Shown here: positions 1-64,000 of the stretch, piece by piece
How positions within the stretch are numbered: the first letter of the stretch is position 1
Layout: the number at the start of each line of letters is the position of its first letter
Source: Pedobacter sp. BS3
GTDB taxonomy: Bacteria > Bacteroidota > Bacteroidia > Sphingobacteriales > Sphingobacteriaceae
NCBI RefSeq assembly: GCF_008274585.1
Contig: NZ_VTRT01000005.1
Span: forward strand, 248,001-312,000
Length of the DNA: 64,000 nucleotides
Direction: 5' to 3'
Translations under genes and position numbers: made by a program
The notes under the pieces: generated by a model
What the model was told of the DNA's origin: nothing
Database searches by the model: none
Seen by the model: the letters and a program-made list of their open reading frames with translations, nothing else

Positions 1-574
1 CCGGCTTCAGCCATACCCGCATACTAAAATCCTGACCGATGGCGGTCACATCACCAACACCTTTTACACGCAATAAGGCATCACGTACGTAAATATTGGT
101 ATAATTATCAATGAACTTAATGTCATGCGTTCTGTTAGGCGAATACATGGCCAAAACCATCATGATGGTCGGATTCCGCTTTTTTACGGTAAGCCCGAGG
201 CGTTTTACTTCATCCGGCAGGGTAGGCTCGGCTACGCTTACACGGTTTTGTACGTCCAGTGTGGCAATATCAATGTTGGTTCCAATGTCAAACACCACGT
301 TGGTTGACATACGGCCATCACTGGTTGCGTTAGATTGCAGGTAGGCCATGCCGGGTGTACCGTTAATCTGTGTCTCTACCGGTGTTATTACCGTTTGTTC
401 TACGGTTTGTGCATCAGCGCCGGTGTAAACGCCCGAAACCTGAACGGTTGGCGGGGTTATATCCGGGTACTGGCTTATGGGCAGCGACCGTATGGCCAGA
501 ATACCTACTAAAACAATTACAATAGATATTACAATGGAGGTTACCGGTCTTCTTATAAATACTTCAGATATCAT
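1..574 (-). CDS. RND (HAE1/AcrB-type) efflux permease, N-terminal part, cut by the window edge
   Basis: I translated the minus strand from the ATG at 574. It begins MISEVFIRRPVTSIVISIVI, which is the usual start of inner-membrane RND multidrug pumps, followed by the first transmembrane helix. The porter-domain text LPISQYPDITPPTVQVSGVY and QTVITPVETQINGTPGMAYL follows. About 191 residues of a protein that is normally 1,000 or more are visible; the rest lies left of position 1. It is last in a tetR-tolC-mfp-rnd operon and would form a proton-driven tripartite pump with the two genes upstream of it. A 128-bp gap separates it from the fusion protein gene. The substrate cannot be read from the sequence. 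Confidence 0.93.
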   Translation of the reverse strand, partial: MISEVFIRRPVTSIVISIVIVLVGILAIRSLPISQYPDITPPTVQVSGVYTGADAQTVEQTVITPVETQINGTPGMAYLQSNATSDGRMSTNVVFDIGTNIDIATLDVQNRVSVAEPTLPDEVKRLGLTVKKRNPTIMMVLAMYSPNRTHDIKFIDNYTNIYVRDALLRVKGVGDVTAIGQDFSMRVWLKP

Positions 575-702
575 GTTGAATCAGTTATGACTTAACAAAA
601 ACAGGAATGCTGCTGATATTAAGCTTTTAATTATTGATGTATTTTCGTTTTAACTAAGGCATCAATGAGCCCGCCAAATGGTGGGTTTTGACTTTTAACT
701 TT

Positions 703-1827
703 TTATTTTTGACTTTGCTTGTTGGCGTCGCCTTCTGTTATCTTGCTGCCGTCACGCAGGTTTTGGATGCCGTCAACAACAATGGTTTCGCCTTCTTTCA
801 ACCCCTCACGTACTACAATCTTATCAGCCGAACGGCTGCCCAGCTTAACGTTCCGCTGGCTAACCACGTTGTTGTTTACCACAAATACATAATATTCGCC
901 CATTTGCTCCGTAACCGCCTTGTACGGAATAACTACCTGCTCGCCGGTATCATTATTTAATACGCGTACGTTAGCGGTCATGCCGGCACGCAAGGCATGC
1001 TGCGGGTTCGGAAAGCTAAGCCGTATCTTGATGGTTCCGGTTTGCGGGTCAACGGCTCGGTCTATGGTGTAAATGCTTCCGCTATAGCGATAAATGCTTT
1101 GGTCTGAAAATGCCAGTGTAAACAACGAATCGGTTTTGGCCGTTCTTAACCGGTTAAACCGTGGAATTTCATCCTGCCCGATGGCTATATCCGCGGCAAT
1201 GGGATTATCGCTTGAAATGGTATTTAGCAGGGTAGAGCCGGGAGTAATCAGGGCGCCGAGCTTTACCTGCGAGATACCGATAGTTCCGGCAAACGGCGCT
1301 ACAATAATGGATTTATTCAGGTCTACACGGGCATTATCGGCCTGGGCTTGTGCCGCTGCCAGCTGCGATTTGGCATTGTTCAAGTCGGTGAGCGCATAAT
1401 CTACCCGTTGTTTGGCAATAGCGTCCTGTTGCGCCAGCTTGTTATAGCGGTCTGCATCTTTCTGGGCTTTATCCAGATTAGCTTTCGCGATAGCTACGTT
1501 GGCTGATGCCTGGTTATATGCCGCCTGGTATTTGCTGCGGTCTATTTCGTACAGCTTCTGACCTTTGTTTACCTGCTGTCCGTCTTTAATAAATATTGCT
1601 GTGATATATCCGCCAACTTCACCACGCAATTCTACTTCATTGATAGGTACTATGGTTGCGGGATAAGTGTCAATACCGGTAATGTGTTCTTTGCTTACCT
1701 GAGTTGTAACCACCGGAACCGCCATATCTGCCGGATTCTGTTGGGCCTGTTTTGCCGAATTGCCACATGAGGCTAATACCACTGATGCGGTAATGAATGA
1801 TGCGGTCCAAAATAAATGCTTGTTCAT
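703..1827 (-). CDS. RND efflux periplasmic adaptor (membrane fusion) lipoprotein
   Basis: The protein has 374 residues. Its N-terminus is a lipoprotein signal with lipobox VLASC (Cys about 21), so it is probably anchored to the membrane. The text PATIVPINEVELRGEVGGYI and GQKLYEIDRSKY is the first lipoyl half. A helical hairpin follows (about residues 100-160, rich in Ala, Gln and Lys), then NKSIIVAPFAGTIG, the second lipoyl half. The C-terminal beta-barrel includes GMTANVRV. This is the AcrA/MexA family, the periplasmic link between the RND pump and the outer-membrane channel. It lies 11 bp after the tolC-like gene. Confidence 0.95.
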   Translation of the reverse strand: MNKHLFWTASFITASVVLASCGNSAKQAQQNPADMAVPVVTTQVSKEHITGIDTYPATIVPINEVELRGEVGGYITAIFIKDGQQVNKGQKLYEIDRSKYQAAYNQASANVAIAKANLDKAQKDADRYNKLAQQDAIAKQRVDYALTDLNNAKSQLAAAQAQADNARVDLNKSIIVAPFAGTIGISQVKLGALITPGSTLLNTISSDNPIAADIAIGQDEIPRFNRLRTAKTDSLFTLAFSDQSIYRYSGSIYTIDRAVDPQTGTIKIRLSFPNPQHALRAGMTANVRVLNNDTGEQVVIPYKAVTEQMGEYYVFVVNNNVVSQRNVKLGSRSADKIVVREGLKEGETIVVDGIQNLRDGSKITEGDANKQSQK

Positions 1828-1838
1828 TGTTGTCGATA

Positions 1839-3167
1839 TTATGGGTTGACGGTTATGTTTCCTAATGCCTGCTGTACATCCAGCTTGCTTGATAATAAAC
1901 TGTATAGTGCGTTTAAGTAGTTGATTTCTGCGCTGCGAAGGTCGGTTTCTGCCGTGGTAACTTCCAGGTAGCTTTTTATACCTTCGTTGTATTGCAGCTT
2001 AATGGTGTTGTATACGTCTTTAGAAAGCTCAACGTTCTCACGTTGGGTTTTCCATTCGTTCAGGTTGCTTTTATAGGCAGCCATTGCCTGTTCATATTGC
2101 GTGTTAATGGCTTTTTTAGTTTCGGTAATGTCCAGGTCTAAGCGCAAATCCTGTAACTGTGCTTTACGCATGTTCTGGTAGCGGCGGGTTCCGGTAAATA
2201 TGGGCATTGCCAGCTTTAAGCCTACCTGCGAGTTCGGGTAAACCTGGTTGTACAGATTGCCGAAGCTGTTATTCTGATACACCCAGTTATAGTTTATAAA
2301 CGCGGAGAGGCTGGGTAAAAAGCCGTACTTATAATAGTTGATGTTCAGGCTTTGTATCTGTTTCTCGGTTTGCAATTGCTTATACTCTACCCGGTTGGCG
2401 TAGTTTACCTGTTGGGTAGTGTCCAGCAGGATTTGCTGCTCCATGCGCTGGTTGCTGTAATTCAGCTTCAGGTCGGCATTTACCGGGTAACCCATTAATT
2501 GTTTCAGGTAAGCGTACTGGTATTTCAGGGTTTCGTTGGTGCGCTTTAAGTCGGCCTTCGCATTACTTAGCGAGATGGTTGCCCGCTTATAATCGGTTTT
2601 ATCTACCAAACCTGCCTGGTATTGCGCATACGAATCTTTAAGCTGCTTATCCAGCCGGGCGATTTCTTCGTTCAGGATTCCCTGCTGCTCATTGCTGGTC
2701 AGAATGGCGTAAAATGCTTTGCTTACCGTTACTACCGTGCTGATTTTGGTCAGTTCGGTAGCTTGCCTATTACCGGTGCGGGTATATTTGGCTCCTTTGG
2801 CAGCCAGTAATAAATCGTTGGTAAAGATGTTCTGGTCTGCCTGAAGCAGGAAGTTGGACGTGTTGCCTATTTGTTGCAGCTTTTGGCCATTGAATATGGT
2901 CACCGGAGGTTTCAGATAATGCGACGCGTTGGCCTCGCCGCGTATTTGGGGCAGCCATCCCGCCAGGGCCGCTTTAATATCCCGCTCGCCGATTTCCTCG
3001 TCAATAATGGATTGGTTTACCGCCGGACGATTTTTCAGGGCGTAATTTACACAGTCCTCCAGCGTAGGGTTTTGCAGTAGTGAATCGGTTTTTGCTTCCT
3101 GGGCAAAACCGTGTTGTCTGCACAGCAGAAACAACAGCAGGTAACATACAGATTTATTGAGCTTCAT
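1839..3167 (-). CDS. TolC-family outer-membrane efflux channel
   Basis: The protein has 442 residues from the ATG at 3167. This start opens a clean signal peptide (MKLNKSVCYLLLFLL ending HGFAQ). A longer in-frame start at 3203 would overlap tetR and put 12 residues before the signal, so I rejected it. The text TLEDCVNYALKNRPAVNQS and the second-half repeat with long Gln/Ala helices are the OEP (outer membrane efflux protein) pattern, which appears twice. It is the exit duct of the tripartite pump encoded by the next two genes. It starts 16 bp after the tetR stop. Confidence 0.94.
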   Translation of the reverse strand: MKLNKSVCYLLLFLLCRQHGFAQEAKTDSLLQNPTLEDCVNYALKNRPAVNQSIIDEEIGERDIKAALAGWLPQIRGEANASHYLKPPVTIFNGQKLQQIGNTSNFLLQADQNIFTNDLLLAAKGAKYTRTGNRQATELTKISTVVTVSKAFYAILTSNEQQGILNEEIARLDKQLKDSYAQYQAGLVDKTDYKRATISLSNAKADLKRTNETLKYQYAYLKQLMGYPVNADLKLNYSNQRMEQQILLDTTQQVNYANRVEYKQLQTEKQIQSLNINYYKYGFLPSLSAFINYNWVYQNNSFGNLYNQVYPNSQVGLKLAMPIFTGTRRYQNMRKAQLQDLRLDLDITETKKAINTQYEQAMAAYKSNLNEWKTQRENVELSKDVYNTIKLQYNEGIKSYLEVTTAETDLRSAEINYLNALYSLLSSKLDVQQALGNITVNP

Positions 3168-3183
3168 ATATTTAAGGTACAAG

Positions 3184-3768
3184 TTAATGGGCTTTAATAC
3201 CATCCCAGATAATTAAAGCCATGTTTTCAAGTTCTTCGTAAGTAAATTCCCGCCTTTTTGCGTGATGCAGTTTCGCGGTAGCTACAATGCTGCCCCGTAT
3301 AATGGGAGCCAGCAATTCAAATTCTATCGGTTTTAAATGTCCGTTATCAATTCCCCAGCGGTAAAACCCGATTACTTTTTCCTGCCAGATGGCGCTTTCT
3401 TTTTCCGGGTACAGCTTCAGGTAAGGCGAATTGACATATTGTTCTAAAAAGTTAAGCACACTTTCGTGATGAATGTAATACCGGCAATTCCGTATCCACA
3501 AGGCTAGAAAACGGGCCTTGAACGGTTTTCCGGGGTCATCATCAGTCATTAAACCCAGTGCCATGTCGTTTTTTACCTGTACATAAATATCTGAGATCAG
3601 CTCATCCTTACAGGGAAAATAATGATAAATGGTGGCGGGCGCTACGCCGGCATTACGGGCTATCTGACTGATGGGCGTACCATGGAAACCATGGTCTTTA
3701 ATCAGTTCAATAGCGCTGTTTACAATAGCGCTTCGTTTGCAGGTAGTATCATCTAATCGAACGCCCAT
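3184..3768 (-). CDS. TetR/AcrR-family repressor of the efflux operon
   Basis: The protein has 194 residues. The N-terminal helix-turn-helix is clear (IVNSAIELIKDHGFHGTPIS, then NAGVAPATIYHYFPCKDELI), about residues 14-60. The rest is a helical ligand-binding domain of the usual length. It is the first gene of the efflux operon, the common arrangement in which the regulator controls itself and the pump. A 13-bp palindrome lies 33 bp upstream of its start (3801-3813) and is a candidate operator. The inducer is unknown. Confidence 0.93.
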   Translation of the reverse strand: MGVRLDDTTCKRSAIVNSAIELIKDHGFHGTPISQIARNAGVAPATIYHYFPCKDELISDIYVQVKNDMALGLMTDDDPGKPFKARFLALWIRNCRYYIHHESVLNFLEQYVNSPYLKLYPEKESAIWQEKVIGFYRWGIDNGHLKPIEFELLAPIIRGSIVATAKLHHAKRREFTYEELENMALIIWDGIKAH

Positions 3769-3800
3769 TCGGGTGGCAAAGTAAGATAAAAAGGTTTAAT

Positions 3801-3813
3801 TGTTTATTAAACA
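3801..3813. promoter_or_regulatory. Candidate TetR operator
   Basis: TGTTTA-T-TAAACA is a perfect 6-bp inverted repeat around one central base, just upstream of the tetR start at 3768. TetR proteins bind short palindromes at such positions. The assignment rests on position only, and such a short AT-rich palindrome can occur by chance. Confidence 0.35.
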
Positions 3814-4202
3814 TATTCCGTTTATGACAATTGGCTGATGTAAGATTTTTGTTGCAGGAAGCAGTAATAAAAGTCAAAATTCAAAAGTGGGAAATCGCAG
3901 AACTGGTTCAGTTGAATGACAATACAGGTTGATTGATTTTTAGAAAAGCAATGCTTGTGCCATTTGGGTTCGGGTAGCCCGGCTTTACGCTTATACTGCA
4001 CGAGCATTAGCCGCAAGGCCGGTATCCGCTCAATCCGGTTTAGCCTGGGTGGGGCAGTGGGGTTATTTAGCTGTATAAACGGATAGAAATGTTTATATAC
4101 GACTAAGTGCTTATATTTGGGTATTGGCGGTCAAGCGTTTTGAGCGATGCTAACGAAACGGTTATAGTATATAGTAGCTATAATAATCGAACTGAAACAG
4201 AA
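3814..4202. other. Intergenic gap between the efflux operon and mcrB
   Basis: The 390 bases hold only a 64-codon minus-strand frame (3822-4016) with no family features, which I do not count as a gene. The DNA changes from mixed composition to clearly AT-rich near 4100, where the McrBC island begins. I see no integrase, tRNA or direct repeat marking this edge. Confidence 0.5.
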
Positions 4203-6611
4203 ATGATTGAAAACCTAAAAAATACGACTTCTCAGTTGATTGAGAAATACATTGACATTTTAGCCAAAAACGGAGAACCTGATGAGGTTTACAAATATCT
4301 GGCGATAAGCACCTTTCAGAAAAATTGGAATTTAGAAGCAGACGATTTTTATCAAATGTTTCGGACTTCTTTTAGCAAAGTTTCAAATCTACTATATCAG
4401 AATTCTTGGGGATTTATCGAAAAATCAGCTCAAAATTTTCCCGAAGAAACAAGAGAAATGTTTCGTAATTTATATGACGAATCAGTAGAAATTGCACAAA
4501 GGATAAAAACCTTTCAAGTCGAATCAGAGAAATTATTACCCAAAGTCAGACAAACATTAAACCGAACCAATATTAACGCTCAACAAGATGAGCGAACAAT
4601 TTCGGTTTATTTGGCTTTTCGTTTTCCTGAAAAATATATGTTGTACAAAGCAGATTATTACAAGAATTTCTGTGACCAACTCAATATAAAAGCGAAAAAA
4701 TCTGGAGAACGATTTTTGCATTTGCAAGAATTAGCCAATCAAATTATTGAAGAAAGTTTATTGGATGATGAAAATTTCATCAATACATATCGCAAATTTT
4801 ATCAAAAACCAGATTGGGAAGATAAATATCTGATGATTCAGAATATTTTGTATGTCGTTTTTAGAGATTTTAAAGAAACTGATTTAGTCAATCTATTGAA
4901 AGATTTTGACCGAAAAGATTTGGAGGAATACTATGAGTTTTTAGATAAAATCATAGAAAAGTTCGGCTTACAACAAAATGACCAAAGATTGGTTTTCAAT
5001 TTTCGAAACAAAAAATTTATCGTGTTCACGATAGGTCAAAGATATATTCTTCGAGTTAATAATTCTAAAAGTACTGAATTAACATTTGGAGCGATTTCTA
5101 CCGAAGGATTTACAGAAAGGTATTCTAATTTTGACGGAAATCCAAAAGCATATTGGAATGGCACAAATACTATTTCAGAAATAAACAATCATCAAATTAA
5201 GGTTTTTGATGCAGTTGAGCAAGTACTCAATCGCACTCAAATTTCAGGATATTCCAAGTACAACAAAAAAGAATTAGAACAAATGGCTTTTGATGTAGAT
5301 TTTAGAAATGAAATTTTGAACCAATTGGATAATCAAACAACAACCGAAAAGCCAATGGAAATTACAAAATTCGATAAAAAAACGCCTCTCAATCAAATTT
5401 TGTTTGGTGCTCCGGGAACAGGAAAAACGTACAACACAAAAAGAATAGCTGTTGAAATCATCAACGGAAAAAAAGCAAGAACTCGTGAAGAAATAAATGC
5501 GGAATATGAAAATTTGGTTAATGCTAAACAAATTGTATTTACTACGTTTCATCAAAGTTTGAGCTACGAGGATTTTATCGAGGGAATAAAACCTGAAACA
5601 TCGGACGGTAATGTAACTTACGAAGTAAAAGACGGAATTTTTAAAAGTTTGTGCCAAAATGCCAACCCTAAAAACACCGTAAGTTTTGAAAATGCTTATG
5701 AGAAACTTCAACAAAAATTAGCTGAAAATGAAATAATTGAGCTTAAAACTCCGACAGACAAAACTTTTTCAATTACTCTTAATAAAAACGGAAATTTAAG
5801 TTTGATGACAGGAAGCAAGAGAGAAAAACAAGGCGTTTTAACCAAAGAAAAATTATTACAACAACTAAACGGAAAAGAGGTTTTTATTGGTTGGGAGGGA
5901 TATTTTAAAGGTGTTATCAATCATTTGAAGTCCGAATTTAACTTCAATCCTGAAACAACTGAAAACACTAAAAATTACGTCCTCATCATTGACGAAATCA
6001 ACCGTGGAAATGTTTCCGCAATTTTCGGAGAACTCATAACACTTTTGGAAGAAGACAAACGAAAAGGAAATAAGGAACAAACCGAAGTAACACTTCCCTA
6101 TTCCAATGATAAATTTTCTGTTCCCAATAATGTTTATGTCATTGGAACAATGAACACAGCCGACCGAAGTGTAGAAGCATTGGACACCGCTTTGAGAAGG
6201 CGTTTTTCGTTTACGGAAATGCAACCCAATCCCGAAATTTTGTTGGATTCGGAATATCGAGATGTCGATTTGAAAAAATTGTTGGAAACAATAAACCAAC
6301 GCATTGAAGTATTGATTGACAAAGACCATCAAATTGGTCATTCATACTTTATCGGGATTCAAAATTTAGACGATTTGAAGTTGGTTTTTAAAGACAAAAT
6401 TATTCCGCTTTTGGAAGAATATTTTTATGGAGATTTCGGGAAAATCGGTTTGGTTTTAGGTGGTAATTTCATTTTTCAAGAAGAAAACACAGCAAAATTC
6501 CCGAAAAACTTCACGTATGAAAATGACTTTTTAGAAGATAAAAAAGTATTTCGTTTTACTTCGTTTGACAATTGGAATGAACAAACTTTTATTTCTGTTT
6601 ACGAAGATTAA
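4203..6611 (+). CDS. mcrB: McrB-like AAA+ motor of a type IV restriction system
   Basis: The protein has 802 residues from the ATG at 4203. An upstream ATG at 4107 adds 32 residues that look unlike the family. The C-terminal half is the McrB AAA+ module: Walker A GAPGTGKT (about 402-409), Walker B VLIIDEINRG (about 593-602) and GTMNTADRS (about 648-656) with RRRFSF after it. In the family this module hydrolyses GTP to drive translocation with McrC. The first 370 residues would be the DNA-reading part. They are helical (YLAFRFPEKYMLYKADYY) and then contain a segment around FTIGQRYILRV. They do not resemble the E. coli McrB reader, so the recognised base modification is unknown. McrC starts 3 bp after the stop. 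Both genes are much more AT-rich than their neighbours, which suggests transfer. Confidence 0.93.
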   Translation: MIENLKNTTSQLIEKYIDILAKNGEPDEVYKYLAISTFQKNWNLEADDFYQMFRTSFSKVSNLLYQNSWGFIEKSAQNFPEETREMFRNLYDESVEIAQRIKTFQVESEKLLPKVRQTLNRTNINAQQDERTISVYLAFRFPEKYMLYKADYYKNFCDQLNIKAKKSGERFLHLQELANQIIEESLLDDENFINTYRKFYQKPDWEDKYLMIQNILYVVFRDFKETDLVNLLKDFDRKDLEEYYEFLDKIIEKFGLQQNDQRLVFNFRNKKFIVFTIGQRYILRVNNSKSTELTFGAISTEGFTERYSNFDGNPKAYWNGTNTISEINNHQIKVFDAVEQVLNRTQISGYSKYNKKELEQMAFDVDFRNEILNQLDNQTTTEKPMEITKFDKKTPLNQILFGAPGTGKTYNTKRIAVEIINGKKARTREEINAEYENLVNAKQIVFTTFHQSLSYEDFIEGIKPETSDGNVTYEVKDGIFKSLCQNANPKNTVSFENAYEKLQQKLAENEIIELKTPTDKTFSITLNKNGNLSLMTGSKREKQGVLTKEKLLQQLNGKEVFIGWEGYFKGVINHLKSEFNFNPETTENTKNYVLIIDEINRGNVSAIFGELITLLEEDKRKGNKEQTEVTLPYSNDKFSVPNNVYVIGTMNTADRSVEALDTALRRRFSFTEMQPNPEILLDSEYRDVDLKKLLETINQRIEVLIDKDHQIGHSYFIGIQNLDDLKLVFKDKIIPLLEEYFYGDFGKIGLVLGGNFIFQEENTAKFPKNFTYENDFLEDKKVFRFTSFDNWNEQTFISVYED

Positions 6612-6614
6612 CGA

Positions 6615-7847
6615 ATGAATAACAAAAAATTCATACAAGTATTCGAGTATCAAAAATTACGATATGATGATTCGGGAATTTTCCGAAAACATCATTTTGA
6701 TGCAATGGTAAAATTCAATGAATTGCACCAAAACAAATACTTTACAATTATTCATAAAGGAATCCGATTTGGTAGTTATGTTGGTGTGATTCAAATTGGT
6801 GGTTTAACGATTGAAATTCTTCCAAAAGCAGACAATAACGAAAATGCAGACAAAAATCTTTGGCAAAATGTGTTGCTGAATATGCTGAAAGTCTGCAAAC
6901 ACATTCAAGTTGAATCTATTTCAGAAACGCAACTAAAAAAACGCTACCATTCCATTTTAGACGTTTATTTTGAGTTGTATTTAAACGAAGTTGAGCGATT
7001 GGTAAAAAAAGGATTGATAAAAAAATACCGAAAAAATCAATCCAACCAAAACGCTTTAAAAGGCAAATTGCTTTTTGCTCAAAACATTCAGCAAAATTTG
7101 GTTCACAAAGAACGTTTTTACTGTGAACATCAGGTTTACGACAAAAACCATTTGTTACATCAGATTTTATTTAAAGGTCTGTTAGTTTTGAAAACCTTTG
7201 TGAGCGATTCTTTAAAAGATAAATTAAACCGATTACTGTTTGAATTTCAAGATTTTAAAAACATAAATATTCAGAAAAAACATTTTGATAAGATTATCAT
7301 TGACCGAAAAAGTCATGATTATCAAAAGGCTATAGATATTGCAAAAATCATCATTCTGAATTATTCGCCAAGTTTGAATTACGGAAACGAAAACTTACTC
7401 ACGCTTTTGTTTGATATGAATGTTTTGTGGGAAGAATATATTTTCAGAATTCTTCAAAAACATAAAACCAATGAGATAGAGGTTTTATTTCAGAACTCAG
7501 ATAAATTTTGGGAAAATAAAAAGATTCGTCCTGACATCGTTTTGAAAATGAAAGACGAAACATTTGTAATTGACACCAAATGGAAAATAGTAGATTCTAC
7601 CAATCCATCAGACGATGACATAAAGCAAATGTTTGTTTATAATCTGCATTGGAAAGCCGAAAAGACATTATTGCTTTATCCTAAAATCAATCAAAGTGAC
7701 AGCCATTTCGGAACATTCCACTATGATAATTTAGGCAAAAAATGTAAACTAGGTTTTGTTGACATTACCAATAACCTTACTATAAAACAGAGTAGAATCG
7801 TAGCGGATGATATTTTTGCAAAATTGAATACGACGTTGAATATTTAG
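6615..7847 (+). CDS. mcrC: McrC-like nuclease subunit of the type IV restriction system
   Basis: The protein has 410 residues. The N-terminal half (EYQKLRYDDSG, then GVIQIGGLTIEILPKAD) matches the McrC region that contacts McrB. The C-terminal half carries a PD-(D/E)XK nuclease motif: RPDIVL (D307), then VIDTKWK (D320, K322), so the catalytic residues look intact. In known systems McrC stimulates McrB and cuts DNA carrying modified cytosine. It is cotranscribed with mcrB, and codon use is AT-rich in both. No other defence gene lies next to the pair. Confidence 0.94.
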   Translation: MNNKKFIQVFEYQKLRYDDSGIFRKHHFDAMVKFNELHQNKYFTIIHKGIRFGSYVGVIQIGGLTIEILPKADNNENADKNLWQNVLLNMLKVCKHIQVESISETQLKKRYHSILDVYFELYLNEVERLVKKGLIKKYRKNQSNQNALKGKLLFAQNIQQNLVHKERFYCEHQVYDKNHLLHQILFKGLLVLKTFVSDSLKDKLNRLLFEFQDFKNINIQKKHFDKIIIDRKSHDYQKAIDIAKIIILNYSPSLNYGNENLLTLLFDMNVLWEEYIFRILQKHKTNEIEVLFQNSDKFWENKKIRPDIVLKMKDETFVIDTKWKIVDSTNPSDDDIKQMFVYNLHWKAEKTLLLYPKINQSDSHFGTFHYDNLGKKCKLGFVDITNNLTIKQSRIVADDIFAKLNTTLNI

Positions 7848-8111
7848 AGAAAGTCCGATAAAGCGAAGCTCTCTTACGCTGGCTTAAGTTTAAGCTTGGA
7901 TTATGCAAGGACTAACTTATGCCATTATAAACTATTAACAGGTACAGGCTTTTACAGCTTAAAGGCACACGCGGCACGCGATGCGCCCGATAGAGCGAAG
8001 CTCCGGCTTCGTTCGGGTACTTTTAAGCCTCTGGCTTTACTTATATGCTGATAGCTTTTCAATTGATTTCTTGAAAAGTCCGGTCGCTAATATTGAAGAT
8101 AATAGTGCAAT
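7848..8111. other. Spacer after the McrBC island
   Basis: There is no gene here. It contains an imperfect hairpin near 7990-8020 with the text GCGAAGCTCCGGCTTCGTTC, which could terminate mcrBC. It also contains the 14-mer GCTTAAGTTTAAGC near 7882, whose reverse complement recurs near 55891. Composition returns to that of the surrounding genome. Confidence 0.45.
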
Positions 8112-8882
8112 TTAAAACCTGTATCCTACGCTAAACCGGCTTGCCGTAGATTGATCAAAAATAAAATGAAATTGCTTTAGCTGAAAGAAAAAAGCGAATG
8201 CCGACGATCCCCTGCCGTTACCCCAGATAATATCATCGTTGTTGTTATGAGAACCAACTCCTTTGTATTTTAAGTTGCCAAAAGTTTTGCCTATAGTTAG
8301 TTTGAACCCGAATTGCGTATGTATGGAATTTTTAGTGTGCCAGATAACTTCACTGCTCAGTCCCGCGGAAAAAAGATCACTGCGTGTGATACTGTAAGCA
8401 TCGGGAATACCAATAACCGATTTGCGGTAGTGGTAGTAATCACCAAACTCTTTGTTGTAGGCAAGTTCCAACCCGATAACCCTGAAATCTGTTCTGCCTG
8501 AACTGGTTACCAGGTTTGCAGACGTATTTAAATTAAAACCCGAGAAATTTTTTCTGTCGAGAACATTAACTACAGTAGTATCTATGGAATTATTTTCTAC
8601 CGTTCCAAAATATCCCCCGCCTCCATAAGAAACATTGATGTTTTTTAAATAATGACTTCGGGAAAAACTGAACTGTCCAAAGGTACTTTCTTCATCAAGG
8701 TTTGCCATTGATTTACCACCGTAGGTGGCGGTAACGTAATTTGATGTTTTAATGCTGTCGAAAGACATTGGCTTGGGCATGTAGGTTAAATCGGCTTTGA
8801 GCATTACCGGCATATAATATCTTATGGAATCACATCCGGAAAGCAAAACAACAAGAAATGCCGGAAAGTAAATTTTCTTCAT
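8112..8882 (-). CDS. Predicted outer-membrane lipoprotein of unknown function
   Basis: The protein has 256 residues. It has a short lipoprotein signal with lipobox LLSGC (Cys about 17). The rest alternates polar and aromatic residues in the manner of beta-strands and ends RFSVGYRF, the terminal aromatic typical of outer-membrane barrels. The text INVSYGGGGYFG is Gly-rich. I do not recognise the family. It is a single gene with a repeat element downstream and the McrBC island beyond it. Confidence 0.7.
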   Translation of the reverse strand: MKKIYFPAFLVVLLSGCDSIRYYMPVMLKADLTYMPKPMSFDSIKTSNYVTATYGGKSMANLDEESTFGQFSFSRSHYLKNINVSYGGGGYFGTVENNSIDTTVVNVLDRKNFSGFNLNTSANLVTSSGRTDFRVIGLELAYNKEFGDYYHYRKSVIGIPDAYSITRSDLFSAGLSSEVIWHTKNSIHTQFGFKLTIGKTFGNLKYKGVGSHNNNDDIIWGNGRGSSAFAFFFQLKQFHFIFDQSTASRFSVGYRF

Positions 8883-8981
8883 AACTGGTTAATCGGTTTT
8901 TAATTATAGTACGACTATTTTAGTCGTAACGCTACAGCCGGATTAAAAAATAGCGTAATCCGACCATATCGTTTAAATCTT

Positions 8982-9115
8982 AGAAGCTGTTTAAAAATGA
9001 AAAAGTGAAGTTATACAGAGGCTGCTGGTGGTGACACCAGCAGCGGCAGGGAGCCATGTACGGTGTCTTCACCGTCCATTGTTTAACCCTGTAAAATAAA
9101 ATTTAAACAGCTTCT
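8982..9115. repeat. 134-bp element with terminal inverted repeats and two internal hairpins
   Basis: AGAAGCTGTTTAAA (8982-8995) and its exact reverse complement (9102-9115) bound the element. Inside are two perfect 10-bp stems with 4-base loops: GCTGCTGGTG (9021-9030) with loop GTGA, and 9056-9079 with loop TCTT, the latter with one mismatch. The second hairpin recurs at 29257-29280. There is no coding capacity. It looks like a non-autonomous (MITE-like) element. Its right end touches the stop codon of the DUF5655 gene. Confidence 0.7.
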
Positions 9116-9531
9116 CACAGGGCCCGGATATAAGCCATTTTTAAAAACCGTAGAACTTCTTCATTCAAGTCGTCGGGGGAATATAGGCGCAAATGATGGT
9201 TGAACTGCTTATCATCTCCGGGAACCTGTGCGATTTTATGAAAGCATAAATTATCGGGATGCGGTTCTGTAAACGGTATAACCACGTTGATGAAATTTTT
9301 ACCAAGCTGGTTAATATACGCGAAGCGAATACGGGCAGCAATGGCAATCATACTTTTTGTGGGGCGTATGCTGACTTCGCCAAGCTGTTTACAGGCCGCC
9401 GTAAAATGATGATATAACGCAACGGTATAGTCGCTTTTTCCGGTTAGAAAGGCTTCTATAGTATTCTCATTGCAGGAATGAGTCTGGTTCTGTTGGGCAA
9501 AATCCTGATGACAAAACGGGCAAGTCCACAT
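9115..9531 (-). CDS. DUF5655-type protein with an N-terminal zinc-finger-like motif
   Basis: The protein has 138 residues. The N-terminus MWTCPFCHQDF followed by THSC supplies a possible CxxC...HxC metal site. The body, including SIRPTKSMIAIAARIRFAYI, resembles the DUF5655 fold found in proteins sometimes placed near nucleases or transport proteins. The molecular role is not known. It is monocistronic on the minus strand. Confidence 0.75.
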   Translation of the reverse strand: MWTCPFCHQDFAQQNQTHSCNENTIEAFLTGKSDYTVALYHHFTAACKQLGEVSIRPTKSMIAIAARIRFAYINQLGKNFINVVIPFTEPHPDNLCFHKIAQVPGDDKQFNHHLRLYSPDDLNEEVLRFLKMAYIRAL

Positions 9532-9612
9532 TGGTTCTTCTTTTTTATAAAAGTAGCCGAAATTTAATTGTTTACAGGCTTAAGTTAAATGCCCGTAGCT
9601 GAGCTTTATCCG

Positions 9613-10713
9613 TTATTCTACTTCTTCCCACCAGGTCGTAAATGTCTGGTTAGTGTTGTTGAGGTCAACCATTTCACCAATTTTGGGTGTTATTAGGGGA
9701 AGATGATATGTTTTGTTAAGCTCGGTGATTGTTTTCAGTGGCTCATCCCAGGCATGTTGGGCCAGGGCGAATTTAGATGAATGTGCCGGGAACAAGCGTT
9801 TCGCTTTTAAATCGCGGGCAGCCTGCAAAACTTCGTTGGGTAACATGTGAATAGCCTGCCAGGCAACATTGTACTGTCCGTTATCCAGTACGGCCAAATC
9901 AAACGGCCCGAATTTTTCGCCGATTTCAGCAAAATGTGTATCGTAACCACTGTCGCCGCCCAGGTAAAGGTTAAGCTTAGGCGTTTGCAGAATATACGAT
10001 AGCCATAAGGTATTATTTCGGTTAAATCCCCTGCCGGAAAAATGCCTTGCCGGAGTAGTGTGTAAGGTGAGATTATTAGCAAGCGCAAGAGTTTCGTCCC
10101 AGTCCTGCTCAATGATTTTTTCAGTATCAAATCCCCAGCGTTCAAAATGTCCGCCTACGCCAAGTCCGCATACAATGTGTTTTACCTTGCTTTTTAGCGC
10201 TATAATGGTTTCGTAATCCAAATGGTCGTAATGATCATGCGTAATAAGCAGGTAATCAATCTCAGGCATATCGTTTGGCGTGTAAATATCGCTGCCCTTA
10301 AAAGCTAAATTTGTTCCTGGAATAGGAGAGGCGTTACCGCTAAAAACCGGGTCGACTAAAAAACGTATGCCTTCTAATTGCAGAAAGTAAGACGAATGTC
10401 CGAACCACACTAACACATCGCTTTTTGTGGAAAGCGCCTTTAAATCTGTTTTAACGGAAGGGATTAAACCGGTTGGTTTTCTTCGTGGCAGGGCTTTAAA
10501 GAATTGTTTATAGAGTAAGCCCATCATGGAATATCCCTTAGTTAATGTCGGCGTATAATGCGTGTTCTGAAATTTGCCGTCAGCGTAATTACGAGATAGG
10601 GTTATTCGTTTTAAGCGTTCGCCGTTTGGAGCCTTTCCGAATTTAGGAAGTCGGGTATAAAGAAGTATTATTATCCATATTAACAGGATGATGAATAGAA
10701 TTATCATTATCAT
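9613..10713 (-). CDS. Metallo-beta-lactamase-fold hydrolase, NAPE-PLD/UlaG-like, membrane-anchored
   Basis: The protein has 366 residues. One hydrophobic N-terminal segment (about residues 1-19) serves as an anchor. The zinc motif THDHYDHLDYETI is complete, and YLGGDSGYDTHF and FPAHSSKFALAQHAWDEP supply the other ligands. The layout matches bacterial relatives of N-acyl-phosphatidylethanolamine phospholipase D. The substrate is probably a phosphodiester or lipid-like ester, but this is family inference. Confidence 0.88.
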   Translation of the reverse strand: MIMIILFIILLIWIIILLYTRLPKFGKAPNGERLKRITLSRNYADGKFQNTHYTPTLTKGYSMMGLLYKQFFKALPRRKPTGLIPSVKTDLKALSTKSDVLVWFGHSSYFLQLEGIRFLVDPVFSGNASPIPGTNLAFKGSDIYTPNDMPEIDYLLITHDHYDHLDYETIIALKSKVKHIVCGLGVGGHFERWGFDTEKIIEQDWDETLALANNLTLHTTPARHFSGRGFNRNNTLWLSYILQTPKLNLYLGGDSGYDTHFAEIGEKFGPFDLAVLDNGQYNVAWQAIHMLPNEVLQAARDLKAKRLFPAHSSKFALAQHAWDEPLKTITELNKTYHLPLITPKIGEMVDLNNTNQTFTTWWEEVE

Positions 10714-10901
10714 GGGAGTGGTTATCCGTTTTAGCTGATAATTAGCATGGTAATCTGTAGCCTGGTGTAAAATTTAACGGCCCGAATGTACAATTTATCG
10801 TGCAGGAATTGCAAGCGCAAAGTCAACACGGCGTAAAATGCCGGTACCTGTCCTGTTATTTTGCCGGCAGTTTGTTTCTTTTGTAAAAAGGAGATAGTTC
10901 A

Positions 10902-11294
10902 ATGAATTTTTACTCACGTAAATGGATCAAACCGGAAGACCTGAACCCTAACGGTACCTTATTTGGCGGTAGCTTGTTACGGTGGATCGATGAAGAAGCT
11001 GCTATTTATACCATGTGCCAGTTGGGCCGTAGCCGCATTGTCACCAAGTTTATATCAGAAATTAACTTTGTAAGTTCGGCACGCCAGGGCGATGTGATAG
11101 AAATGGGTATCGCGGCAACCGCTTTTGGCCGGACATCCATCACCCTATGTTGCGAAGTTCGTAACAAGGTAACCAAGCAAAGCATTCTCACCATTGATAA
11201 AATGGTTTTTGTGCATGTGGATGAGAATGGAGTTCCTGCCCCGCATGGAAAAACCGGGGTAATTAGCGCTGAAGAGGCTTTTAAAAAGGATTAA
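10902..11294 (+). CDS. Hotdog-fold acyl-CoA thioesterase (YciA/BFIT-like)
   Basis: The protein has 130 residues. NPNGTLFGGSLLRWIDEEAA is the hotdog helix with the Asp that activates water in acyl-CoA thioesterases. Strands such as GDVIEMGIAATAFGRTS follow. A purine-rich AAGGAG sits 7-12 bases before the ATG. It should hydrolyse acyl-CoAs in the cytoplasm. Chain-length preference cannot be read. It faces the methyltransferase gene, with 11 bp between the two stop codons. Confidence 0.88.
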   Translation: MNFYSRKWIKPEDLNPNGTLFGGSLLRWIDEEAAIYTMCQLGRSRIVTKFISEINFVSSARQGDVIEMGIAATAFGRTSITLCCEVRNKVTKQSILTIDKMVFVHVDENGVPAPHGKTGVISAEEAFKKD

Positions 11295-11305
11295 CCCACG
11301 TTTGG

Positions 11306-12139
11306 TTAAACCACGGCCCGGCCGATACTGCTTCTTTGCGGCACCGGGATTTGTACGTGGTTATCCATAAAATACATTTTATAAGCGTCATTGGGACTCA
11401 GAAATGTAACGCTGCTAAAACCTTCCCGGTACAGTTGACGGCTAAGTTCATCGTGATTGATATGTGTAATCCAGGGTTCGCCTAATGCGGCTGCCCGTGC
11501 TGCGGTTATACTTTCCGGAGCCTGATCCCGGTGTTGCGACATCGTAAAAACAATCTCGCTTTGTTGTGGCAACGCAGCCACAAACCGGAAAATACGATCC
11601 ACCGCCTTGCGGCTAAGATAAACCATTACACCCAGGCAGGCAATAAAGAGCGGTTTGGTGAAGTCTATACAACTGTCTAATGCGGTTGTCCATTCGTCCG
11701 ATTCCAAATCGATAGTAATAAAATTGAGATTTTCTGGTAAAGATACGTGGGCTTGCCGTAGCTTAAGTAGTTTTTCTGCCTGGCTGGCCGGATGATCCGC
11801 TTCAGTAATCATAAGTTCATCAGCCCAACCAGGTTGCCTGTAAGCGAATGTGTCTAAACCGGCGCCCAATATCAAATACTGCCGGATACCCCGGTCAACC
11901 GCCTGTTTTAAACAATCTTCGGCATAGCGGCTTCGTAAAACGATGTGGGTTCGTAATGCCATCATCTTAGGATGATAAAAATATTCGCTATGCTGACGGA
12001 TGTATTCAGGGGCTTCCGGGTTTATTAACCGTAGAATAACAGGATCATCCAGTAATTTATTGTGGCCATCAATAAGCTGGTGTGCGGCCCGTAACATGGC
12101 GGCTCCTATAGCTGTAGCGCTTCCGGTTTCTTTATCCAT
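11306..12139 (-). CDS. Leucine carboxyl methyltransferase-family SAM-dependent methyltransferase
   Basis: The protein has 277 residues from MDKETGSA at 12139. A longer start at 12205 would add 22 residues unlike the family. The SAM motif is YLILGAGLDTFAYRQP, then ITEADHP, with FIACLGVMVYLSRKAVDRIF downstream. This is the TIGR00027/PPM1-type family common in Bacteroidota and actinobacteria. The methyl acceptor is unknown. Confidence 0.87.
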   Translation of the reverse strand: MDKETGSATAIGAAMLRAAHQLIDGHNKLLDDPVILRLINPEAPEYIRQHSEYFYHPKMMALRTHIVLRSRYAEDCLKQAVDRGIRQYLILGAGLDTFAYRQPGWADELMITEADHPASQAEKLLKLRQAHVSLPENLNFITIDLESDEWTTALDSCIDFTKPLFIACLGVMVYLSRKAVDRIFRFVAALPQQSEIVFTMSQHRDQAPESITAARAAALGEPWITHINHDELSRQLYREGFSSVTFLSPNDAYKMYFMDNHVQIPVPQRSSIGRAVV

Positions 12140-12329
12140 TTTTTCAGTTATTTCGGTTGTTACCGATGCGTACGAAAAGTTCAATACGATTATAAAACGG
12201 GTCAATAACGGTCATAATGAGTATATCAGCATCCCAATCAAGTTTACGAAGCCCAGGCCGCATATATTTATAATTTTTATTGTTGATTGATTTATATAAC
12301 AGCTTATATACACCTTTCGCACATTTGTT

Positions 12330-12656
12330 TTAGGACAAACTTTCTATAATGGCTTTTATCATTTTGTCATCTATGCTATCAAACTCAGACTTATCATAGA
12401 TAGTTAGCAGGTATACTTCTTTGTTATCGCTTATTGTGTAGGTGATAACTCGCCCACCGCCGCTTTTCCCTTTTCCTTTACTCTTAATTGCAAGCCTGAT
12501 TTTGTATGTATTGTTACCTAAGGGAGTTCCGGTTTCTGGCTTAACCGTAAGAGTAGTATTCAAAACGACCAATTCTTGTTTAAGAGAGGGGAATTTTTTG
12601 ATAAGTCGTTTTGCTTCTCTCTTAAACTTGTCACTTGGGATGACGCTAAAGCTCAT
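12330..12656 (-). CDS. RelE/ParE-superfamily toxin, copy 1
   Basis: The protein has 108 residues. The pattern FKREAKRLIKKFPSLKQEL, then GNNTYKIRLAIKSKGKGKSGG with GRVITY and VYLLTIYDKSE, is the RelE-like fold with a very basic KGKGKSGG loop. It overlaps the antitoxin gene by 11 bp. A paralogue of the same length lies at 42792-43118, about 45% identical by eye. RelE-type toxins usually cut mRNA on the ribosome; the activity of this subgroup is not certain. Confidence 0.85.
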   Translation of the reverse strand: MSFSVIPSDKFKREAKRLIKKFPSLKQELVVLNTTLTVKPETGTPLGNNTYKIRLAIKSKGKGKSGGGRVITYTISDNKEVYLLTIYDKSEFDSIDDKMIKAIIESLS

Positions 12657-12864
12657 TCAAAAACTCATCAAGTGTTTGCTTATGTCCTTTTGTTTGTTTA
12701 AGAGTAGCAACTTGCTCATATGCTTCTTTAAGGTCAGAACGTAGCTTTAAAGCCTGCTCATACTTTTTCAGCTTGTCAAGTAATTTTCTCCATTCGTTTA
12801 AAGGTAGCTGTACAGCTTGTACCTTACCATGTATATCGTTTACATATTGTAGTGCGACTTTCAT
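12646..12864 (-). CDS. Antitoxin of the RelE-type module, copy 1
   Basis: The protein has 72 residues, helical and charged (LPLNEWRKLLDKLKKYEQAL), ending LDEFLNEL. It lies upstream of and overlaps the toxin, in the usual antitoxin-first order. The other module's antitoxin ends DELLNEL, so the C-terminal toxin-binding tail looks conserved. There is no clear DNA-binding fold. A TAAATTTG (minus strand, 12876-12869) just upstream fits a Bacteroidota -7 box. Confidence 0.8.
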   Translation of the reverse strand: MKVALQYVNDIHGKVQAVQLPLNEWRKLLDKLKKYEQALKLRSDLKEAYEQVATLKQTKGHKQTLDEFLNEL

Positions 12865-12951
12865 ATTTCAAATTTATTATTTTTTCCTGAACTATGAGTG
12901 CCTGAAAACAGGTTAAGATTTAAAGATAACGATCGGTATGATTTACTGTTC

Positions 12952-12992
12952 AAAAAACAAGGCATCCGATGCTATCAGATGCCTTGTTTTTT
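12952..12992 (-). terminator. Rho-independent terminator after the DUF6600 gene
   Basis: AAAAAACAAGGCATC (12952-12966) and its exact reverse complement (12978-12992) form a 15-bp stem with an 11-base loop. On the minus strand the run of Ts follows the GC part of the stem, 18 bp after the stop codon at 13010. It separates this gene from the toxin-antitoxin pair. Confidence 0.85.
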
Positions 12993-13009
12993 AAAATGAC
13001 TCAATCCGG

Positions 13010-14383
13010 TTACCTTCTTGACGGTCTGCCACCGTTACGCTGATTAGAACCCTCGTTGTGGGAAGGCTGGCTTGACCGTGAACGTTCAACGTTTTGTTGC
13101 TCACGTTGCGTCCGTTGCTGTTGCCTTGCCTGTTCAGCTTGCTGGCGTTGTTGCTGTTGTTGTCGTTCAGCCCGTTGCTGCTCATACTGGCGTGTACGCT
13201 CGGCTTGCTGACGTTGTTGCTCTGCAGCCTGTTGTTCGCGTTGTGCCCGCTGTTGCTGATATTGCTGCATCCGTTCAGTTCGTTGTTGTTCCTGCTGACG
13301 TGTGCGTTCAGCCTGCTGGCGTTGTTGGGTAGCCTGATCCTGTTGTTGCCGCTGTTGCTCACGCTGTTGTCGTTGCTGTTCATACAATTGCCTGCGTTGT
13401 TGCATCTGCTCTGCAGAACGACTTTCACCACGATCTTCCTGCTGCCTTCTTTGCCGCCATTCGGCAGAACGATCTGCCCGTTGGACATCGTTATTCCTGT
13501 TCCGCTGATGTTCTGAACTTACACCCTGATTATTACGGTTATTGGGCGTGTTAGCATTTCCTTCAGAACGGCTTGGACGGGGTCTGTTATTATCAACGTT
13601 AACAGGCTGCCTGTTAGATCTGTCGTACACTTTAGAAGGTGCATCATTGCGACCTTTTACTACTACCGGCCGGTATAAGTTCACGTTATTTCCCGAAATT
13701 CTTGAGCGGTCGGGACGATGCTCATCGTTGATCCGGTAAACGTTTACCCGGTTGCGGGTTACCCGTTCAAGTTCGCTCACCCGGGGGCCACTGTAGTAAC
13801 GCCTGTTGTTATACACATATACGTTATTGATAATGGTTGTACGACTGAAAATATTCACGTTTCGCGGACGCGGAGCATAGTAGTCGTAAATACGCGGACT
13901 GCAAATGTATTGTTGCGGCACAAATACCCAGAAATTTAAGGGGATATTTACCGAGACACCAATGGTCATTCCCGGACCTAAGGGGGCCCATCCATAATAT
14001 CCGCCCCCGGTGCGCCAGTCAACCCATGCCGGGCCCCATTCGCTGTCGGGAACCCATACCCAGCCGTTAAAATCATCATAAAACCAACGCCCGTAATGAA
14101 ATGGCGCCCATCCCCAGTCATAATCAGAAACCCAGGTGTTACCATAAGCGGTAACTACCCAGTGCCCGCGGGTAGCATAAGGTGCAAAATCCGGCTCTAC
14201 ATCTGGCGCCCACACATAGCCATATTCGGGGGTATTGATCCACCGGCCATACGGAGCTAACTGATCGTAAAATAGCTGAAAGGATATATTTACAGGCCTC
14301 GCCTGCGTTTTTTGCGGAGTTACTGCGCTTAAACCGGTGAGGGTTAGAGCAGCTAACATCCAGAGTTTGATCCATCGTTTCAT
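13010..14383 (-). CDS. Secreted DUF6600 protein with a Gln/Arg-rich tail
   Basis: The protein has 457 residues with a signal peptide (MKRWIKLWMLAALTLTGLSA). Residues about 30-150 are Trp/Tyr/Gly-rich repeats (YGRWINTPEYGYVWAPD, GWAPFHYGRW, GWVWVPDSEWGPAW), the DUF6600 pattern. From about residue 285 to the end the chain is almost only Gln, Arg and Glu with Asn (QQRQQREQQRQQQDQ), probably disordered or coiled. The function is unknown; it is likely extracytoplasmic. The Asn-rich frame on the same strand is a shadow of this repeat. Confidence 0.88.
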   Translation of the reverse strand: MKRWIKLWMLAALTLTGLSAVTPQKTQARPVNISFQLFYDQLAPYGRWINTPEYGYVWAPDVEPDFAPYATRGHWVVTAYGNTWVSDYDWGWAPFHYGRWFYDDFNGWVWVPDSEWGPAWVDWRTGGGYYGWAPLGPGMTIGVSVNIPLNFWVFVPQQYICSPRIYDYYAPRPRNVNIFSRTTIINNVYVYNNRRYYSGPRVSELERVTRNRVNVYRINDEHRPDRSRISGNNVNLYRPVVVKGRNDAPSKVYDRSNRQPVNVDNNRPRPSRSEGNANTPNNRNNQGVSSEHQRNRNNDVQRADRSAEWRQRRQQEDRGESRSAEQMQQRRQLYEQQRQQREQQRQQQDQATQQRQQAERTRQQEQQRTERMQQYQQQRAQREQQAAEQQRQQAERTRQYEQQRAERQQQQQRQQAEQARQQQRTQREQQNVERSRSSQPSHNEGSNQRNGGRPSRR

Positions 14384-14613
14384 AGTCTTTCCTGTATTAA
14401 TGGCTTTCGCCTTGTTATATGGTATAGACGATACAACATCTTAAAACGTTTACTGCGATTACTTAAGTGTACAAAGATGTTACAATAGTATGAGATGGAT
14501 GATTTATTAAATTTGATCAATCATTGTTGCTGGTATAGTGTTAAGTCAAAATAGCCAATCAGTGAATGATTTATTTAAACGCTGTATATAGCTATCCAAT
14601 ATAAAAATAAACT

Positions 14614-15216
14614 ATGAAATTAGTTATTGTACGGCACGGACAATCTGCATGGAACCTGGAGAACCGTTTTACCGGCTGGGTTGACGTTGATTTAACTGAC
14701 CAGGGCAGGGAAGAGGCCAGGCTTTCGGGCGAGAAGCTAAAAGATATACCGTTTGATGTTTGTTTTGCATCCGAACTGAAGCGTGCCATTGAAACGCTGG
14801 ATATTATCCTGCATGTTACAGGACAAACAGACTTACCGGTTTTTAAGGATGCCGCACTGAATGAACGTATGTATGGCGATTTACAGGGATTGAATAAAGC
14901 CGAAACAGCCGAGAAGTTCGGTGCTGTACAAGTTGCCTTGTGGCGAAGAAGCTTTTCCGTTGCTCCGCCCGGCGGAGAGAGCCTGAAAGATACGCAGGTG
15001 CGGGTTTTAGCCTATTATCACTCACATATTGTGCCCTATTTAGAACAAGGGAATAACGTACTTATTGTGGCGCATGGCAATAGCCTGCGGGCATTAATGA
15101 TGTATCTTGAGCATATCAGTGAAGAAGCAATTGCTGAGATAAACATACTTACCGGTGTGCCGCGTTTGTATATATTTGATGCGCAATTAGCGTTGCAGGA
15201 AGTAAAAAATTTATAA
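14614..15216 (+). CDS. gpmA: 2,3-bisphosphoglycerate-dependent phosphoglycerate mutase
   Basis: The protein has 200 residues. It interconverts 3- and 2-phosphoglycerate in glycolysis. It shows the phosphohistidine motif VRHGQSAWN (His9), then ENRFTGWVDVDLT, the acid NERMYG, and the second histidine in VAHGNSLRALM. At 200 residues it is shorter than the 250-residue E. coli enzyme but matches the short form seen in many bacteria. Its stop codon overlaps the next start by one base, so the two genes are probably translated together. Confidence 0.92.
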   Translation: MKLVIVRHGQSAWNLENRFTGWVDVDLTDQGREEARLSGEKLKDIPFDVCFASELKRAIETLDIILHVTGQTDLPVFKDAALNERMYGDLQGLNKAETAEKFGAVQVALWRRSFSVAPPGGESLKDTQVRVLAYYHSHIVPYLEQGNNVLIVAHGNSLRALMMYLEHISEEAIAEINILTGVPRLYIFDAQLALQEVKNL

Positions 15217-15437
15217 TGAACAGCGAAATTCTGAATGAACTGGTAACCACATCCATGCCTTTTGGAAAATATAAAGGTACGTTGCTTTGTAACCTGCCTG
15301 AATATTATTTAAACTGGCTTTACACCAAAGGGTTTCCGCCAGGGAAATTGGGTATGCAGTTAGCAACCATGTATGAAATTAAGCTGAACGGCCTGGATTA
15401 CCTGCTTGCCCCGCTTAAAAAAGCGAAAAATAGATAA
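15216..15437 (+). CDS. DUF3820 family small protein
   Basis: The protein has 73 residues. MPFGKYKGTLLCNLPEYYLN and WLYTKGFPPGKLG are the DUF3820 signature. The function is not established. It overlaps gpmA by one base (TAATG) and is followed by a hairpin terminator. Confidence 0.85.
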   Translation: MNSEILNELVTTSMPFGKYKGTLLCNLPEYYLNWLYTKGFPPGKLGMQLATMYEIKLNGLDYLLAPLKKAKNR

Positions 15438-15469
15438 AAAGGTCACTCTTTAGTTGAGAGTAACCTTTA
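15437..15469. terminator. Bidirectional hairpin terminator
   Basis: An imperfect stem pairs AAAGGT with ACCTTT and ACTCT with AGAGT around a TTAGTTG loop. It has A-rich and T-rich flanks and lies between the convergent DUF3820 and YtxH genes. Confidence 0.7.
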
Positions 15470-15499
15470 TATGCTGTTTGTAACGAAATCAATTAGCCG

Positions 15500-15745
15500 T
15501 TAAACAGCGCTTTGTACACGCAATTTAACACTGCCGGCCAGCTTATCTGCCTGTCCGGAAATCTGGTCAATGCTGTCAGCAGCCTTATCTTTCAGGTCGG
15601 ATATTAAACCGCCCAGGTTTTTTAACGAGCTGCTTAGTTTATCGCAGGTTTCTTTTCCGTTATCTGTTGCCAGTAAGTAATACACCGCTGCTCCAGCAGC
15701 CAGCCCCGCCAGCATTACTGTTGCTATTTTAGATTTGTTACTCAT
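15500..15745 (-). CDS. YtxH-type small membrane protein
   Basis: The protein has 81 residues. One transmembrane segment (about residues 8-25, ATVMLAGLAAGAAVYYLLA) is followed by an amphipathic coiled tail (LKNLGGLISDLKDKAADSID). This is the YtxH layout often seen in stress-related envelope proteins. The specific role is unknown. Confidence 0.8.
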   Translation of the reverse strand: MSNKSKIATVMLAGLAAGAAVYYLLATDNGKETCDKLSSSLKNLGGLISDLKDKAADSIDQISGQADKLAGSVKLRVQSAV

Positions 15746-15814
15746 AATATTAGTTGTTTTACCGGATATAGTATAAAAACCCTGCCAGAATTTTGGGTGA
15801 AACCCGAAAATGAC

Positions 15815-16245
15815 TTATAATAACAATTTCCGTGCAGGAAGAAGGGTTATTTCTTTGCCTTCAACATGATATACATCTTCCTGGTGCAGCGTTATGATAT
15901 TCCCTTTTTCCAAACCGAAAAAAATCATCGCTTCAACCAAACCTGCTATTTTCCTTTTCACTTTTCGGGCTTTCAACTCGCTGTCTAATCTCCGGAAATC
16001 ATCTTTTTCAAAGCCTGCCAAACGAGGGTCTTCAAAGTTTAAAACAATGATTTTCCCGAAACCGAAGGTAATAGCTGACGCAGCAACGTGCTTTTGCCAC
16101 AACGCCGTATGCCAGTTACAATGCTCGCGAAACTCTCGTGGAGCTTTATTGCAGTAAGTTTTTCACGTTTTACGCTGCTGTCTTTTTTTAGCCAGGCTTC
16201 GTTTTGAGAATCTATTACTTCCGCTATCAGGCTTTGCGCTATCAT
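15815..16245 (-). pseudogene. Broken AAA_14/DUF4143-type ATPase
   Basis: The N-terminal part reads SIVTGIRRCGKSTLLRQLL (Walker A) in one frame and stops near 16039. The continuation IIVLNFEDPRLAGFEKDDFR is in another frame, starting near 16065. Then about 300 residues are missing and the text jumps to the family's C-terminus, GLEKGNIITLHQEDVYHVEG ending LPARKLLL. Intact members are close to 400 residues. One frameshift and one internal deletion therefore explain two adjoining small frames. Confidence 0.85.
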
Positions 16246-16476
16246 TGCTGTTTTGTTTGATACAAAAATATAATATTGTTTGATGGTATCAAACGAAGTG
16301 GTTGTTTTCTGGCAAATGAAAAGTTTCTTTTGCCTCTGAAATCTTTATGTTATAAAGCCAAAGATTATTACTAATGGTGAGCGTTATACTGCAATATTCT
16401 GTTGCTTTCCGGAGCTCTTTGGATCAAGTGCAGCGTTATGGTCTTAGTGTGCAATACGCTGTACGCAATACTACTT
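16246..16476. other. Gap with no gene seen
   Basis: It contains the promoter region of the broken ATPase and tail sequence after the ABC transporter gene. I find no hairpin or conserved frame. A plus-strand frame crossing 16374-16598 is antisense to the transporter's end. Confidence 0.4.
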
Positions 16477-18303
16477 TCACGACACATCAAACTGCAACTG
16501 GCTCAGGTAACGGTATAAGCCTTCCTCGTTTTGTAAGAGCTCCTGGTGCGAGCCACTTTCTACTACCCGGCCTTTCTCCAATACCACAATCCGGTTAGCC
16601 TCGCGAATGGTTGAAAGCCGGTGCGCAATAATGATGGAAGTGCGGTTTTTCATCAGCTCCTCCAGCGCTTCCTGTACAAGGCGTTCCGATTCAGAATCAA
16701 GCGAAGAGGTGGCTTCATCCAGTATCAAAATGGCGGGGTCTTTCAACAGGGCCCGGGCAATAGCGATGCGCTGGCGTTGTCCGCCCGAAAGTTTTACACC
16801 ACGCTCACCTACGACAGTGTCGTATCCCTCGGGGAAACCGGCAATGAAGTTATGCGCATTGGCCCGTTTTGCCGCCTGGATAATTTCCTCCTCAGATGCA
16901 CTTAATTTGCCATAAGCGATATTCTCACGGATGGTTCCGCCGAAAAGCAGCACATCCTGCGGCACAATGGCAATCTGGTTGCGGATGTCGGTCAGAGGAA
17001 ATTCAGCAGAAGGTTTACCGTCAAAAATCAGGCTTCCCTGCTGCGGTTCGTAAAAACGAAGGATCAGCGAGGCAATAGTTGATTTTCCGGCTCCGCTGGG
17101 CCCTACGATGGCAACTTTTTCACCAGCGTTTGCCGTAAATGAAACGCCGTTCAAAACCGTTATTTCTTTTCGGGATGGATAGGCGAACATAACATCGCTG
17201 AAGCTGAGGTTACCCTGCAGTTTATTCCGGATGGCGTTCTCTTCCCGTACCATAGAAACAGGCTCGCCCACTTCATCCAGTATTTCCAGTACCCGCTCGC
17301 TGGCGCCCACTGCTTTCTGGATATTGGCGTACAAATCGGGGAAGCTGCCCATAGCGCCGCCCACAAATACGGCGTATAAAATATAGGTGGTGAGCACACC
17401 GGCGCTAAGCTCGTGATGCATAACCAGCGATGAACCGTACCAGATAACGCCTACAATAGCCCCAAAAAGACAAAATATAATAAACGATACAAAAACGCCC
17501 CGGTAGGTAGCTCCCCGCAAAGCGATAGTGACCACTTCCCGCAGGTTTTTATCGTAGCGGCTGGCTTCGTAGGCCTCGTTAACAAACGCTTTTACGTTGC
17601 TTATTCCCTGGAGTGTTTCTTCAACTACGGTGTTCGATTCAGCCAGCTTATCCTGCGCTTGTCGCGAAAGTTTGCGAATGAATTTGCCAAAAAGTAACGC
17701 AATAACAATCATTACTGGTAGCAAAGTCAGCAAGAGCAGTGTGAGTTTTACCGATAGTACGAATAACAGCACAATTCCGCCGGTTAGCAGTACCAGTTGC
17801 CGGGTTGCTTCCGCAAGTGTGGTGGTTAAGGTATCCTGTATTTGTGATAGATCCGCCGAAAGGCGACTGTTCAGCTCACCGACACGCCGGTTAGAAAAGA
17901 AGTTCATAGGCAGCGAGATCAGTTTGAAATACGTATTTCGCCGGATATCGGCCAACGATTTCTCCGCTACCTCAACAAACAGGCGGATACGACCAAAGGA
18001 TATGAATGCCTGCACAAACAAGATTATGAATGCTGTTGTGCCGATAATGGTAAGGTTTGACGGAATGAAGTTAAACTTATGTTTTCCCTCGGCAGCGTCG
18101 ATCATTGCGCCCAGGAGCGCTGGCATAGCCAATCCAACCAGGCTGGATAGAAACAGGAAGAGCATGCCGGTAATAAATTTCGCTTTGTACGGACTCAGGT
18201 ATTTGAGTAATCCGCGTATTTTCCGGAGATTCTCCCTGTTAAGCTTTGCTTTGGGTAATTCTTCCGATGGTTTATTGCTGCTGTTAAATCGTCCTCTGGC
18301 CAT
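16477..18303 (-). CDS. MsbA-like ABC exporter (fused permease and ATPase)
   Basis: The protein has 608 residues. Six membrane helices occupy about residues 40-330. The ATPase follows: Walker A VGPSGAGKST, Q-loop IVPQDVLLFGG, signature KLSGGQRQRIAIARAL, Walker B ILILDEATSSLD and H-loop IIAHRLSTI. As a half-transporter it would act as a homodimer exporting a lipid or drug. Members are often called lipid A exporter or multidrug transporter, and the sequence does not separate the two. It stands alone on the minus strand. Confidence 0.92.
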   Translation of the reverse strand: MARGRFNSSNKPSEELPKAKLNRENLRKIRGLLKYLSPYKAKFITGMLFLFLSSLVGLAMPALLGAMIDAAEGKHKFNFIPSNLTIIGTTAFIILFVQAFISFGRIRLFVEVAEKSLADIRRNTYFKLISLPMNFFSNRRVGELNSRLSADLSQIQDTLTTTLAEATRQLVLLTGGIVLLFVLSVKLTLLLLTLLPVMIVIALLFGKFIRKLSRQAQDKLAESNTVVEETLQGISNVKAFVNEAYEASRYDKNLREVVTIALRGATYRGVFVSFIIFCLFGAIVGVIWYGSSLVMHHELSAGVLTTYILYAVFVGGAMGSFPDLYANIQKAVGASERVLEILDEVGEPVSMVREENAIRNKLQGNLSFSDVMFAYPSRKEITVLNGVSFTANAGEKVAIVGPSGAGKSTIASLILRFYEPQQGSLIFDGKPSAEFPLTDIRNQIAIVPQDVLLFGGTIRENIAYGKLSASEEEIIQAAKRANAHNFIAGFPEGYDTVVGERGVKLSGGQRQRIAIARALLKDPAILILDEATSSLDSESERLVQEALEELMKNRTSIIIAHRLSTIREANRIVVLEKGRVVESGSHQELLQNEEGLYRYLSQLQFDVS

Positions 18304-18386
18304 AGTGAATGTAAAGTGGCAAATGTACGTGTACAGGCCGGCTGCCGGAAGCTTTATTGGGTATGTTACAGAATAATGACGGTAAA

Positions 18387-18935
18387 CTAACGGGTTTTAC
18401 CGGTAAAAAATGCCGGTTTCTTCCGGGATATCCAATACAAAAGAGCAACGAGGGCAAGACCTAACACCATGCTGATGACAGAACGGATGTCTTTTTGTTT
18501 TTCCAGGGTATTGATCTGAGCATTCAGGCGATCGTTTTGCTGCTGTAGCTTGGCAATGGTTTGCATATAGGCGTTTATCCGGCCCTCCACATCACTGGCT
18601 TTGGTGGCAGCTTGTGTCTTTTCCAGATCCTTATAATCAAGCAGGATTTTCAGCTCACGGAAAATATGGTTATCAGTTTGCACAATCTCCGTTAAAATAT
18701 CAATAGATCGCTGCATATCCTTCTTGGTCTTCAACCCAAATATACCTGTGTGCATGGTAAGGCTCTGGTCGTACTGCCCGAATTTCATGCTTCGTTCATC
18801 AAGCAGGCGGTTTACCTTGGTACGCTGCAACTGGTAGGCAGACGTATCGGCCTGACCGTAACAGAACATTCCCGAAAAGAGGAAGAAGATGGATAAAAGT
18901 ATGAGTTTCATCTGTTTATTTTCATTGTTTTTCAT
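18387..18935 (-). CDS. Secreted or membrane-tethered coiled-coil protein, unknown
   Basis: The protein has 182 residues. A signal peptide (MKLILLSIFFLFSGMFCYGQ) starts at the inner ATG at 18911, which may be the true start. A helical body follows with a heptad stretch (about residues 115-150, KLQQQNDRLNAQINTLEKQ). A C-terminal membrane helix (VISMVLGLALVALLYWI) ends with a basic tail. The family is unknown to me. Confidence 0.7.
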   Translation of the reverse strand: MKNNENKQMKLILLSIFFLFSGMFCYGQADTSAYQLQRTKVNRLLDERSMKFGQYDQSLTMHTGIFGLKTKKDMQRSIDILTEIVQTDNHIFRELKILLDYKDLEKTQAATKASDVEGRINAYMQTIAKLQQQNDRLNAQINTLEKQKDIRSVISMVLGLALVALLYWISRKKPAFFTGKTR

Positions 18936-18952
18936 TTGTCAGATGGTTCTTA

Positions 18953-19004
18953 CCATGATTAAATAATCATTGCCCTTGTGTGTTTAATAATTATTTAATC
19001 ATGG
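18953..19004. promoter_or_regulatory. 15-bp perfect inverted repeat upstream of the coiled-coil gene
   Basis: CCATGATTAAATAAT (18953-18967) and its exact reverse complement (18990-19004) are separated by 22 bases. The repeat lies 18 bp upstream of the minus-strand gene at 18935. It could be an operator or a cruciform, and I cannot tell which. No T-run follows, so a terminator is unlikely. Confidence 0.5.
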
Positions 19005-19139
19005 ACGATTCATGATATAGTTTTTCAGCTTTTTGGTTGTTTGGTTTGTTAGAGCCTGGCAGTGCCATTAGCTTTAGCCTTATGCTTTCCGCTTTCAGCC
19101 ACCTTACGCCTTCTACCTTCCCACCTTCATCCTTATAAG

Positions 19140-19931
19140 CTAAACGTTCTTTTCCGAATAAAATTCTATCCGCACAATATCGCCTAAATTCAGACCCAGC
19201 AAACCGCTGGCGTTACCTTTATTAATGGCTATTTCAAGATAATTGCTAATGCCGAACAAACAGAGCTTTTCGCCCTCGGGAACCTCATTATAGTGCCAGC
19301 TAAGTTGTGTAATCGATTCATTGCGGCGGAAGAACAGGGCGAAATTCCGGTTGCGCTGTACCCGGGTAAACAGATCTTTGGTAATGTTGGTAATCACGTT
19401 CTGGAATGAATCAATGTAAATTACGCTTCCGCGGATAATATCACGCTCGATAACCGGTTGAAGGCTCATTTTTTCTTCCACATGACTAACCGGCAGACCG
19501 ATCTCGCTTATTTTGCCACCTTTGGCGAGATGCGTAGCTGCCTTAGCAAAAATATCCGTTAAGGGGAAATGCAAAAACTTCAGATCCTGCATAATGTGCA
19601 GCTCTACAATTTCCTGGGGATCTTCTTCAAAAAGCAGCGAGAATATGCCGTTATCAGACCCAACAAAAAAATGATCGCGGTAGCGTATGGCCAGGTAACG
19701 TGTATTTTGATTATATACAGAATCGATACCGATGAGGTGAACACTGTTTTTGGGGAAATAGGGGAAAGCGTTTTTTAAAACAAAAGCAGCTTCAGAAATA
19801 TTGAAAGCAGAAATGTTATGCGTAATGTCTATCAAAGATACAGCTGGCAACAGGCTGAGGATGCTCCCTTTGAGGGCGGCCTGGTAAAAATCTTTATCAC
19901 CAAGGTCAGTTGTAAGGGTTATTATTGCCAT
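19140..19931 (-). CDS. S-adenosylmethionine hydroxide adenosyltransferase (DUF62 family)
   Basis: The protein has 263 residues from MAIITLTTDLG at 19931. The longer start at 20003 adds 24 atypical residues. The family splits SAM to adenosine and methionine using water. Motifs seen are TTDLGDKDFYQAALKG, VSLIDITHNISAFNI, HLIGIDSVYN and FFVGSDNGIFSLL, with the C-terminal barrel containing FQNVITNI. It lies divergent from phoH, about 100 bp away. Confidence 0.9.
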   Translation of the reverse strand: MAIITLTTDLGDKDFYQAALKGSILSLLPAVSLIDITHNISAFNISEAAFVLKNAFPYFPKNSVHLIGIDSVYNQNTRYLAIRYRDHFFVGSDNGIFSLLFEEDPQEIVELHIMQDLKFLHFPLTDIFAKAATHLAKGGKISEIGLPVSHVEEKMSLQPVIERDIIRGSVIYIDSFQNVITNITKDLFTRVQRNRNFALFFRRNESITQLSWHYNEVPEGEKLCLFGISNYLEIAINKGNASGLLGLNLGDIVRIEFYSEKNV

Positions 19932-20032
19932 TAAAATGTGAATATTTATTACTAATCTTGCGATAGGTTTTTGCTGTTGCAAATATTCAAATTTTAATCG
20001 CAAAAAATACAGGAAACTAAAAATACATCATC

Positions 20033-21001
20033 TTGAACGAACTGAAATTCACCCTCGATAATATAAACCCGTTGGTACTGTGGGGGCCGGGTAATGAATA
20101 CTTTGAAGTTATAAAAAAACAATTTCCTAAAATAAAAATCGTAGCCCGTGGCAATGAGCTAAAGGCCCTGGGCGATGAAACAGAGCTTAACAATTTTAAC
20201 CGGAAGATCTCGGGTATTATTAATCACATTGAAAAATTCCAGAGCCTGAGCAATAACGACCTGGAACATCTGCTGGGCGCCAAAGTAACCGATGTTATCA
20301 ATGGTGAAACCAGCGCAACAGCTGAGAAAACCAGCAGCGGCGAGGCCATTGTGTTTGGCCCTAACGGGATAGTAGTGAAAGCCCGTACTGCCAACCAGCG
20401 CCGTATGGTTGACAGTATGAACAAAAACGACATCCTGTTTGCCATTGGCCCTGCCGGAACCGGGAAAACCTACACCGCGGTAGCCCTTGCCGTTCGGGCG
20501 CTGAAAAATAAGGAGATCAAGCGTATCATTTTAACCCGTCCGGCAGTTGAAGCAGGCGAGAACCTGGGTTTTCTACCCGGCGATATGAAGGAGAAAATCG
20601 ATCCGTACCTTCGCCCGTTGTACGATGCGCTCGACGACATGATACCGGCCGAAAAGCTGAAAGTTTATTTGGAAAACCGTACTATTGAAATTGCGCCACT
20701 GGCGTTTATGCGTGGACGAACACTGGATAACTGCTTTGTGATACTCGACGAAGCCCAGAATGCTACCGATATGCAGCTTAAAATGTTCCTGACACGGATG
20801 GGGCCGTCGGCAAAGTTCATTGTTACCGGCGATGTTACGCAGGTAGACCTGCCTAAAAAGCAGCAGTCGGGCTTGCAAACCGCCTTACGGATATTGGACA
20901 ATATATCTGGTATTGATATCATTTACCTGAGCGGCGAGGATGTGGTACGGCACAGGCTGGTTAAACGTATCCTGTCCGCTTATGGCGATATACAGGAATA
21001 G
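20033..21001 (+). CDS. phoH: PhoH-like ATPase with a TTG start
   Basis: The protein has 322 residues. Walker A is GPAGTGKTYTAVALA (about residue 139) and the surrounding text (RIILTRPAVEAGENLGFLPG, FVILDEAQNATDMQLKMFLT) is typical of PhoH. The N-terminal KH-like region ends near residue 95. The first in-frame codon that gives the family's N-terminus (MNELKFTLDNINP) is TTG; there is no ATG nearby. The role is probably RNA-linked, but it is not settled for this branch. Confidence 0.9.
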   Translation: MNELKFTLDNINPLVLWGPGNEYFEVIKKQFPKIKIVARGNELKALGDETELNNFNRKISGIINHIEKFQSLSNNDLEHLLGAKVTDVINGETSATAEKTSSGEAIVFGPNGIVVKARTANQRRMVDSMNKNDILFAIGPAGTGKTYTAVALAVRALKNKEIKRIILTRPAVEAGENLGFLPGDMKEKIDPYLRPLYDALDDMIPAEKLKVYLENRTIEIAPLAFMRGRTLDNCFVILDEAQNATDMQLKMFLTRMGPSAKFIVTGDVTQVDLPKKQQSGLQTALRILDNISGIDIIYLSGEDVVRHRLVKRILSAYGDIQE

Positions 21002-21227
21002 GGCTTATAGGTAGAAGGTTTGAAGGCAGAAGGTAGCTGAAAGCAAAAAGCCGGAAGCATAAGGCTGAAAGTAATTAAATAGAACAACAAAAGAGAGTTC
21101 TGAGTGTGTGTTATGGAGGCCGTAACACATAACTCACAACCGCAACAAGTTAGAAATTCATCGCAATACACAATACTCATTACCCAATACCAGTTGAGGG
21201 GCTGGGGTGAGGCTTTGAACAACGAAT

Positions 21228-22175
21228 ATGTCAGCAATAAAAGAAACACATTTTAATTTACCCGGACAAACCCATTTCTATAAGGGGAAAGTGAGGGATG
21301 TTTACACTATTAACGATAAAACACTGGTCATGGTGGTTACCGATCGCATTTCGGCATTTGATGTGGTTCTGCCCGAACCCATCCCGTTTAAAGGGCAGGT
21401 GTTGAATCAGATCGCCGCTAAATTCCTGAATGCTACGCAGGATATTGTACCAAACTGGGTGCTGGACGTTCCTGATCCAAGTGTAACCATCGGGAAAATA
21501 TGTGAGCCGTTCAAGGTTGAGATGGTTATTCGCGGTTATCTTGCCGGGCATGCCTGGCGTGAATATAACGCCGGTAAGCGTTTGTTGTGCGGAGTGCCGC
21601 TTCCTGAAGGTCTGAAAGAGAACGATAAGCTTCCCGAACCCATTATCACACCCACTACAAAAGCTGCTGTAGGACACGATGAGGATATATCCCGTGAGGA
21701 AATTCTGAAACGCAACATCGTTTCGGAAGAAGATTACGTACAGCTTGAGCAATACACGCGGCAGCTTTTTCAACGCGGTACAGAAATGGCAGCTCAGCGT
21801 GGCCTGATACTGGTAGATACCAAATACGAGTTTGGCAAAGCCGGTGGTCGCATAACCTTAATTGACGAAATTCACACGCCCGATTCATCACGTTATTTCT
21901 ACCAGGACGGTTACGAAGAATTACAGGCAGAGGGTCAGCCGCAACGCCAGTTATCAAAAGAATTTGTGCGTAAATGGTTAATAGAAAACGGTTTTCAGGG
22001 TAAGGAAGATCAGGTGATACCTGAAATGACACCCGATATAGTTAATTCAATATCAGAACGTTATATAGAGCTGTACGAACACATTACCGGCGAAAAATTC
22101 CATAAAGCCATTGGCGAGAACGTGCTGCAGCGGGTAGAAACAAACATTTTAGATAGCCTGAAACGTTTGAATTAA
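21228..22175 (+). CDS. purC: SAICAR synthetase (purine synthesis)
   Basis: The protein has 315 residues. It joins aspartate to CAIR using ATP. Signatures are [12 protein letters not shown] at the start, [33 protein letters not shown] (seen as [12 protein letters not shown]) and [14 protein letters not shown]. At about 315 residues it matches the long bacterial/yeast-like form. It follows a 226-bp repeat-rich gap after phoH, so it probably has its own promoter. Confidence 0.94.
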
Positions 22176-22226
22176 CCGCGTAATTGTATAATATTGTAAT
22201 CTGTCACACAGATATAAACTATAACT

Positions 22227-22604
22227 ATGAAATTTTCGGTAGATAAACATGAGAAATATGTAGTGTTAAAGCTTAACGAAGCAAAACTCAACAGCATCAT
22301 GTCGCCCCAGCTCAAGTCAGAGCTGATCCTGATCAATACCGAGGGGCAGCGAAACATTATCCTGGATCTTTCTGCCGTAAAATATTCAGATTCTTCCGGA
22401 TTGAGCAGCTTGTTGGTAGGGCACAGGCTTTGTAAAAATGCCGATGGTTCGTTTATAATTGTGGGCGCCAATGGCAATATTGAGCGTTTAATTACCATCT
22501 CACAATTAGAGAATATTTTCACTATTGTACCAACCGTCAACGAAGCAATCGATCTTATTTTTATGGAAGAGATAGAAAAAGAGCTTCGCCGCGAAACCAA
22601 GTAA
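22227..22604 (+). CDS. STAS-domain anti-sigma-factor antagonist
   Basis: The protein has 125 residues. NIILDLSAVKYSDSSGLSSL is the STAS loop; one of the serines in DSSGL is the likely phosphorylation site. Such proteins bind an anti-sigma kinase when unphosphorylated. No partner kinase is in the window. It is followed 13 bp later by rnz. Confidence 0.88.
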   Translation: MKFSVDKHEKYVVLKLNEAKLNSIMSPQLKSELILINTEGQRNIILDLSAVKYSDSSGLSSLLVGHRLCKNADGSFIIVGANGNIERLITISQLENIFTIVPTVNEAIDLIFMEEIEKELRRETK

Positions 22605-22617
22605 CAGGAGGGTAGCT

Positions 22618-23529
22618 ATGCGGTTTGAGGTTACCATTTTAGGAAGCAGTTCTGCTACACCCATTTTTAACCGCAACCCAAGCGCCCAGTTGCTGAATGT
22701 AAATGATCGCTATTATTTGATTGATTGCGGCGAAGGAACGCAATTACAGCTAATTCGCTACGGCTTTAAGGCGCAACGCATCGAGCATATTTTTATCAGC
22801 CACCTCCACGGCGACCACTATCTGGGGCTTATCGGGTTGCTTTCGTCGCTTCACCTCAACGGAAGAACCAAGCCGATGTCTATATTCGGGCCGGCGCCCC
22901 TGCTCGAAATTCTCGAGATTCAGTTCAAATATTCGCAAACCGATTTACGCTACCCTATAAACTTTTTTGCCGTGGATCCTGAGAATCCGGCCCTGATCTT
23001 TGAGAATAAGGACATCACCGTAGAGACCATTATTTTACAGCATCGCATACCGTGTACCGGATATAAATTCACCCAAAAGGAACGGCTCCGCAAAATTAAC
23101 CGGCAAAAGGTTGAGGAGCTGGGTATTCCAATAGATTACATCCCGCTATTAAAAAGAGGAATAGATTATACCGATGCGCAGGGTAATGTGCACCTGGCCG
23201 CAGATTTAACGTCAGACCCGGATAAACCGCGTAGCTATGCCTATTGCTCAGATACCATCTGCAGCTGGACTTATCTCGACCAGATAAAGGGCGTAGAAAC
23301 GTTGTACCACGAGGCAACCTTTATGCACGATATGTTGCAACGGGCCGAAGAAACTTATCATACCACAGCCTTGCAAGCCGGTGAAATAGCGCTCAAGGCC
23401 GGTGTTCAGCAATTATTGATCGGGCATTTCTCTGCCCGCTACCGCGATTTGATGCCCTTGCTGGAAGAAAGCCGCTCGATATTTACCAATACCCAACTGG
23501 CGATAGAAAGTCAGACGTTTACGCTTTAG
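22618..23529 (+). CDS. rnz: Ribonuclease Z
   Basis: The protein has 303 residues. It trims the 3' ends of tRNA precursors. The zinc motif HLHGDHYLGLIGLLSSLHL is complete, with ILGSSSATPIFNRNPSAQ and the C-terminal LLIGHFSARYRDL supplying more ligands. An AGGAGG motif sits 8 bases before the ATG, unusually strong for this phylum. It ends near the convergent hsp70 gene. Confidence 0.93.
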   Translation: MRFEVTILGSSSATPIFNRNPSAQLLNVNDRYYLIDCGEGTQLQLIRYGFKAQRIEHIFISHLHGDHYLGLIGLLSSLHLNGRTKPMSIFGPAPLLEILEIQFKYSQTDLRYPINFFAVDPENPALIFENKDITVETIILQHRIPCTGYKFTQKERLRKINRQKVEELGIPIDYIPLLKRGIDYTDAQGNVHLAADLTSDPDKPRSYAYCSDTICSWTYLDQIKGVETLYHEATFMHDMLQRAEETYHTTALQAGEIALKAGVQQLLIGHFSARYRDLMPLLEESRSIFTNTQLAIESQTFTL

Positions 23530-23594
23530 TAAGGTAAGATTTAAGGTAGTGGGTTCTTGTTCCCTACCGCTATATTCTTGCTCCTATCTGCACC

Positions 23595-25448
23595 TCAAAT
23601 ACTTTTGCCCTTCATGGCTTTGCCAATGGCCTCATCCATCAACCGTTCAGCAAACGGGCGGGTAAAATCATTCAGCTCATCGGTTTTTTTCAGAATGGCA
23701 TCTTTATCGGTAGATTGTAACAGACTTTTAAGCTCATCGGTGAGCTTGCGGGTATGACTTATTTCTTGTTCTGAAAGATAGGAAGCATTTTTTTCGAGGA
23801 AACGCTGTACGGTATAAACCATCTGGCTGGCTTCGGTTTGCGCCTCGATAATCATGCGTTGGCTCACGTCATCTTTAGCATGCGTAATGGAGTCCATCAG
23901 CATTTGCTCTACCTGGTTATCAGTTAAACCGTACGTCGGCTTTACTTCAACCTGTTGTTTGACACCCGAACGTAATTCAAGGGCTTCAACAGTAAGGATG
24001 CCATCCGCATTGAGGAGGAAGTTAATATCCACTTTAGGCAAGCCAGCCGGCATGGCTGGAATGCCTTTGAGCTCAAATTCGGCCAGCTTACGGTTTTCTT
24101 TAACCAGGTCGCGTTCGCCCTGGTACACGGCTACCTTTAGGTTCACCTGTCCGTCTACGGAGGTTGTATATTGCCGTCCCGCTTTGGTAGGCACTTTGGC
24201 GTTGCGTGGAATGATCACATCCATTAGTCCGCCCATGGTTTCAATTCCCAGCGATAGGGGCGTGACATCCAGTAGTAAAATATCTTTACGGTTACCGGCC
24301 AGGATATCGGCCTGTATGGCAGCACCCAGCGCTACTACCTGGTCGGGATTGATCTGATCATGAACCGGCCGTTTAAAGAATTCAGAAACCGATTGTTTGA
24401 CAAAAGGCGTACGGGTAGATCCGCCAACCATAATTACTTCCTGGATGTCGGCCGTAGTTAAACCGGCATCGGCCAGGGCATTCTTGCAGCACGTAATGGT
24501 TTCCTGCACTTTATCAGCGATCAGGCTCTCAAATACCTGCCGGGTTATGGCACACGGGATCCCGTTTACGGTATCGTTGAACAGGTTTTGTGTGGTGAGG
24601 GCTATTTTGGCTTCTTCGGCCTTGAGGCGTAATGCCTGGGCCAGCTCTTTATTAGCGGATACAGCGGCAGCGTCTAATTTATTTTGCTCGATCCAGTAGT
24701 TTAATATGGCCCGGTCAAAATCATCGCCGCCAAGGTAAGTATTGCCATTGGTAGCCAGAACCTCGAAAATGCCATTTTGTATCTGGAGGATAGACACATC
24801 GAACGTGCCGCCGCCAAGATCGTAAACAGCGATGGTTTTGCTTTCGTTTGCCGAAAGGCCGATACCGTAGGCCAGGCTTGCGGCTGTTGGCTCATTGACA
24901 ATGCGGAGCACATCAATACCGGCAAGTTTCCCAGCATCGCGGGTGGCCTGCCGCTGGCTATCGTTAAAATAGGCCGGAACGGTGATCACCGCCCGGTTTA
25001 CCGGTGTTTTCAGGGCATGTTCGGCCCGCTCTTTTAATTCTTTTAAGATGAGCGATGACAGTTCGATAGGCGTATAAAATGTATCGCCAACCTTAACTTT
25101 TACCAGGCTTTCGGTGTCATCATCAATTACCTTGTACGAAAAGAAATCTTTATGACTTTCAATATCTTTATACGAACGTCCCAGCAGGCGTTTTACGGAA
25201 AAAATAGTGTTTTCCGGGTCGGTGATCAGGAACTCTTTTGCCTCATTACCTACACTGATCTCGCCCGAAGGTGAGAAATGGATAACCGATGGAACCAGCA
25301 AACCCTTGCCCGAATCGTTAATGATCAAAGGTTCCTGTTCGGGCGTAATAAATGCCACCAGCGAGTTGGTAGTGCCCAGGTCAATACCCACAATAATTTC
25401 TTCTTTCTGTATGGAGCCTGTTGCCAGGTTGATAGATACTTTAGCCAT
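23595..25448 (-). CDS. hscA: HscA-like Hsp70 chaperone
   Basis: The protein has 617 residues from MAKVSINLATGSIQ at 25448. An upstream ATG at 25469 adds only seven residues. ATPase motifs are GIDLGTTNSLVAF, AVITVPAYFNDSQRQA, VNEPTAASLAYGIG and YDLGGGTFDVSIL. The peptide-binding half starts near VTPLSLGIETMGG. The MAKVSINLATG start and about 617 residues fit HscA of Fe-S assembly in this phylum better than DnaK, but no Fe-S genes adjoin it. Confidence 0.87.
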   Translation of the reverse strand: MAKVSINLATGSIQKEEIIVGIDLGTTNSLVAFITPEQEPLIINDSGKGLLVPSVIHFSPSGEISVGNEAKEFLITDPENTIFSVKRLLGRSYKDIESHKDFFSYKVIDDDTESLVKVKVGDTFYTPIELSSLILKELKERAEHALKTPVNRAVITVPAYFNDSQRQATRDAGKLAGIDVLRIVNEPTAASLAYGIGLSANESKTIAVYDLGGGTFDVSILQIQNGIFEVLATNGNTYLGGDDFDRAILNYWIEQNKLDAAAVSANKELAQALRLKAEEAKIALTTQNLFNDTVNGIPCAITRQVFESLIADKVQETITCCKNALADAGLTTADIQEVIMVGGSTRTPFVKQSVSEFFKRPVHDQINPDQVVALGAAIQADILAGNRKDILLLDVTPLSLGIETMGGLMDVIIPRNAKVPTKAGRQYTTSVDGQVNLKVAVYQGERDLVKENRKLAEFELKGIPAMPAGLPKVDINFLLNADGILTVEALELRSGVKQQVEVKPTYGLTDNQVEQMLMDSITHAKDDVSQRMIIEAQTEASQMVYTVQRFLEKNASYLSEQEISHTRKLTDELKSLLQSTDKDAILKKTDELNDFTRPFAERLMDEAIGKAMKGKSI

Positions 25449-25742
25449 AATCGGAACAAATTTAGCCACATTTTTATACTTAATGTGTCATAATATTTCT
25501 TACAGGGAGGGTTTTGGGTTTAAGGTGGAAGGTTGAGCGAAGCGAAATCCCGACTGTTCGGGATAGAAGGTTATGGTTCGATAGTGTATAATTAGTAATG
25601 TAGCAGGCTGTCATGATCTTACATCTCGTATCTCACATTTCAAATGCATATCCGTATTTCCACGTAGTACAAAATCGTGGTTTTTGCTGATAGTGCTGCG
25701 CCTTGATGAACGGTAGTTTTGATTCCAATAAAAAAATGAATT
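25449..25742. other. Gap with dispersed repeat core
   Basis: It holds one copy (25532-25564) of the 33-bp core shared with 34461, 44676 and 53141 (see the repeat entries). It also holds the probable hsp70 -7 box, TAAATTTG on the minus strand (25464-25457). No gene is seen. Confidence 0.6.
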
Positions 25743-26291
25743 ATGAATATTAAGCCCTTAAAATTTATAGTGTTGATCCTGACGGTTTTCGCCGGGCTAA
25801 GTTCATGCAAGAAAGATAAAGATAATGATAACGACGGCAGTGGCGGCGATTTTTACTTCACGGTAAAAGTAGATGGCAACAGCTTTTCGGGAGATATGAG
25901 CAAAGCAGAGGGGTTTGGCCTTTTTAAATATCACGAGGGAACGTTATCTTTCAGTATTGCTAAAGATGTTGCCAACCCGGCAACCGGCACATTCCTGATG
26001 AACATACTAAGCGGTTATAACGGAGCCGGAAGCTATAAAGTAGGAGTCGGCGGCGGAACTAACTATGCACGCTATACCACGGGCTCTATGGTGGGCGGCG
26101 GAACGGTTTCTTTCTGGACTGCCGAAACGGGATCCGGCTCAACTGCAAATAATATTGGCACAGGAACCATTGTTGTTTCTTCCGATAAGAATGGGGTGGT
26201 AGAAGGCACTTTCTCATTTGACGGTTATAATAATGCCGACCACACTACTAAGCATTTTACAGAAGGTAAGTTTCGATTGAAAGTTCAATAA
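25743..26291 (+). CDS. Lipoprotein of unknown function
   Basis: The protein has 182 residues with lipobox LSSC (Cys about 22), then a charged linker KKDKDNDNDGSGG. Strand-rich text follows (FYFTVKVDGNSFSG, IGTGTIVVSSDKNGVVEGTF) and ends KGKFRLKV-like. It resembles small secreted beta proteins of this phylum (DUF6252-like). The function is unknown. A long hairpin follows at 26321-26376. Confidence 0.75.
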   Translation: MNIKPLKFIVLILTVFAGLSSCKKDKDNDNDGSGGDFYFTVKVDGNSFSGDMSKAEGFGLFKYHEGTLSFSIAKDVANPATGTFLMNILSGYNGAGSYKVGVGGGTNYARYTTGSMVGGGTVSFWTAETGSGSTANNIGTGTIVVSSDKNGVVEGTFSFDGYNNADHTTKHFTEGKFRLKVQ

Positions 26292-26320
26292 GCCTTCATG
26301 TTGAGGGCGAATTAAAAAAT

Positions 26321-26376
26321 TGCTCCGCACTCTCATTTAGTCTGTGTCGAGCTATATGATGAGAGTTGCGGAGCAA
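26321..26376. terminator. Long hairpin after the lipoprotein gene
   Basis: TTGCTCCGCACTCTCAT (26321-26337) pairs with 26359-26376, with one bulged T. There is no T-run after it. It may terminate transcription or be a dispersed palindrome. Confidence 0.5.
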
Positions 26377-26532
26377 CCCAAAGGGGATTTCTAACCTGGA
26401 TCTGCTGAATTTATCCTCCTGAAACGGCGTTAATCTGAGCACAAACATTGGCTTGAGATCGCCGTTATCTTTCTTAATAAAGGAAATATTTTTACCTTGC
26501 AATAATGAAGGATTTTTGATTCAGGAGCTTAT

Positions 26533-27858
26533 ATGATATCAGTTAACAGGGTTTTTATTTCCCATGTATGGGATAAAGTGGTTGCTCCTTCCCGGATAAG
26601 ATCATTTAAGGATTTCTATTCTCAAGCCCTGGCGAAGATCGTATTAAGCACTGTCTTGTCTTTCCTGACCATCCTGCCGGGTTTTGCCAGGCCACTTACA
26701 GACAGCGTTCCGCAGCAATTAAATGCTATTGCGGATGCCATCGCCAGGAAATATGTTCCCGACAAACGCACCGATATTTTTAATTGGGAAGTTACATCAT
26801 CAAATCCTGTTACCATTACCGTTGAAACCACTGTGCATGAGGCATATAATGCCCTGGTTACAGCATTGCAGCAAAAAAATTTTCATATACAGATCAGGGA
26901 GAAGAACCTGCCGGCCGATGAGCTGGGAAATACTATTTATGGTCTTGTTAATCTTTCGGTAAGCAACAACCGCAAAAATCCGGATAACGCTGCTGAGCTT
27001 GTTACCCAGGCGCTACTGGGAACGCCGGTCGAAGTACTGAAAAAGCAGCAGGGTTATTACCTGGTGCGCACACCAGACCGCTATATATCATGGGTAGATA
27101 ATTCCGGTGTCACGCTCATGGATAAGCAGGCGATGCAGCTTTGGCAGGATGCGCCGAAAGTAGTTTATACCCATTGGTATGGGCATGCCTATCGCCAGCC
27201 ATCGGCAGACTCGCTGCCGGTTTCTGACCTGGTTGCGGGAGATATATTGCAGTTGCTTGCACGTGCTAAGGGCTATGTTAAAGTGCAATTTCCCGACAAA
27301 CGGATTGCTTATATCCGCGAAAGCGAAATAATGGATTTTAAAGCATGGGTTTCACGGCCCGATCCAACCGCTGAACAAATACTGGCTATCGCGAAATCAT
27401 TAAACGGCATTCCGTACCTGTGGGGCGGTACTTCTATTAAAGGCGTTGATTGCAGCGGCTTCACAAAGATCAGTTATTTTTTAAACGGTATCATTTTGCC
27501 GCGGGATGCCTCACAGCAGGCCTTGGTTGGGCAAAGGGTCGATATTTATGAGGCAGATACTGTAACCCTGGACAAATGCCTGAAAAATCTCCGGCCCGGT
27601 GATCTGCTGTTCTTCTCGCAGGATGCCAAAAAGACAAAACGCATTACACATACTGCCATTTATATGGGAGATGGCCAGTTTATACAAGCCGCCGGCAGAG
27701 TACGGATAAACAGTATGATCCCAACAGCGCCTAACTATGGCGATTATAGGTCGCGAACGCTGGTTAGCGCCCGGCGCATATTAAGCTCAATCGGGGCGCC
27801 CGGTATCAGCCGGGTTTTCGGACATCCGTTTTATACTAATCTATCTGTAACGAAATGA
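26533..27858 (+). CDS. NlpC/P60 cell-wall peptidase with SH3-like segments
   Basis: The protein has 441 residues. A hydrophobic N-terminal segment (about residues 33-52) looks like a signal. Residues about 150-270 are strand-rich with SH3-type text (TPVEVLKKQQGYYLVRTPDR; AGDILQLLARAKGYVKVQFP). The catalytic domain is at the end: VDCSGFTK (Cys), THTAIYMGDG (His) and FIQAAG. It should cut murein stem peptides between D-Glu and the diamino acid. Its stop overlaps the next gene's start by 4 bp. Confidence 0.9.
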   Translation: MISVNRVFISHVWDKVVAPSRIRSFKDFYSQALAKIVLSTVLSFLTILPGFARPLTDSVPQQLNAIADAIARKYVPDKRTDIFNWEVTSSNPVTITVETTVHEAYNALVTALQQKNFHIQIREKNLPADELGNTIYGLVNLSVSNNRKNPDNAAELVTQALLGTPVEVLKKQQGYYLVRTPDRYISWVDNSGVTLMDKQAMQLWQDAPKVVYTHWYGHAYRQPSADSLPVSDLVAGDILQLLARAKGYVKVQFPDKRIAYIRESEIMDFKAWVSRPDPTAEQILAIAKSLNGIPYLWGGTSIKGVDCSGFTKISYFLNGIILPRDASQQALVGQRVDIYEADTVTLDKCLKNLRPGDLLFFSQDAKKTKRITHTAIYMGDGQFIQAAGRVRINSMIPTAPNYGDYRSRTLVSARRILSSIGAPGISRVFGHPFYTNLSVTK

Positions 27859-28988
27859 TAAACAGACGAAGTTTTATTAAATCTACCGCTGCTGTTGCCG
27901 GTACAACGGCCATTATCAATCCATACACTGTACTGGCAGATTATGGCAGAGCTCATCCTGTTAAAGGAAAACTGATCTTGCGATACCGGCCCTACACGCT
28001 TCAGCTCAGGCATGTTTTTACAATATCAAGCAATTCGCGTTCAACAACGCCGGTTGTATTAACAGAACTTGAATATAACGGGATGACCGGATATGGCGAA
28101 GCATCTATGCCTCCGTACCTCGGAGAATCGCATGAAACGGTACTGAAATTTTTGTCGAAGGTAGATCTGTCTGTATTTGACGACCCCTTCGAAATGGAAA
28201 ATATTCTGACCTATGTTGATGGCATTATGCCGGGGAACCGGGCGGCAAAGGCTTCGGTAGATATAGCCCTGCACGACCTGGTTGGTAAGATCATCGGTCA
28301 GCCCTGGTATAAGATCTGGGGATATGACCCTTTAAAAACACCCAATACCTCGTACACCATTGGCATTGATAAACCCGATGTAGTACGGCAAAAAGTAAAA
28401 GAAGCCGAACCTTACAAAATATTGAAGGTGAAAATAGGTCGCGATAGCGACAAAATGATGATTGAAACTATACGCCAGGTTACTGATAAGCCTATTTGTG
28501 TGGATGTAAACCAGGGCTGGACAGACCGGCAGTATGCCGTTGACATGGCGCACTGGCTGCACGAAAAAGGTGTGGTTTTTATTGAGCAGGGTATGCCTAA
28601 AGAACAAGTTGATGATAACGCCTGGCTCACCGAACACAGCCCGATACCCACGATGGGCGATGAAGCGGTACAACGGCTTGACGATGTGATGAAAGCGCAT
28701 AAAGTTTATAGCGGTATTAATATCAAGCTGATGAAATGTACCGGTATGCGTGAAGCGCATAAAATGCTCACATTAGCACGTGCCCTGGGAATGAAGGTAA
28801 TGATGGGCTGCATGACAGAAACTTCCTGCGCCATATCGGCCGCCGCACAGTTAACACCTATGGTTGACTGGGCAGACCTGGACGGTGCATTACTTATCAG
28901 TAATGATATATATAAAGGTATGCAGGTTATTAATGGCAAGGTTACGCTAACTCAATGGCCGGGTATTGGGATAAAGAAACTGGCATAA
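27855..28988 (+). CDS. Dipeptide (L-Ala-D/L-Glu) epimerase with a Tat signal
   Basis: The protein has 377 residues. The N-terminus NRRSFIKSTAAVAG is a twin-arginine signal. The enolase-superfamily barrel has the two-lysine motif KVKIG, metal ligands in VDVNQGW, FIEQG and MGDEA, and the second Lys in INIKLMK. It would convert murein L-Ala-D-Glu to L-Ala-L-Glu. The ATGA overlap with the NlpC/P60 gene puts release and epimerisation of the same peptide in one operon. Confidence 0.88.
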   Translation: MINRRSFIKSTAAVAGTTAIINPYTVLADYGRAHPVKGKLILRYRPYTLQLRHVFTISSNSRSTTPVVLTELEYNGMTGYGEASMPPYLGESHETVLKFLSKVDLSVFDDPFEMENILTYVDGIMPGNRAAKASVDIALHDLVGKIIGQPWYKIWGYDPLKTPNTSYTIGIDKPDVVRQKVKEAEPYKILKVKIGRDSDKMMIETIRQVTDKPICVDVNQGWTDRQYAVDMAHWLHEKGVVFIEQGMPKEQVDDNAWLTEHSPIPTMGDEAVQRLDDVMKAHKVYSGINIKLMKCTGMREAHKMLTLARALGMKVMMGCMTETSCAISAAAQLTPMVDWADLDGALLISNDIYKGMQVINGKVTLTQWPGIGIKKLA

Positions 28989-29395
28989 AACCATATTGTA
29001 ATGTGACAATAAGCATGGAATATAAAATTGATGATTGAAAAGTTCAATTAGAAATTTATAAAATCATGTTTTTTATTGAGGGTGTCTAAAAAGTCAAAAA
29101 GCAGCGTCATTTCGATCCCTCCCGTACGTACGGGATCGGGAGAGGAGACTACGAAGTAGCTGCGAAGCAAAATCTTCTTCCTAAGCACTTCTGACGGAGA
29201 TTCCTCGACTACGTTTCGGGATGACGAGAACTTTTTAGTCAGCCTCGGCTGAGGCCATGGACGGTGTCTTCACCGTCCATTTACAATTATCACATCTATG
29301 AAATTTAAACGTGTTCTTATAGTTCGCCTGCTCGGATATCGGGTTAATATTTCATCCAGGCCAACATTCAGGGCAGTTTGTTGTTTCAACTTACA
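28989..29395. repeat. Intergenic repeat element with hairpins
   Basis: GTCTAAAAAGT (29084-29094) and a near-exact inverted copy ending at 29240 bound text of the GTCATTTCG...GGGATGACG type common in this phylum. Beyond it, 29257-29280 is a perfect 10-bp hairpin, stem ATGGACGGTG with loop TCTT, which recurs at 9056-9079. No gene is seen. Confidence 0.65.
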
Positions 29396-31177
29396 ATGGA
29401 TAAACACATTTATCAAACCGGGCTGATAGGCAATTGCGCTTATCTGGCCCATGTACATAAAAATACCAATATTGTATGGCTTTGCTGGCCTCGTTTTGAC
29501 AGCTCTTTTGTTTTCGGCAGCTTGCTGGACAATGAAAAAGGCGGAGAATTTTCTATCCGGCCACAGCATGAGCGGGATTCACATCAGTATTACCTGGAAA
29601 ATACCAATGTGCTTTGCACAGAGATCAGTTGTAACGAAGGTAAATACCGGATCACGGATTTTGCACCGCGTTTCAGGCAATACGACCGGTATTTTAAACC
29701 GTTAATGCTGATACGCAAGATAGAACCGCTTGAAGGAAATCCACGGGTAAAGGTAACGTGCAAACCGGTTTGCGATTATGGCATTAAAAAACAGTCTGTT
29801 AACCGTGGTAGCAACCATATTGAGTATACCGGTTGTGATGAAAATATGCGTCTTACCACAAATATTCCGATAAATTATATTCTCGATGAGCATTTCTTTG
29901 CGCTCAACGAACCGAAATACCTGGTATTAACCTACGGCCAGCCGCTCGAAGCCCCTTTGATCAGCACAGCCGAACATTTTTTACGGGAAACCATTGCTTA
30001 CTGGCGTTTGTGGATCAAGCATTCGTCCATTGCCGGCTATCATCAGCCGTATGTTATCCGCTCGGCTTTGGTGCTGAAAATACACCAGTACGAAGATACC
30101 GGGGCCATTATTGCCGCCAGCACCACCAGTCTGCCCGAATCGCCGGGGAGCGGCCGTAACTGGGATTACCGTTACTGCTGGCTACGCGACACCTATTACG
30201 TGATAAGCGCACTTAATCACATCGGCCATTTCGAGGAAATGGAGCATTATTTTAACTATGTAACCGATATTTCATTTTCCGAGAATTTCAGGTATCAGCC
30301 GTTATATAGCATAACCGGCAAACATGACCTGGTTGAACAGATACTGTCGCACCTTCATGGATACATGGGCAATCAGCCGGTACGTATTGGCAACCAGGCT
30401 TATGAGCACATACAAAATGATATATACGGACAGGTAATGATCTCGCTGCTGCCGTTGTATAACGACCATCGTTTTGTTTTTGTAGAACGCAAGGACTCAG
30501 ACCGTTGGGTGGATTTTTTGCTGCATAAAATAGAACGTACTATCGACGAGAAAGATGCCGGTATCTGGGAGTTCAGGAATTTTGCCAACGTGCATTGTTA
30601 TTCTAACCTGTTTCAGTGGGCCGGGGCCAATGCAGCGCTGAAACTGGCTCAAACCATAAAAAATCCTGATTTACAGGAACGGGCCAGAATATTAATAGAT
30701 AAGGCTGCTGCACATATTGAAAACTGCTATGATCCTGAGCGAAAAGTGTATACCAATGCGGCAGACAGTCCGCACCTGGATGCCAGTACGCTGCAATTGA
30801 TCATGATGAATTACCTCGACCCGGCATCGCAAAGAGCAAAAGATCACCTGGCGGCTGTGGAGAAGGGGTTGAAAGGTGAAAATGGATTGTTTTACCGTTA
30901 TCTCCATCCCGATGATTTTGGCAGACCCAAAACTACATTTCTCATTTGTGCTTTCTGGTATGTGGAAGCATTGGCATGCGTTGGACGTTTGGACGATGCT
31001 ATGCGGGAGTTTGAGAGTATTATAAAATATTCCAATCATTTATTGCTTTTCAGCGAAGATGTGGACGAAAGCACGGGCAGCCAGTGGGGAAATTTCCCGC
31101 AGGCATACAGTCATGTGGGTTTAATGAACGCCGCCTATCGCATTGCTATGAAGCTGGATCGCCCGATTTTTTTATAA
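29396..31177 (+). CDS. GH15-type glucoamylase/trehalase-like hydrolase
   Basis: The protein has 593 residues from MDKHIYQTGLIGN at 29396. An ATG 18 bp upstream adds six residues. GH15 text is NWDYRYCWLRDTYYVISALN, WVDFLLHKIE and FPQAYSHVGLMNAAYRIA. In this phylum the family includes enzymes acting on trehalose. Trehalose-6-phosphate genes (otsAB) lie 0.9 kb downstream on the opposite strand, which supports a role in trehalose turnover without proving it. Confidence 0.86.
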   Translation: MDKHIYQTGLIGNCAYLAHVHKNTNIVWLCWPRFDSSFVFGSLLDNEKGGEFSIRPQHERDSHQYYLENTNVLCTEISCNEGKYRITDFAPRFRQYDRYFKPLMLIRKIEPLEGNPRVKVTCKPVCDYGIKKQSVNRGSNHIEYTGCDENMRLTTNIPINYILDEHFFALNEPKYLVLTYGQPLEAPLISTAEHFLRETIAYWRLWIKHSSIAGYHQPYVIRSALVLKIHQYEDTGAIIAASTTSLPESPGSGRNWDYRYCWLRDTYYVISALNHIGHFEEMEHYFNYVTDISFSENFRYQPLYSITGKHDLVEQILSHLHGYMGNQPVRIGNQAYEHIQNDIYGQVMISLLPLYNDHRFVFVERKDSDRWVDFLLHKIERTIDEKDAGIWEFRNFANVHCYSNLFQWAGANAALKLAQTIKNPDLQERARILIDKAAAHIENCYDPERKVYTNAADSPHLDASTLQLIMMNYLDPASQRAKDHLAAVEKGLKGENGLFYRYLHPDDFGRPKTTFLICAFWYVEALACVGRLDDAMREFESIIKYSNHLLLFSEDVDESTGSQWGNFPQAYSHVGLMNAAYRIAMKLDRPIFL

Positions 31178-31246
31178 ATCGCTCTGGATATAACGGGCTG
31201 TTTTGGTATCTTTAAGGCTAATGTTAGTAAGCAGGTATGATGAGCT

Positions 31247-31264
31247 AACCTGTGCATACAGGTT
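31247..31264 (+). promoter_or_regulatory. Hairpin just before the TauE/SafE start
   Basis: AACCTGT-GCAT-ACAGGTT is a perfect 7-bp stem ending 3 bp before the ATG at 31268. It may hide the ribosome site or be an operator. Confidence 0.4.
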
Positions 31265-31267
31265 AAA

Positions 31268-32011
31268 ATGATTGCAGATTTTATTACGATCTATATATTA
31301 GCTGTTGTTTTTATAGCAACATTAATCCGTTCAACAATCGGGTTCGGTGAATCGCTTGTAGCAGTCCCTTTACTTGCGCTACGCCTTCCGCTCGAAATAG
31401 CAGTCCCGTTCTCGGTTCTTTTGTCAGTAACGGTAGCGGGCATTGTTGTAGTACAGGACTGGAAGAAAATTCATGTTCAGAGCGCCGGCTGGCTGGTGCT
31501 TTTTACTCTTTTAGGAATACCTCTTGGGCTTTTGCTGCTAACCTCTGGTAATGATAGTATTGTAAAAGCCGGTTTAGGGACAATCATTATTGCTTTTTCC
31601 GTATATTCATTAACCGGGAGAAGGATTAAGGAGCTAACCTCAGATAATGGGATATGGCTTTTCGGATGTGGCTTGCTGGCCGGAATTTTTGGCGGAGCAT
31701 ACGGTTTAAACGGCCCGCCTCTGGCTCTATACGGCTCTATGCGTCGCTGGTCGGCACAACATTTCCGGGCCACGCTACAAGGATATTTTTTACCCGCCAG
31801 TTTTATTGGTATGCTCGGGTATTGGTTAAAAGGGCTTTGGACCTCCGAAATAACGCATTATTATTTATTGAGTCTGCCGGTAATGATCCCGGCCATCTTT
31901 TTAGGCCGGGTCATTAATCACCGGTTAAAAGGCGAAAAGTTTTTCCATTATGTTTACGTCGGGTTGATCGGTATCGGCGCCGTGTTATTAGTTCAGGCAG
32001 TAAGAAACTGA
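31268..32011 (+). CDS. TauE/SafE-family membrane permease
   Basis: The protein has 247 residues with about eight membrane helices. The first half has STIGFGESLVAVPLLALRLP and the repeat half has GGAYGLNGPPLALYGSMRRW, the family's paired signatures. Members move sulfite or organosulfonates, usually outwards. The substrate cannot be read here. It is flanked by GH15 and otsAB without an operon link to either. Confidence 0.88.
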   Translation: MIADFITIYILAVVFIATLIRSTIGFGESLVAVPLLALRLPLEIAVPFSVLLSVTVAGIVVVQDWKKIHVQSAGWLVLFTLLGIPLGLLLLTSGNDSIVKAGLGTIIIAFSVYSLTGRRIKELTSDNGIWLFGCGLLAGIFGGAYGLNGPPLALYGSMRRWSAQHFRATLQGYFLPASFIGMLGYWLKGLWTSEITHYYLLSLPVMIPAIFLGRVINHRLKGEKFFHYVYVGLIGIGAVLLVQAVRN

Positions 32012-32114
32012 AGTTTGGCCTCCTAATCTTCTTAACCTGGTATTGAGTAGAGCGTATTGAGTATTGAGCCTTACGCCTTAAACCTTTTACCTCAAACCCT
32101 CCTGCCTTCCACCT
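32012..32114. repeat. Pyrimidine-rich dispersed intergenic repeat
   Basis: It holds the phrase TTGAGTAGAGCGTATTGAG (from 32044), which recurs at 36734, followed by a pyrimidine run (CTTACGCCTTAAACC and further). It belongs to the strand-asymmetric family described in the findings. Confidence 0.6.
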
Positions 32115-34289
32115 TTACCCCATAATTAACTGACTTAATAGATTTCGTGCTTCACGGAAGTCCCGCATATAGAAGCGGGCTGCGGAAATATTGCTGCCTA
32201 TTTTGATGGTATAAGCATCGTTGGGCAGGGCCTTGAAAATATCCTCGTCGGTATGGTCATCGCCTAAGGCCAGAATAAAATCGTAGTTTTTGTTGTACAG
32301 CCAGTTTAAAGCGGCTTTCCCCTTGTTAACATCCATGTTTTTAATTTCAACCACTTTATTGCCCGGCATAACCTGCAAGCCCTTATCTTCTGTTAAATAA
32401 CGCAGATTATTGATCAGCTCACCAGCCCGCAGATCGCCCAGGCCGGTTTCTACCTTCCGGTAATGCCACACCAGCGAATAACTTTTTTCCTCAATGAATG
32501 ATCCTGGCGTACGGTCGGTGTAGGTTTCCAGCACAGGGAACAGATCCTGTTTCCATTGGTTATTTAAGGTTGGCAGCCGGCTCCATTTACGCCCGAACCG
32601 TTTTTGCCAGGCGCCGTGTTCAGCAATCATATCCACACGTAATTGTCCAAACCAGCTTTCAAGGGTTTGATAACGGCGTCCGCTAATGATAACTACCTGG
32701 TTCCGGAGATCATTACACAACAATTGCAGCAGGTTAATTAATTCCTTATCAGGCGAAGCCTGTTCTATATTATTCTGAAAACCCACCAGCGTACCATCGT
32801 AATCCAGGAAAATCAGGCGTTCTGATGCCGATTGATAAGCCCGTACAATATCGCTGTGTGTATTAAAGTTTACCAGCCGGGCCAGCATAGATTGCTGCAG
32901 TTGTTTAACTTCTGCCAGGCGTTCGGTAAATAGCTTTACCCAATGATGGATATTGAATTTGGCGATGATCTGCCGCATTAAAACCATTCGCTTTTTCTGT
33001 TCGGCAGTGGGCATGTTCAGCGCAGTTTCAATGGCCCGGGTAATTTCACCAATGTTATTGGGGTTTACAATAATGGCATCGATCAATTCTTTAGAAGCGC
33101 CGGCCATCTCGCTTAGTATAAGTACGCCGATGTTTTTAATGCGGCTGGCAATGTATTCTTTACTTACCAGGTTCATACCGTCACGCATAGGTGTAACCAG
33201 GCAAACATCGGCCTGCTGATACAATGCCGAAAGCATTTCTACCGGGAATGACTGGTAAAAGTATTGTACCGGGTGCCAGTGCAACGTTCGGCGGCGGGCA
33301 TTAATATTACCAACCAGTTTGTCAATTTCATCGTGCAGTTCCTGGTATTGAGGTACAGTGTCCCTTGACGGAACTACAACCATGTACAATATTACCTTTT
33401 CAAGATATTGCGGGTTTAATTCCAGGAACAGATCAAAGGCGTGCAGGCGTTGCAGGATGCCCTTGCTGTAATCGAGACGGTCTATGGACAAAATTATTTT
33501 GCATTCCCTAAAGCTGCTTTTCAGCGCCCGTAGCTGCCGGCGAACTTTAGCATTTCGGGTGAGTTGCATGAATTTTTCATTGTCGATACCCATCGGGAAG
33601 GGTTCTGCAATAATTTGCCGGTCGTTATAGGTTATGGTGTTTGCCGATGCATGTACAGGCAGCAACCGCGAAACGGAACCGACAAAGTGCTGCACATCAT
33701 CGTACGTGTGAAAACCAATGAGATCGGCGCCAAGAATGCCTTCCAGCAACTCGTTGCGCCAGGGAATGAGCCTGAAAATCTCAAATTCCGGAAAGGGGAT
33801 ATGCTGAAAAAATCCGATTGAAATATCGGGTAATTGTTCGCGAAGCATGCCGGCCAGCAATAACAGCTGGTAATCGTGTATCCAGATCATATCGCCCGGT
33901 TCGGCTGCTTCGAGCACTGCCTGGCAGAATTTACGATTAACCTGTATATAATAATCCCAGTACGATTGCTCATACCGGGCATAGGTTGACGCATAATGAA
34001 AAACAGGCCATAGAATTTCGTTGGAAAAGCCTTCGTAGTACTGATTGATCTCTTCCTGGGTAAGAAAAACAGGTTTTAAATTCAGTCCGGAAAGCTGCTG
34101 CCGGATCTGTGTCTGTGCAGCTTCTTCTATTTCCATTCCCGGCCATCCTATCCAGATATTGGCTCCTGTTCTGTACACAGACCCGAGTCCGGTAGCGAGG
34201 CCGCCTTCGCTTGGAGTTAAGCTAAATTGGGTATCTTCTCTATAAATTTTAACGGGTAATCGGTTTGAAACAATAATAGTTTTACTCAT
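32115..34289 (-). CDS. otsAB: Fused trehalose-6-phosphate synthase/phosphatase
   Basis: The protein has 724 residues. The OtsA part (1 to about 460) has TIIVSNRLPVKIYR, FQHIPFPEFEIFRLIPWR and VTPMRDGMNLVSKEYIASR. The OtsB part starts at RLIFLDYDGTLVGF (HAD nucleophile) and ends with LALGDDHTDEDIF. It makes trehalose from UDP-glucose and glucose-6-phosphate in one chain. It is convergent with the TauE gene. Confidence 0.94.
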   Translation of the reverse strand: MSKTIIVSNRLPVKIYREDTQFSLTPSEGGLATGLGSVYRTGANIWIGWPGMEIEEAAQTQIRQQLSGLNLKPVFLTQEEINQYYEGFSNEILWPVFHYASTYARYEQSYWDYYIQVNRKFCQAVLEAAEPGDMIWIHDYQLLLLAGMLREQLPDISIGFFQHIPFPEFEIFRLIPWRNELLEGILGADLIGFHTYDDVQHFVGSVSRLLPVHASANTITYNDRQIIAEPFPMGIDNEKFMQLTRNAKVRRQLRALKSSFRECKIILSIDRLDYSKGILQRLHAFDLFLELNPQYLEKVILYMVVVPSRDTVPQYQELHDEIDKLVGNINARRRTLHWHPVQYFYQSFPVEMLSALYQQADVCLVTPMRDGMNLVSKEYIASRIKNIGVLILSEMAGASKELIDAIIVNPNNIGEITRAIETALNMPTAEQKKRMVLMRQIIAKFNIHHWVKLFTERLAEVKQLQQSMLARLVNFNTHSDIVRAYQSASERLIFLDYDGTLVGFQNNIEQASPDKELINLLQLLCNDLRNQVVIISGRRYQTLESWFGQLRVDMIAEHGAWQKRFGRKWSRLPTLNNQWKQDLFPVLETYTDRTPGSFIEEKSYSLVWHYRKVETGLGDLRAGELINNLRYLTEDKGLQVMPGNKVVEIKNMDVNKGKAALNWLYNKNYDFILALGDDHTDEDIFKALPNDAYTIKIGSNISAARFYMRDFREARNLLSQLIMG

Positions 34290-34426
34290 GAGCGGAATGT
34301 TATCTTTTAACGAATGTTATTTTTTTAACAGTATTATCCGGAAGTTGTTGAAGAAAATCCCAGATTGGTAAGCTGGAAGCCGGGTAGCGGGTGAGAAGGC
34401 ATAAGGTAAAAGGTAGCTAATGGCTT

Positions 34427-34572
34427 ATGGTTCATGGCTTATAGTCCGAAAGTCGGAAAAGTTGAGCGCAGCGAAATCCCGATTATTCGGGGTCAGAAAA
34501 GACCGGGAGCGGAAAAAGGTAGAAGGCAGAAGGCGTAAGGTGAACAACGAGAAACGAAGGACGAATCACGAA
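34427..34572. repeat. Dispersed purine-rich repeat, copy A
   Basis: This copy closely matches 44642-44783. It contains a 33-bp core at 34461-34493 (GTTGAGCGCAGCGAAATC, then hairpin CCCGA-TTAT-TCGGG) followed by purine-rich AAGGTAGAAGGCAGAAGG. Other cores are at 25532 and 53141 (the latter inverted). Confidence 0.75.
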
Positions 34573-34822
34573 CAACTATATGACAATTCAACAATAAAGC
34601 AATATAACAATCTAAAAGATACCTGGCAGTGAGGCTAGCCGATGGAGTTGGAGTGAGGCCCAGTAACAATTTAACAATTCAGCAATTAAGATAATCTAAA
34701 ATCTCATATCTCGTGTCTCATATCTCAATACCAATTAAGAGGCTGATTTTTTTACCTTCCCCTGTTACTTTGTTGTTAGGGTTATGTAAATAATTAGTAT
34801 TTTTGCTTACTCATTTCGAGCT
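34573..34822 (+). promoter_or_regulatory. purF leader and promoter
   Basis: Repetitive TGACAATTCAACAATAAAG-type text fills most of this gap. At 34773-34805 a TTG, a 22-base gap and TATTTTTG fit a Bacteroidota promoter, 17 bases before the purF ATG. The gap is slightly longer than usual. Confidence 0.55.
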
Positions 34823-36727
34823 ATGAGCGATTCAATAAAACATGAGTGCGGTATTGCATTCATCCGACTGTTAAAGCCCCTTTCATTTTATCAGAAAAAG
34901 TATGGTACGGCCCTTTATGGACTGAATAAATTGTACCTGCTGATGGAAAAACAGCATAACCGTGGCCAGGATGGCGCCGGTATTGCAACCATTAAACTGG
35001 ATGTTAAGCCGGGAAACCGGTACATTAGCCGCTATCGTGCCATGGGATCGGGGGCCGTAGCCGAAATTTTTGAATATGTGCAGCGCAAGTTTGCCGATGT
35101 ACAAGCCCGCACGCCCGAATTGTTAAATGATGCCGATTGGCTGAAAGAGAATATCAGCTTTACCGGCGAAGTTCTTTTGGGGCATTTGCGTTATGGTACA
35201 CACGGTAAGAACAGCATAGAAAATTGCCATCCGTTTTTACGTCAGAATAACTGGATGACCCGGAACCTGGTTATTGCCGGTAATTTTAACATGACCAATG
35301 TGGATGAATTGCTGGAACAGTTATACGAGTTGGGTCAGCATCCTAAAGAGAAGGCCGATACAGTTACTGTGCTTGAAAAGATCGGTCATTTCCTGGATAC
35401 CGAGAACCAGGAGCAATTTGACCGTTTTAAAGCTGAAGGATATTCCAACGTGGAGATAACCCACAAAATAGCCGAGCACATGGACGTAGCGAATATCCTG
35501 CGCCGTTCGGCCAAAACATGGGATGGCGGTTATACTATTGCCGGTATTTTGGGTCATGGCGATGCGTTTGTGATGCGTGATCCGGCGGGCATCCGGCCGG
35601 CATATTATTATTACGACGATGAGATTGTTGTAGTGACCTCAGAGCGGCCGGCTATACAAACGGCCTTTAACATACCGTTTGAGCTGGTTAGCGAAATTAA
35701 GCCCGGCCATGCCCTGATTGTTAAAAAGAACGGAACCATTAGCGAGGAGCAGTTTTGTGAGCCGTTAGCACAGAAATCATGCTCTTTTGAGCGTATTTAT
35801 TTTTCACGGGGCAGTGACGCTGCTATTTACAGGGAACGTAAGCAATTGGGACGACTGGTATGCCGCCAGATACTGGAAGAGGTTAATTACGACTTACAGA
35901 ATACCGTATTTTCATATATTCCGAATACGGCCGAAGTTGCCTTTTACGGTATGGTAGAAGGGCTTCATAAGTATATTAAAAATTACCAGAAAGAAACGCT
36001 TTTAAAGCGTGCCGATAAAATATCGGATGAGGAATTGGAGCGTGTGCTGAGCCTGGCCCCGCGTGTGGAGAAGATCGCTATTAAAGATGTGAAGCTACGC
36101 ACGTTTATTACGCAGGATGCCGACAGGCAGGATATGGTATCGCATGTGTACGATACAACGTATGGCTTAATACGTCGCGGTATGGATACGCTGGTGGTAC
36201 TGGATGATTCTATTGTGCGGGGAACTACTTTAAAGCAAAGTATTTTGCGCATACTGGACAGGCTGGGGCCTAAAAAAATCGTGATCGTATCGTCTGCACC
36301 ACAGATCCGCTACCCCGATTGCTATGGTATTGATATGTCGAGAATGGGTGAGTTTGTGGCCTTTGAAGCCGCTATTTCGCTGCTGAAAGAACGCGAAATG
36401 GAAAACGTTATTTTTGAAGCTTATGATAATTGCAAGCGTACCCAGGATCTCGACAAAGAGTTGATAGCCAATTATGTGCAGGCTATTTATGAGCCTTTTA
36501 CAGATGAGGAAATTTCTGACCGGATAACCCAGATCATTACGCCTAAAGATATTACTGCCGAAGTGAAAGTGATTTACCAGACATTGAATAACCTGCACAA
36601 GGCATGTCCGGGCCACTCAGGAGATTGGTATTTCTCGGGGAATTATCCCACCCCCGGCGGAAATAAGGTGGTAAACCGTGCCTTTATGAACTGGATGGAA
36701 GGTAAAAACCAGCGGGCTTATGTATAG
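34823..36727 (+). CDS. purF: Amidophosphoribosyltransferase (long form)
   Basis: The protein has 634 residues. It performs the first committed step of purine synthesis. The text HECGIAFIRLL places the glutaminase Cys at residue 9, so a short propeptide would be removed. The PRPP motif is VVLDDSIVRGTTLKQS. It is longer than the roughly 500-residue E. coli enzyme, mainly within and after the glutaminase part. purC is 13 kb away, so they are not in one operon. Confidence 0.92.
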   Translation: MSDSIKHECGIAFIRLLKPLSFYQKKYGTALYGLNKLYLLMEKQHNRGQDGAGIATIKLDVKPGNRYISRYRAMGSGAVAEIFEYVQRKFADVQARTPELLNDADWLKENISFTGEVLLGHLRYGTHGKNSIENCHPFLRQNNWMTRNLVIAGNFNMTNVDELLEQLYELGQHPKEKADTVTVLEKIGHFLDTENQEQFDRFKAEGYSNVEITHKIAEHMDVANILRRSAKTWDGGYTIAGILGHGDAFVMRDPAGIRPAYYYYDDEIVVVTSERPAIQTAFNIPFELVSEIKPGHALIVKKNGTISEEQFCEPLAQKSCSFERIYFSRGSDAAIYRERKQLGRLVCRQILEEVNYDLQNTVFSYIPNTAEVAFYGMVEGLHKYIKNYQKETLLKRADKISDEELERVLSLAPRVEKIAIKDVKLRTFITQDADRQDMVSHVYDTTYGLIRRGMDTLVVLDDSIVRGTTLKQSILRILDRLGPKKIVIVSSAPQIRYPDCYGIDMSRMGEFVAFEAAISLLKEREMENVIFEAYDNCKRTQDLDKELIANYVQAIYEPFTDEEISDRITQIITPKDITAEVKVIYQTLNNLHKACPGHSGDWYFSGNYPTPGGNKVVNRAFMNWMEGKNQRAYV

Positions 36728-36759
36728 TGTACTGAGTAGAGCGTATTGAGTATTGAGAC

Positions 36760-36790
36760 AAAAGTTGACAATTGTCAATTGTCAACTTTT
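36760..36790. terminator. Bidirectional terminator between purF and deoR-type gene
   Basis: AAAAGTTGACAATT (36760-36773) and its exact reverse complement (36777-36790) form a 14-bp stem with loop GTC. It has A and T runs at the ends. It separates the two convergent genes and overlaps the end of the minus-strand gene by 2 bp. Confidence 0.75.
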
Positions 36791-37556
36791 ATCTCGCCAC
36801 AATAACCTTAATACCCTTTTCCTCAAGCTGGGCAACGGCCGAAGGAGATACTTTATTATCGGTAATAACGTATTGTACCTGTTCGAACCCACAAACCCTG
36901 CCTAAGCCACGGCGACCAAATTTTGAACTGTCGGCCAGTATCACTACGGTTTGCGCAGATTCAATCATTTTATGATTCAGTGTAGCTTCTGCCAGGTTGG
37001 TAATTGAAAATCCAAAATCAAAATCGATACCGTCGACACCTAAAAACAGCATTCCGCATGATATCTCTCCCAGAATTTGTTCGGCATACGAACCGGCAAC
37101 AGACGATGAATTGGCACGGATCAGTCCGCCTAACTGTAATACTTCAACATTCGGGCGGTTAGACAGCTCCAGGGTTACCTTAACTGCCGGTGTAATTACC
37201 GTTAAATGTTTGGTAGGGTGCAGGCAGCGGGCCAGCTCAAACACGGTTGTACCCGAGCCGATAATGATAGAATCGTTTTCTCCGATAACAGATACAGCAG
37301 CACGGGCAATTTTTTGTTTTTCCTCGGCATTGATCAGTTCCTTTTCATTAATAGTCCGCTCTATAGCATACGGATTATTGATAGAACCACCTCCACGGGT
37401 ACGGAACAGCAGGTTTTTATCTTCAAGCACTTTAAGATCCTTGCGGATGGTAACACCCGAAACCTTCATAGATTCGCTTAATTCCTGGATATTGACCCGT
37501 CCTTCCTGCTGTAGTTTTTTTAAAATAAGCTGATGCCTGTCTGTGATATTCTTCAT
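36789..37556 (-). CDS. DeoR/GlpR-family sugar-phosphate-responsive regulator
   Basis: The protein has 255 residues. HTH text is VNIQELSESMKVSGVTIRKD with RTRGGGSINN after it. The C-terminal sensor has IIIGSGTTVFELARCL and FLGVDGIDFDFGFS. The family represses sugar catabolic genes until a phosphorylated sugar binds. No sugar operon is adjacent; it faces away from a GntR gene. Confidence 0.9.
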   Translation of the reverse strand: MKNITDRHQLILKKLQQEGRVNIQELSESMKVSGVTIRKDLKVLEDKNLLFRTRGGGSINNPYAIERTINEKELINAEEKQKIARAAVSVIGENDSIIIGSGTTVFELARCLHPTKHLTVITPAVKVTLELSNRPNVEVLQLGGLIRANSSSVAGSYAEQILGEISCGMLFLGVDGIDFDFGFSITNLAEATLNHKMIESAQTVVILADSSKFGRRGLGRVCGFEQVQYVITDNKVSPSAVAQLEEKGIKVIVAR

Positions 37557-38045
37557 GCTGGTTTTCCTGGTTTATTATAGTTCGATGTAATATTCCCTTT
37601 TACAAACTCCTTTGTTCAATAAGCTTAGTTTCTTACTATGACTGAGATATTTTGATCGGCCCGGCGAAAAGCCTTTCATATCTTTCCCTTAAGCATATTG
37701 ATCTTGCAGATTGATTTTTTTATCAATGGGTTAAATATACTAATTATTTGACTTTTAAACAGAAACGTTAAAAAAAAGCTTTTTTGTTATATTTTATTTA
37801 AAAAGGTTATGCAATAACCTGCATAATGGGTTTGGTAAAATATTGCCTTATTGATCTGCTTTTTCTTTTGTTTTTGAAATATATCAGAATGGGCATCATT
37901 TGTATCATTCCGCTCATCGCATTTGGCGAAACCCTTTTATAGCTTTACTTATACAACCATCCGTTATAAACCGGATAATACCAATTATAAATATCAGAGT
38001 GCGATTTATCAATCTGACTGGCTTAACTGATTTATATGTACCGTT
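37557..38045. promoter_or_regulatory. AT-rich control region between DeoR and GntR regulators
   Basis: It contains AGGTTAT-GCA-ATAACCT near 37805, a 7-bp palindrome, and a strong AT stretch near 37720-37800. It must hold the promoters of both divergent regulators. No gene is seen. A frame at 37900-38133 overlaps the GntR start and is a shadow. Confidence 0.5.
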
Positions 38046-39077
38046 ATGGAATCAAGGAGTTTTTTTAACCAGATCATTATCGATGAGGGATCTATTATGC
38101 CTAAGTATATCCAGTTTGCCAACTCCATTTTGAACGGGATAGAAGCCGGCTGGATCAAGAAGAACGATACGCTACCCTCCATCAATGAGCTGAATTGCAG
38201 TTGTGAATTGTCGCGGGATTCGATAAATAAAGGCTATCAGTATCTGAAAAACCTGGGTATAATTCATTCAGTTTCGCGTAAGGGCTATTTTATTTCGAAT
38301 GTTGATTTCAGGCAGACACTGAAAATATGCCTGCTTTTTAATAAGTTAAGTAATCACAAAAAGGTTATTTACGATTCATTTGTAAGCACCATTGGCGATT
38401 ATATACCGATAGATTTTTACATTTATAATAACGACTTCAACTTTTTTAATAAGATCATTAATAAAATTGAAAGAAACTACTCTCATTATGTTATTATACC
38501 GCATTTTTACGATGGCGAGGAGCTTGCCCATCAGCTAATTAGCGCTATTCCTGCCGAAAAGCTGGTGCTGATTGATAAGATTATCCCCGGAATACCGGGC
38601 AATTATGCAGCTGTATACGAGAATTTTGAAAAAGATATTTTTCATGCTCTTGAGCAGGCAAAACAGCAATTGGCAAAATACCACACGCTAAAGCTGATTT
38701 TTCCGTTACACGGATACTTTCCGAAAGCTATTATGCGGGGCTTCTTTCATTTTTGCCAGGAATATGCTTTTACAGGAACTTTAGTACATGATATTAAAGA
38801 TGAACAGGTTAATAGCGGCGAAGTATTTATCAGTTTGCAGGAAGATGACCTGGTAGCCATCCTGGAACGAATTATTGCCTCGGGATTAGAAATTGGTAAG
38901 CAGGTTGGTGTTATTTCATACAATGAAACTCCGCTAAAGTCCATTATTCTGAATGGTATTACAACAATATCAACAGATTTTAAACTAATGGGTCAGACAG
39001 CAGCCCGGCTAATTATAGACAACTCGCGGCAGCAGGTTGAAGTACCGTTCTACCTCACGCTCCGGCCTTCGTTATAG
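38046..39077 (+). CDS. GntR-type regulator with a periplasmic-binding-protein-like sensor
   Basis: The protein has 343 residues. Winged HTH (about residues 18-85) is SILNGIEAGWIKKNDTLPSI then LSRDSINKGYQYLKNLGIIH. The rest is LacI-like sugar-binding (ISYNETPLKSIILNGITTIS). In this phylum such fusions often control fucose, rhamnose or other sugar genes. The ligand is not known here. Confidence 0.87.
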   Translation: MESRSFFNQIIIDEGSIMPKYIQFANSILNGIEAGWIKKNDTLPSINELNCSCELSRDSINKGYQYLKNLGIIHSVSRKGYFISNVDFRQTLKICLLFNKLSNHKKVIYDSFVSTIGDYIPIDFYIYNNDFNFFNKIINKIERNYSHYVIIPHFYDGEELAHQLISAIPAEKLVLIDKIIPGIPGNYAAVYENFEKDIFHALEQAKQQLAKYHTLKLIFPLHGYFPKAIMRGFFHFCQEYAFTGTLVHDIKDEQVNSGEVFISLQEDDLVAILERIIASGLEIGKQVGVISYNETPLKSIILNGITTISTDFKLMGQTAARLIIDNSRQQVEVPFYLTLRPSL

Positions 39078-39188
39078 ACCGGGTAAATTTTAGATCCAAC
39101 TTTCTTGCTTATCAGTAAAATAGCTTTCGGCAATCTGGCTAACATTTACTAACTTGTTGCCGCTAACCATAATCTTATCTCAGGTACT

Positions 39189-39965
39189 ATGAAATTACAT
39201 ACAAATGTGTTGCTCAGATCAGGTGTTGTTCTGGCAATTGTCTGTGTTATGTTTATCACTAAGTTATCAGCCCAGCAAATAAATTTTGTTGAGGTTGGCT
39301 TTAAGCTTTCGGCCAAGGAGCGGCAAACTTTAAACAGGCTTATTGATTACGAAATTAAGGTGTACAACGGTATGTTCAACACCTGGAAGAACGACAGCCT
39401 GCCAATTACCATTAATATCTACTTCAAATACAAAGATTTTAATCAGGTACGTAAAACTATTGGTAATTATGTCCCATCAGATTTAGGGTTCTATCAGCCT
39501 TTCACTAAACAATCATATGTATTTGCAGGTAATAATTTTATGCAAACTGTTATTCATGAAGCTAGTCATTGCCTACTGCATAATAATTTGTTGACGGTTC
39601 CCCACTGGATGAATGAAGGAATTGCTGAATTTTTTGAAACTTTAACGATAGATGGGAATCAAATCTATATAGTACCGCAAAGTGGTCGTATCCGTTATAT
39701 TAAAGAGCAAGTTAGGGCAGGTAAGATTGATTTACAGCGTTTTTTTACAAATGATCAGGCGCTTTGGAGTGATAAAAAAAATTTCGACTATTTGTATAGT
39801 ACTTCTTATAGTATCATTCATTATATCATTAAATCTAACCCCGATGCTATGAATAAAATTATTTCGCTCATGCGGGAAAAAAGGTATAGGGCCGATTTCG
39901 CCATTGCCAGCACATTTGGCGGCATGGATCGTTTTGAACAATCGTATAAATTTTTTTACCGTTAG
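39189..39965 (+). CDS. Secreted zinc metallopeptidase (DUF1570/peptidase MA-like)
   Basis: The protein has 258 residues with a signal peptide ending near LSAQQ. The HExxH motif VIHEASHCLLHNN (His, Glu, His) and WMNEGIAEFFE, where the third ligand lies, give a gluzincin-type active site. The substrate is unknown. It is AT-rich towards the end. Confidence 0.82.
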   Translation: MKLHTNVLLRSGVVLAIVCVMFITKLSAQQINFVEVGFKLSAKERQTLNRLIDYEIKVYNGMFNTWKNDSLPITINIYFKYKDFNQVRKTIGNYVPSDLGFYQPFTKQSYVFAGNNFMQTVIHEASHCLLHNNLLTVPHWMNEGIAEFFETLTIDGNQIYIVPQSGRIRYIKEQVRAGKIDLQRFFTNDQALWSDKKNFDYLYSTSYSIIHYIIKSNPDAMNKIISLMREKRYRADFAIASTFGGMDRFEQSYKFFYR

Positions 39966-40039
39966 CGGTTGTTTGTTTTCTTTTTTTTGAAAAGAAATGA
40001 TCAACTTTATACGCTCTCAATCTTATCGCTCTTACAATT

Positions 40040-41209
40040 ATGGACTGGATAGTTATTCTCCATGTATTTACTATCGCCAACAAGTGCCTGCTTTTTCCGT
40101 TATTCTGGTTTAAGCGGAATAATTCTGTTGCCAATCGTTTGCTGGCGTTGCTGATCCTGCTCCCGGCAGTTCCCGTGTTATCTAATTATTTTATCCATAC
40201 CGGAAAATTGCACGATTATCCGCATATAATTTTCATTTACCAGATATTTATTAACCAGTTTGGCCCTGTTTTTTATTTCTACTGCATGGTGATGATCGGG
40301 CAGCCGTTTAAGTTTGATAAGTTTAAATTACTTCATTTGCTTCCTTCGGTTTTCCCGGTAATCTTTTGGGTAGATTATATCTTCTCCAGCCCCGCCGAGC
40401 AGACAGAGTTTATCAATAATTTTTTAAATCCGTCGCATCTAACCTGGAAAATGCAGATAGCGTCTATGGGTCCGGTTTTAATCTCATTACCTTATATGCT
40501 TGTTGCCACAATAAAGGTGTACCGGTATGCGGCATCAGTAAAACATGTGTTTACAAGTGTAGAAACGCTTAAAATATCCTACATCAAAGAGTTTGTAACG
40601 TTAACAATGGGTGAGATTCTGGTGCTGATATTATTGCATGCTTTTATGCCGCTTAAGCTTATTGAAGTAATATGGGTACCTATATTAGGCAATGTGTTAT
40701 ATTTTTATGTGGTTTATAAAAGCTATAACTACGGAGTAGTTTTTTCTGAAAAAGATTATGAAACCTGGCAGCAGTTAATCGCCCCGTTAAATGAGTATGT
40801 GTCGGCAAGCCATACCGAAAAATATGCGGGCTTCGTACTTTCCAAACAAAAAGCCGAAGAATATGCAGGGCAGCTTACGCACGGCTTTGAAATTCAGAAA
40901 TGGTATACAGACGCGGAGCTGAACCTGAAAACGCTATCGGAGAAAAGCGGTATTCCTGCGCATTGCATTTCGCGAATAATTAACGAGCGTTTCGGAAAAA
41001 ACTTTTTCGATTACGTAAACTCGTACCGGGTTGAAGAATTAAAAGCAAAGCTGCTTGATCCGGCCTGCAGCCCTATCAAAATTGAGGAAATTGCTTATAT
41101 GTGCGGATTTAATTCTAAAGCGGCTTTTCACCGGGCATTTAAAAAATACGTAGGCATGTCGCCAACCGAATATCGCCAGGAACAAACAACAACGGCAGAA
41201 GTAGCCTGA
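40040..41209 (+). CDS. AraC-type regulator with a seven-helix membrane domain, paralogue 1
   Basis: The protein has 389 residues. About residues 1-225 form seven hydrophobic helices. The C-terminal AraC HTH has LKTLSEKSGIPAHCISRIIN and EEIAYMCGFNSKAAFHRAFK. It therefore appears to be a membrane-embedded regulator. It stops 7 bp before a second paralogue. DNA of 143 bp in the HTH is nearly identical between the two. Confidence 0.88.
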   Translation: MDWIVILHVFTIANKCLLFPLFWFKRNNSVANRLLALLILLPAVPVLSNYFIHTGKLHDYPHIIFIYQIFINQFGPVFYFYCMVMIGQPFKFDKFKLLHLLPSVFPVIFWVDYIFSSPAEQTEFINNFLNPSHLTWKMQIASMGPVLISLPYMLVATIKVYRYAASVKHVFTSVETLKISYIKEFVTLTMGEILVLILLHAFMPLKLIEVIWVPILGNVLYFYVVYKSYNYGVVFSEKDYETWQQLIAPLNEYVSASHTEKYAGFVLSKQKAEEYAGQLTHGFEIQKWYTDAELNLKTLSEKSGIPAHCISRIINERFGKNFFDYVNSYRVEELKAKLLDPACSPIKIEEIAYMCGFNSKAAFHRAFKKYVGMSPTEYRQEQTTTAEVA

Positions 41210-41216
41210 TAAATTT

Positions 41217-42383
41217 ATGGACTGGGTGCTCTTTTTAATTGTTTTTACAGTTGCTAATAAATGTTTGCTCTTTCCACTGTTTTGGTTTAAAAGAAATAAT
41301 TCTACAGCCAATAAGTTGTTGGCGTTACTTGTTCTGTTGTCAGCTATACCTGTTTTAAGTAATTATATTATTTATACAGGAGGCTTACTGAAATTTCCTC
41401 ATACCATTTTTATATACCAGATGTTCGGTAACCTGGTAGGCCCGGTATTCTTTTTTTATTGTATGGAAATGTTGGGCAAGCCGTTTGTGTTTAATAAAAG
41501 TAAATTATTACACCTGCTGCCGTCTTTATTTCCGGTAATTTTTTGGATTGATTTTTTAATGCTTAATGATACAGATCAGGTAGCGTTTGCACAAAACTAT
41601 CTTCATTCATCCAATTCCGATTGGCGAACATTAGTGGCTTCCCTTACACCTGCCTTATTTGCATTGCCCTATTTTCTTAGTGCCAGTCTGGCCGTTTATA
41701 AATATTCCTTTGCCGTAAAGGATGTGTTTGCCAGTACCTCAAACCTTAAAATTAAATATATTAAAGAATTTGTCACTTTGATGCTGGTCGAATTAGGTGT
41801 CTTATTTATTCTTTATACAATTGTACCAATTTACATGGTAGAAATGATTTGGCTGCCATTATTAGGCAATGTTTTTTATTTCTATGTAATTTATAAAAGC
41901 TATAATTATTCAGTTATTTTTTCTGAAGATGATTATAAAGCATATCTCCGGTTTTACCAGCCGCTTAATGATTACATAACTGATAAAAGTAGGAAACAGA
42001 CCGGTTGGGTTTTACCGGAGAACAAAGCGATAGAATATCTTTCCCAATTGCAGCAAGGTTTTGAAAATGAAAAATGGTATACTGACCCGGAGCTGAACCT
42101 GAAAACGCTATCGGAGAAAAGCGGTATTCCTGCGCATTGCATTTCGCGAATAATTAACGAGCGGTTTGGAAAAAACTTTTTCGATTACGTAAACTCGCAC
42201 CGGGTTGAAGAATTAAAAGCAAAGCTGCTTGACCCTGCATACCATCCCATCAAAATTGAGGAGATTGCCTATATATGTGGCTTTAATTCTAAAGCAGCTT
42301 TTCATCGGGCATTTAAAAAGTATGTGGGTATATCGCCAACCGAATATCGTCAGGAACAAGCAACAACGGTAGTAATGGCCTGA
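41217..42383 (+). CDS. AraC-type regulator with a seven-helix membrane domain, paralogue 2
   Basis: The protein has 388 residues, with the same layout and length as the gene before it. The membrane half is clearly divergent in both DNA and protein. The HTH half (from about residue 292) is almost identical, including silent sites. This suggests tandem duplication followed by gene conversion of the DNA-binding part. The signal is unknown. Confidence 0.88.
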   Translation: MDWVLFLIVFTVANKCLLFPLFWFKRNNSTANKLLALLVLLSAIPVLSNYIIYTGGLLKFPHTIFIYQMFGNLVGPVFFFYCMEMLGKPFVFNKSKLLHLLPSLFPVIFWIDFLMLNDTDQVAFAQNYLHSSNSDWRTLVASLTPALFALPYFLSASLAVYKYSFAVKDVFASTSNLKIKYIKEFVTLMLVELGVLFILYTIVPIYMVEMIWLPLLGNVFYFYVIYKSYNYSVIFSEDDYKAYLRFYQPLNDYITDKSRKQTGWVLPENKAIEYLSQLQQGFENEKWYTDPELNLKTLSEKSGIPAHCISRIINERFGKNFFDYVNSHRVEELKAKLLDPAYHPIKIEEIAYICGFNSKAAFHRAFKKYVGISPTEYRQEQATTVVMA

Positions 42384-42517
42384 TAAAAGGTGTGATGGGT
42401 TTCCTTCATGTGAAATCATAATAAATTTCCGGTTATCCGGTATCAGATTTTGAAATTCTGGTTGACAAGATAATGTAAGTCATGATTTTTTGGCAATAAG
42501 ACCATCAAGCTGAAACT

Positions 42518-42549
42518 TTTGGTAATGCCTGAATAAAGATTTATTTTTG
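42518..42549 (+). promoter_or_regulatory. Promoter of RelE-type module 2
   Basis: TTTG (42518-42521), a 20-base gap and TATTTTTG (42542-42549) match the Bacteroidota -33/-7 consensus. The antitoxin ATG is 47 bases further on. Confidence 0.65.
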
Positions 42550-42595
42550 TATATACATAGAAATGATCATTAATAGTGTTTTTAAATTTTAGGAT

Positions 42596-42802
42596 ATGAA
42601 GTTTGTATTAGAGGTTAAAGAGAGTAAAGTTGAGATGTTGATAGCATTGTTAAATGACTTGCCTTACGTGAAAACTAAGCCTCTTACACCATATAAAGCC
42701 AAAGTCCTTGAAGATGTAAAAGAAGCTGTTGATGAATTGAACATGGTGTTAGCTGGTAAACTGGAAGCCCGGGACGCTGATGAATTATTAAATGAGCTAT
42801 AG
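42596..42802 (+). CDS. Antitoxin of RelE-type module, copy 2
   Basis: The protein has 68 residues. MKFVLEVKESKVEMLIALLN is strand-helix text and the tail ends DADELLNEL, like copy 1. It overlaps the toxin by 11 bp, the same overlap as the first module, which is good evidence that the pairs share an ancestor. The N-terminal half differs from copy 1. Confidence 0.8.
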   Translation: MKFVLEVKESKVEMLIALLNDLPYVKTKPLTPYKAKVLEDVKEAVDELNMVLAGKLEARDADELLNEL

Positions 42803-43118
42803 GGTTAAGTTTATACCGAAATTTGAAAAAGAGCTGAAGCGGCTCGTCAAAAAGTACCCTTCAATAAAATCTGATTTTTCAGAGCTTCTGCAATCACTTA
42901 AACAAGAACCAACTCAGGGAACCTCGTTGGGAAATGGATGTTATAAGATTCGTATGGCTATTTCCAGCAAAGGGAAGGGAAAGTCGGGGGGCGCCAGGAT
43001 AATTACCTGCTTTAAAATAACACTTGATACTGTCTTCTTATTAACCATTTTTGATAAGAGTGAACAGGAAAATATATCAGATAAAGAACTAAAGGAATTA
43101 TTGAAATTTATTGAATAA
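42792..43118 (+). CDS. RelE/ParE-superfamily toxin, copy 2
   Basis: The protein has 108 residues, equal in length to copy 1 (12330-12656). Shared text is KRLVKKYPSIK, YKIRMAISSKGKGKSGG and LLTIFDKSE. Antitoxin-first order and the overlap are kept. It is probably an independently acting module, as the antitoxin N-termini are dissimilar. Confidence 0.86.
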   Translation: MSYRVKFIPKFEKELKRLVKKYPSIKSDFSELLQSLKQEPTQGTSLGNGCYKIRMAISSKGKGKSGGARIITCFKITLDTVFLLTIFDKSEQENISDKELKELLKFIE

Positions 43119-43180
43119 TTCCTTTATAAAATGATTTAACTGTAATTTCTCACTGAATCTTTGCAACAGTAGCATATCCG

Positions 43181-43209
43181 TTGCCAGTTGTCATAAAACG
43201 CTATCTTTG
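43181..43209 (+). promoter_or_regulatory. Promoter of the M20 dipeptidase gene
   Basis: TTG (43181-43183), an 18-base gap and TATCTTTG (43202-43209) fit the Bacteroidota consensus very well, 17 bases before the ATG at 43227. Confidence 0.7.
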
Positions 43210-43226
43210 TAAGAAACATACCCGAT

Positions 43227-44597
43227 ATGGAACAGATAAAGAAATATGTTAATGATAATCGCGACCGCTTTTTAGAAGAATTGTTCTCCCTTTTACGCTG
43301 TCCCTCTGTAAGTGCCGATTCAAAGTATAAAGATGATGTGTTAAAAACAGCCGGTTTAGTGGCACAGCGTCTTACGGAGGCCGGAGCAGAAAATGTTGAA
43401 GTATGTAAAACAGCAGGGCATCCTATTGTTTACGGCGAAAAAATTATCGATAAAAATAAACCCACGGTATTAGTTTACGGGCATTACGATGTGCAGCCCG
43501 CTGACCCACTCGAATTATGGGAGACCCCTCCGTTTGAGCCCACAGTTCGCGATGGCAAAATATTTGCCCGTGGCGCATGCGATGACAAAGGTCAGTTCTA
43601 TATGCATGTAAAAGCATTTGAGCTGATGATGAGAACCAATACATTGAATAGTAATATCAAATTCATTATCGAGGGCGAAGAGGAAGTAGGTTCATCCAAC
43701 CTGGAAACTTTTGTCAGGGAAAATAAAGAACGGCTTAAGGCCAATGTCGTGCTGATATCTGATACGGCTATGATTAGTTTGGAGCATCCTTCGCTTGAAA
43801 CCGGTTTACGGGGATTGGCCTATCTCGAAGTAGAAGTGACGGGCCCGAACCGGGATTTACATTCCGGCGTTTATGGTGGAGCTGTTGCCAACCCGGCTAC
43901 TATACTGGCAAAAATAATCGCGTCGCTGCACGACGAAAATAATCGTGTTGCTATTCCCGGCTTTTATGACGACGTGGTGGAGTTAAGCAGCGAAGAACGG
44001 AAGGCGTTGAATCAGGCTCCGTTTGATGAAAAAGAATATAAAGAAGATTTGGGCATTAAAGAAGTGTGGGGCGAAAAAGGATATACAACCATCGAGCGTA
44101 CCGGTATCCGGCCAACGTTGGAAGTAAATGGTATTTGGGGCGGCTATATCGGCGAAGGTGCAAAAACCGTATTACCGTCAAAAGCCAGCGCAAAAATATC
44201 CATGCGTTTAGTGCCGAACCAGAAATCAAAAAAAATTGAGCAACTATTTAAATCACATATCGAAAAAATTGCTCCGCCGTATGTGCAGGTAAAAGTTACA
44301 ATACACCATGGTGGCGAACCGGTTGTAACACCAACAGACAGTGTTGCTTACCGGGCCGCGGAAAAAGCTATCGAAGAATCGTTTGGAAAGAAACCCATAC
44401 CAACAAGGGGAGGAGGCAGCATTCCGATTGTGTCCCTTTTTGAAGAAGTTTTGGGTATTAAAACCGTATTGATGGGCTTTGGTTTAGATAGTGATAACCT
44501 ACATTCGCCAAATGAAAAGTTTGACATTGCCAATTACTTTAAAGGTATCGAAACCATTCCGTTATTTTATAAATATTATGCCGAATTAAGCCGGTGA
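43227..44597 (+). CDS. M20-family dipeptidase
   Basis: The protein has 456 residues. VYGHYDVQPADPLELWETPP holds the first metal ligand and catalytic Asp. IFARGACDDKGQ and FIIEGEEEVGSSN hold the bridging Asp and the general base Glu pair. The dimerisation domain runs from about residue 195 to 345 (GPNRDLHSGVYGG). It should hydrolyse cytosolic dipeptides. Predicted role only. Confidence 0.92.
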   Translation: MEQIKKYVNDNRDRFLEELFSLLRCPSVSADSKYKDDVLKTAGLVAQRLTEAGAENVEVCKTAGHPIVYGEKIIDKNKPTVLVYGHYDVQPADPLELWETPPFEPTVRDGKIFARGACDDKGQFYMHVKAFELMMRTNTLNSNIKFIIEGEEEVGSSNLETFVRENKERLKANVVLISDTAMISLEHPSLETGLRGLAYLEVEVTGPNRDLHSGVYGGAVANPATILAKIIASLHDENNRVAIPGFYDDVVELSSEERKALNQAPFDEKEYKEDLGIKEVWGEKGYTTIERTGIRPTLEVNGIWGGYIGEGAKTVLPSKASAKISMRLVPNQKSKKIEQLFKSHIEKIAPPYVQVKVTIHHGGEPVVTPTDSVAYRAAEKAIEESFGKKPIPTRGGGSIPIVSLFEEVLGIKTVLMGFGLDSDNLHSPNEKFDIANYFKGIETIPLFYKYYAELSR

Positions 44598-44641
44598 GGT
44601 TATACGTTGTAGGTTTTACGTTTTAAGTGCCTGCATATTTC

Positions 44642-44783
44642 ATGGTTCATAGCTTATAGTCCGGAAGTTGGAAAAGTTGAGCGCAGCGAAATCCCGATTA
44701 TTCGGGGTTAGAAAAGACCGGAAGCGGAAAGAGGTAGAAGGTTTAAGGCGTAAGGCGAACAACGAAGGACGAATAGCAAACAA
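44642..44783. repeat. Dispersed purine-rich repeat, copy B
   Basis: It matches copy A (34427-34572) over most of its length, including the 33-bp core at 44676-44708, then diverges. The remaining gap up to 44852 is low-complexity text of TCTCAAATCTCA type. Confidence 0.75.
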
Positions 44784-44852
44784 CAAACAATTTGGCAATT
44801 CAACAATCTCAAATCTCACGTCTCAAATCTCATATCTAATCTAAAAATAAGC

Positions 44853-46868
44853 ATGCCCAATAAGCTCATTAACGAAACTTCGCCCTATCTGTTGCAACAC
44901 GCACATAACCCGGTAAATTGGTATCCCTGGGGTAATGAAGCCTTGACAAAAGCAAAGGACGCAAATAAGTTGATCCTGGTAAGCATAGGATATTCGGCTT
45001 GCCATTGGTGCCATGTGATGGAGCGAGAGAGCTTCGAAAATGAGCAGGTTGCCCGCATCATGAATGAGCATTTTATTTGTATCAAGGTGGATAGGGAAGA
45101 GCGGCCGGATATTGATCAGATCTACATGAATGCCGTTCAGCTAATGACGGGTAGTGGCGGTTGGCCGTTAAACTGTTTTTGTTTGCCAGACCAGCGGCCG
45201 GTTTATGGCGGAACATATTTCCGGACAGAAGACTGGCAAAATCTCCTGCTAAGTCTGGCGGCATTTTGGCGTGAACGTCCGGACGAGGCCAGAGAATATG
45301 CCGAAAGATTAACAGAAGGCATCAATAAGAGTGAAGTTATCTCATTTATTCAGCAGCAGGAAAAATATTCGATAAATGATTTAACAGCGATTTATGAGCC
45401 TTGGAAACGGCATTTTGACCCGATTGAAGGAGGTTATAACCGGGCTCCTAAATTCCCATTGCCTAATAACTGGCAATTTATGCTGCGTTATGCTCATCTG
45501 CTCAAAGATGAATCAGCAGCCACTGTTACACGCATTACACTCAACAAAATGGCTTATGGAGGCATCTACGATCATATTGGAGGTGGCTTCGCCCGCTATT
45601 CGGTAGATGATCGCTGGCATGTGCCGCATTTCGAAAAAATGCTGTACGATAATGCCCAATTGGTCAGCTTATACACCGAAGGCTGGCAGCTTTATAAAGA
45701 GGATGAGTATAAGCAGATAGTATATCAAACCCTGGATTGGGTAAAACGTGAAATGCTATCGCCCGAAGGTGGTTTTTATTCGGCTCTTGATGCTGATAGC
45801 GAAGGTGTTGAAGGTAAGTTTTATACATTTACTAAGGCTGAGATAGCAGCTATTTTAAAAGACGATTCCGAACTGTTCTGTATTTATTACCACATAACCG
45901 AGAAAGGAAACTGGCCTGAAGAACATACTAATGTGCTTTATCGCAGCTTTACCGATGAGGAATTATCGGAGAAGTTGGGAATATCCCTGCCCGAATTACA
46001 GGAAAAAATAGGCCAGTCTAAAAAGCAGGTTTTCGCTTATCGCGATAGGCGGGTACACCCCGGATTGGATAATAAAATACTGGCATCGTGGAACGGAATG
46101 ATGCTTAAAGCTTTTACAGATGCTTACCGTGTATTTGGCGAGCCGGATTTTCTGGATATGGCTTTGACAAATGCCCGTTTTATCACTCAAAAACTTACGT
46201 ATGATAATTACACTTTACAGCGTACATTTAAGCTCCTGCAATCCGGTTCGCCTATAGCTTTTCTGGATGATTATGCCTTTGTAATTGATGCACTAATAGG
46301 TCTGTACGAAGCCACATTTGACGAATGCTGGCTGGAACAGGCCCAAAAATATACCATTAGAGCTAAAGAACTTTTCTTTGATGCTGGAAGCGGCATGTTC
46401 TTTTATACGGCTTCAACCGATGAGGCTCTTGTTGCACGTAAATATGAAATCCTCGACAATGTAATTCCCTCGTCTAATTCGGTAATGGCCATCAATTTAT
46501 ATAAGCTGGGTCATTTTTATGACGATGAGTCCTATTTGTCTATGGCCCGTCAAATGCTGGCTAACGTGAAACCCCAGATAAAAAGTTATGGCTCATCTTA
46601 CTCTAACTGGGCAACTTTATTGTTGTATGAAGTTTTTGGAGTGTATGAAATAGCTATCACAGGAGAACAATGGTCGCAATTTCACAAGGAAATAGAAAAA
46701 AACTTTATTCCTAACAAAATTTTATTGGGAGGTAACGCAGGAACATTACCTTTGTTAAGTGATAAATCCGGTTCTGAATCTAAAATATATATCTGTAAAA
46801 ACAGAACCTGTAAATTGCCCGTTACTAATACAGAGGATGCGATAAAACAAATTTTGAACGAAGGATAA
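44853..46868 (+). CDS. DUF255 thioredoxin-fold protein (YyaL/SPATA20 family)
   Basis: The protein has 671 residues. The N-terminal thioredoxin-like part has [20 protein letters not shown] (CxxC) and [15 protein letters not shown] long alpha/alpha-barrel resembling glycosidases follows ([36 protein letters not shown]). The physiological role is not established. The end carries a CKNRTC-like cysteine pair. Confidence 0.92.
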
Positions 46869-46897
46869 GTGCATTATCCTTATAATCCAACTATATA

Positions 46898-47395
46898 ATG
46901 ACAATTAAACCTCAAAGCGTAGTGGCGCTTACGTACGATTTGTACACCACAAAAGATGGCGAAAAAGTGTTTGTTGAACAGGCTACCAAAGAAAATCCGT
47001 TGGTGTTTTTATACGGTGTAGGTATGATGCTGCCCCGGTTTGAAGAAAATTTAAGCGGTTTAACATCGGGCGATACCTATGATTTTGAACTTGCTGCCGC
47101 CGATGCTTATGGCGAGAAGGACGAAAATGCTATTGCAGAGCTTCCCGTAGATATGTTCAAAGGAACAGAGCTTCCTGCTGTTGATTCTATTTTACCTTTA
47201 CAGGATAACCAGGGAAACCAGTTCAGAGCCCGTGTTGTATCAGTTGATAGCAACGTAGTAGTGGTTGACCTCAATCATCCGATGGCTGGTCAGGATTTGC
47301 ACTTTAAAGGAGAGATATTAAATGTGCGTGAAGCCACTGCCGATGAGCTTTCTCATGGACATGCTCACGGTATTGATGGCCACGGCGGGCATTAA
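46898..47395 (+). CDS. slyD: SlyD-like FKBP-type peptidyl-prolyl isomerase
   Basis: The protein has 165 residues. FKBP half text is LVFLYGVGMMLPRFEENLSG and the inserted flap has ELPVDMFKGTELP, with NHPMAGQDLHFKGEIL. The end is SHGHAHGIDGHGGH, a His-rich tail that may bind nickel or zinc as in E. coli SlyD. It is 29 bp from the DUF255 gene and is followed by a terminator. Confidence 0.9.
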   Translation: MTIKPQSVVALTYDLYTTKDGEKVFVEQATKENPLVFLYGVGMMLPRFEENLSGLTSGDTYDFELAAADAYGEKDENAIAELPVDMFKGTELPAVDSILPLQDNQGNQFRARVVSVDSNVVVVDLNHPMAGQDLHFKGEILNVREATADELSHGHAHGIDGHGGH

Positions 47396-47417
47396 TAATT
47401 ATCAAATTTTCTTTCGG

Positions 47418-47450
47418 ACGCACAGATTACGGTCTGTGCGTTTTTTATTT
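47418..47450 (+). terminator. Rho-independent terminator after slyD
   Basis: ACGCACAGA (47418-47426), loop TTACGG and TCTGTGCGT (47433-47441) are followed by TTTTTATTTT. It is a textbook shape, between two convergent genes. Confidence 0.9.
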
Positions 47451-47459
47451 TAGCGATGA

Positions 47460-47870
47460 TTAAATAGAATATTTTGCAATCATTTCAGCAGTAACAAGCA
47501 TGCTTCTTCCGGTTTCAAGGCTGATTAAAGCATAATCAAACCAGCCATCGCAGGCAGTTTTACCCGTTTTCTTGATAGTTATGCTGAATTTTACCCGGCA
47601 TCCTTTTTCATTCAGGGTTTCAACACCTGTTTCCACAATAAACTCGTCGCCCATAGTTAGCGGTCGTTTGTAATCAACATACGCGGTTTTTACAACCCAG
47701 CCATAGCCCTGTTTCATAAACTCTTCCATGGGCATACCGTAAAAGCGCTCCATCTGTTCATAACGGGCAGCTAATACGTAATCAAAATATTTGCTGTTAT
47801 GTACGTGCTGAAACATGTCAATATCGTCAGGACGCACCCTGAATTCACTTTTAAACTTGCTAAAACTCAT
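47460..47870 (-). CDS. 4HBT/YbgC-type acyl-CoA thioesterase
   Basis: The protein has 136 residues from MSFSKFKS at 47870. A longer start at 47885 adds five residues. VRPDDIDMFQHVHNSKYFDY is the hotdog active site with the catalytic Asp (DID). The other half has GDEFIVETGVETLNEKGCRV. It likely hydrolyses short acyl-CoAs. Confidence 0.88.
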   Translation of the reverse strand: MSFSKFKSEFRVRPDDIDMFQHVHNSKYFDYVLAARYEQMERFYGMPMEEFMKQGYGWVVKTAYVDYKRPLTMGDEFIVETGVETLNEKGCRVKFSITIKKTGKTACDGWFDYALISLETGRSMLVTAEMIAKYSI

Positions 47871-47932
47871 AATGCGAATATACACTATTGAAATTTGCTG
47901 ATTTTGCTTTTTTCCTTTTGGCTTAACATTAG

Positions 47933-47940
47933 TAAGTTTG
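47933..47940 (+). promoter_or_regulatory. -7 box of aroQ
   Basis: TAAGTTTG fits TAnnTTTG, 19 bases before the aroQ ATG at 47960. No -33 box at the ideal distance is evident. Confidence 0.45.
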
Positions 47941-47959
47941 GTTGCAATAAATTACTGAA

Positions 47960-48376
47960 ATGAAAATACAAATAATTAACGGGCCTAACTTAAATCTTCT
48001 CGGCATCCGCGAAAAATCCATATATGGCGACGGCGATTTTGAAAGCTATTATGCACAGTTACAGGAACAATATCCGCAGGTTAATTTTGCCTACTTTCAA
48101 AGCAATGTAGAGGGCGAAATTATTAATAAGCTGCATGAAACAGGATTCAGCTTTGATGGTATTATTATTAATGCCGGTGGCTATACACATACCTCGGTGG
48201 CTATTGCAGATGCCATTGCCGCTATTAAAACTCCGGTAGTTGAAGTGCATATTTCAAATATTTATGCCCGTGAAGAATACCGGCATATATCTCTTACAGG
48301 AAAAAACTGTAAAGGCGTGTTAACAGGTTTTGGTCTGGATGGCTATCGTCTGGCTTTAGAAAGTCTTCTTAAATAA
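47960..48376 (+). CDS. aroQ: Type II 3-dehydroquinate dehydratase
   Basis: The protein has 138 residues. It dehydrates 3-dehydroquinate in the shikimate pathway. IINGPNLNLLGIREKSIYG has the active-site Asn and Tyr-bearing loop. INAGGYTHTSVAIADAIAAI and VEVHISNIYAREEYRHIS carry the catalytic His. A glutamine amidotransferase starts 6 bp later. Confidence 0.95.
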   Translation: MKIQIINGPNLNLLGIREKSIYGDGDFESYYAQLQEQYPQVNFAYFQSNVEGEIINKLHETGFSFDGIIINAGGYTHTSVAIADAIAAIKTPVVEVHISNIYAREEYRHISLTGKNCKGVLTGFGLDGYRLALESLLK

Positions 48377-48382
48377 AAAGTT

Positions 48383-49078
48383 ATGCATGTACATGTACTT
48401 CAGCATGTTCCATTTGAAGGTTTAGGTTACATTACCGGATGGCTGAATGCCCATTGGCATAAGGTTTCAGTAACCCCATTATGGGAAGAGCGTTTTTCTT
48501 TTCCATCGCTGGATGATGTTGACGTTTTAATTATAATGGGCGGCCCTATGGGAGTGTATGAAGAAAACCTGTACTCCTGGCTGAAACCTGAAAAACAGTT
48601 TATACGTGATGCCATAAATAGCAATAAAAAAGTTTTAGGGATATGTTTGGGCGCTCAACTCATAGCGGCGGCTTTAGGGGCACCGGTATACCCAAATCCT
48701 GAAAAAGAGATAGGGTGGTGGCCGGTTAACACCAGCTCAACATTCTCTGCTTGGTTAGGTAAAGATATCCTGTTACCGGATAAGGTTTTCCATTGGCATG
48801 GTGATACTTTTGACCTGCCGGACGGAGCAGTGAATCATATCTCATCAGTGGTATGCAAAAACCAGTTGTTCACTATTGGCGAAAATATTGCCGGAATCCA
48901 GTTTCACCTGGAAGTTACTCCACAAACCATGCAGGCTATGCTAACTCATTGCGCTGGCGAATTATCGAAAAGCGGAATGTACATTCAGTCTCCTGCGACT
49001 ATCGCCGATGCTTCTGACAATTTCGAGCAATCCAACAGATTAATGTCTACAATATTAGAGAAGCTTGTTGATGCATGA
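48383..49078 (+). CDS. Class I glutamine amidotransferase-like protein
   Basis: The protein has 231 residues. VLGICLGAQLIAAALGAPVY places the nucleophile Cys, and IQFHLEVTP the His and Glu. It is of the GMP-synthase-glutaminase-like stand-alone type (guaA_1-like). The acceptor is unknown. It is likely cotranscribed with aroQ (6-bp gap). Confidence 0.9.
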   Translation: MHVHVLQHVPFEGLGYITGWLNAHWHKVSVTPLWEERFSFPSLDDVDVLIIMGGPMGVYEENLYSWLKPEKQFIRDAINSNKKVLGICLGAQLIAAALGAPVYPNPEKEIGWWPVNTSSTFSAWLGKDILLPDKVFHWHGDTFDLPDGAVNHISSVVCKNQLFTIGENIAGIQFHLEVTPQTMQAMLTHCAGELSKSGMYIQSPATIADASDNFEQSNRLMSTILEKLVDA

Positions 49079-49097
49079 TTCAGGCGGTTGAAATAAA

Positions 49098-49144
49098 AAA
49101 TATAGAAATTTTTCGCTGAATTTAAAGAAAAATTTCTATATTTG
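49098..49144 (+). promoter_or_regulatory. Palindromic promoter/operator of the Xre/RES module
   Basis: AAATATAGAAATTTTTC (49098-49114) and its exact reverse complement (49127-49143) flank a 12-base spacer. The right arm contains TATATTTG (49137-49144), a perfect -7 box. Antitoxin binding would block the promoter. The ATG is at 49148, so the message would have almost no leader. Confidence 0.75.
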
Positions 49145-49147
49145 GGT

Positions 49148-49699
49148 ATGGGAAAGAAAATAAGTCATACTCGTAAAACAGGCCGCAAATACATCGATGC
49201 AGATGCAAATCCAAAGCTCCCCATGGTAGCAGAAAGCGCTGTGGCTTATAACGCATTTCCATCGTCTGCCAGGGCAAAGCTCAAAATTGCCCACATTAAT
49301 TTAGAAGCCTACCAGGGGCTGTCATCTAATCCAATAGAAATGTTAACCCGCTCAAAAGAGGGCCTCAAGGCAAAAGCAGCTCTTGATTTTCTTCATTTAT
49401 CCGGGTTTTCGCCCGAAGAATTCCAGGAAACGTTTAAAACTACAGTAAAAACCATTCAAAATTATGTAGTTCAGGATTTAAAGCTTGATGCCGCTTTAAG
49501 TGAGAAGCTCCTAAAATCTTTCGCCTTATTCGCAAAAGGTATAGAAGTGTTTGGGGCTGCACAAACGTTCTATCATTGGTTAAATGTACCAGCTTACGGT
49601 TTGGGCAATCAAATTCCTTATCATTTAATGGATACCGTTACAGGTTTAACATTGATAGAAGAAGAATTGATCCGCATTGAGCACGGTGATCTGGCATAA
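49148..49699 (+). CDS. Xre/ParS-type (MbcA-like) antitoxin
   Basis: The protein has 183 residues from the ATG at 49148; a TTG at 49142 would add two. FLHLSGFSPEEFQETFKTTV is the Xre-like DNA-binding half. KGIEVFGAAQTFYHWLNVPA then TVTGLTLIEEELIRIEHG is the DUF2384 toxin-binding end. It lies 6 bp before the RES toxin, in the standard order. Confidence 0.9.
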   Translation: MGKKISHTRKTGRKYIDADANPKLPMVAESAVAYNAFPSSARAKLKIAHINLEAYQGLSSNPIEMLTRSKEGLKAKAALDFLHLSGFSPEEFQETFKTTVKTIQNYVVQDLKLDAALSEKLLKSFALFAKGIEVFGAAQTFYHWLNVPAYGLGNQIPYHLMDTVTGLTLIEEELIRIEHGDLA

Positions 49700-49705
49700 G
49701 TAAGT

Positions 49706-50155
49706 ATGTTTGTATACCGTATTGTACTGGAAAAATTTTCGGGTAGCCTAAAAGCCTCGGGAAGGGCAGCCCGTTGGAATCCCAACGATATAGAGATGAT
49801 TTACGCAGCCTCATCCCGGTCATTGGCCTGTCTGGAGAATGTGGTGCATCGTACTCAGCTCGGATTAAACCAATTGTTTAGCGTCATGACTATTGAAATT
49901 AATGATAAGCTGAAGCAGGAAACCATTAGTTTAACTGATCTGCCCAAAGATTGGAGAGAATTTTATCACATGTCTTTAACGCAGCAACTCGGTGAAAAAT
50001 GGATCAGAGCGGGCAAAACGGCTGTGTTAAAGGTTCCTTCATCCATTATTGAAGAGGAAGCAAATTATCTTATCAATCCTAATCATCAGGATTTTGCTTC
50101 AATAAAACTCATCAACACAGAACCTTTTACGTTTGATAAAAGAATAAAATCGTAA
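49706..50155 (+). CDS. RES-domain toxin
   Basis: The protein has 149 residues. The Arg, Glu and Ser of the family name can be seen in GRAARWN, then SSRSLACLENVVHR, and VPSSIIEEEANYLINP. Known members deplete NAD+. It is of typical length with all motifs, so the toxin looks intact. The module sits just upstream of a tRNA gene. Confidence 0.9.
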   Translation: MFVYRIVLEKFSGSLKASGRAARWNPNDIEMIYAASSRSLACLENVVHRTQLGLNQLFSVMTIEINDKLKQETISLTDLPKDWREFYHMSLTQQLGEKWIRAGKTAVLKVPSSIIEEEANYLINPNHQDFASIKLINTEPFTFDKRIKS

Positions 50156-50183
50156 TCGATTATAAAGGTTTTTAAATTAAACA

Positions 50184-50221
50184 AGCTGCAATTTCAAAGA
50201 ATTTTGTTTCTTTGTGCAGCT
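50184..50221. terminator. Stem-loop between the RES gene and tRNA-Lys
   Basis: AGCTGCA and TGCAGCT close a stem that continues with CAAAGAA/TTCTTTG pairing. It lacks a T-run and may end the toxin message or be part of the tRNA promoter. Confidence 0.4.
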
Positions 50222-50228
50222 AAAAAAT

Positions 50229-50301
50229 GACTCCGTAGCTCAGTTGGTAGAGCAACTGACTCTTAATCAGTGGGTCGAGAGTTCGAGCCTCTCCGGGGTC
50301 A
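50229..50301 (+). tRNA. tRNA-Lys (anticodon CTT)
   Basis: The acceptor stem GACTCCG pairs with CGGGGTC with one G-U. The anticodon stem ACTGA/TCAGT holds loop CTCTTAA. The T-arm GAGAG/CTCTC holds TTCGAGC. The discriminator is A at 50301, and CCA is not encoded. A 12-bp terminator follows. Confidence 0.95.
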
Positions 50302-50310
50302 CAAAAAATC

Positions 50311-50341
50311 AAACACTTACAACGCCAGATTGTAAGTGTTT
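50311..50341 (+). terminator. Terminator after tRNA-Lys
   Basis: AAACACTTACAA (50311-50322) and its exact reverse complement (50330-50341) are followed by TTT. It also ends 16 bp before the convergent GH43 stop and may serve both. Confidence 0.85.
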
Positions 50342-50356
50342 TTTATTTACAAAGAG

Positions 50357-51459
50357 TTATGGTTTTACGCCTGATGGTAACGGTTGCGGTGTAGTGGTTG
50401 GGCCGTTAACGGTAAGCACACCATTTTTATCAATATACATGCGATCTATGAAAACCACACGCTTGTTACCGGTTTGTGTAGTGCGACCATGATATACGCA
50501 GAACATTTCTTTGCCATCGGGCGAGAAGGTAATGCTGTTATGGCCGGTTCCGCTAACTGTGCCGCCATTGTTTGTATTTTTCTGTAAAACCGGGTTGTTG
50601 GCGGCTTTGGTAAAAGGCCCTAACGGGTTTTTCGATGTGGCGTAGCCCACAGCATAATTTTCGCCGCCAAAATGGTTGGCGGAATACATGATATAATAGG
50701 TGTTATCGTGCTTAAACGTCACTGATCCTTCTGTCCAGCGGCGGTTTACTTCGTGCGAAGTAACTGAGCGGCTTTCCCATTCAGCTTGTTTATCATTCAT
50801 GCTAACCGGCGGACGCAATAGCAATACCGGCTCGCCAATAATGCCGCTGAAATCAGCTTTAAGCTCAACGCCATAAACCCAGCTTTCCTCAATCTCATCA
50901 TACCAGCCTTTTTTCTTGGCCCAATCGGCAACTTCACTTTTAACCGGGTGCTTGTAGCAGCAGCGGGAATAGTACAGGTACATTTTGCCATTGGTATCGA
51001 AAAAAACATTGGCGTCAATTACGGGATAACCGGGATCAAAAAGCGGTTTATCCGAAATATCCTTAAACGGCCCTGTAGGACTATCGGCTACAGCCACGCC
51101 AATTTTAAAGTTCTCTTCTTCCTGTGTGGGATTTACCTTCCATTGTGCGCTGAAAAATAAATAGTATTTGTTTTTAACCTGGTACACTTCAGGGGCCCAG
51201 AACGAATGAACGCCCCAGCCGTTTTTGCCATTATATACCTGTCCTTTGTATTCCCAGGTCACCATATCGGTAGACGAGTAGGCAGAAAATCCGTCGACAG
51301 CGCCACCGCCGGTTCCATACATGTAATAAATTCCGCTGTTTTTATCATGTAAAATATAAGGATCGCCGAATTTTACAGGCAATGGATTGGTATATGTTTT
51401 CTGGGCGAATACCGGTAAGGATGCTGTAAATAACAGCAAATACAATACAATAGTTTTCA

Positions 51460-51460
<1 letters not shown>
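50357..51460 (-). CDS. GH43 glycoside hydrolase (xylan/arabinan type)
   Basis: The protein has 367 residues with a signal peptide ending VFAQ. The five-bladed propeller text has FGDPYILHDK (general base Asp), VIDANVFFD (pKa Asp) and RRWTEGSVTFKH (acid Glu). Members release arabinose or xylose from plant polysaccharides. Its ATG overlaps the ABC-F stop by one base (TAATG). Confidence 0.9.
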
Positions 51461-53433
<1,973 letters not shown>

Positions 53434-53973
53434 GTGCTTCTGCAACAACTTGAACATACCTTAACAAAAAGCAAAATGGTCAAACTGGCTGCTATAGCGG
53501 GTAATGATAGCCTGAGTTTGCCGGAATTGCTGGATATGTGCTTTTATCACCGCACTGAAATTGCGTTCAGGGCAGCCTGGATACTGGAACATGTTACAAC
53601 GCATTACCCGGAACGTTTTGTACCTTATCTTGCTGATTTTCTGAGCCGGTATCCGAAGCAGCAAAACCCAAGCTGCCAGCGACATTTTACCAATATCCTA
53701 ATTTTCCTGACGGGCAACCGGGCTGAAAAGAAAGGTATCCGGCTTACCGGGTATGATATGCTGCCTATTGTAGAAACCACGTTTAACTGGCTGATAGCTG
53801 TTGATACAGCCATTGCAGTTAAAGCCAATTGTATGGAGGTGTTATACAATTTAAGGCATACTGCCGACTGGATTACCGAAGAATTACATCAGCAACTGCT
53901 ATTCTTACAACGCGATGGCGGTCCGGCCATTCAAAGCCGGAGCCGTAAGATTATGGAAAAGCTTAATGGTTAA
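53434..53973 (+). CDS. Helical (HEAT-like) protein of unknown function
   Basis: The protein has 179 residues from a GTG at 53434; an ATG at 53476 is possible. It is all helical, with FRAAWILEHVTTHYPERFVP and KANCMEVLYNLRHTADWITE resembling HEAT/ARM repeats. I do not recognise a family. It is followed by a hairpin pair. Confidence 0.72.
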   Translation: MLLQQLEHTLTKSKMVKLAAIAGNDSLSLPELLDMCFYHRTEIAFRAAWILEHVTTHYPERFVPYLADFLSRYPKQQNPSCQRHFTNILIFLTGNRAEKKGIRLTGYDMLPIVETTFNWLIAVDTAIAVKANCMEVLYNLRHTADWITEELHQQLLFLQRDGGPAIQSRSRKIMEKLNG

Positions 53974-53975
53974 TC

Positions 53976-54024
53976 AGGGATTGCAAATCCCTGGTTATTA
54001 GCGGCGGGATTACAAATCCCGCCG
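53976..54024. repeat. Paired hairpin repeat, copy 1
   Basis: AGGGATT-GCA-AATCCCT (53976-53992) is followed by GGTTATTAG, then stem CGGCGGGATT with loop ACA (54002-54024). Copy 2 lies at 55924 with compensating changes in both stems. There is no coding content. Confidence 0.8.
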
Positions 54025-54074
54025 AGCGAAGTTTAAACAACTTTAATGATTTTGCGGGTTGTTAGCCGCCTTAT

Positions 54075-54581
54075 TTATTTCAATGATAACAGTAACTCGT
54101 CCAGGTTTCCCAAAGCCATGGTGAAACCTTCCTTAAAGCCCATTTTTATTATCAGTTCAATGTCCTCGAAACTGTCGTGCTGTAACGTGACGTTTACAGT
54201 TGTAATGCCGTTATCTTCGGTAAAGATGTTTGTCCAGAAAGAGCGTGGTTTTCCCGTGTTTTCGTTCCCGTTTTCATCGCAAAATGCATCCAGCCAGGAT
54301 AACTGTTTTTGGGGTTCAATCTTTTTATAATCGGCTTTACACCAATGTTTTTCATTTTCAGGACTAATCATGGCGTATAGCCACGTGCCGCCTACGCGGA
54401 AATCCATCGATTTGGTTTCGGTGCGATAGGGTTTTGGCGCCCACCATTGGTCAAGGATTTCGGGCTTTGTCCAGGCATCCCAGACCAATGTAAGATTAGC
54501 TGCAAATTCACGCGTTGCGTTAATGGTGTTGTTTTCCTGGTTTACAGAAAAATCAAATTTAAGATTCGGATTCATTTTCAT
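54075..54581 (-). CDS. SRPBCC (AHSA1-type) domain protein
   Basis: The protein has 168 residues. NATREFAANLTLVWDAWTKP then ILDQWWAPKPYRTE is the START-like fold. It is third in an ArsR-SRPBCC-SRPBCC operon. The ligand is unknown. In this family the pair with ArsR is common. Confidence 0.88.
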   Translation of the reverse strand: MKMNPNLKFDFSVNQENNTINATREFAANLTLVWDAWTKPEILDQWWAPKPYRTETKSMDFRVGGTWLYAMISPENEKHWCKADYKKIEPQKQLSWLDAFCDENGNENTGKPRSFWTNIFTEDNGITTVNVTLQHDSFEDIELIIKMGFKEGFTMALGNLDELLLSLK

Positions 54582-54609
54582 TTAATTTCTTAGTGATCAA
54601 TAATTTAGC

Positions 54610-55476
54610 TCAATTCTTTTCAACATAATCCCGCAACAAGGTACCGATAAGCGCTGTCCAGCCTTCCATAAAACTTTCTTTGGCAAAAGCGCTTACCGCA
54701 GGGAATGTTTCCAAACCGGCATGCATGAGCTTGATATGCGTTTTATCGCCATCGGCTTGTAGCTTGTACGTTACGTATGAAATTCCTTCAAAACCTTCGT
54801 ATCGCCAGCTATATGCTAATTTGACAGGTTCCTGTACTTCGGTGACCACACATTTATGAAGGTAATCTTCGCCTTCTTTTCCCTTGCCCCAAAACTCAAA
54901 TTCGAAGCCGACTTTTGCTTCAAAATTTTTGATATCAAAAGACCATTCACGCAAAGCCTCTGCATTGGTGAGCGCTTCCCAAACGGTTTGTAAAGGCGCA
55001 TCGAACGTTCTTTCTATAACAATTGGCCCATGTTGCTTTTTTTGCAATAAATATTCCTCAAGCCTTTCAATGTTTTGTTTTTGACCTTCGTCCGCTTTGT
55101 GCGTTTTAATTATAATTTCACGCATTTCCGCGGTATCAAATAACATGGTCCAGTCTATCTGGGTTTCTTCGCCCACAGCTTCAAAAAGAACCGCGGTAAT
55201 GAAATGCGGGTTGAAGTGCTCAAACACGATTTTCTTAAACGGGATAATTTCCTTGAAAATACTGCGGTTGGGATAGTCTGTGCCATCCGGCCCGTGTAGG
55301 GTTAATTTCCATTCTCCTCCTTCTTTAAAATCCAGGGTATGAATGGTAGAGGTAAAGCCTTTTGGTCCCCACCAATGTATAATATATTCAGGCCGGGTCC
55401 AGACATCCCAAACCAAAGCTACCGGAGCTTTAACGGTTTTGGTGATTCGCATTTCCCTGTTTTCTGTTTCGCTCAT
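54610..55476 (-). CDS. Tandem SRPBCC (AHSA1-type) two-domain protein
   Basis: The protein has 288 residues. Domain 1 begins ITKTVKAPVALVWDVWTRPE (about 10-135) and domain 2 begins VIERTFDAPLQTVWEALTNA (about 147-285). It lies 6 bp after arsR and 28 bp before the single-domain gene, making three related domains in a row. Confidence 0.88.
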   Translation of the reverse strand: MSETENREMRITKTVKAPVALVWDVWTRPEYIIHWWGPKGFTSTIHTLDFKEGGEWKLTLHGPDGTDYPNRSIFKEIIPFKKIVFEHFNPHFITAVLFEAVGEETQIDWTMLFDTAEMREIIIKTHKADEGQKQNIERLEEYLLQKKQHGPIVIERTFDAPLQTVWEALTNAEALREWSFDIKNFEAKVGFEFEFWGKGKEGEDYLHKCVVTEVQEPVKLAYSWRYEGFEGISYVTYKLQADGDKTHIKLMHAGLETFPAVSAFAKESFMEGWTALIGTLLRDYVEKN

Positions 55477-55482
55477 GTTATT

Positions 55483-55800
55483 TTATTTATTGTTTTGAAT
55501 TTTCGCTAAATATTTGTCCAGGTTATCAAAGCGGTCTTCCCAGATTTTCCGGAATTGCTCCAGCCATTGGTCAATCTCTTTCATTTTCCGGACTTGAAGC
55601 TGGTAGTAAATTTCCCTGCCTTGTTGTTTTGGGGCAATTAATTCGCATTCTGTTAAAATGCGAAGATGCTTTGAAACCGCCTGCCGCGTTGTGTCAAAGT
55701 GTTCGGCAATGGCGTTGGGTGTCATCGCCTGCATGGCAATAAGTGTAATGATTGCCCGCCTTGTCGGGTCGGCTATAGCCTGAAAAATATCTCTTCTCAT
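55483..55800 (-). CDS. ArsR-family regulator of the SRPBCC operon
   Basis: The protein has 105 residues from MRRDIFQAIADPTRRAI at 55800. A start at 55854 adds 18 atypical residues. HTH text is AIAEHFDTTRQAVSKHLRIL. No metal-binding Cys motif is seen, so it is the SdpR-like non-metal type. Confidence 0.9.
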   Translation of the reverse strand: MRRDIFQAIADPTRRAIITLIAMQAMTPNAIAEHFDTTRQAVSKHLRILTECELIAPKQQGREIYYQLQVRKMKEIDQWLEQFRKIWEDRFDNLDKYLAKIQNNK

Positions 55801-55923
55801 GTTAAAAAGAAACCAATTGGTTGCAAATATATGTGCAACTATTTGGTTTCGCAAATTTTTCTAAAAATCTTTTGGGTAAAGGTTCAGGCTTAAACTTAAG
55901 CGAGTGGGGGAATGGGGGTAACG

Positions 55924-56120
55924 AGGAATTGCAAATTCCTGGTTATTAGCGACGGGATTATAAATTAGGAGTGTTCGAAACCTTAAAAATCACTAAAAGT
56001 AAGGCGAGCTTATCTGCAAAAATGCTCGAAACAGACGGCTTTTCATTGGCTTTTGTTAGATGAATAATGCTTTCTGTATAAGGTTTCGAACACATGTGAT
56101 TATAAATCCCGTCGAGCGAG
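55924..56120. mobile_element. Copy 2 of the paired hairpin, split by a 132-bp inverted-repeat element
   Basis: The first hairpin is AGGAATT-GCA-AATTCCT (55924-55940). The second hairpin is interrupted at its tip. GATTATAAAT occurs at 55956-55965 and 56098-56107, and between them lie 132 bp with 15-bp terminal inverted repeats GTGTTCGAAACCTTA (from 55971) and its complement (near 56079-56093). The intervening element has no transposase. Removing it restores a perfect stem. Confidence 0.85.
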
Positions 56121-56213
56121 GTTTATTCACGGATAAAAGAAACCATAAATAGCAGTGCTACTCCGCATAGCTAAACAAGACATCGTCGTCAGTGCTGCAT
56201 GGGCGTATTTACA

Positions 56214-56246
56214 AACGCAGACAGCGTTCTGAACGCTGTCTGCGTT
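56214..56246. repeat. 16-bp perfect palindrome
   Basis: AACGCAGACAGCGTTC and its exact reverse complement are separated by one T (56214-56229 and 56231-56246). It lies in the same gap as the split hairpin, with no gene around it. A frame at 56127-56378 crosses it and is not a credible gene. Confidence 0.7.
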
Positions 56247-56386
56247 ATAGTTATAGCATTGGCCCGACCTATCTAAACCGGGATGGGAGCGGATACCGGC
56301 CTTGTGCGTAATGCTTGCAGGCGTATGAGCGTACAGCCGGGCTACCGGAACCAATAATTTGCAGGCCCTGCTTTTCAAAAAATAAA

Positions 56387-57049
56387 TTAATGGCGTCCCA
56401 TAAGGCCACGTAATTGTTCCAGGCTCATGTCTTCGTAGCCGCCCGGTACAGAGAATGTACCTGCCGGTACTTTCTGGCTTTTGATTTCCTTTACTGTGGC
56501 CTGAATGCCCAACCCATTCTGAAAGGAGTTGAATTTTAACGGTACGCCGAGCGAAGCATCAAAAAACTGTGTGAGTGAATTTTGCGGCGTACTGATGTCC
56601 TTGGTGAACCAGGCATCGAACGTTTGCCCGGATTTTTTCTCAGTTACCTGGTATTTCTGCGCTTTGTATCCGGCAATAGTCTGGGTTTCGGTGGTTGGCT
56701 TAACATTCATCTCAGGCCATTTATCCTGCATCTGTTCACGGTCTGCGGGAGTAATATTTACTGAATATTTTTTACTCATCATGGGTATATCCAATAATAA
56801 ATGCTGATAGCCGGTTTTGGCATTCATTAGGGTAACAGACGACGACATTTGTGATTTTGCAACGGTGCTGGCAGAATCGCCTTTAAAATATACCTGCATT
56901 TCGGTTGGAAACATGCCGGCCATTTGCTGCATCTGCGTGGGCAGCTGCCATTCAACCTGGTAGGTAATAAGGCCCTCGTTAAGAGCGGTTTGCGCAAAGG
57001 TGCCACAGGCGAAGCAGGTATAAATTAAACTTAAAACAATTTTTCTCAT
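56387..57049 (-). CDS. Secreted DUF4412/GLPGLI-like protein
   Basis: The protein has 220 residues with a signal peptide ending GTFAQ. TALNEGLITYQVEWQLP starts the domain and TQTIAGYKAQKYQVTEKKSG with FDAWFTKDI is the usual core. It probably binds something in the envelope; the role is unknown. Confidence 0.82.
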   Translation of the reverse strand: MRKIVLSLIYTCFACGTFAQTALNEGLITYQVEWQLPTQMQQMAGMFPTEMQVYFKGDSASTVAKSQMSSSVTLMNAKTGYQHLLLDIPMMSKKYSVNITPADREQMQDKWPEMNVKPTTETQTIAGYKAQKYQVTEKKSGQTFDAWFTKDISTPQNSLTQFFDASLGVPLKFNSFQNGLGIQATVKEIKSQKVPAGTFSVPGGYEDMSLEQLRGLMGRH

Positions 57050-57145
57050 GCTGATAATATTTATACTTTTATATCTGTATAGACGGTTGAAGATGCGATT
57101 TGTTATGGTTAACGGGAAATTTAGTTTTTAAGTAATTGATAATGA

Positions 57146-57940
57146 ATGAGATTTAAACTTTTACTATCCTTCTTTTTTCTTTTTCAGTTGGTTAAGGCGC
57201 AGGTTAATACAGGGCCGCGTTTAACGGGTATGGGCGGTGCTGCGGTGGCTTTACAGGATGTGTGGAGCTTACAGGCCAATGCTGCGGGTGTCGCAGGACT
57301 GAAACACGCGGCGTTATCTGCCGCTTATCAGGGCCAGTACACCAATACCGACCTGAGCACACAATCGGCTGTGTTTGTACTGCCGTACAAGGACAATGCT
57401 TTCGGGCTGAGCTTCCAGAATTATGGCTTTTCTGCTTACAGCGAACAGCGGGCCGGCCTGACTTACGCCCGTACGTTTGGCAATAAGCTGAACGCGGCGT
57501 TGAGCTTCAACTATCACCAGGTTAAAATACCGCAATATGGCAGTACCAGCGCTTTTTCGGTTGATGCGGGATTGCAGTACTGGGTGGGCGAAAAGGTGCT
57601 GCTGGGAGCGCATGTTGGTAACCCGGGACAGGCAAAGTTTGTAGACGTAGGCACTATCATACCAGTGCATATTGATTTTGGCGCTTCGTACCATTTCAAT
57701 GAAAACCTGGTAATGGCCGGTGAAGTTACCAAAACGCTGAATGCTAATACCGATGTCAAGGCCGGCCTGGAATACGGTGTTGTGAATTGGCTATCGTTGC
57801 GTGGGGGAGTTTCGGTTAACCCGTTCCGTCAATATGCAGGATTTGGCGTAAATTATAATAAGTTCAGGATTGATGCGGCGGCGTCATCACATCCGGATCT
57901 GGGCTATTCACCACAGGTATCTCTCAGCTATGAGTTTTAA
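57146..57940 (+). CDS. PorV/PorQ-like outer-membrane barrel protein
   Basis: The protein has 264 residues. A signal peptide ends VKAQ. GPRLTGMGGAAVALQDVWSL then ANAAGVAGLKHAALSA is the PorV/FadL-like start. The chain ends YSPQVSLSYEF, a barrel-type aromatic end. It may serve the type IX secretion system or the next gene. The next start lies 11 bp inside its end. Confidence 0.82.
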   Translation: MRFKLLLSFFFLFQLVKAQVNTGPRLTGMGGAAVALQDVWSLQANAAGVAGLKHAALSAAYQGQYTNTDLSTQSAVFVLPYKDNAFGLSFQNYGFSAYSEQRAGLTYARTFGNKLNAALSFNYHQVKIPQYGSTSAFSVDAGLQYWVGEKVLLGAHVGNPGQAKFVDVGTIIPVHIDFGASYHFNENLVMAGEVTKTLNANTDVKAGLEYGVVNWLSLRGGVSVNPFRQYAGFGVNYNKFRIDAAASSHPDLGYSPQVSLSYEF

Positions 57941-59990
57941 CCGTTATTGTTTATTGTGTATCCTGTTTTTTTGCGTCGGTACTACCAGGCTGATGGCCCA
58001 GGTGGACGATGCCAATGCCGTTATAGAACCTATTATTGAATCTGTGGCCGAAAATGCGGGTGAAGATTTTGACTATTCGGAGCTTACCGAACGCCTGAAT
58101 TTTTACTTTCGTAACCCTATTAATCTGAATAAGGCCAGCGAGCAGCAGTTCAGGGAACTGGTATTTTTGTCGCCATTGCAAATCAGCGCTATTATAGACC
58201 GCAGGCGAAAAACCGGCCCTTACCTAAGTGCGCTGGAGCTGCAAAGTGTTGACGGGCTTGATTTGGAAACGGTGCGTATGTTGCTGCCCTTTGTTACGGT
58301 GAACAAAACATCGCTAAACGGGCTGTCTGTTGCCGATGCGCTACATAAGTCGAGTAATGAGCTGACATTTTTATATGGCCAGGTGCTGCAAAAGCAAAAA
58401 GGATATACCATAACCGATACCAATAAGTCGCGTTATCTCGGTTCGCCGGAGCGTTACCTGGTGCGATACAGGTACCATTACGGAGAGCATTTTTCTGCAT
58501 CGCTGAATATGGAAAAGGATGCCGGTGAACAGTTTTTTGCCGGGGTGCAATCCTCGGGCTTTGATTTTTATTCGGGCAATGTGGCTTATCGTGGCGATGG
58601 TGTTATTGGTAAAGCTGTTTTGGGCGATTATTCGCTGCAATTCGGGCAGGGATTAACCATGTGGTCGGGCTTGAGTTTCGGAAAGGGCGCATCCGTTGCT
58701 ACGGTCCCTAAGCAGGATATCGGCTTAAAGCCTTACACATCAACCAACGAAATGCTATTTTTACGTGGTGCGGCCGTTACGCTGAACCTGAAAGCTTTGA
58801 GCGTGACGCCGTTTGTGTCGTACCGAAAATTAGACGCGTCTACCGTGAATCGCGATACCATTAACCCTGACGGGCAAACGGGTTCGTTAAACCAGATGGG
58901 TTTACACCGTACACCAACCGAGGCAGATAACCGGAATAACACTTCGCAGTTAGTGTACGGTATCAATGCCGGGTACACTATTGGTCGTCTGAACGTGGGC
59001 TCGGTTGTATATCATACCGATTATAATCGTGATTTTGCCCCCGGGAAATACCTGTACAATCAATATGACTTTACGGGAAAATCCCTGTCAAATGCCGGAT
59101 TGTATTATAATTACAGCTGGCGCAACCTGTATTTTTATGGTGAGGTCGCTAAAAGCGTCGATTATGGTTCTGCCTGGTTGCAGGGCGTTTTGGCCAGCTT
59201 GTCGCCCCAGGTATCGCTGGTATTGATGTATCGCGACTACCAGAAAAATTACCAGTCGTTTTTTAACCAGGCGCTTGCCGAATCGTCGGTAGCTTACAAT
59301 GAACGCGGATTTTATTCGGGATTTATCATTTCGCCCGGTTCCAAATATGAGTTTACCGGTTATGTGGATTTTTTCAGGTTCCCCTGGCTTAAATATAAGG
59401 TTGATGCGCCGTCATCGGGTTATGAAGTGTTGACCCAATTTACCTATATGCCCAATAAGCAGGTGAAAGCTTATCTGCGTTACAAGCTGGAAAATAAACA
59501 GGAAAACGATGATATTGCCAATGCGATAAACTTTTTGCAGCAGGTGCAGCGGCAAAATTACCGGTTTGATTTGCGGTATAGCATCAGCAAGGCATTCCAG
59601 TTAGGCAATCGTGTAGAGCTGATGCGCTATCATAAGGAAGACCATGCCGCCGAATGGGGTTACGTAGCTTACCAGGATTTGAGCTACAATCCAATGTTCT
59701 CTAAATTTTCAGGTAACCTGCGTTTCGCGGTGTTTGATACCCAGGGATATAATTCGCGGATATATACTTACGAGAACGATGTGCTGTATGGCTTTTCGGT
59801 TCCGGGGTTGCAGGACAGGGGAGTGCGTTTTTATATCAACGGACGTTACCGTGTTCGCCGCGGACTGGATTTCTGGGTTAAATATGCCGTAACGCAATAT
59901 ACTAACCGGGATGATATTGGTTCGGGACTGGATGTGATTAACGGTAATACCCGGTCTGATATTAAGCTGCAGTTACGGTATCAGTTTTAG
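57930..59990 (+). CDS. Outer-membrane protein with N-terminal helix-hairpin-helix repeats
   Basis: The protein has 686 residues from MSFNRYCLLCILF at 57930; a start at 57870 would precede the signal peptide. Signal ends LMAQ. About residues 45-125 resemble ComEA-like HhH text (NPINLNKASEQQFRELVFLS, YLSALELQSVDGLDLETVRM). The rest is strand-rich and ends IKLQLRYQF as a barrel does. The HhH part could bind DNA in the periplasm or at the surface. The gene overlaps the PorV-like gene by 11 bp and comEC starts 44 bp later. Confidence 0.85.
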   Translation: MSFNRYCLLCILFFCVGTTRLMAQVDDANAVIEPIIESVAENAGEDFDYSELTERLNFYFRNPINLNKASEQQFRELVFLSPLQISAIIDRRRKTGPYLSALELQSVDGLDLETVRMLLPFVTVNKTSLNGLSVADALHKSSNELTFLYGQVLQKQKGYTITDTNKSRYLGSPERYLVRYRYHYGEHFSASLNMEKDAGEQFFAGVQSSGFDFYSGNVAYRGDGVIGKAVLGDYSLQFGQGLTMWSGLSFGKGASVATVPKQDIGLKPYTSTNEMLFLRGAAVTLNLKALSVTPFVSYRKLDASTVNRDTINPDGQTGSLNQMGLHRTPTEADNRNNTSQLVYGINAGYTIGRLNVGSVVYHTDYNRDFAPGKYLYNQYDFTGKSLSNAGLYYNYSWRNLYFYGEVAKSVDYGSAWLQGVLASLSPQVSLVLMYRDYQKNYQSFFNQALAESSVAYNERGFYSGFIISPGSKYEFTGYVDFFRFPWLKYKVDAPSSGYEVLTQFTYMPNKQVKAYLRYKLENKQENDDIANAINFLQQVQRQNYRFDLRYSISKAFQLGNRVELMRYHKEDHAAEWGYVAYQDLSYNPMFSKFSGNLRFAVFDTQGYNSRIYTYENDVLYGFSVPGLQDRGVRFYINGRYRVRRGLDFWVKYAVTQYTNRDDIGSGLDVINGNTRSDIKLQLRYQF

Positions 59991-60034
59991 AAGCGTTATT
60001 CTAAATCTCATATAAGGTTTAAAAAACATTTTTA

Positions 60035-62149
60035 ATGAATGCTCCGGTTATACTTGGCGAAATACCTTTTGTCCGTATACTTGCAGCACTGGTATGCGGA
60101 ATTGTGCTTGCGTTCGTATACCTACCTTCCGAAGTGGTGTTCACCCTGATTTTGTATGCTCTTTGTGGATTGATAACGGTATTTCTGTTTGTTGTGCTGC
60201 TTTACAGGCAGTTGGCCATTTACAAGAAGCGCTGGTTTGCCGGATTGCTGTTTTATATCATCACAATCATTGCGGCTTACTGCATTACGGTTAATAACAG
60301 TTTGTTGCTGAACAAGCACCATTTTCGTCGGGCCACTTTTGAAGCATTTATAGTTACCATTGTATCAGAGCCGCAGCAAAATAATGATATCCTGCGGTTT
60401 GAGTGTGACGTAAAGCAGGGTTTCGCCAAAAAGCGTTTTTACCCAACAACCGGGAAATTATTGCTGGCGCTTAAGCTCGATACTACGCAAAACGTATCGT
60501 ATAATTATGGTGATAAATTACTTATTCCCGCTATCTACAACGAAGTAGAACCGCCATATAATCCCGCCGAATTTAATTTTAAGCAATACCTGGCTAATCA
60601 CCAGCTTTATGACCAGGCCTTTATTAACACAAACCAGGTGAAGCTGTTACAGCATCACGCAGCTAACCCGGTAATTGAATATGCTCTCAATTTACGTAAG
60701 CAGCTGGTAGCAAAATATGCCCGCTATATTCATAATAACGATGCGCTTGCCGTGGCATCTACCCTGATTTTAGGCTACCGGGCCGATTTAAGCAAGGAAA
60801 TTTTAAGCGCTTACGCCAAAACAGGAACCACTCATGTGCTTTCGGTATCGGGTATGCATGTGGGGATTGTATTTATTGTATTGCAATTTGTATTTGGTTT
60901 TATGAACCGGAACCGGCTGCTCAGGATATTACGGGCCCTGATTATCATCAGCCTGATCTGGCTTTATTCGCTGCTTACCGGATTTTCGCCGGCCGTGTGC
61001 CGGGCCGCTCTGATGTTAAGCTGTTTTGTATTAGGGAAGGCCCTTAACCGGCGAACCAATACCTACAATATGCTGGCATTATCTGCCGCCTGGCTGCTGG
61101 TGTATAACCTGTATTTCCTGGCGGATGTGGGTTTCCAGTTATCATACCTGGCTGTATCGGGATTGGTGTACTTATATCCAAAAATTTACGGTTCATGGTA
61201 CATTAAAAACTGGCTTGGCGATAAAATCTGGGGATATATCAGCCTGTCGCTGGCTGCGCAGGCGGCAACCTTTCCGTTAAGCATGTATTATTTTCACCAG
61301 TTCCCGGTTTATTTTCTCATCAGCAACCTCTTTATTGTGCTGCCGGTTGCGGTGATCATGTACGCAGGCATCGCCTTTTTACTGATTCCCGGCCCCGAGA
61401 TAGTGCTCAAATACCTGGGATGGTTTTTTGAGCAATGCATTGTTTTTGTAAATAACGGCCTGGTATATATCCGCGATCTGCCTTTTGCCAGTGTCAGCGC
61501 CATCTGGATAAGCACCTGGACGTATGTGCTGTTGTATGTGTTGATGGGAACGCTGACGGCGATGCTGCTGTATCACAAAAAGCGGATGGCCTACACCAGT
61601 GTTGTGCTGGTTGCATTATTGGTTCTCCATACATCCTTTACAGGATTTTATCATCGCCACAATAACCGGATCATTTTTTACAGCCTGCGAAAAAATACCG
61701 GTATCGCGTTTATGTCCGGCAAAAATGCGTATCTGTTAACTGATCTGGATAGCGCTGACAAAACCTTCCGGTTCTCTATGCAACCGGCGCTGGATTCCTG
61801 TGGCATTAAGCAAATGAAGCTGATCAGGCCTGGTGATAACCTGCGCAAACCGGACTTTTACAGTGCTTTGCACGTGGTGCAGTTTAGAGATTATAAACTT
61901 CTGCTGTGGGATAGCACCTTCAATAAAATCCGCTTTAACAAGCATTTACAGGTAAACGCGGTATTGTTGCGGGCAAAAGCACGGGTTAACCTGCCGGAAC
62001 TGAAAAAACAGGTTAGTTTTGACGAGTTGTTTGTTGACGGCACTAACAGCGATTTCCAGATAAGGCGCTGGCAACAACAGGCCTCGTCAATAGCGTGTAC
62101 ATTACACGTGCTAAAGAAGAGTAGGGCAGTGGTGAAAGAAGGAATCTAA
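60035..62149 (+). CDS. comEC: ComEC/Rec2-family DNA-uptake channel
   Basis: The protein has 704 residues. AYAKTGTTHVLSVSGMHVGI is the Competence-domain signature, with several membrane helices from about residue 250 to 510. The last 180 residues have no HxHxDH, so the metallo-beta-lactamase end found in Gram-positive ComEC is missing or degenerate. It lies after the HhH barrel gene. It should carry single-stranded DNA across the inner membrane. Confidence 0.9.
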   Translation: MNAPVILGEIPFVRILAALVCGIVLAFVYLPSEVVFTLILYALCGLITVFLFVVLLYRQLAIYKKRWFAGLLFYIITIIAAYCITVNNSLLLNKHHFRRATFEAFIVTIVSEPQQNNDILRFECDVKQGFAKKRFYPTTGKLLLALKLDTTQNVSYNYGDKLLIPAIYNEVEPPYNPAEFNFKQYLANHQLYDQAFINTNQVKLLQHHAANPVIEYALNLRKQLVAKYARYIHNNDALAVASTLILGYRADLSKEILSAYAKTGTTHVLSVSGMHVGIVFIVLQFVFGFMNRNRLLRILRALIIISLIWLYSLLTGFSPAVCRAALMLSCFVLGKALNRRTNTYNMLALSAAWLLVYNLYFLADVGFQLSYLAVSGLVYLYPKIYGSWYIKNWLGDKIWGYISLSLAAQAATFPLSMYYFHQFPVYFLISNLFIVLPVAVIMYAGIAFLLIPGPEIVLKYLGWFFEQCIVFVNNGLVYIRDLPFASVSAIWISTWTYVLLYVLMGTLTAMLLYHKKRMAYTSVVLVALLVLHTSFTGFYHRHNNRIIFYSLRKNTGIAFMSGKNAYLLTDLDSADKTFRFSMQPALDSCGIKQMKLIRPGDNLRKPDFYSALHVVQFRDYKLLLWDSTFNKIRFNKHLQVNAVLLRAKARVNLPELKKQVSFDELFVDGTNSDFQIRRWQQQASSIACTLHVLKKSRAVVKEGI

Positions 62150-62818
62150 GGAGTTTTTAGCTTACGCGAGACAGTGCAGCTAAATTAACGTGAGTTCGGG
62201 TTAAGGCGCAGGCTCGTCCCGATTTGCAATCGGGATGCCATAAAACGGCGTTTGCAACGCCGCACTGTTGCTTAAGACAATCAAAGGCAGCTATTATCGG
62301 CGTTACAAACGCCGGAGATTTATGCGCTCGTTTTGCAAACGAGCGCAAACAGGACAATGATGCACCTGTTTTCGTTCCCGAAGTCTCGTATAGGCGTCAA
62401 GATAAGAGCTAAAAGCCCCTGCCGTCATTCCGCCCCGAGTACTCGGGGGATCCGGAATCTCCTAAATAGCAGCATAAGCGCCGCTTTACTCCCGATGTCT
62501 CGGGATGAATCAGGTTCAGGGTGACGGGGTTCCGGGCTTTTTAGCTCTGTCTGTGCTCCCACTTCACTTGCCATTTTTTTTGTCAATAACTATCTAATAA
62601 TCAACAAATTGATAGCAAAACCTAAAATTAACTTGACGCCTATGCGAAGTCTCGGGACGAGGATCCCGAGGCCTCGGGAAAGCAACCGAACGAAGTGAGC
62701 TCATGAATACCACTAAAAACATAAAAAAAACAATGAATAATCTCTGTTAAACCTGTTTTGAGCAGGATTATTAATCGAATTCACGTTAATTTAAGACCCA
62801 AACTCACGTTAAATTATA
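62150..62818. repeat. Nest of inverted repeats and four TTGCAA-type hairpins
   Basis: Four hairpins have TT-n-AA tips at 62217-62235, 62246-62262, 62298-62314 and 62323-62347. Outer inverted repeats are TTAACGTGAGTT (near 62185) with its complement (near 62804), ATAGGCGTCAAG (62390-62401) with 62632-62643, and AGAGCTAAAAGCCC (62405-62418) with 62534-62548. The small frames across it are not genes. Confidence 0.75.
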
Positions 62819-62873
62819 TTGATGAGTGAAATCAGAAATCCAATAGGTGAGAGGCTTATTAGCTTTATTTCAT

Positions 62874-63238
62874 TTAAAGCCTTATTCGAGATAAATAATT
62901 TGTGCAAGCGGGTGAACCTTCATCAAATCCGCAATTACAATTTAAAAACATACATGCAACTATCAACGAAAGGTAATGGGCAAGTGACGTTTTTAACCTG
63001 CTTAATGCTTTTCGCATATGTTGTTCTACGGTATTGGCAGAAATATTCAGCCTTTCCGAGATTTCTTTATTGCTAAGATTTTCTTCTCTTTTAAGCATAA
63101 AAACCATCTTGCAGCGTTCTGGCAACTGATTTATACTTGAAGCTACTAATTGACTAAGCTCTTTGTGGAGTAACCAATTATCTATGGTTTCAGAATGTTG
63201 AGGACTGTGATTAACCAGGTGGTTTTGATATTTATCTG
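62874..63238 (-). pseudogene. FecI-type sigma factor, 5'-truncated
   Basis: Reading upstream in frame from the short frame gives WLLHKELSQLVASSINQLPE, then RCKMVFMLKREENLSNKEIS and ERLNISANTVEQHMRKALSR, the sigma-70 region 4 end. Region 2 is absent, because the frame runs into gntP text at about 63235. About 100 N-terminal residues are lost, so it cannot work as a sigma factor. Confidence 0.82.
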
Positions 63239-64000
63239 AACCCGTTTTTTGCTTTATCCATAGCCGCGTTAGGAGTTGGACTGCTAAGTGGTATCTCTCC
63301 CGAAGATGTTGCCGGGCAAATGAAAGCCGGCTTTGGGCACACGATGGAAAAAGTAGGCGTACTCATTATATTCGGAACCACTTTAGGTATGCTGCTGGAG
63401 AAAACAGGCGCAACGGTTAGTATGGCAACATACATCCTGAAAAAAGTATCCGAAAAAAATGCGCCTTTAGGTATTGCCATAACAGGATATATCATAGGCT
63501 TTCCCATATTTTGTGACAGTGGCTTTATTGTATTGAATGGGCTTAACCATTCCATAGTCAAAAGAACTCATTGGAAAATGATAATCATGGCAACATCTTT
63601 GGGAACTTCCTTATATGCAGTGCATTGCCTGGTTCCTCCACACCCCGGAATTACAGTTGCTATTGAAACAGCAGGTGGGAATTTCGGCTTAATTATCCTG
63701 ATGGGTGCATTGCTGGCTATTCCGGCAGCAACTGTAGGATTATTGTATGCGTTATGGAGAGGTAAAAGAGTAGCAGACGATTACACTCCGGCAGAAGATA
63801 CCGAAGCAGCAGCAACAGAACGAAAATTACCTCCTGTCGGACTATCTTTTTTACCGGTTATATTACCTGTTTTATTAATTGGCTCAGGAGCCTTTGTAAA
63901 ACTATTTTCTGAACTTACAGGGAGCTCCGGTTTTACAGGTCGTATTATTTTGTTTTTGGGAGACCCCATCATCGCGTTGGGAATTGGCATCATAGTTTCT
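63236..64000 (+). CDS. GntP-family permease, 5'-truncated, runs off the window
   Basis: The text YLNPFFALSIAALGVGLLSG, then GFPIFCDSGFIVLNGLNHSI and CLVPPHPGITVAIETAGGNF, is the gluconate/H+ symporter family. NPFFAL aligns with residues about 22 of complete members, and a stop in frame lies at 63212. The first helix and start codon are therefore missing, and no nearby ATG restores it. It extends past 64000. Probably non-functional. Confidence 0.8.
   Translation, partial: MNPFFALSIAALGVGLLSGISPEDVAGQMKAGFGHTMEKVGVLIIFGTTLGMLLEKTGATVSMATYILKKVSEKNAPLGIAITGYIIGFPIFCDSGFIVLNGLNHSIVKRTHWKMIIMATSLGTSLYAVHCLVPPHPGITVAIETAGGNFGLIILMGALLAIPAATVGLLYALWRGKRVADDYTPAEDTEAAATERKLPPVGLSFLPVILPVLLIGSGAFVKLFSELTGSSGFTGRIILFLGDPIIALGIGIIVS

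Follow-up and report, generated by a model that had tools for sequence, protein, structure and literature searches.

The stretch of DNA analyzed here, 64,000 nucleotides of Pedobacter sp. BS3 (hereafter, the window), contains a paired REP-like repeat whose second hairpin is split at its tip by a short element between direct repeats. The locus thus raises the question of whether this element is mobile, to which family of insertion sequences (IS) it is related, and what places it at the tip of a hairpin. The ends of the element (TAGGAGTG.../...CACATGTG) were placed, in our reading, by comparison with relatives, so that it spans positions 55966-56098 and is 133 bp long; the initial annotation, which had recognized a real element, made it 132 bp. 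Six-frame translation reveals neither an end-to-end open frame nor a long ORF, so the element is gene-less. It is flanked by the 9-bp direct repeats ATTATAAAT (55957-55965 and 56099-56107, plus strand; 9/9 identical). The 10-bp sequence previously taken for the duplication, GATTATAAAT, does occur twice (55956-55965 and 56098-56107), but its tenth matching base, a G, is coincidental and the true duplication is 9 bp. The 15-bp terminal inverted repeats noted earlier are exact at both ends (GTGTTCGAAACCTTA; 55971-55985, plus strand, and 56079-56093, minus strand) and form the inner parts of longer terminal repeats: TAGGAGTGTTCGAAACCTTA on the left (55966-55985, plus strand), the tip of which, TAGGAG, is kept in many relatives, and CACATGTGTTCGAAACCTTA, from the tip inward, on the right (56079-56098, minus strand), where the outer 5 bp have diverged, the outermost five bases reading inward TAGGA and CACAT, respectively.

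The insertion point was correctly located in the tip of the second hairpin: when only one copy of the duplication is retained, the site, TTAGCGACGGGATTATAAATCCCGTCGAGCG, folds into a 10-bp stem (CGACGGGATT/AATCCCGTCG) with a 3-base loop, ATA, and the 9 duplicated base pairs are the loop and three stem bases on each side. The arms outside the duplication, CGACGGG (55950-55956) and CCCGTCG (56108-56114), both on the plus strand, are complementary to each other, with 7 of the 8 flanking positions pairing. The first hairpin of the pair (TAACGAGGAATTGCAAATTCCTGGTTA) occupies 55919-55945 on the plus strand in the inverted-repeat listing of the window, and an undisrupted sister repeat with two hairpins, GGGATTGCAAATCCC and GGCGGGATTACAAATCCCGCC, is found on the same strand at about 53970-54030. 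That this type of hairpin is genuine in the window is shown by 3 exact occurrences of GGRATTNNNAATYCC against 0.02 expected. The second-hairpin pattern, with up to 3 mismatches, occurs at 6 places in the genome, including the sister repeat in the window, and by eye a first hairpin is clearly recognizable ahead of the second in 5 of these 6 copies, that of the sixth being decayed. Known REP tags include GTAG and CGTC (PMC3733652, accessible part); here, CGTC sits within the stem of the host hairpin rather than as an unpaired tag. The plus strand of the region 55920-56130, host arms included, has a predicted fold of -73.3 kcal/mol against a shuffle mean of -43.0 (z -7.5; 0 of 200 shuffles equally good), and strong folding is seen for both strands. 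The Rfam search of positions 55000-57200 gave no match at any family's gathering score.

The initial annotation proposed a search of the genome for further duplicated pairs, which yielded one complete pair, that of the window element, and two one-ended relics. The end pattern, with at most 2 mismatches, occurs at 10 places, two of which are the window element and one the relic L013, whereas the others look like chance; a DNA search adds a second, more diverged relic, L012. Both relics are flanked by a GGATTTA-type sequence that resembles one half of such a hairpin. A search of this genome at E<=1e-30 detected no relative of the IS4 transposase described below, in a 27-contig assembly from which a collapsed copy could be missing; because no matching transposase was found, the element is probably immobile now in its own genome. 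Since that genome is nearly empty of copies, the answer was sought in other genomes.

Several features of the surroundings were recorded in passing. Relic L013 adjoins an array of three 211-bp tandem repeats with 98% matches (L028 1834-2465), and L012 lies just 3' of the transposase gene (335 aa) of an IS110-family element at about 130-1440, the ends of which are our reading of the alignment; this element is the only match in its own genome at E<=1e-80, and four family genomes contain relatives with 61-67% identity. A repeat dispersed through the genome, with about thirty hits, is present at L012 1-90 and in the window at about 56270-56340 and 3979-4044, the copy at 56270 overlapping a sub-threshold Flavo-1 RNA match (21.3 vs 42 bits). 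Elsewhere in the window, positions 56214-56246 form a perfect inverted repeat of 16 bp around a single-base loop, and a 21-bp inverted repeat at 55809-55850, a candidate operator, lies at the beginning of a gene for an ArsR-type regulator (55483-55854, minus strand), which is followed by an AHSA1-domain gene. Of two neighboring proteins submitted to PADLOC, the regulator matched six low-scoring families, the best being Csa3 at 52.5 bits, which we read as a shared helix-turn-helix; the second protein matched none.

Beyond the host, a DNA search of 151 family genomes and a search of 301 genomes for the exact end pair returned the own genome only, and a looser end pattern matched in 11 of 399 genomes, several of the matches apparently being due to chance. 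Same-ended copies are present in other Sphingobacteriaceae and in one Chryseobacterium. In the genome G281, hairpins of the TAGCGATGGGTTTTAAACCCATCGCTA type harbor six copies, each about 145 bp long; another genome, G320, carries a single 207-bp copy (L099) in CAAGCG-TCC-CGCTTG. A scan of named genomes with the end pattern produced 13 stretches, 8 of which were judged by eye to be chance and 5 real (L118-L122), namely a 165-bp copy in a Pedobacter MAG (L118), a 243-bp copy in Chryseobacterium (L121), and three contig ends of Pedobacter ghigonis. A related pattern, with at most 2 mismatches, was found in 18 of 149 genomes of the genus of G281, some single hits probably being chance; with three target bases included, this pattern is skewed toward AAT flanks. 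The looser end pattern, the named-genome pattern, and the transposase protein query are free of target bases. From the end comparison, 24 two-ended short copies were retained after removal of chance pairs by eye; L172 was reassigned to the IS set, and L111, the right end of which was missed by the pattern, was dropped, with the end visible in the alignment and this copy also flanking a hairpin. In 17 of the 24 copies, 8 or 9 of the 9 flanking bases are identical. Six end-pattern hits in viral contigs, among which no two-ended element was seen, were taken as chance.

An IS with the same ends, for which the initial annotation had proposed to look, exists within the same family. The multi-copy element of P. 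ghigonis, a member of the Sphingobacteriaceae present twice in our sample (G399 and G196, with two of its places at identical coordinates in the latter), has these ends. Each of the two is represented three times, always at the edge of a contig, and in our reading all six contig ends abut half-hairpins. The matching arms of two of these ends imply a pair with ATTGCAAAT on both flanks in the hairpin GGTCTGG/CCAGACC, and one other end (ATTTGTAAT) has no matching partner. When 398 family genomes were searched with one P. ghigonis end, three matched, including the single-contig genome G205. The latter contains a 1330-bp IS (L172 1504-2833), the tips of which are identical over TAGGAGTGTTCGAAACC, flanked by the 9-bp duplication ATTACAAAT within the hairpin AGTCAGG/CCTGACT; the left terminal repeat of the window element matches the left end of this IS through TAGGAGTGTTCGAAACCTT. 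Directly after the IS, L172 2834-2888 shows, by eye, a copy of about 28 bp of the IS left end in the next half-hairpin, which suggests repeated insertion at the same hairpin. In this copy, which may be inactive, the transposase gene is broken up into two overlapping frames; an intact, full-length IS with precisely these ends was not recovered, and many relatives of the transposase are encoded in one frame of 392-416 codons. One P. ghigonis end encodes, in frame, 34 C-terminal residues with a single difference from the G205 transposase. A search of plasmids with a P. ghigonis end gave no match at the DNA level; relatives of the transposase on 247 plasmid records are all less than 60% identical (at most 37.7% among the matches listed). 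The one relative compared with the PDB, L190, has no sequence match there at E<=1.

The transposase belongs to the IS4 family. The G205 protein scores 61.4 bits with DDE_Tnp_1 (cut-off 23), and its C-terminal frame scores 117.4 bits with NF033592, the IS4-family model (cut-off 115), compared with 32.2 bits for the N-terminal frame alone and 141.6-156 bits for four intact relatives. It contains the motif YKKRWDIEVFFRFIK, that is, Y(2)R(3)E(6)K, and this YREK pattern recurs in every one of the 26 IS loci in which it was sought. In an alignment of 17 rows, the second aspartate (DRG/DAG/DKG) and the glutamate are found in all 17 and the first aspartate (DST/DSS) in 15, L176 starting later and L181 differing at this position. 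The IS4 hallmarks and subgroup signatures used here come from the accessible part of De Palmenaer, 2008 (PMC2266710). The target duplication of IS4 elements spans about one helix turn (7-13 bp) and is 9 bp in both the G205 IS and the window element; the signature of the IS4Sa subgroup, CA------T with 8-10 bp repeats, fits the relatives with CACAGGTGT/CATAGGTGT ends and only partly those with TAGGAGTGT and CAGTCATGG. The window element is short, lacks a transposase gene, and shares its inverted ends and duplication with the larger IS, as is typical of a MITE; several copies per host genome, another MITE trait, are seen only in relatives (G281) and not in the own genome, so that we use the term for structure, not copy number. 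Taken together, these observations make it very probable that the window element is a MITE of an IS4-family IS, inserted by a 9-bp stagger at the tip of a hairpin. The anticipated Bacteroidota counterpart of REP-targeting IS elements hence exists, but the kinship with IS1397 is not supported: the element is assigned to the IS4 family and not to the IS1397/IS3 type, because the same-ended G205 IS with 9-bp repeats encodes an IS4 transposase, and P. ghigonis agrees.

To avoid choosing insertion sites by their flanks, we searched 343 family genomes with the C-terminal transposase frame of G205, which yielded 26 copies in 15 genomes, only 34-45% identical to the C-terminal part of the G205 transposase in the case of the relatives entering the statistic. 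Ends were resolved for 23 copies, leaving out L177 and L188 (ends not resolved) and L182 (too near a contig end); these copies are not fully independent, given that G180 and G329 contribute four each and G283 three. The G205 element entered with its outer right end (1385 bp); the inner end (1330 bp) is better and gives the same arms. Flanking repeats of 9-10 bp are exact at 18 of the 23 sites and imperfect at 5, the edges of duplications within palindromes being ambiguous by 1-2 bp. With a slight shift of the axis allowed, at least 7 of the 8 pairs beside the duplication are complementary at 20 of the 23 sites, compared with 0.64% of the 48,648 positions scored in the flanks and 1.3% of the 8,213 in intergenic DNA; without this tolerance, the figures are 5 of 23 and 0.08%. 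The signal is registered to the axis, with 20 sites at offset 0, 15-16 at +/-1, and at most 2 further out. Among the short copies, 10 of 24 show such pairing, against 0.6%, these copies having been found by end patterns that partly contain target bases. In G329, the arms of four IS copies (L189, L195, L199, and L201) pair better, by eye, between copies than within one, that is, the left arm of L195 with the right arm of L199, L199 left with L195 right, and L189 left with L201 right, and no pairing of the four copies sorts out the loop repeats; recombination between these copies is likely.

The alternative that fares best is that a 9-bp sequence, approximately ATTNNNAAT, is what the transposase recognizes, and that hairpins are hit only since the repeat class carries this core. 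The expectation that copies would interrupt hairpins is indeed borne out only in part, as 14 of the 24 two-ended short copies have no strong hairpin. Judging from the flanks, a sequence core does contribute to target choice, because 7 of these 14 carry an exact AT(T/C)NNNAAT left flank, and several more are one base off. Against the core as the sole determinant stand hairpin tips that lack it, namely GCGTCCCGC (L099), GTTNNNAAC (G281), GGCTCCTGCC and GGCTGGAGCC (G329), and the terminator-like sites described below; more generally, the tips vary, with CCTTAAAAG as a further type, while the symmetry stays. The pattern used for the genus of G281, moreover, itself held the target bases AAT and so favors the ATTNNNAAT core. 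We regard this explanation as unlikely, albeit one to be taken seriously.

The resolved sites fall into two classes. Fifteen sites (L178-L181, L183-L186, L191-L194, L197, L198, and L200), all occupied by elements with TGGTCGG in their ends, are mostly terminator-like hairpins: 13 of the 15 empty sites score as terminators in at least one direction, and all 15 elements themselves have an inward hairpin followed by a T-run at the left end, as do 13 of them at the right end. The score and its 1% null (15 of 1500 random 70-base windows of the loci) are a simple rule of our own, and the class labels, which coincide with end sequence, were assigned after the sites were seen. The sites and ends of the eight REP-type elements are devoid of terminator-like hairpins (0/8), as are the short copies (seven) and P. 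ghigonis ends (two) to which the rule was applied. After removal of identical and short rows, a tree of 17 transposases unites the users of terminators in a single group (support 96/98; recovered in 94% of bootstrap trees), which includes L177, a copy without a resolved site; the G205 row is long-branched and its position unsure. A gene 3' end, by a crude ORF call, faces all 15 terminator-type sites and 6 of the 8 REP-type sites, as would be expected also if insertion were random and the survivors were only those in harmless non-coding hairpins. Such selective survival appears improbable given that the symmetry, registered to the axis, characterizes so small a fraction of intergenic positions and so many of the insertion sites.

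Membership of the window element in the IS110 family, some members of which also use REPs, could be suspected from the position of relic L012 next to an IS110 transposase gene, but is most improbable: the end pattern (at most 2 mismatches) matches in only 3 (L068, L076, and L077) of 22 related IS110 loci in other genomes (L066-L087), in none of the 22 does an inward-facing pair of ends surround the IS, and an alignment of nine loci places, in our reading, the IS110 end before the relic. An IS110 origin was accordingly rejected on the end comparison. Equally improbable is an origin in place as an immobile structure, a large and imperfect palindrome such as an RNA gene. Strong folding on both strands would speak for this reading, which is already refuted for the family by independent, duplication-flanked copies at unrelated sites and in other species and by the same-ended IS.

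Under the interpretation of the window element as a MITE of an IS4-family IS, the directly observed features are the ends, the 9-bp duplication, the position on the hairpin axis, relatives elsewhere, and the same-ended IS with a frame-split DDE/YREK gene. From these, the following scheme can be envisaged. A dimer of the IS4-type transposase would bind the TAGGAGTGTTCGAAACC ends and, by analogy with the IS4 family, excise the element in a cut-and-paste reaction, the gene-less copy presumably being moved in trans. Joining to the target would involve a 9-bp staggered cut, symmetric over a short hairpin tip, so that the loop and three bases per stem side become duplicated. The target would be read as dyad symmetry or as an extruded hairpin shape and not only as a sequence core, that is, it would be structure rather than sequence that is recognized. 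Extending this scheme, we tentatively put forward, with somewhat less than even confidence, that a Bacteroidota clade of IS4 elements targets hairpin (dyad) structure largely independently of sequence, that one lineage is specialized for terminators and carries inward terminators, and that the window element is a gene-less satellite on the REP side. The anatomy of the terminator users suggests that they may replace the terminator broken by their insertion. If so, insertion into a host terminator would destroy the signal yet supply replacements, with less harm to the host and with the transposase gene shielded from read-through.

The choice of target by DDE transposases is usually only weakly sequence-specific. 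Here, hairpin symmetry appears to fix the landing site, and sister groups use REP-like repeats and terminators, which makes the question of sequence or structure directly testable. The elements may further exemplify mobile DNA that replaces a signal it has destroyed, and they provide a handle for annotating small orphan repeats in Sphingobacteriaceae.

Among known systems, IS231 elements target GGG(N)5CCC, a dyad-symmetric sequence, and to our knowledge REP or terminator hairpins are not among their targets. The ends of IS231 (5'-CAT...) differ from those of the window element; the IS231 subgroup likewise belongs to the IS4 family and has 10-12 bp repeats (PMC2266710, accessible part), and the word terminator is absent from the main text of that paper. 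In the accessible part of a MITE review (PMC10969869), terminator-like sequences are described in a pneumococcal repeat, and neither IS4 nor any term beginning with Bacteroid- is mentioned. CGTC-tagged repeats occur in Bacteroidetes, where associations with transposases are only fortuitous according to the accessible part of a REP survey (PMC3733652). The use of REPs has been reported for five IS families (PMC1525189, Tobes and Pareja 2006; here and below, its accessible part), and the main text of this paper contains neither MITE nor miniature, with terminator appearing once, in another context. IS1397 and ISKpn1, of the IS3 family, likewise insert in REP palindromes (PMC1525189) but have a transposase of another family, in contrast to the IS4-type IS with 9-bp duplications described here. 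ISPsy8 of Pseudomonas syringae is also inserted at the symmetry axis of REP hairpins, but belongs to the IS3 family and generates a 3-bp direct repeat (PMC1525189). The closest parallel is ISRm22 of Sinorhizobium meliloti, an IS4-family element of the subgroup IS4Sa (PMC2266710, accessible part), all copies of which lie in REPs, at the axis of palindromy (PMC1525189), as does the window element; ISRm22 is alphaproteobacterial and its direct repeats are 6 bp (PMC1525189), compared with 9-10 bp here, and the two are likened by description only. The literature searched, which covered few subscription journals, yielded no REP-targeting IS4 element of Bacteroidota and no such IS in terminators. The targeting of REPs by an IS4-family element is thus already known from ISRm22, and what is new, as far as we have searched, is the clade in Bacteroidota together with its MITEs, the shift from one class of target to another, and the ends that carry terminators.
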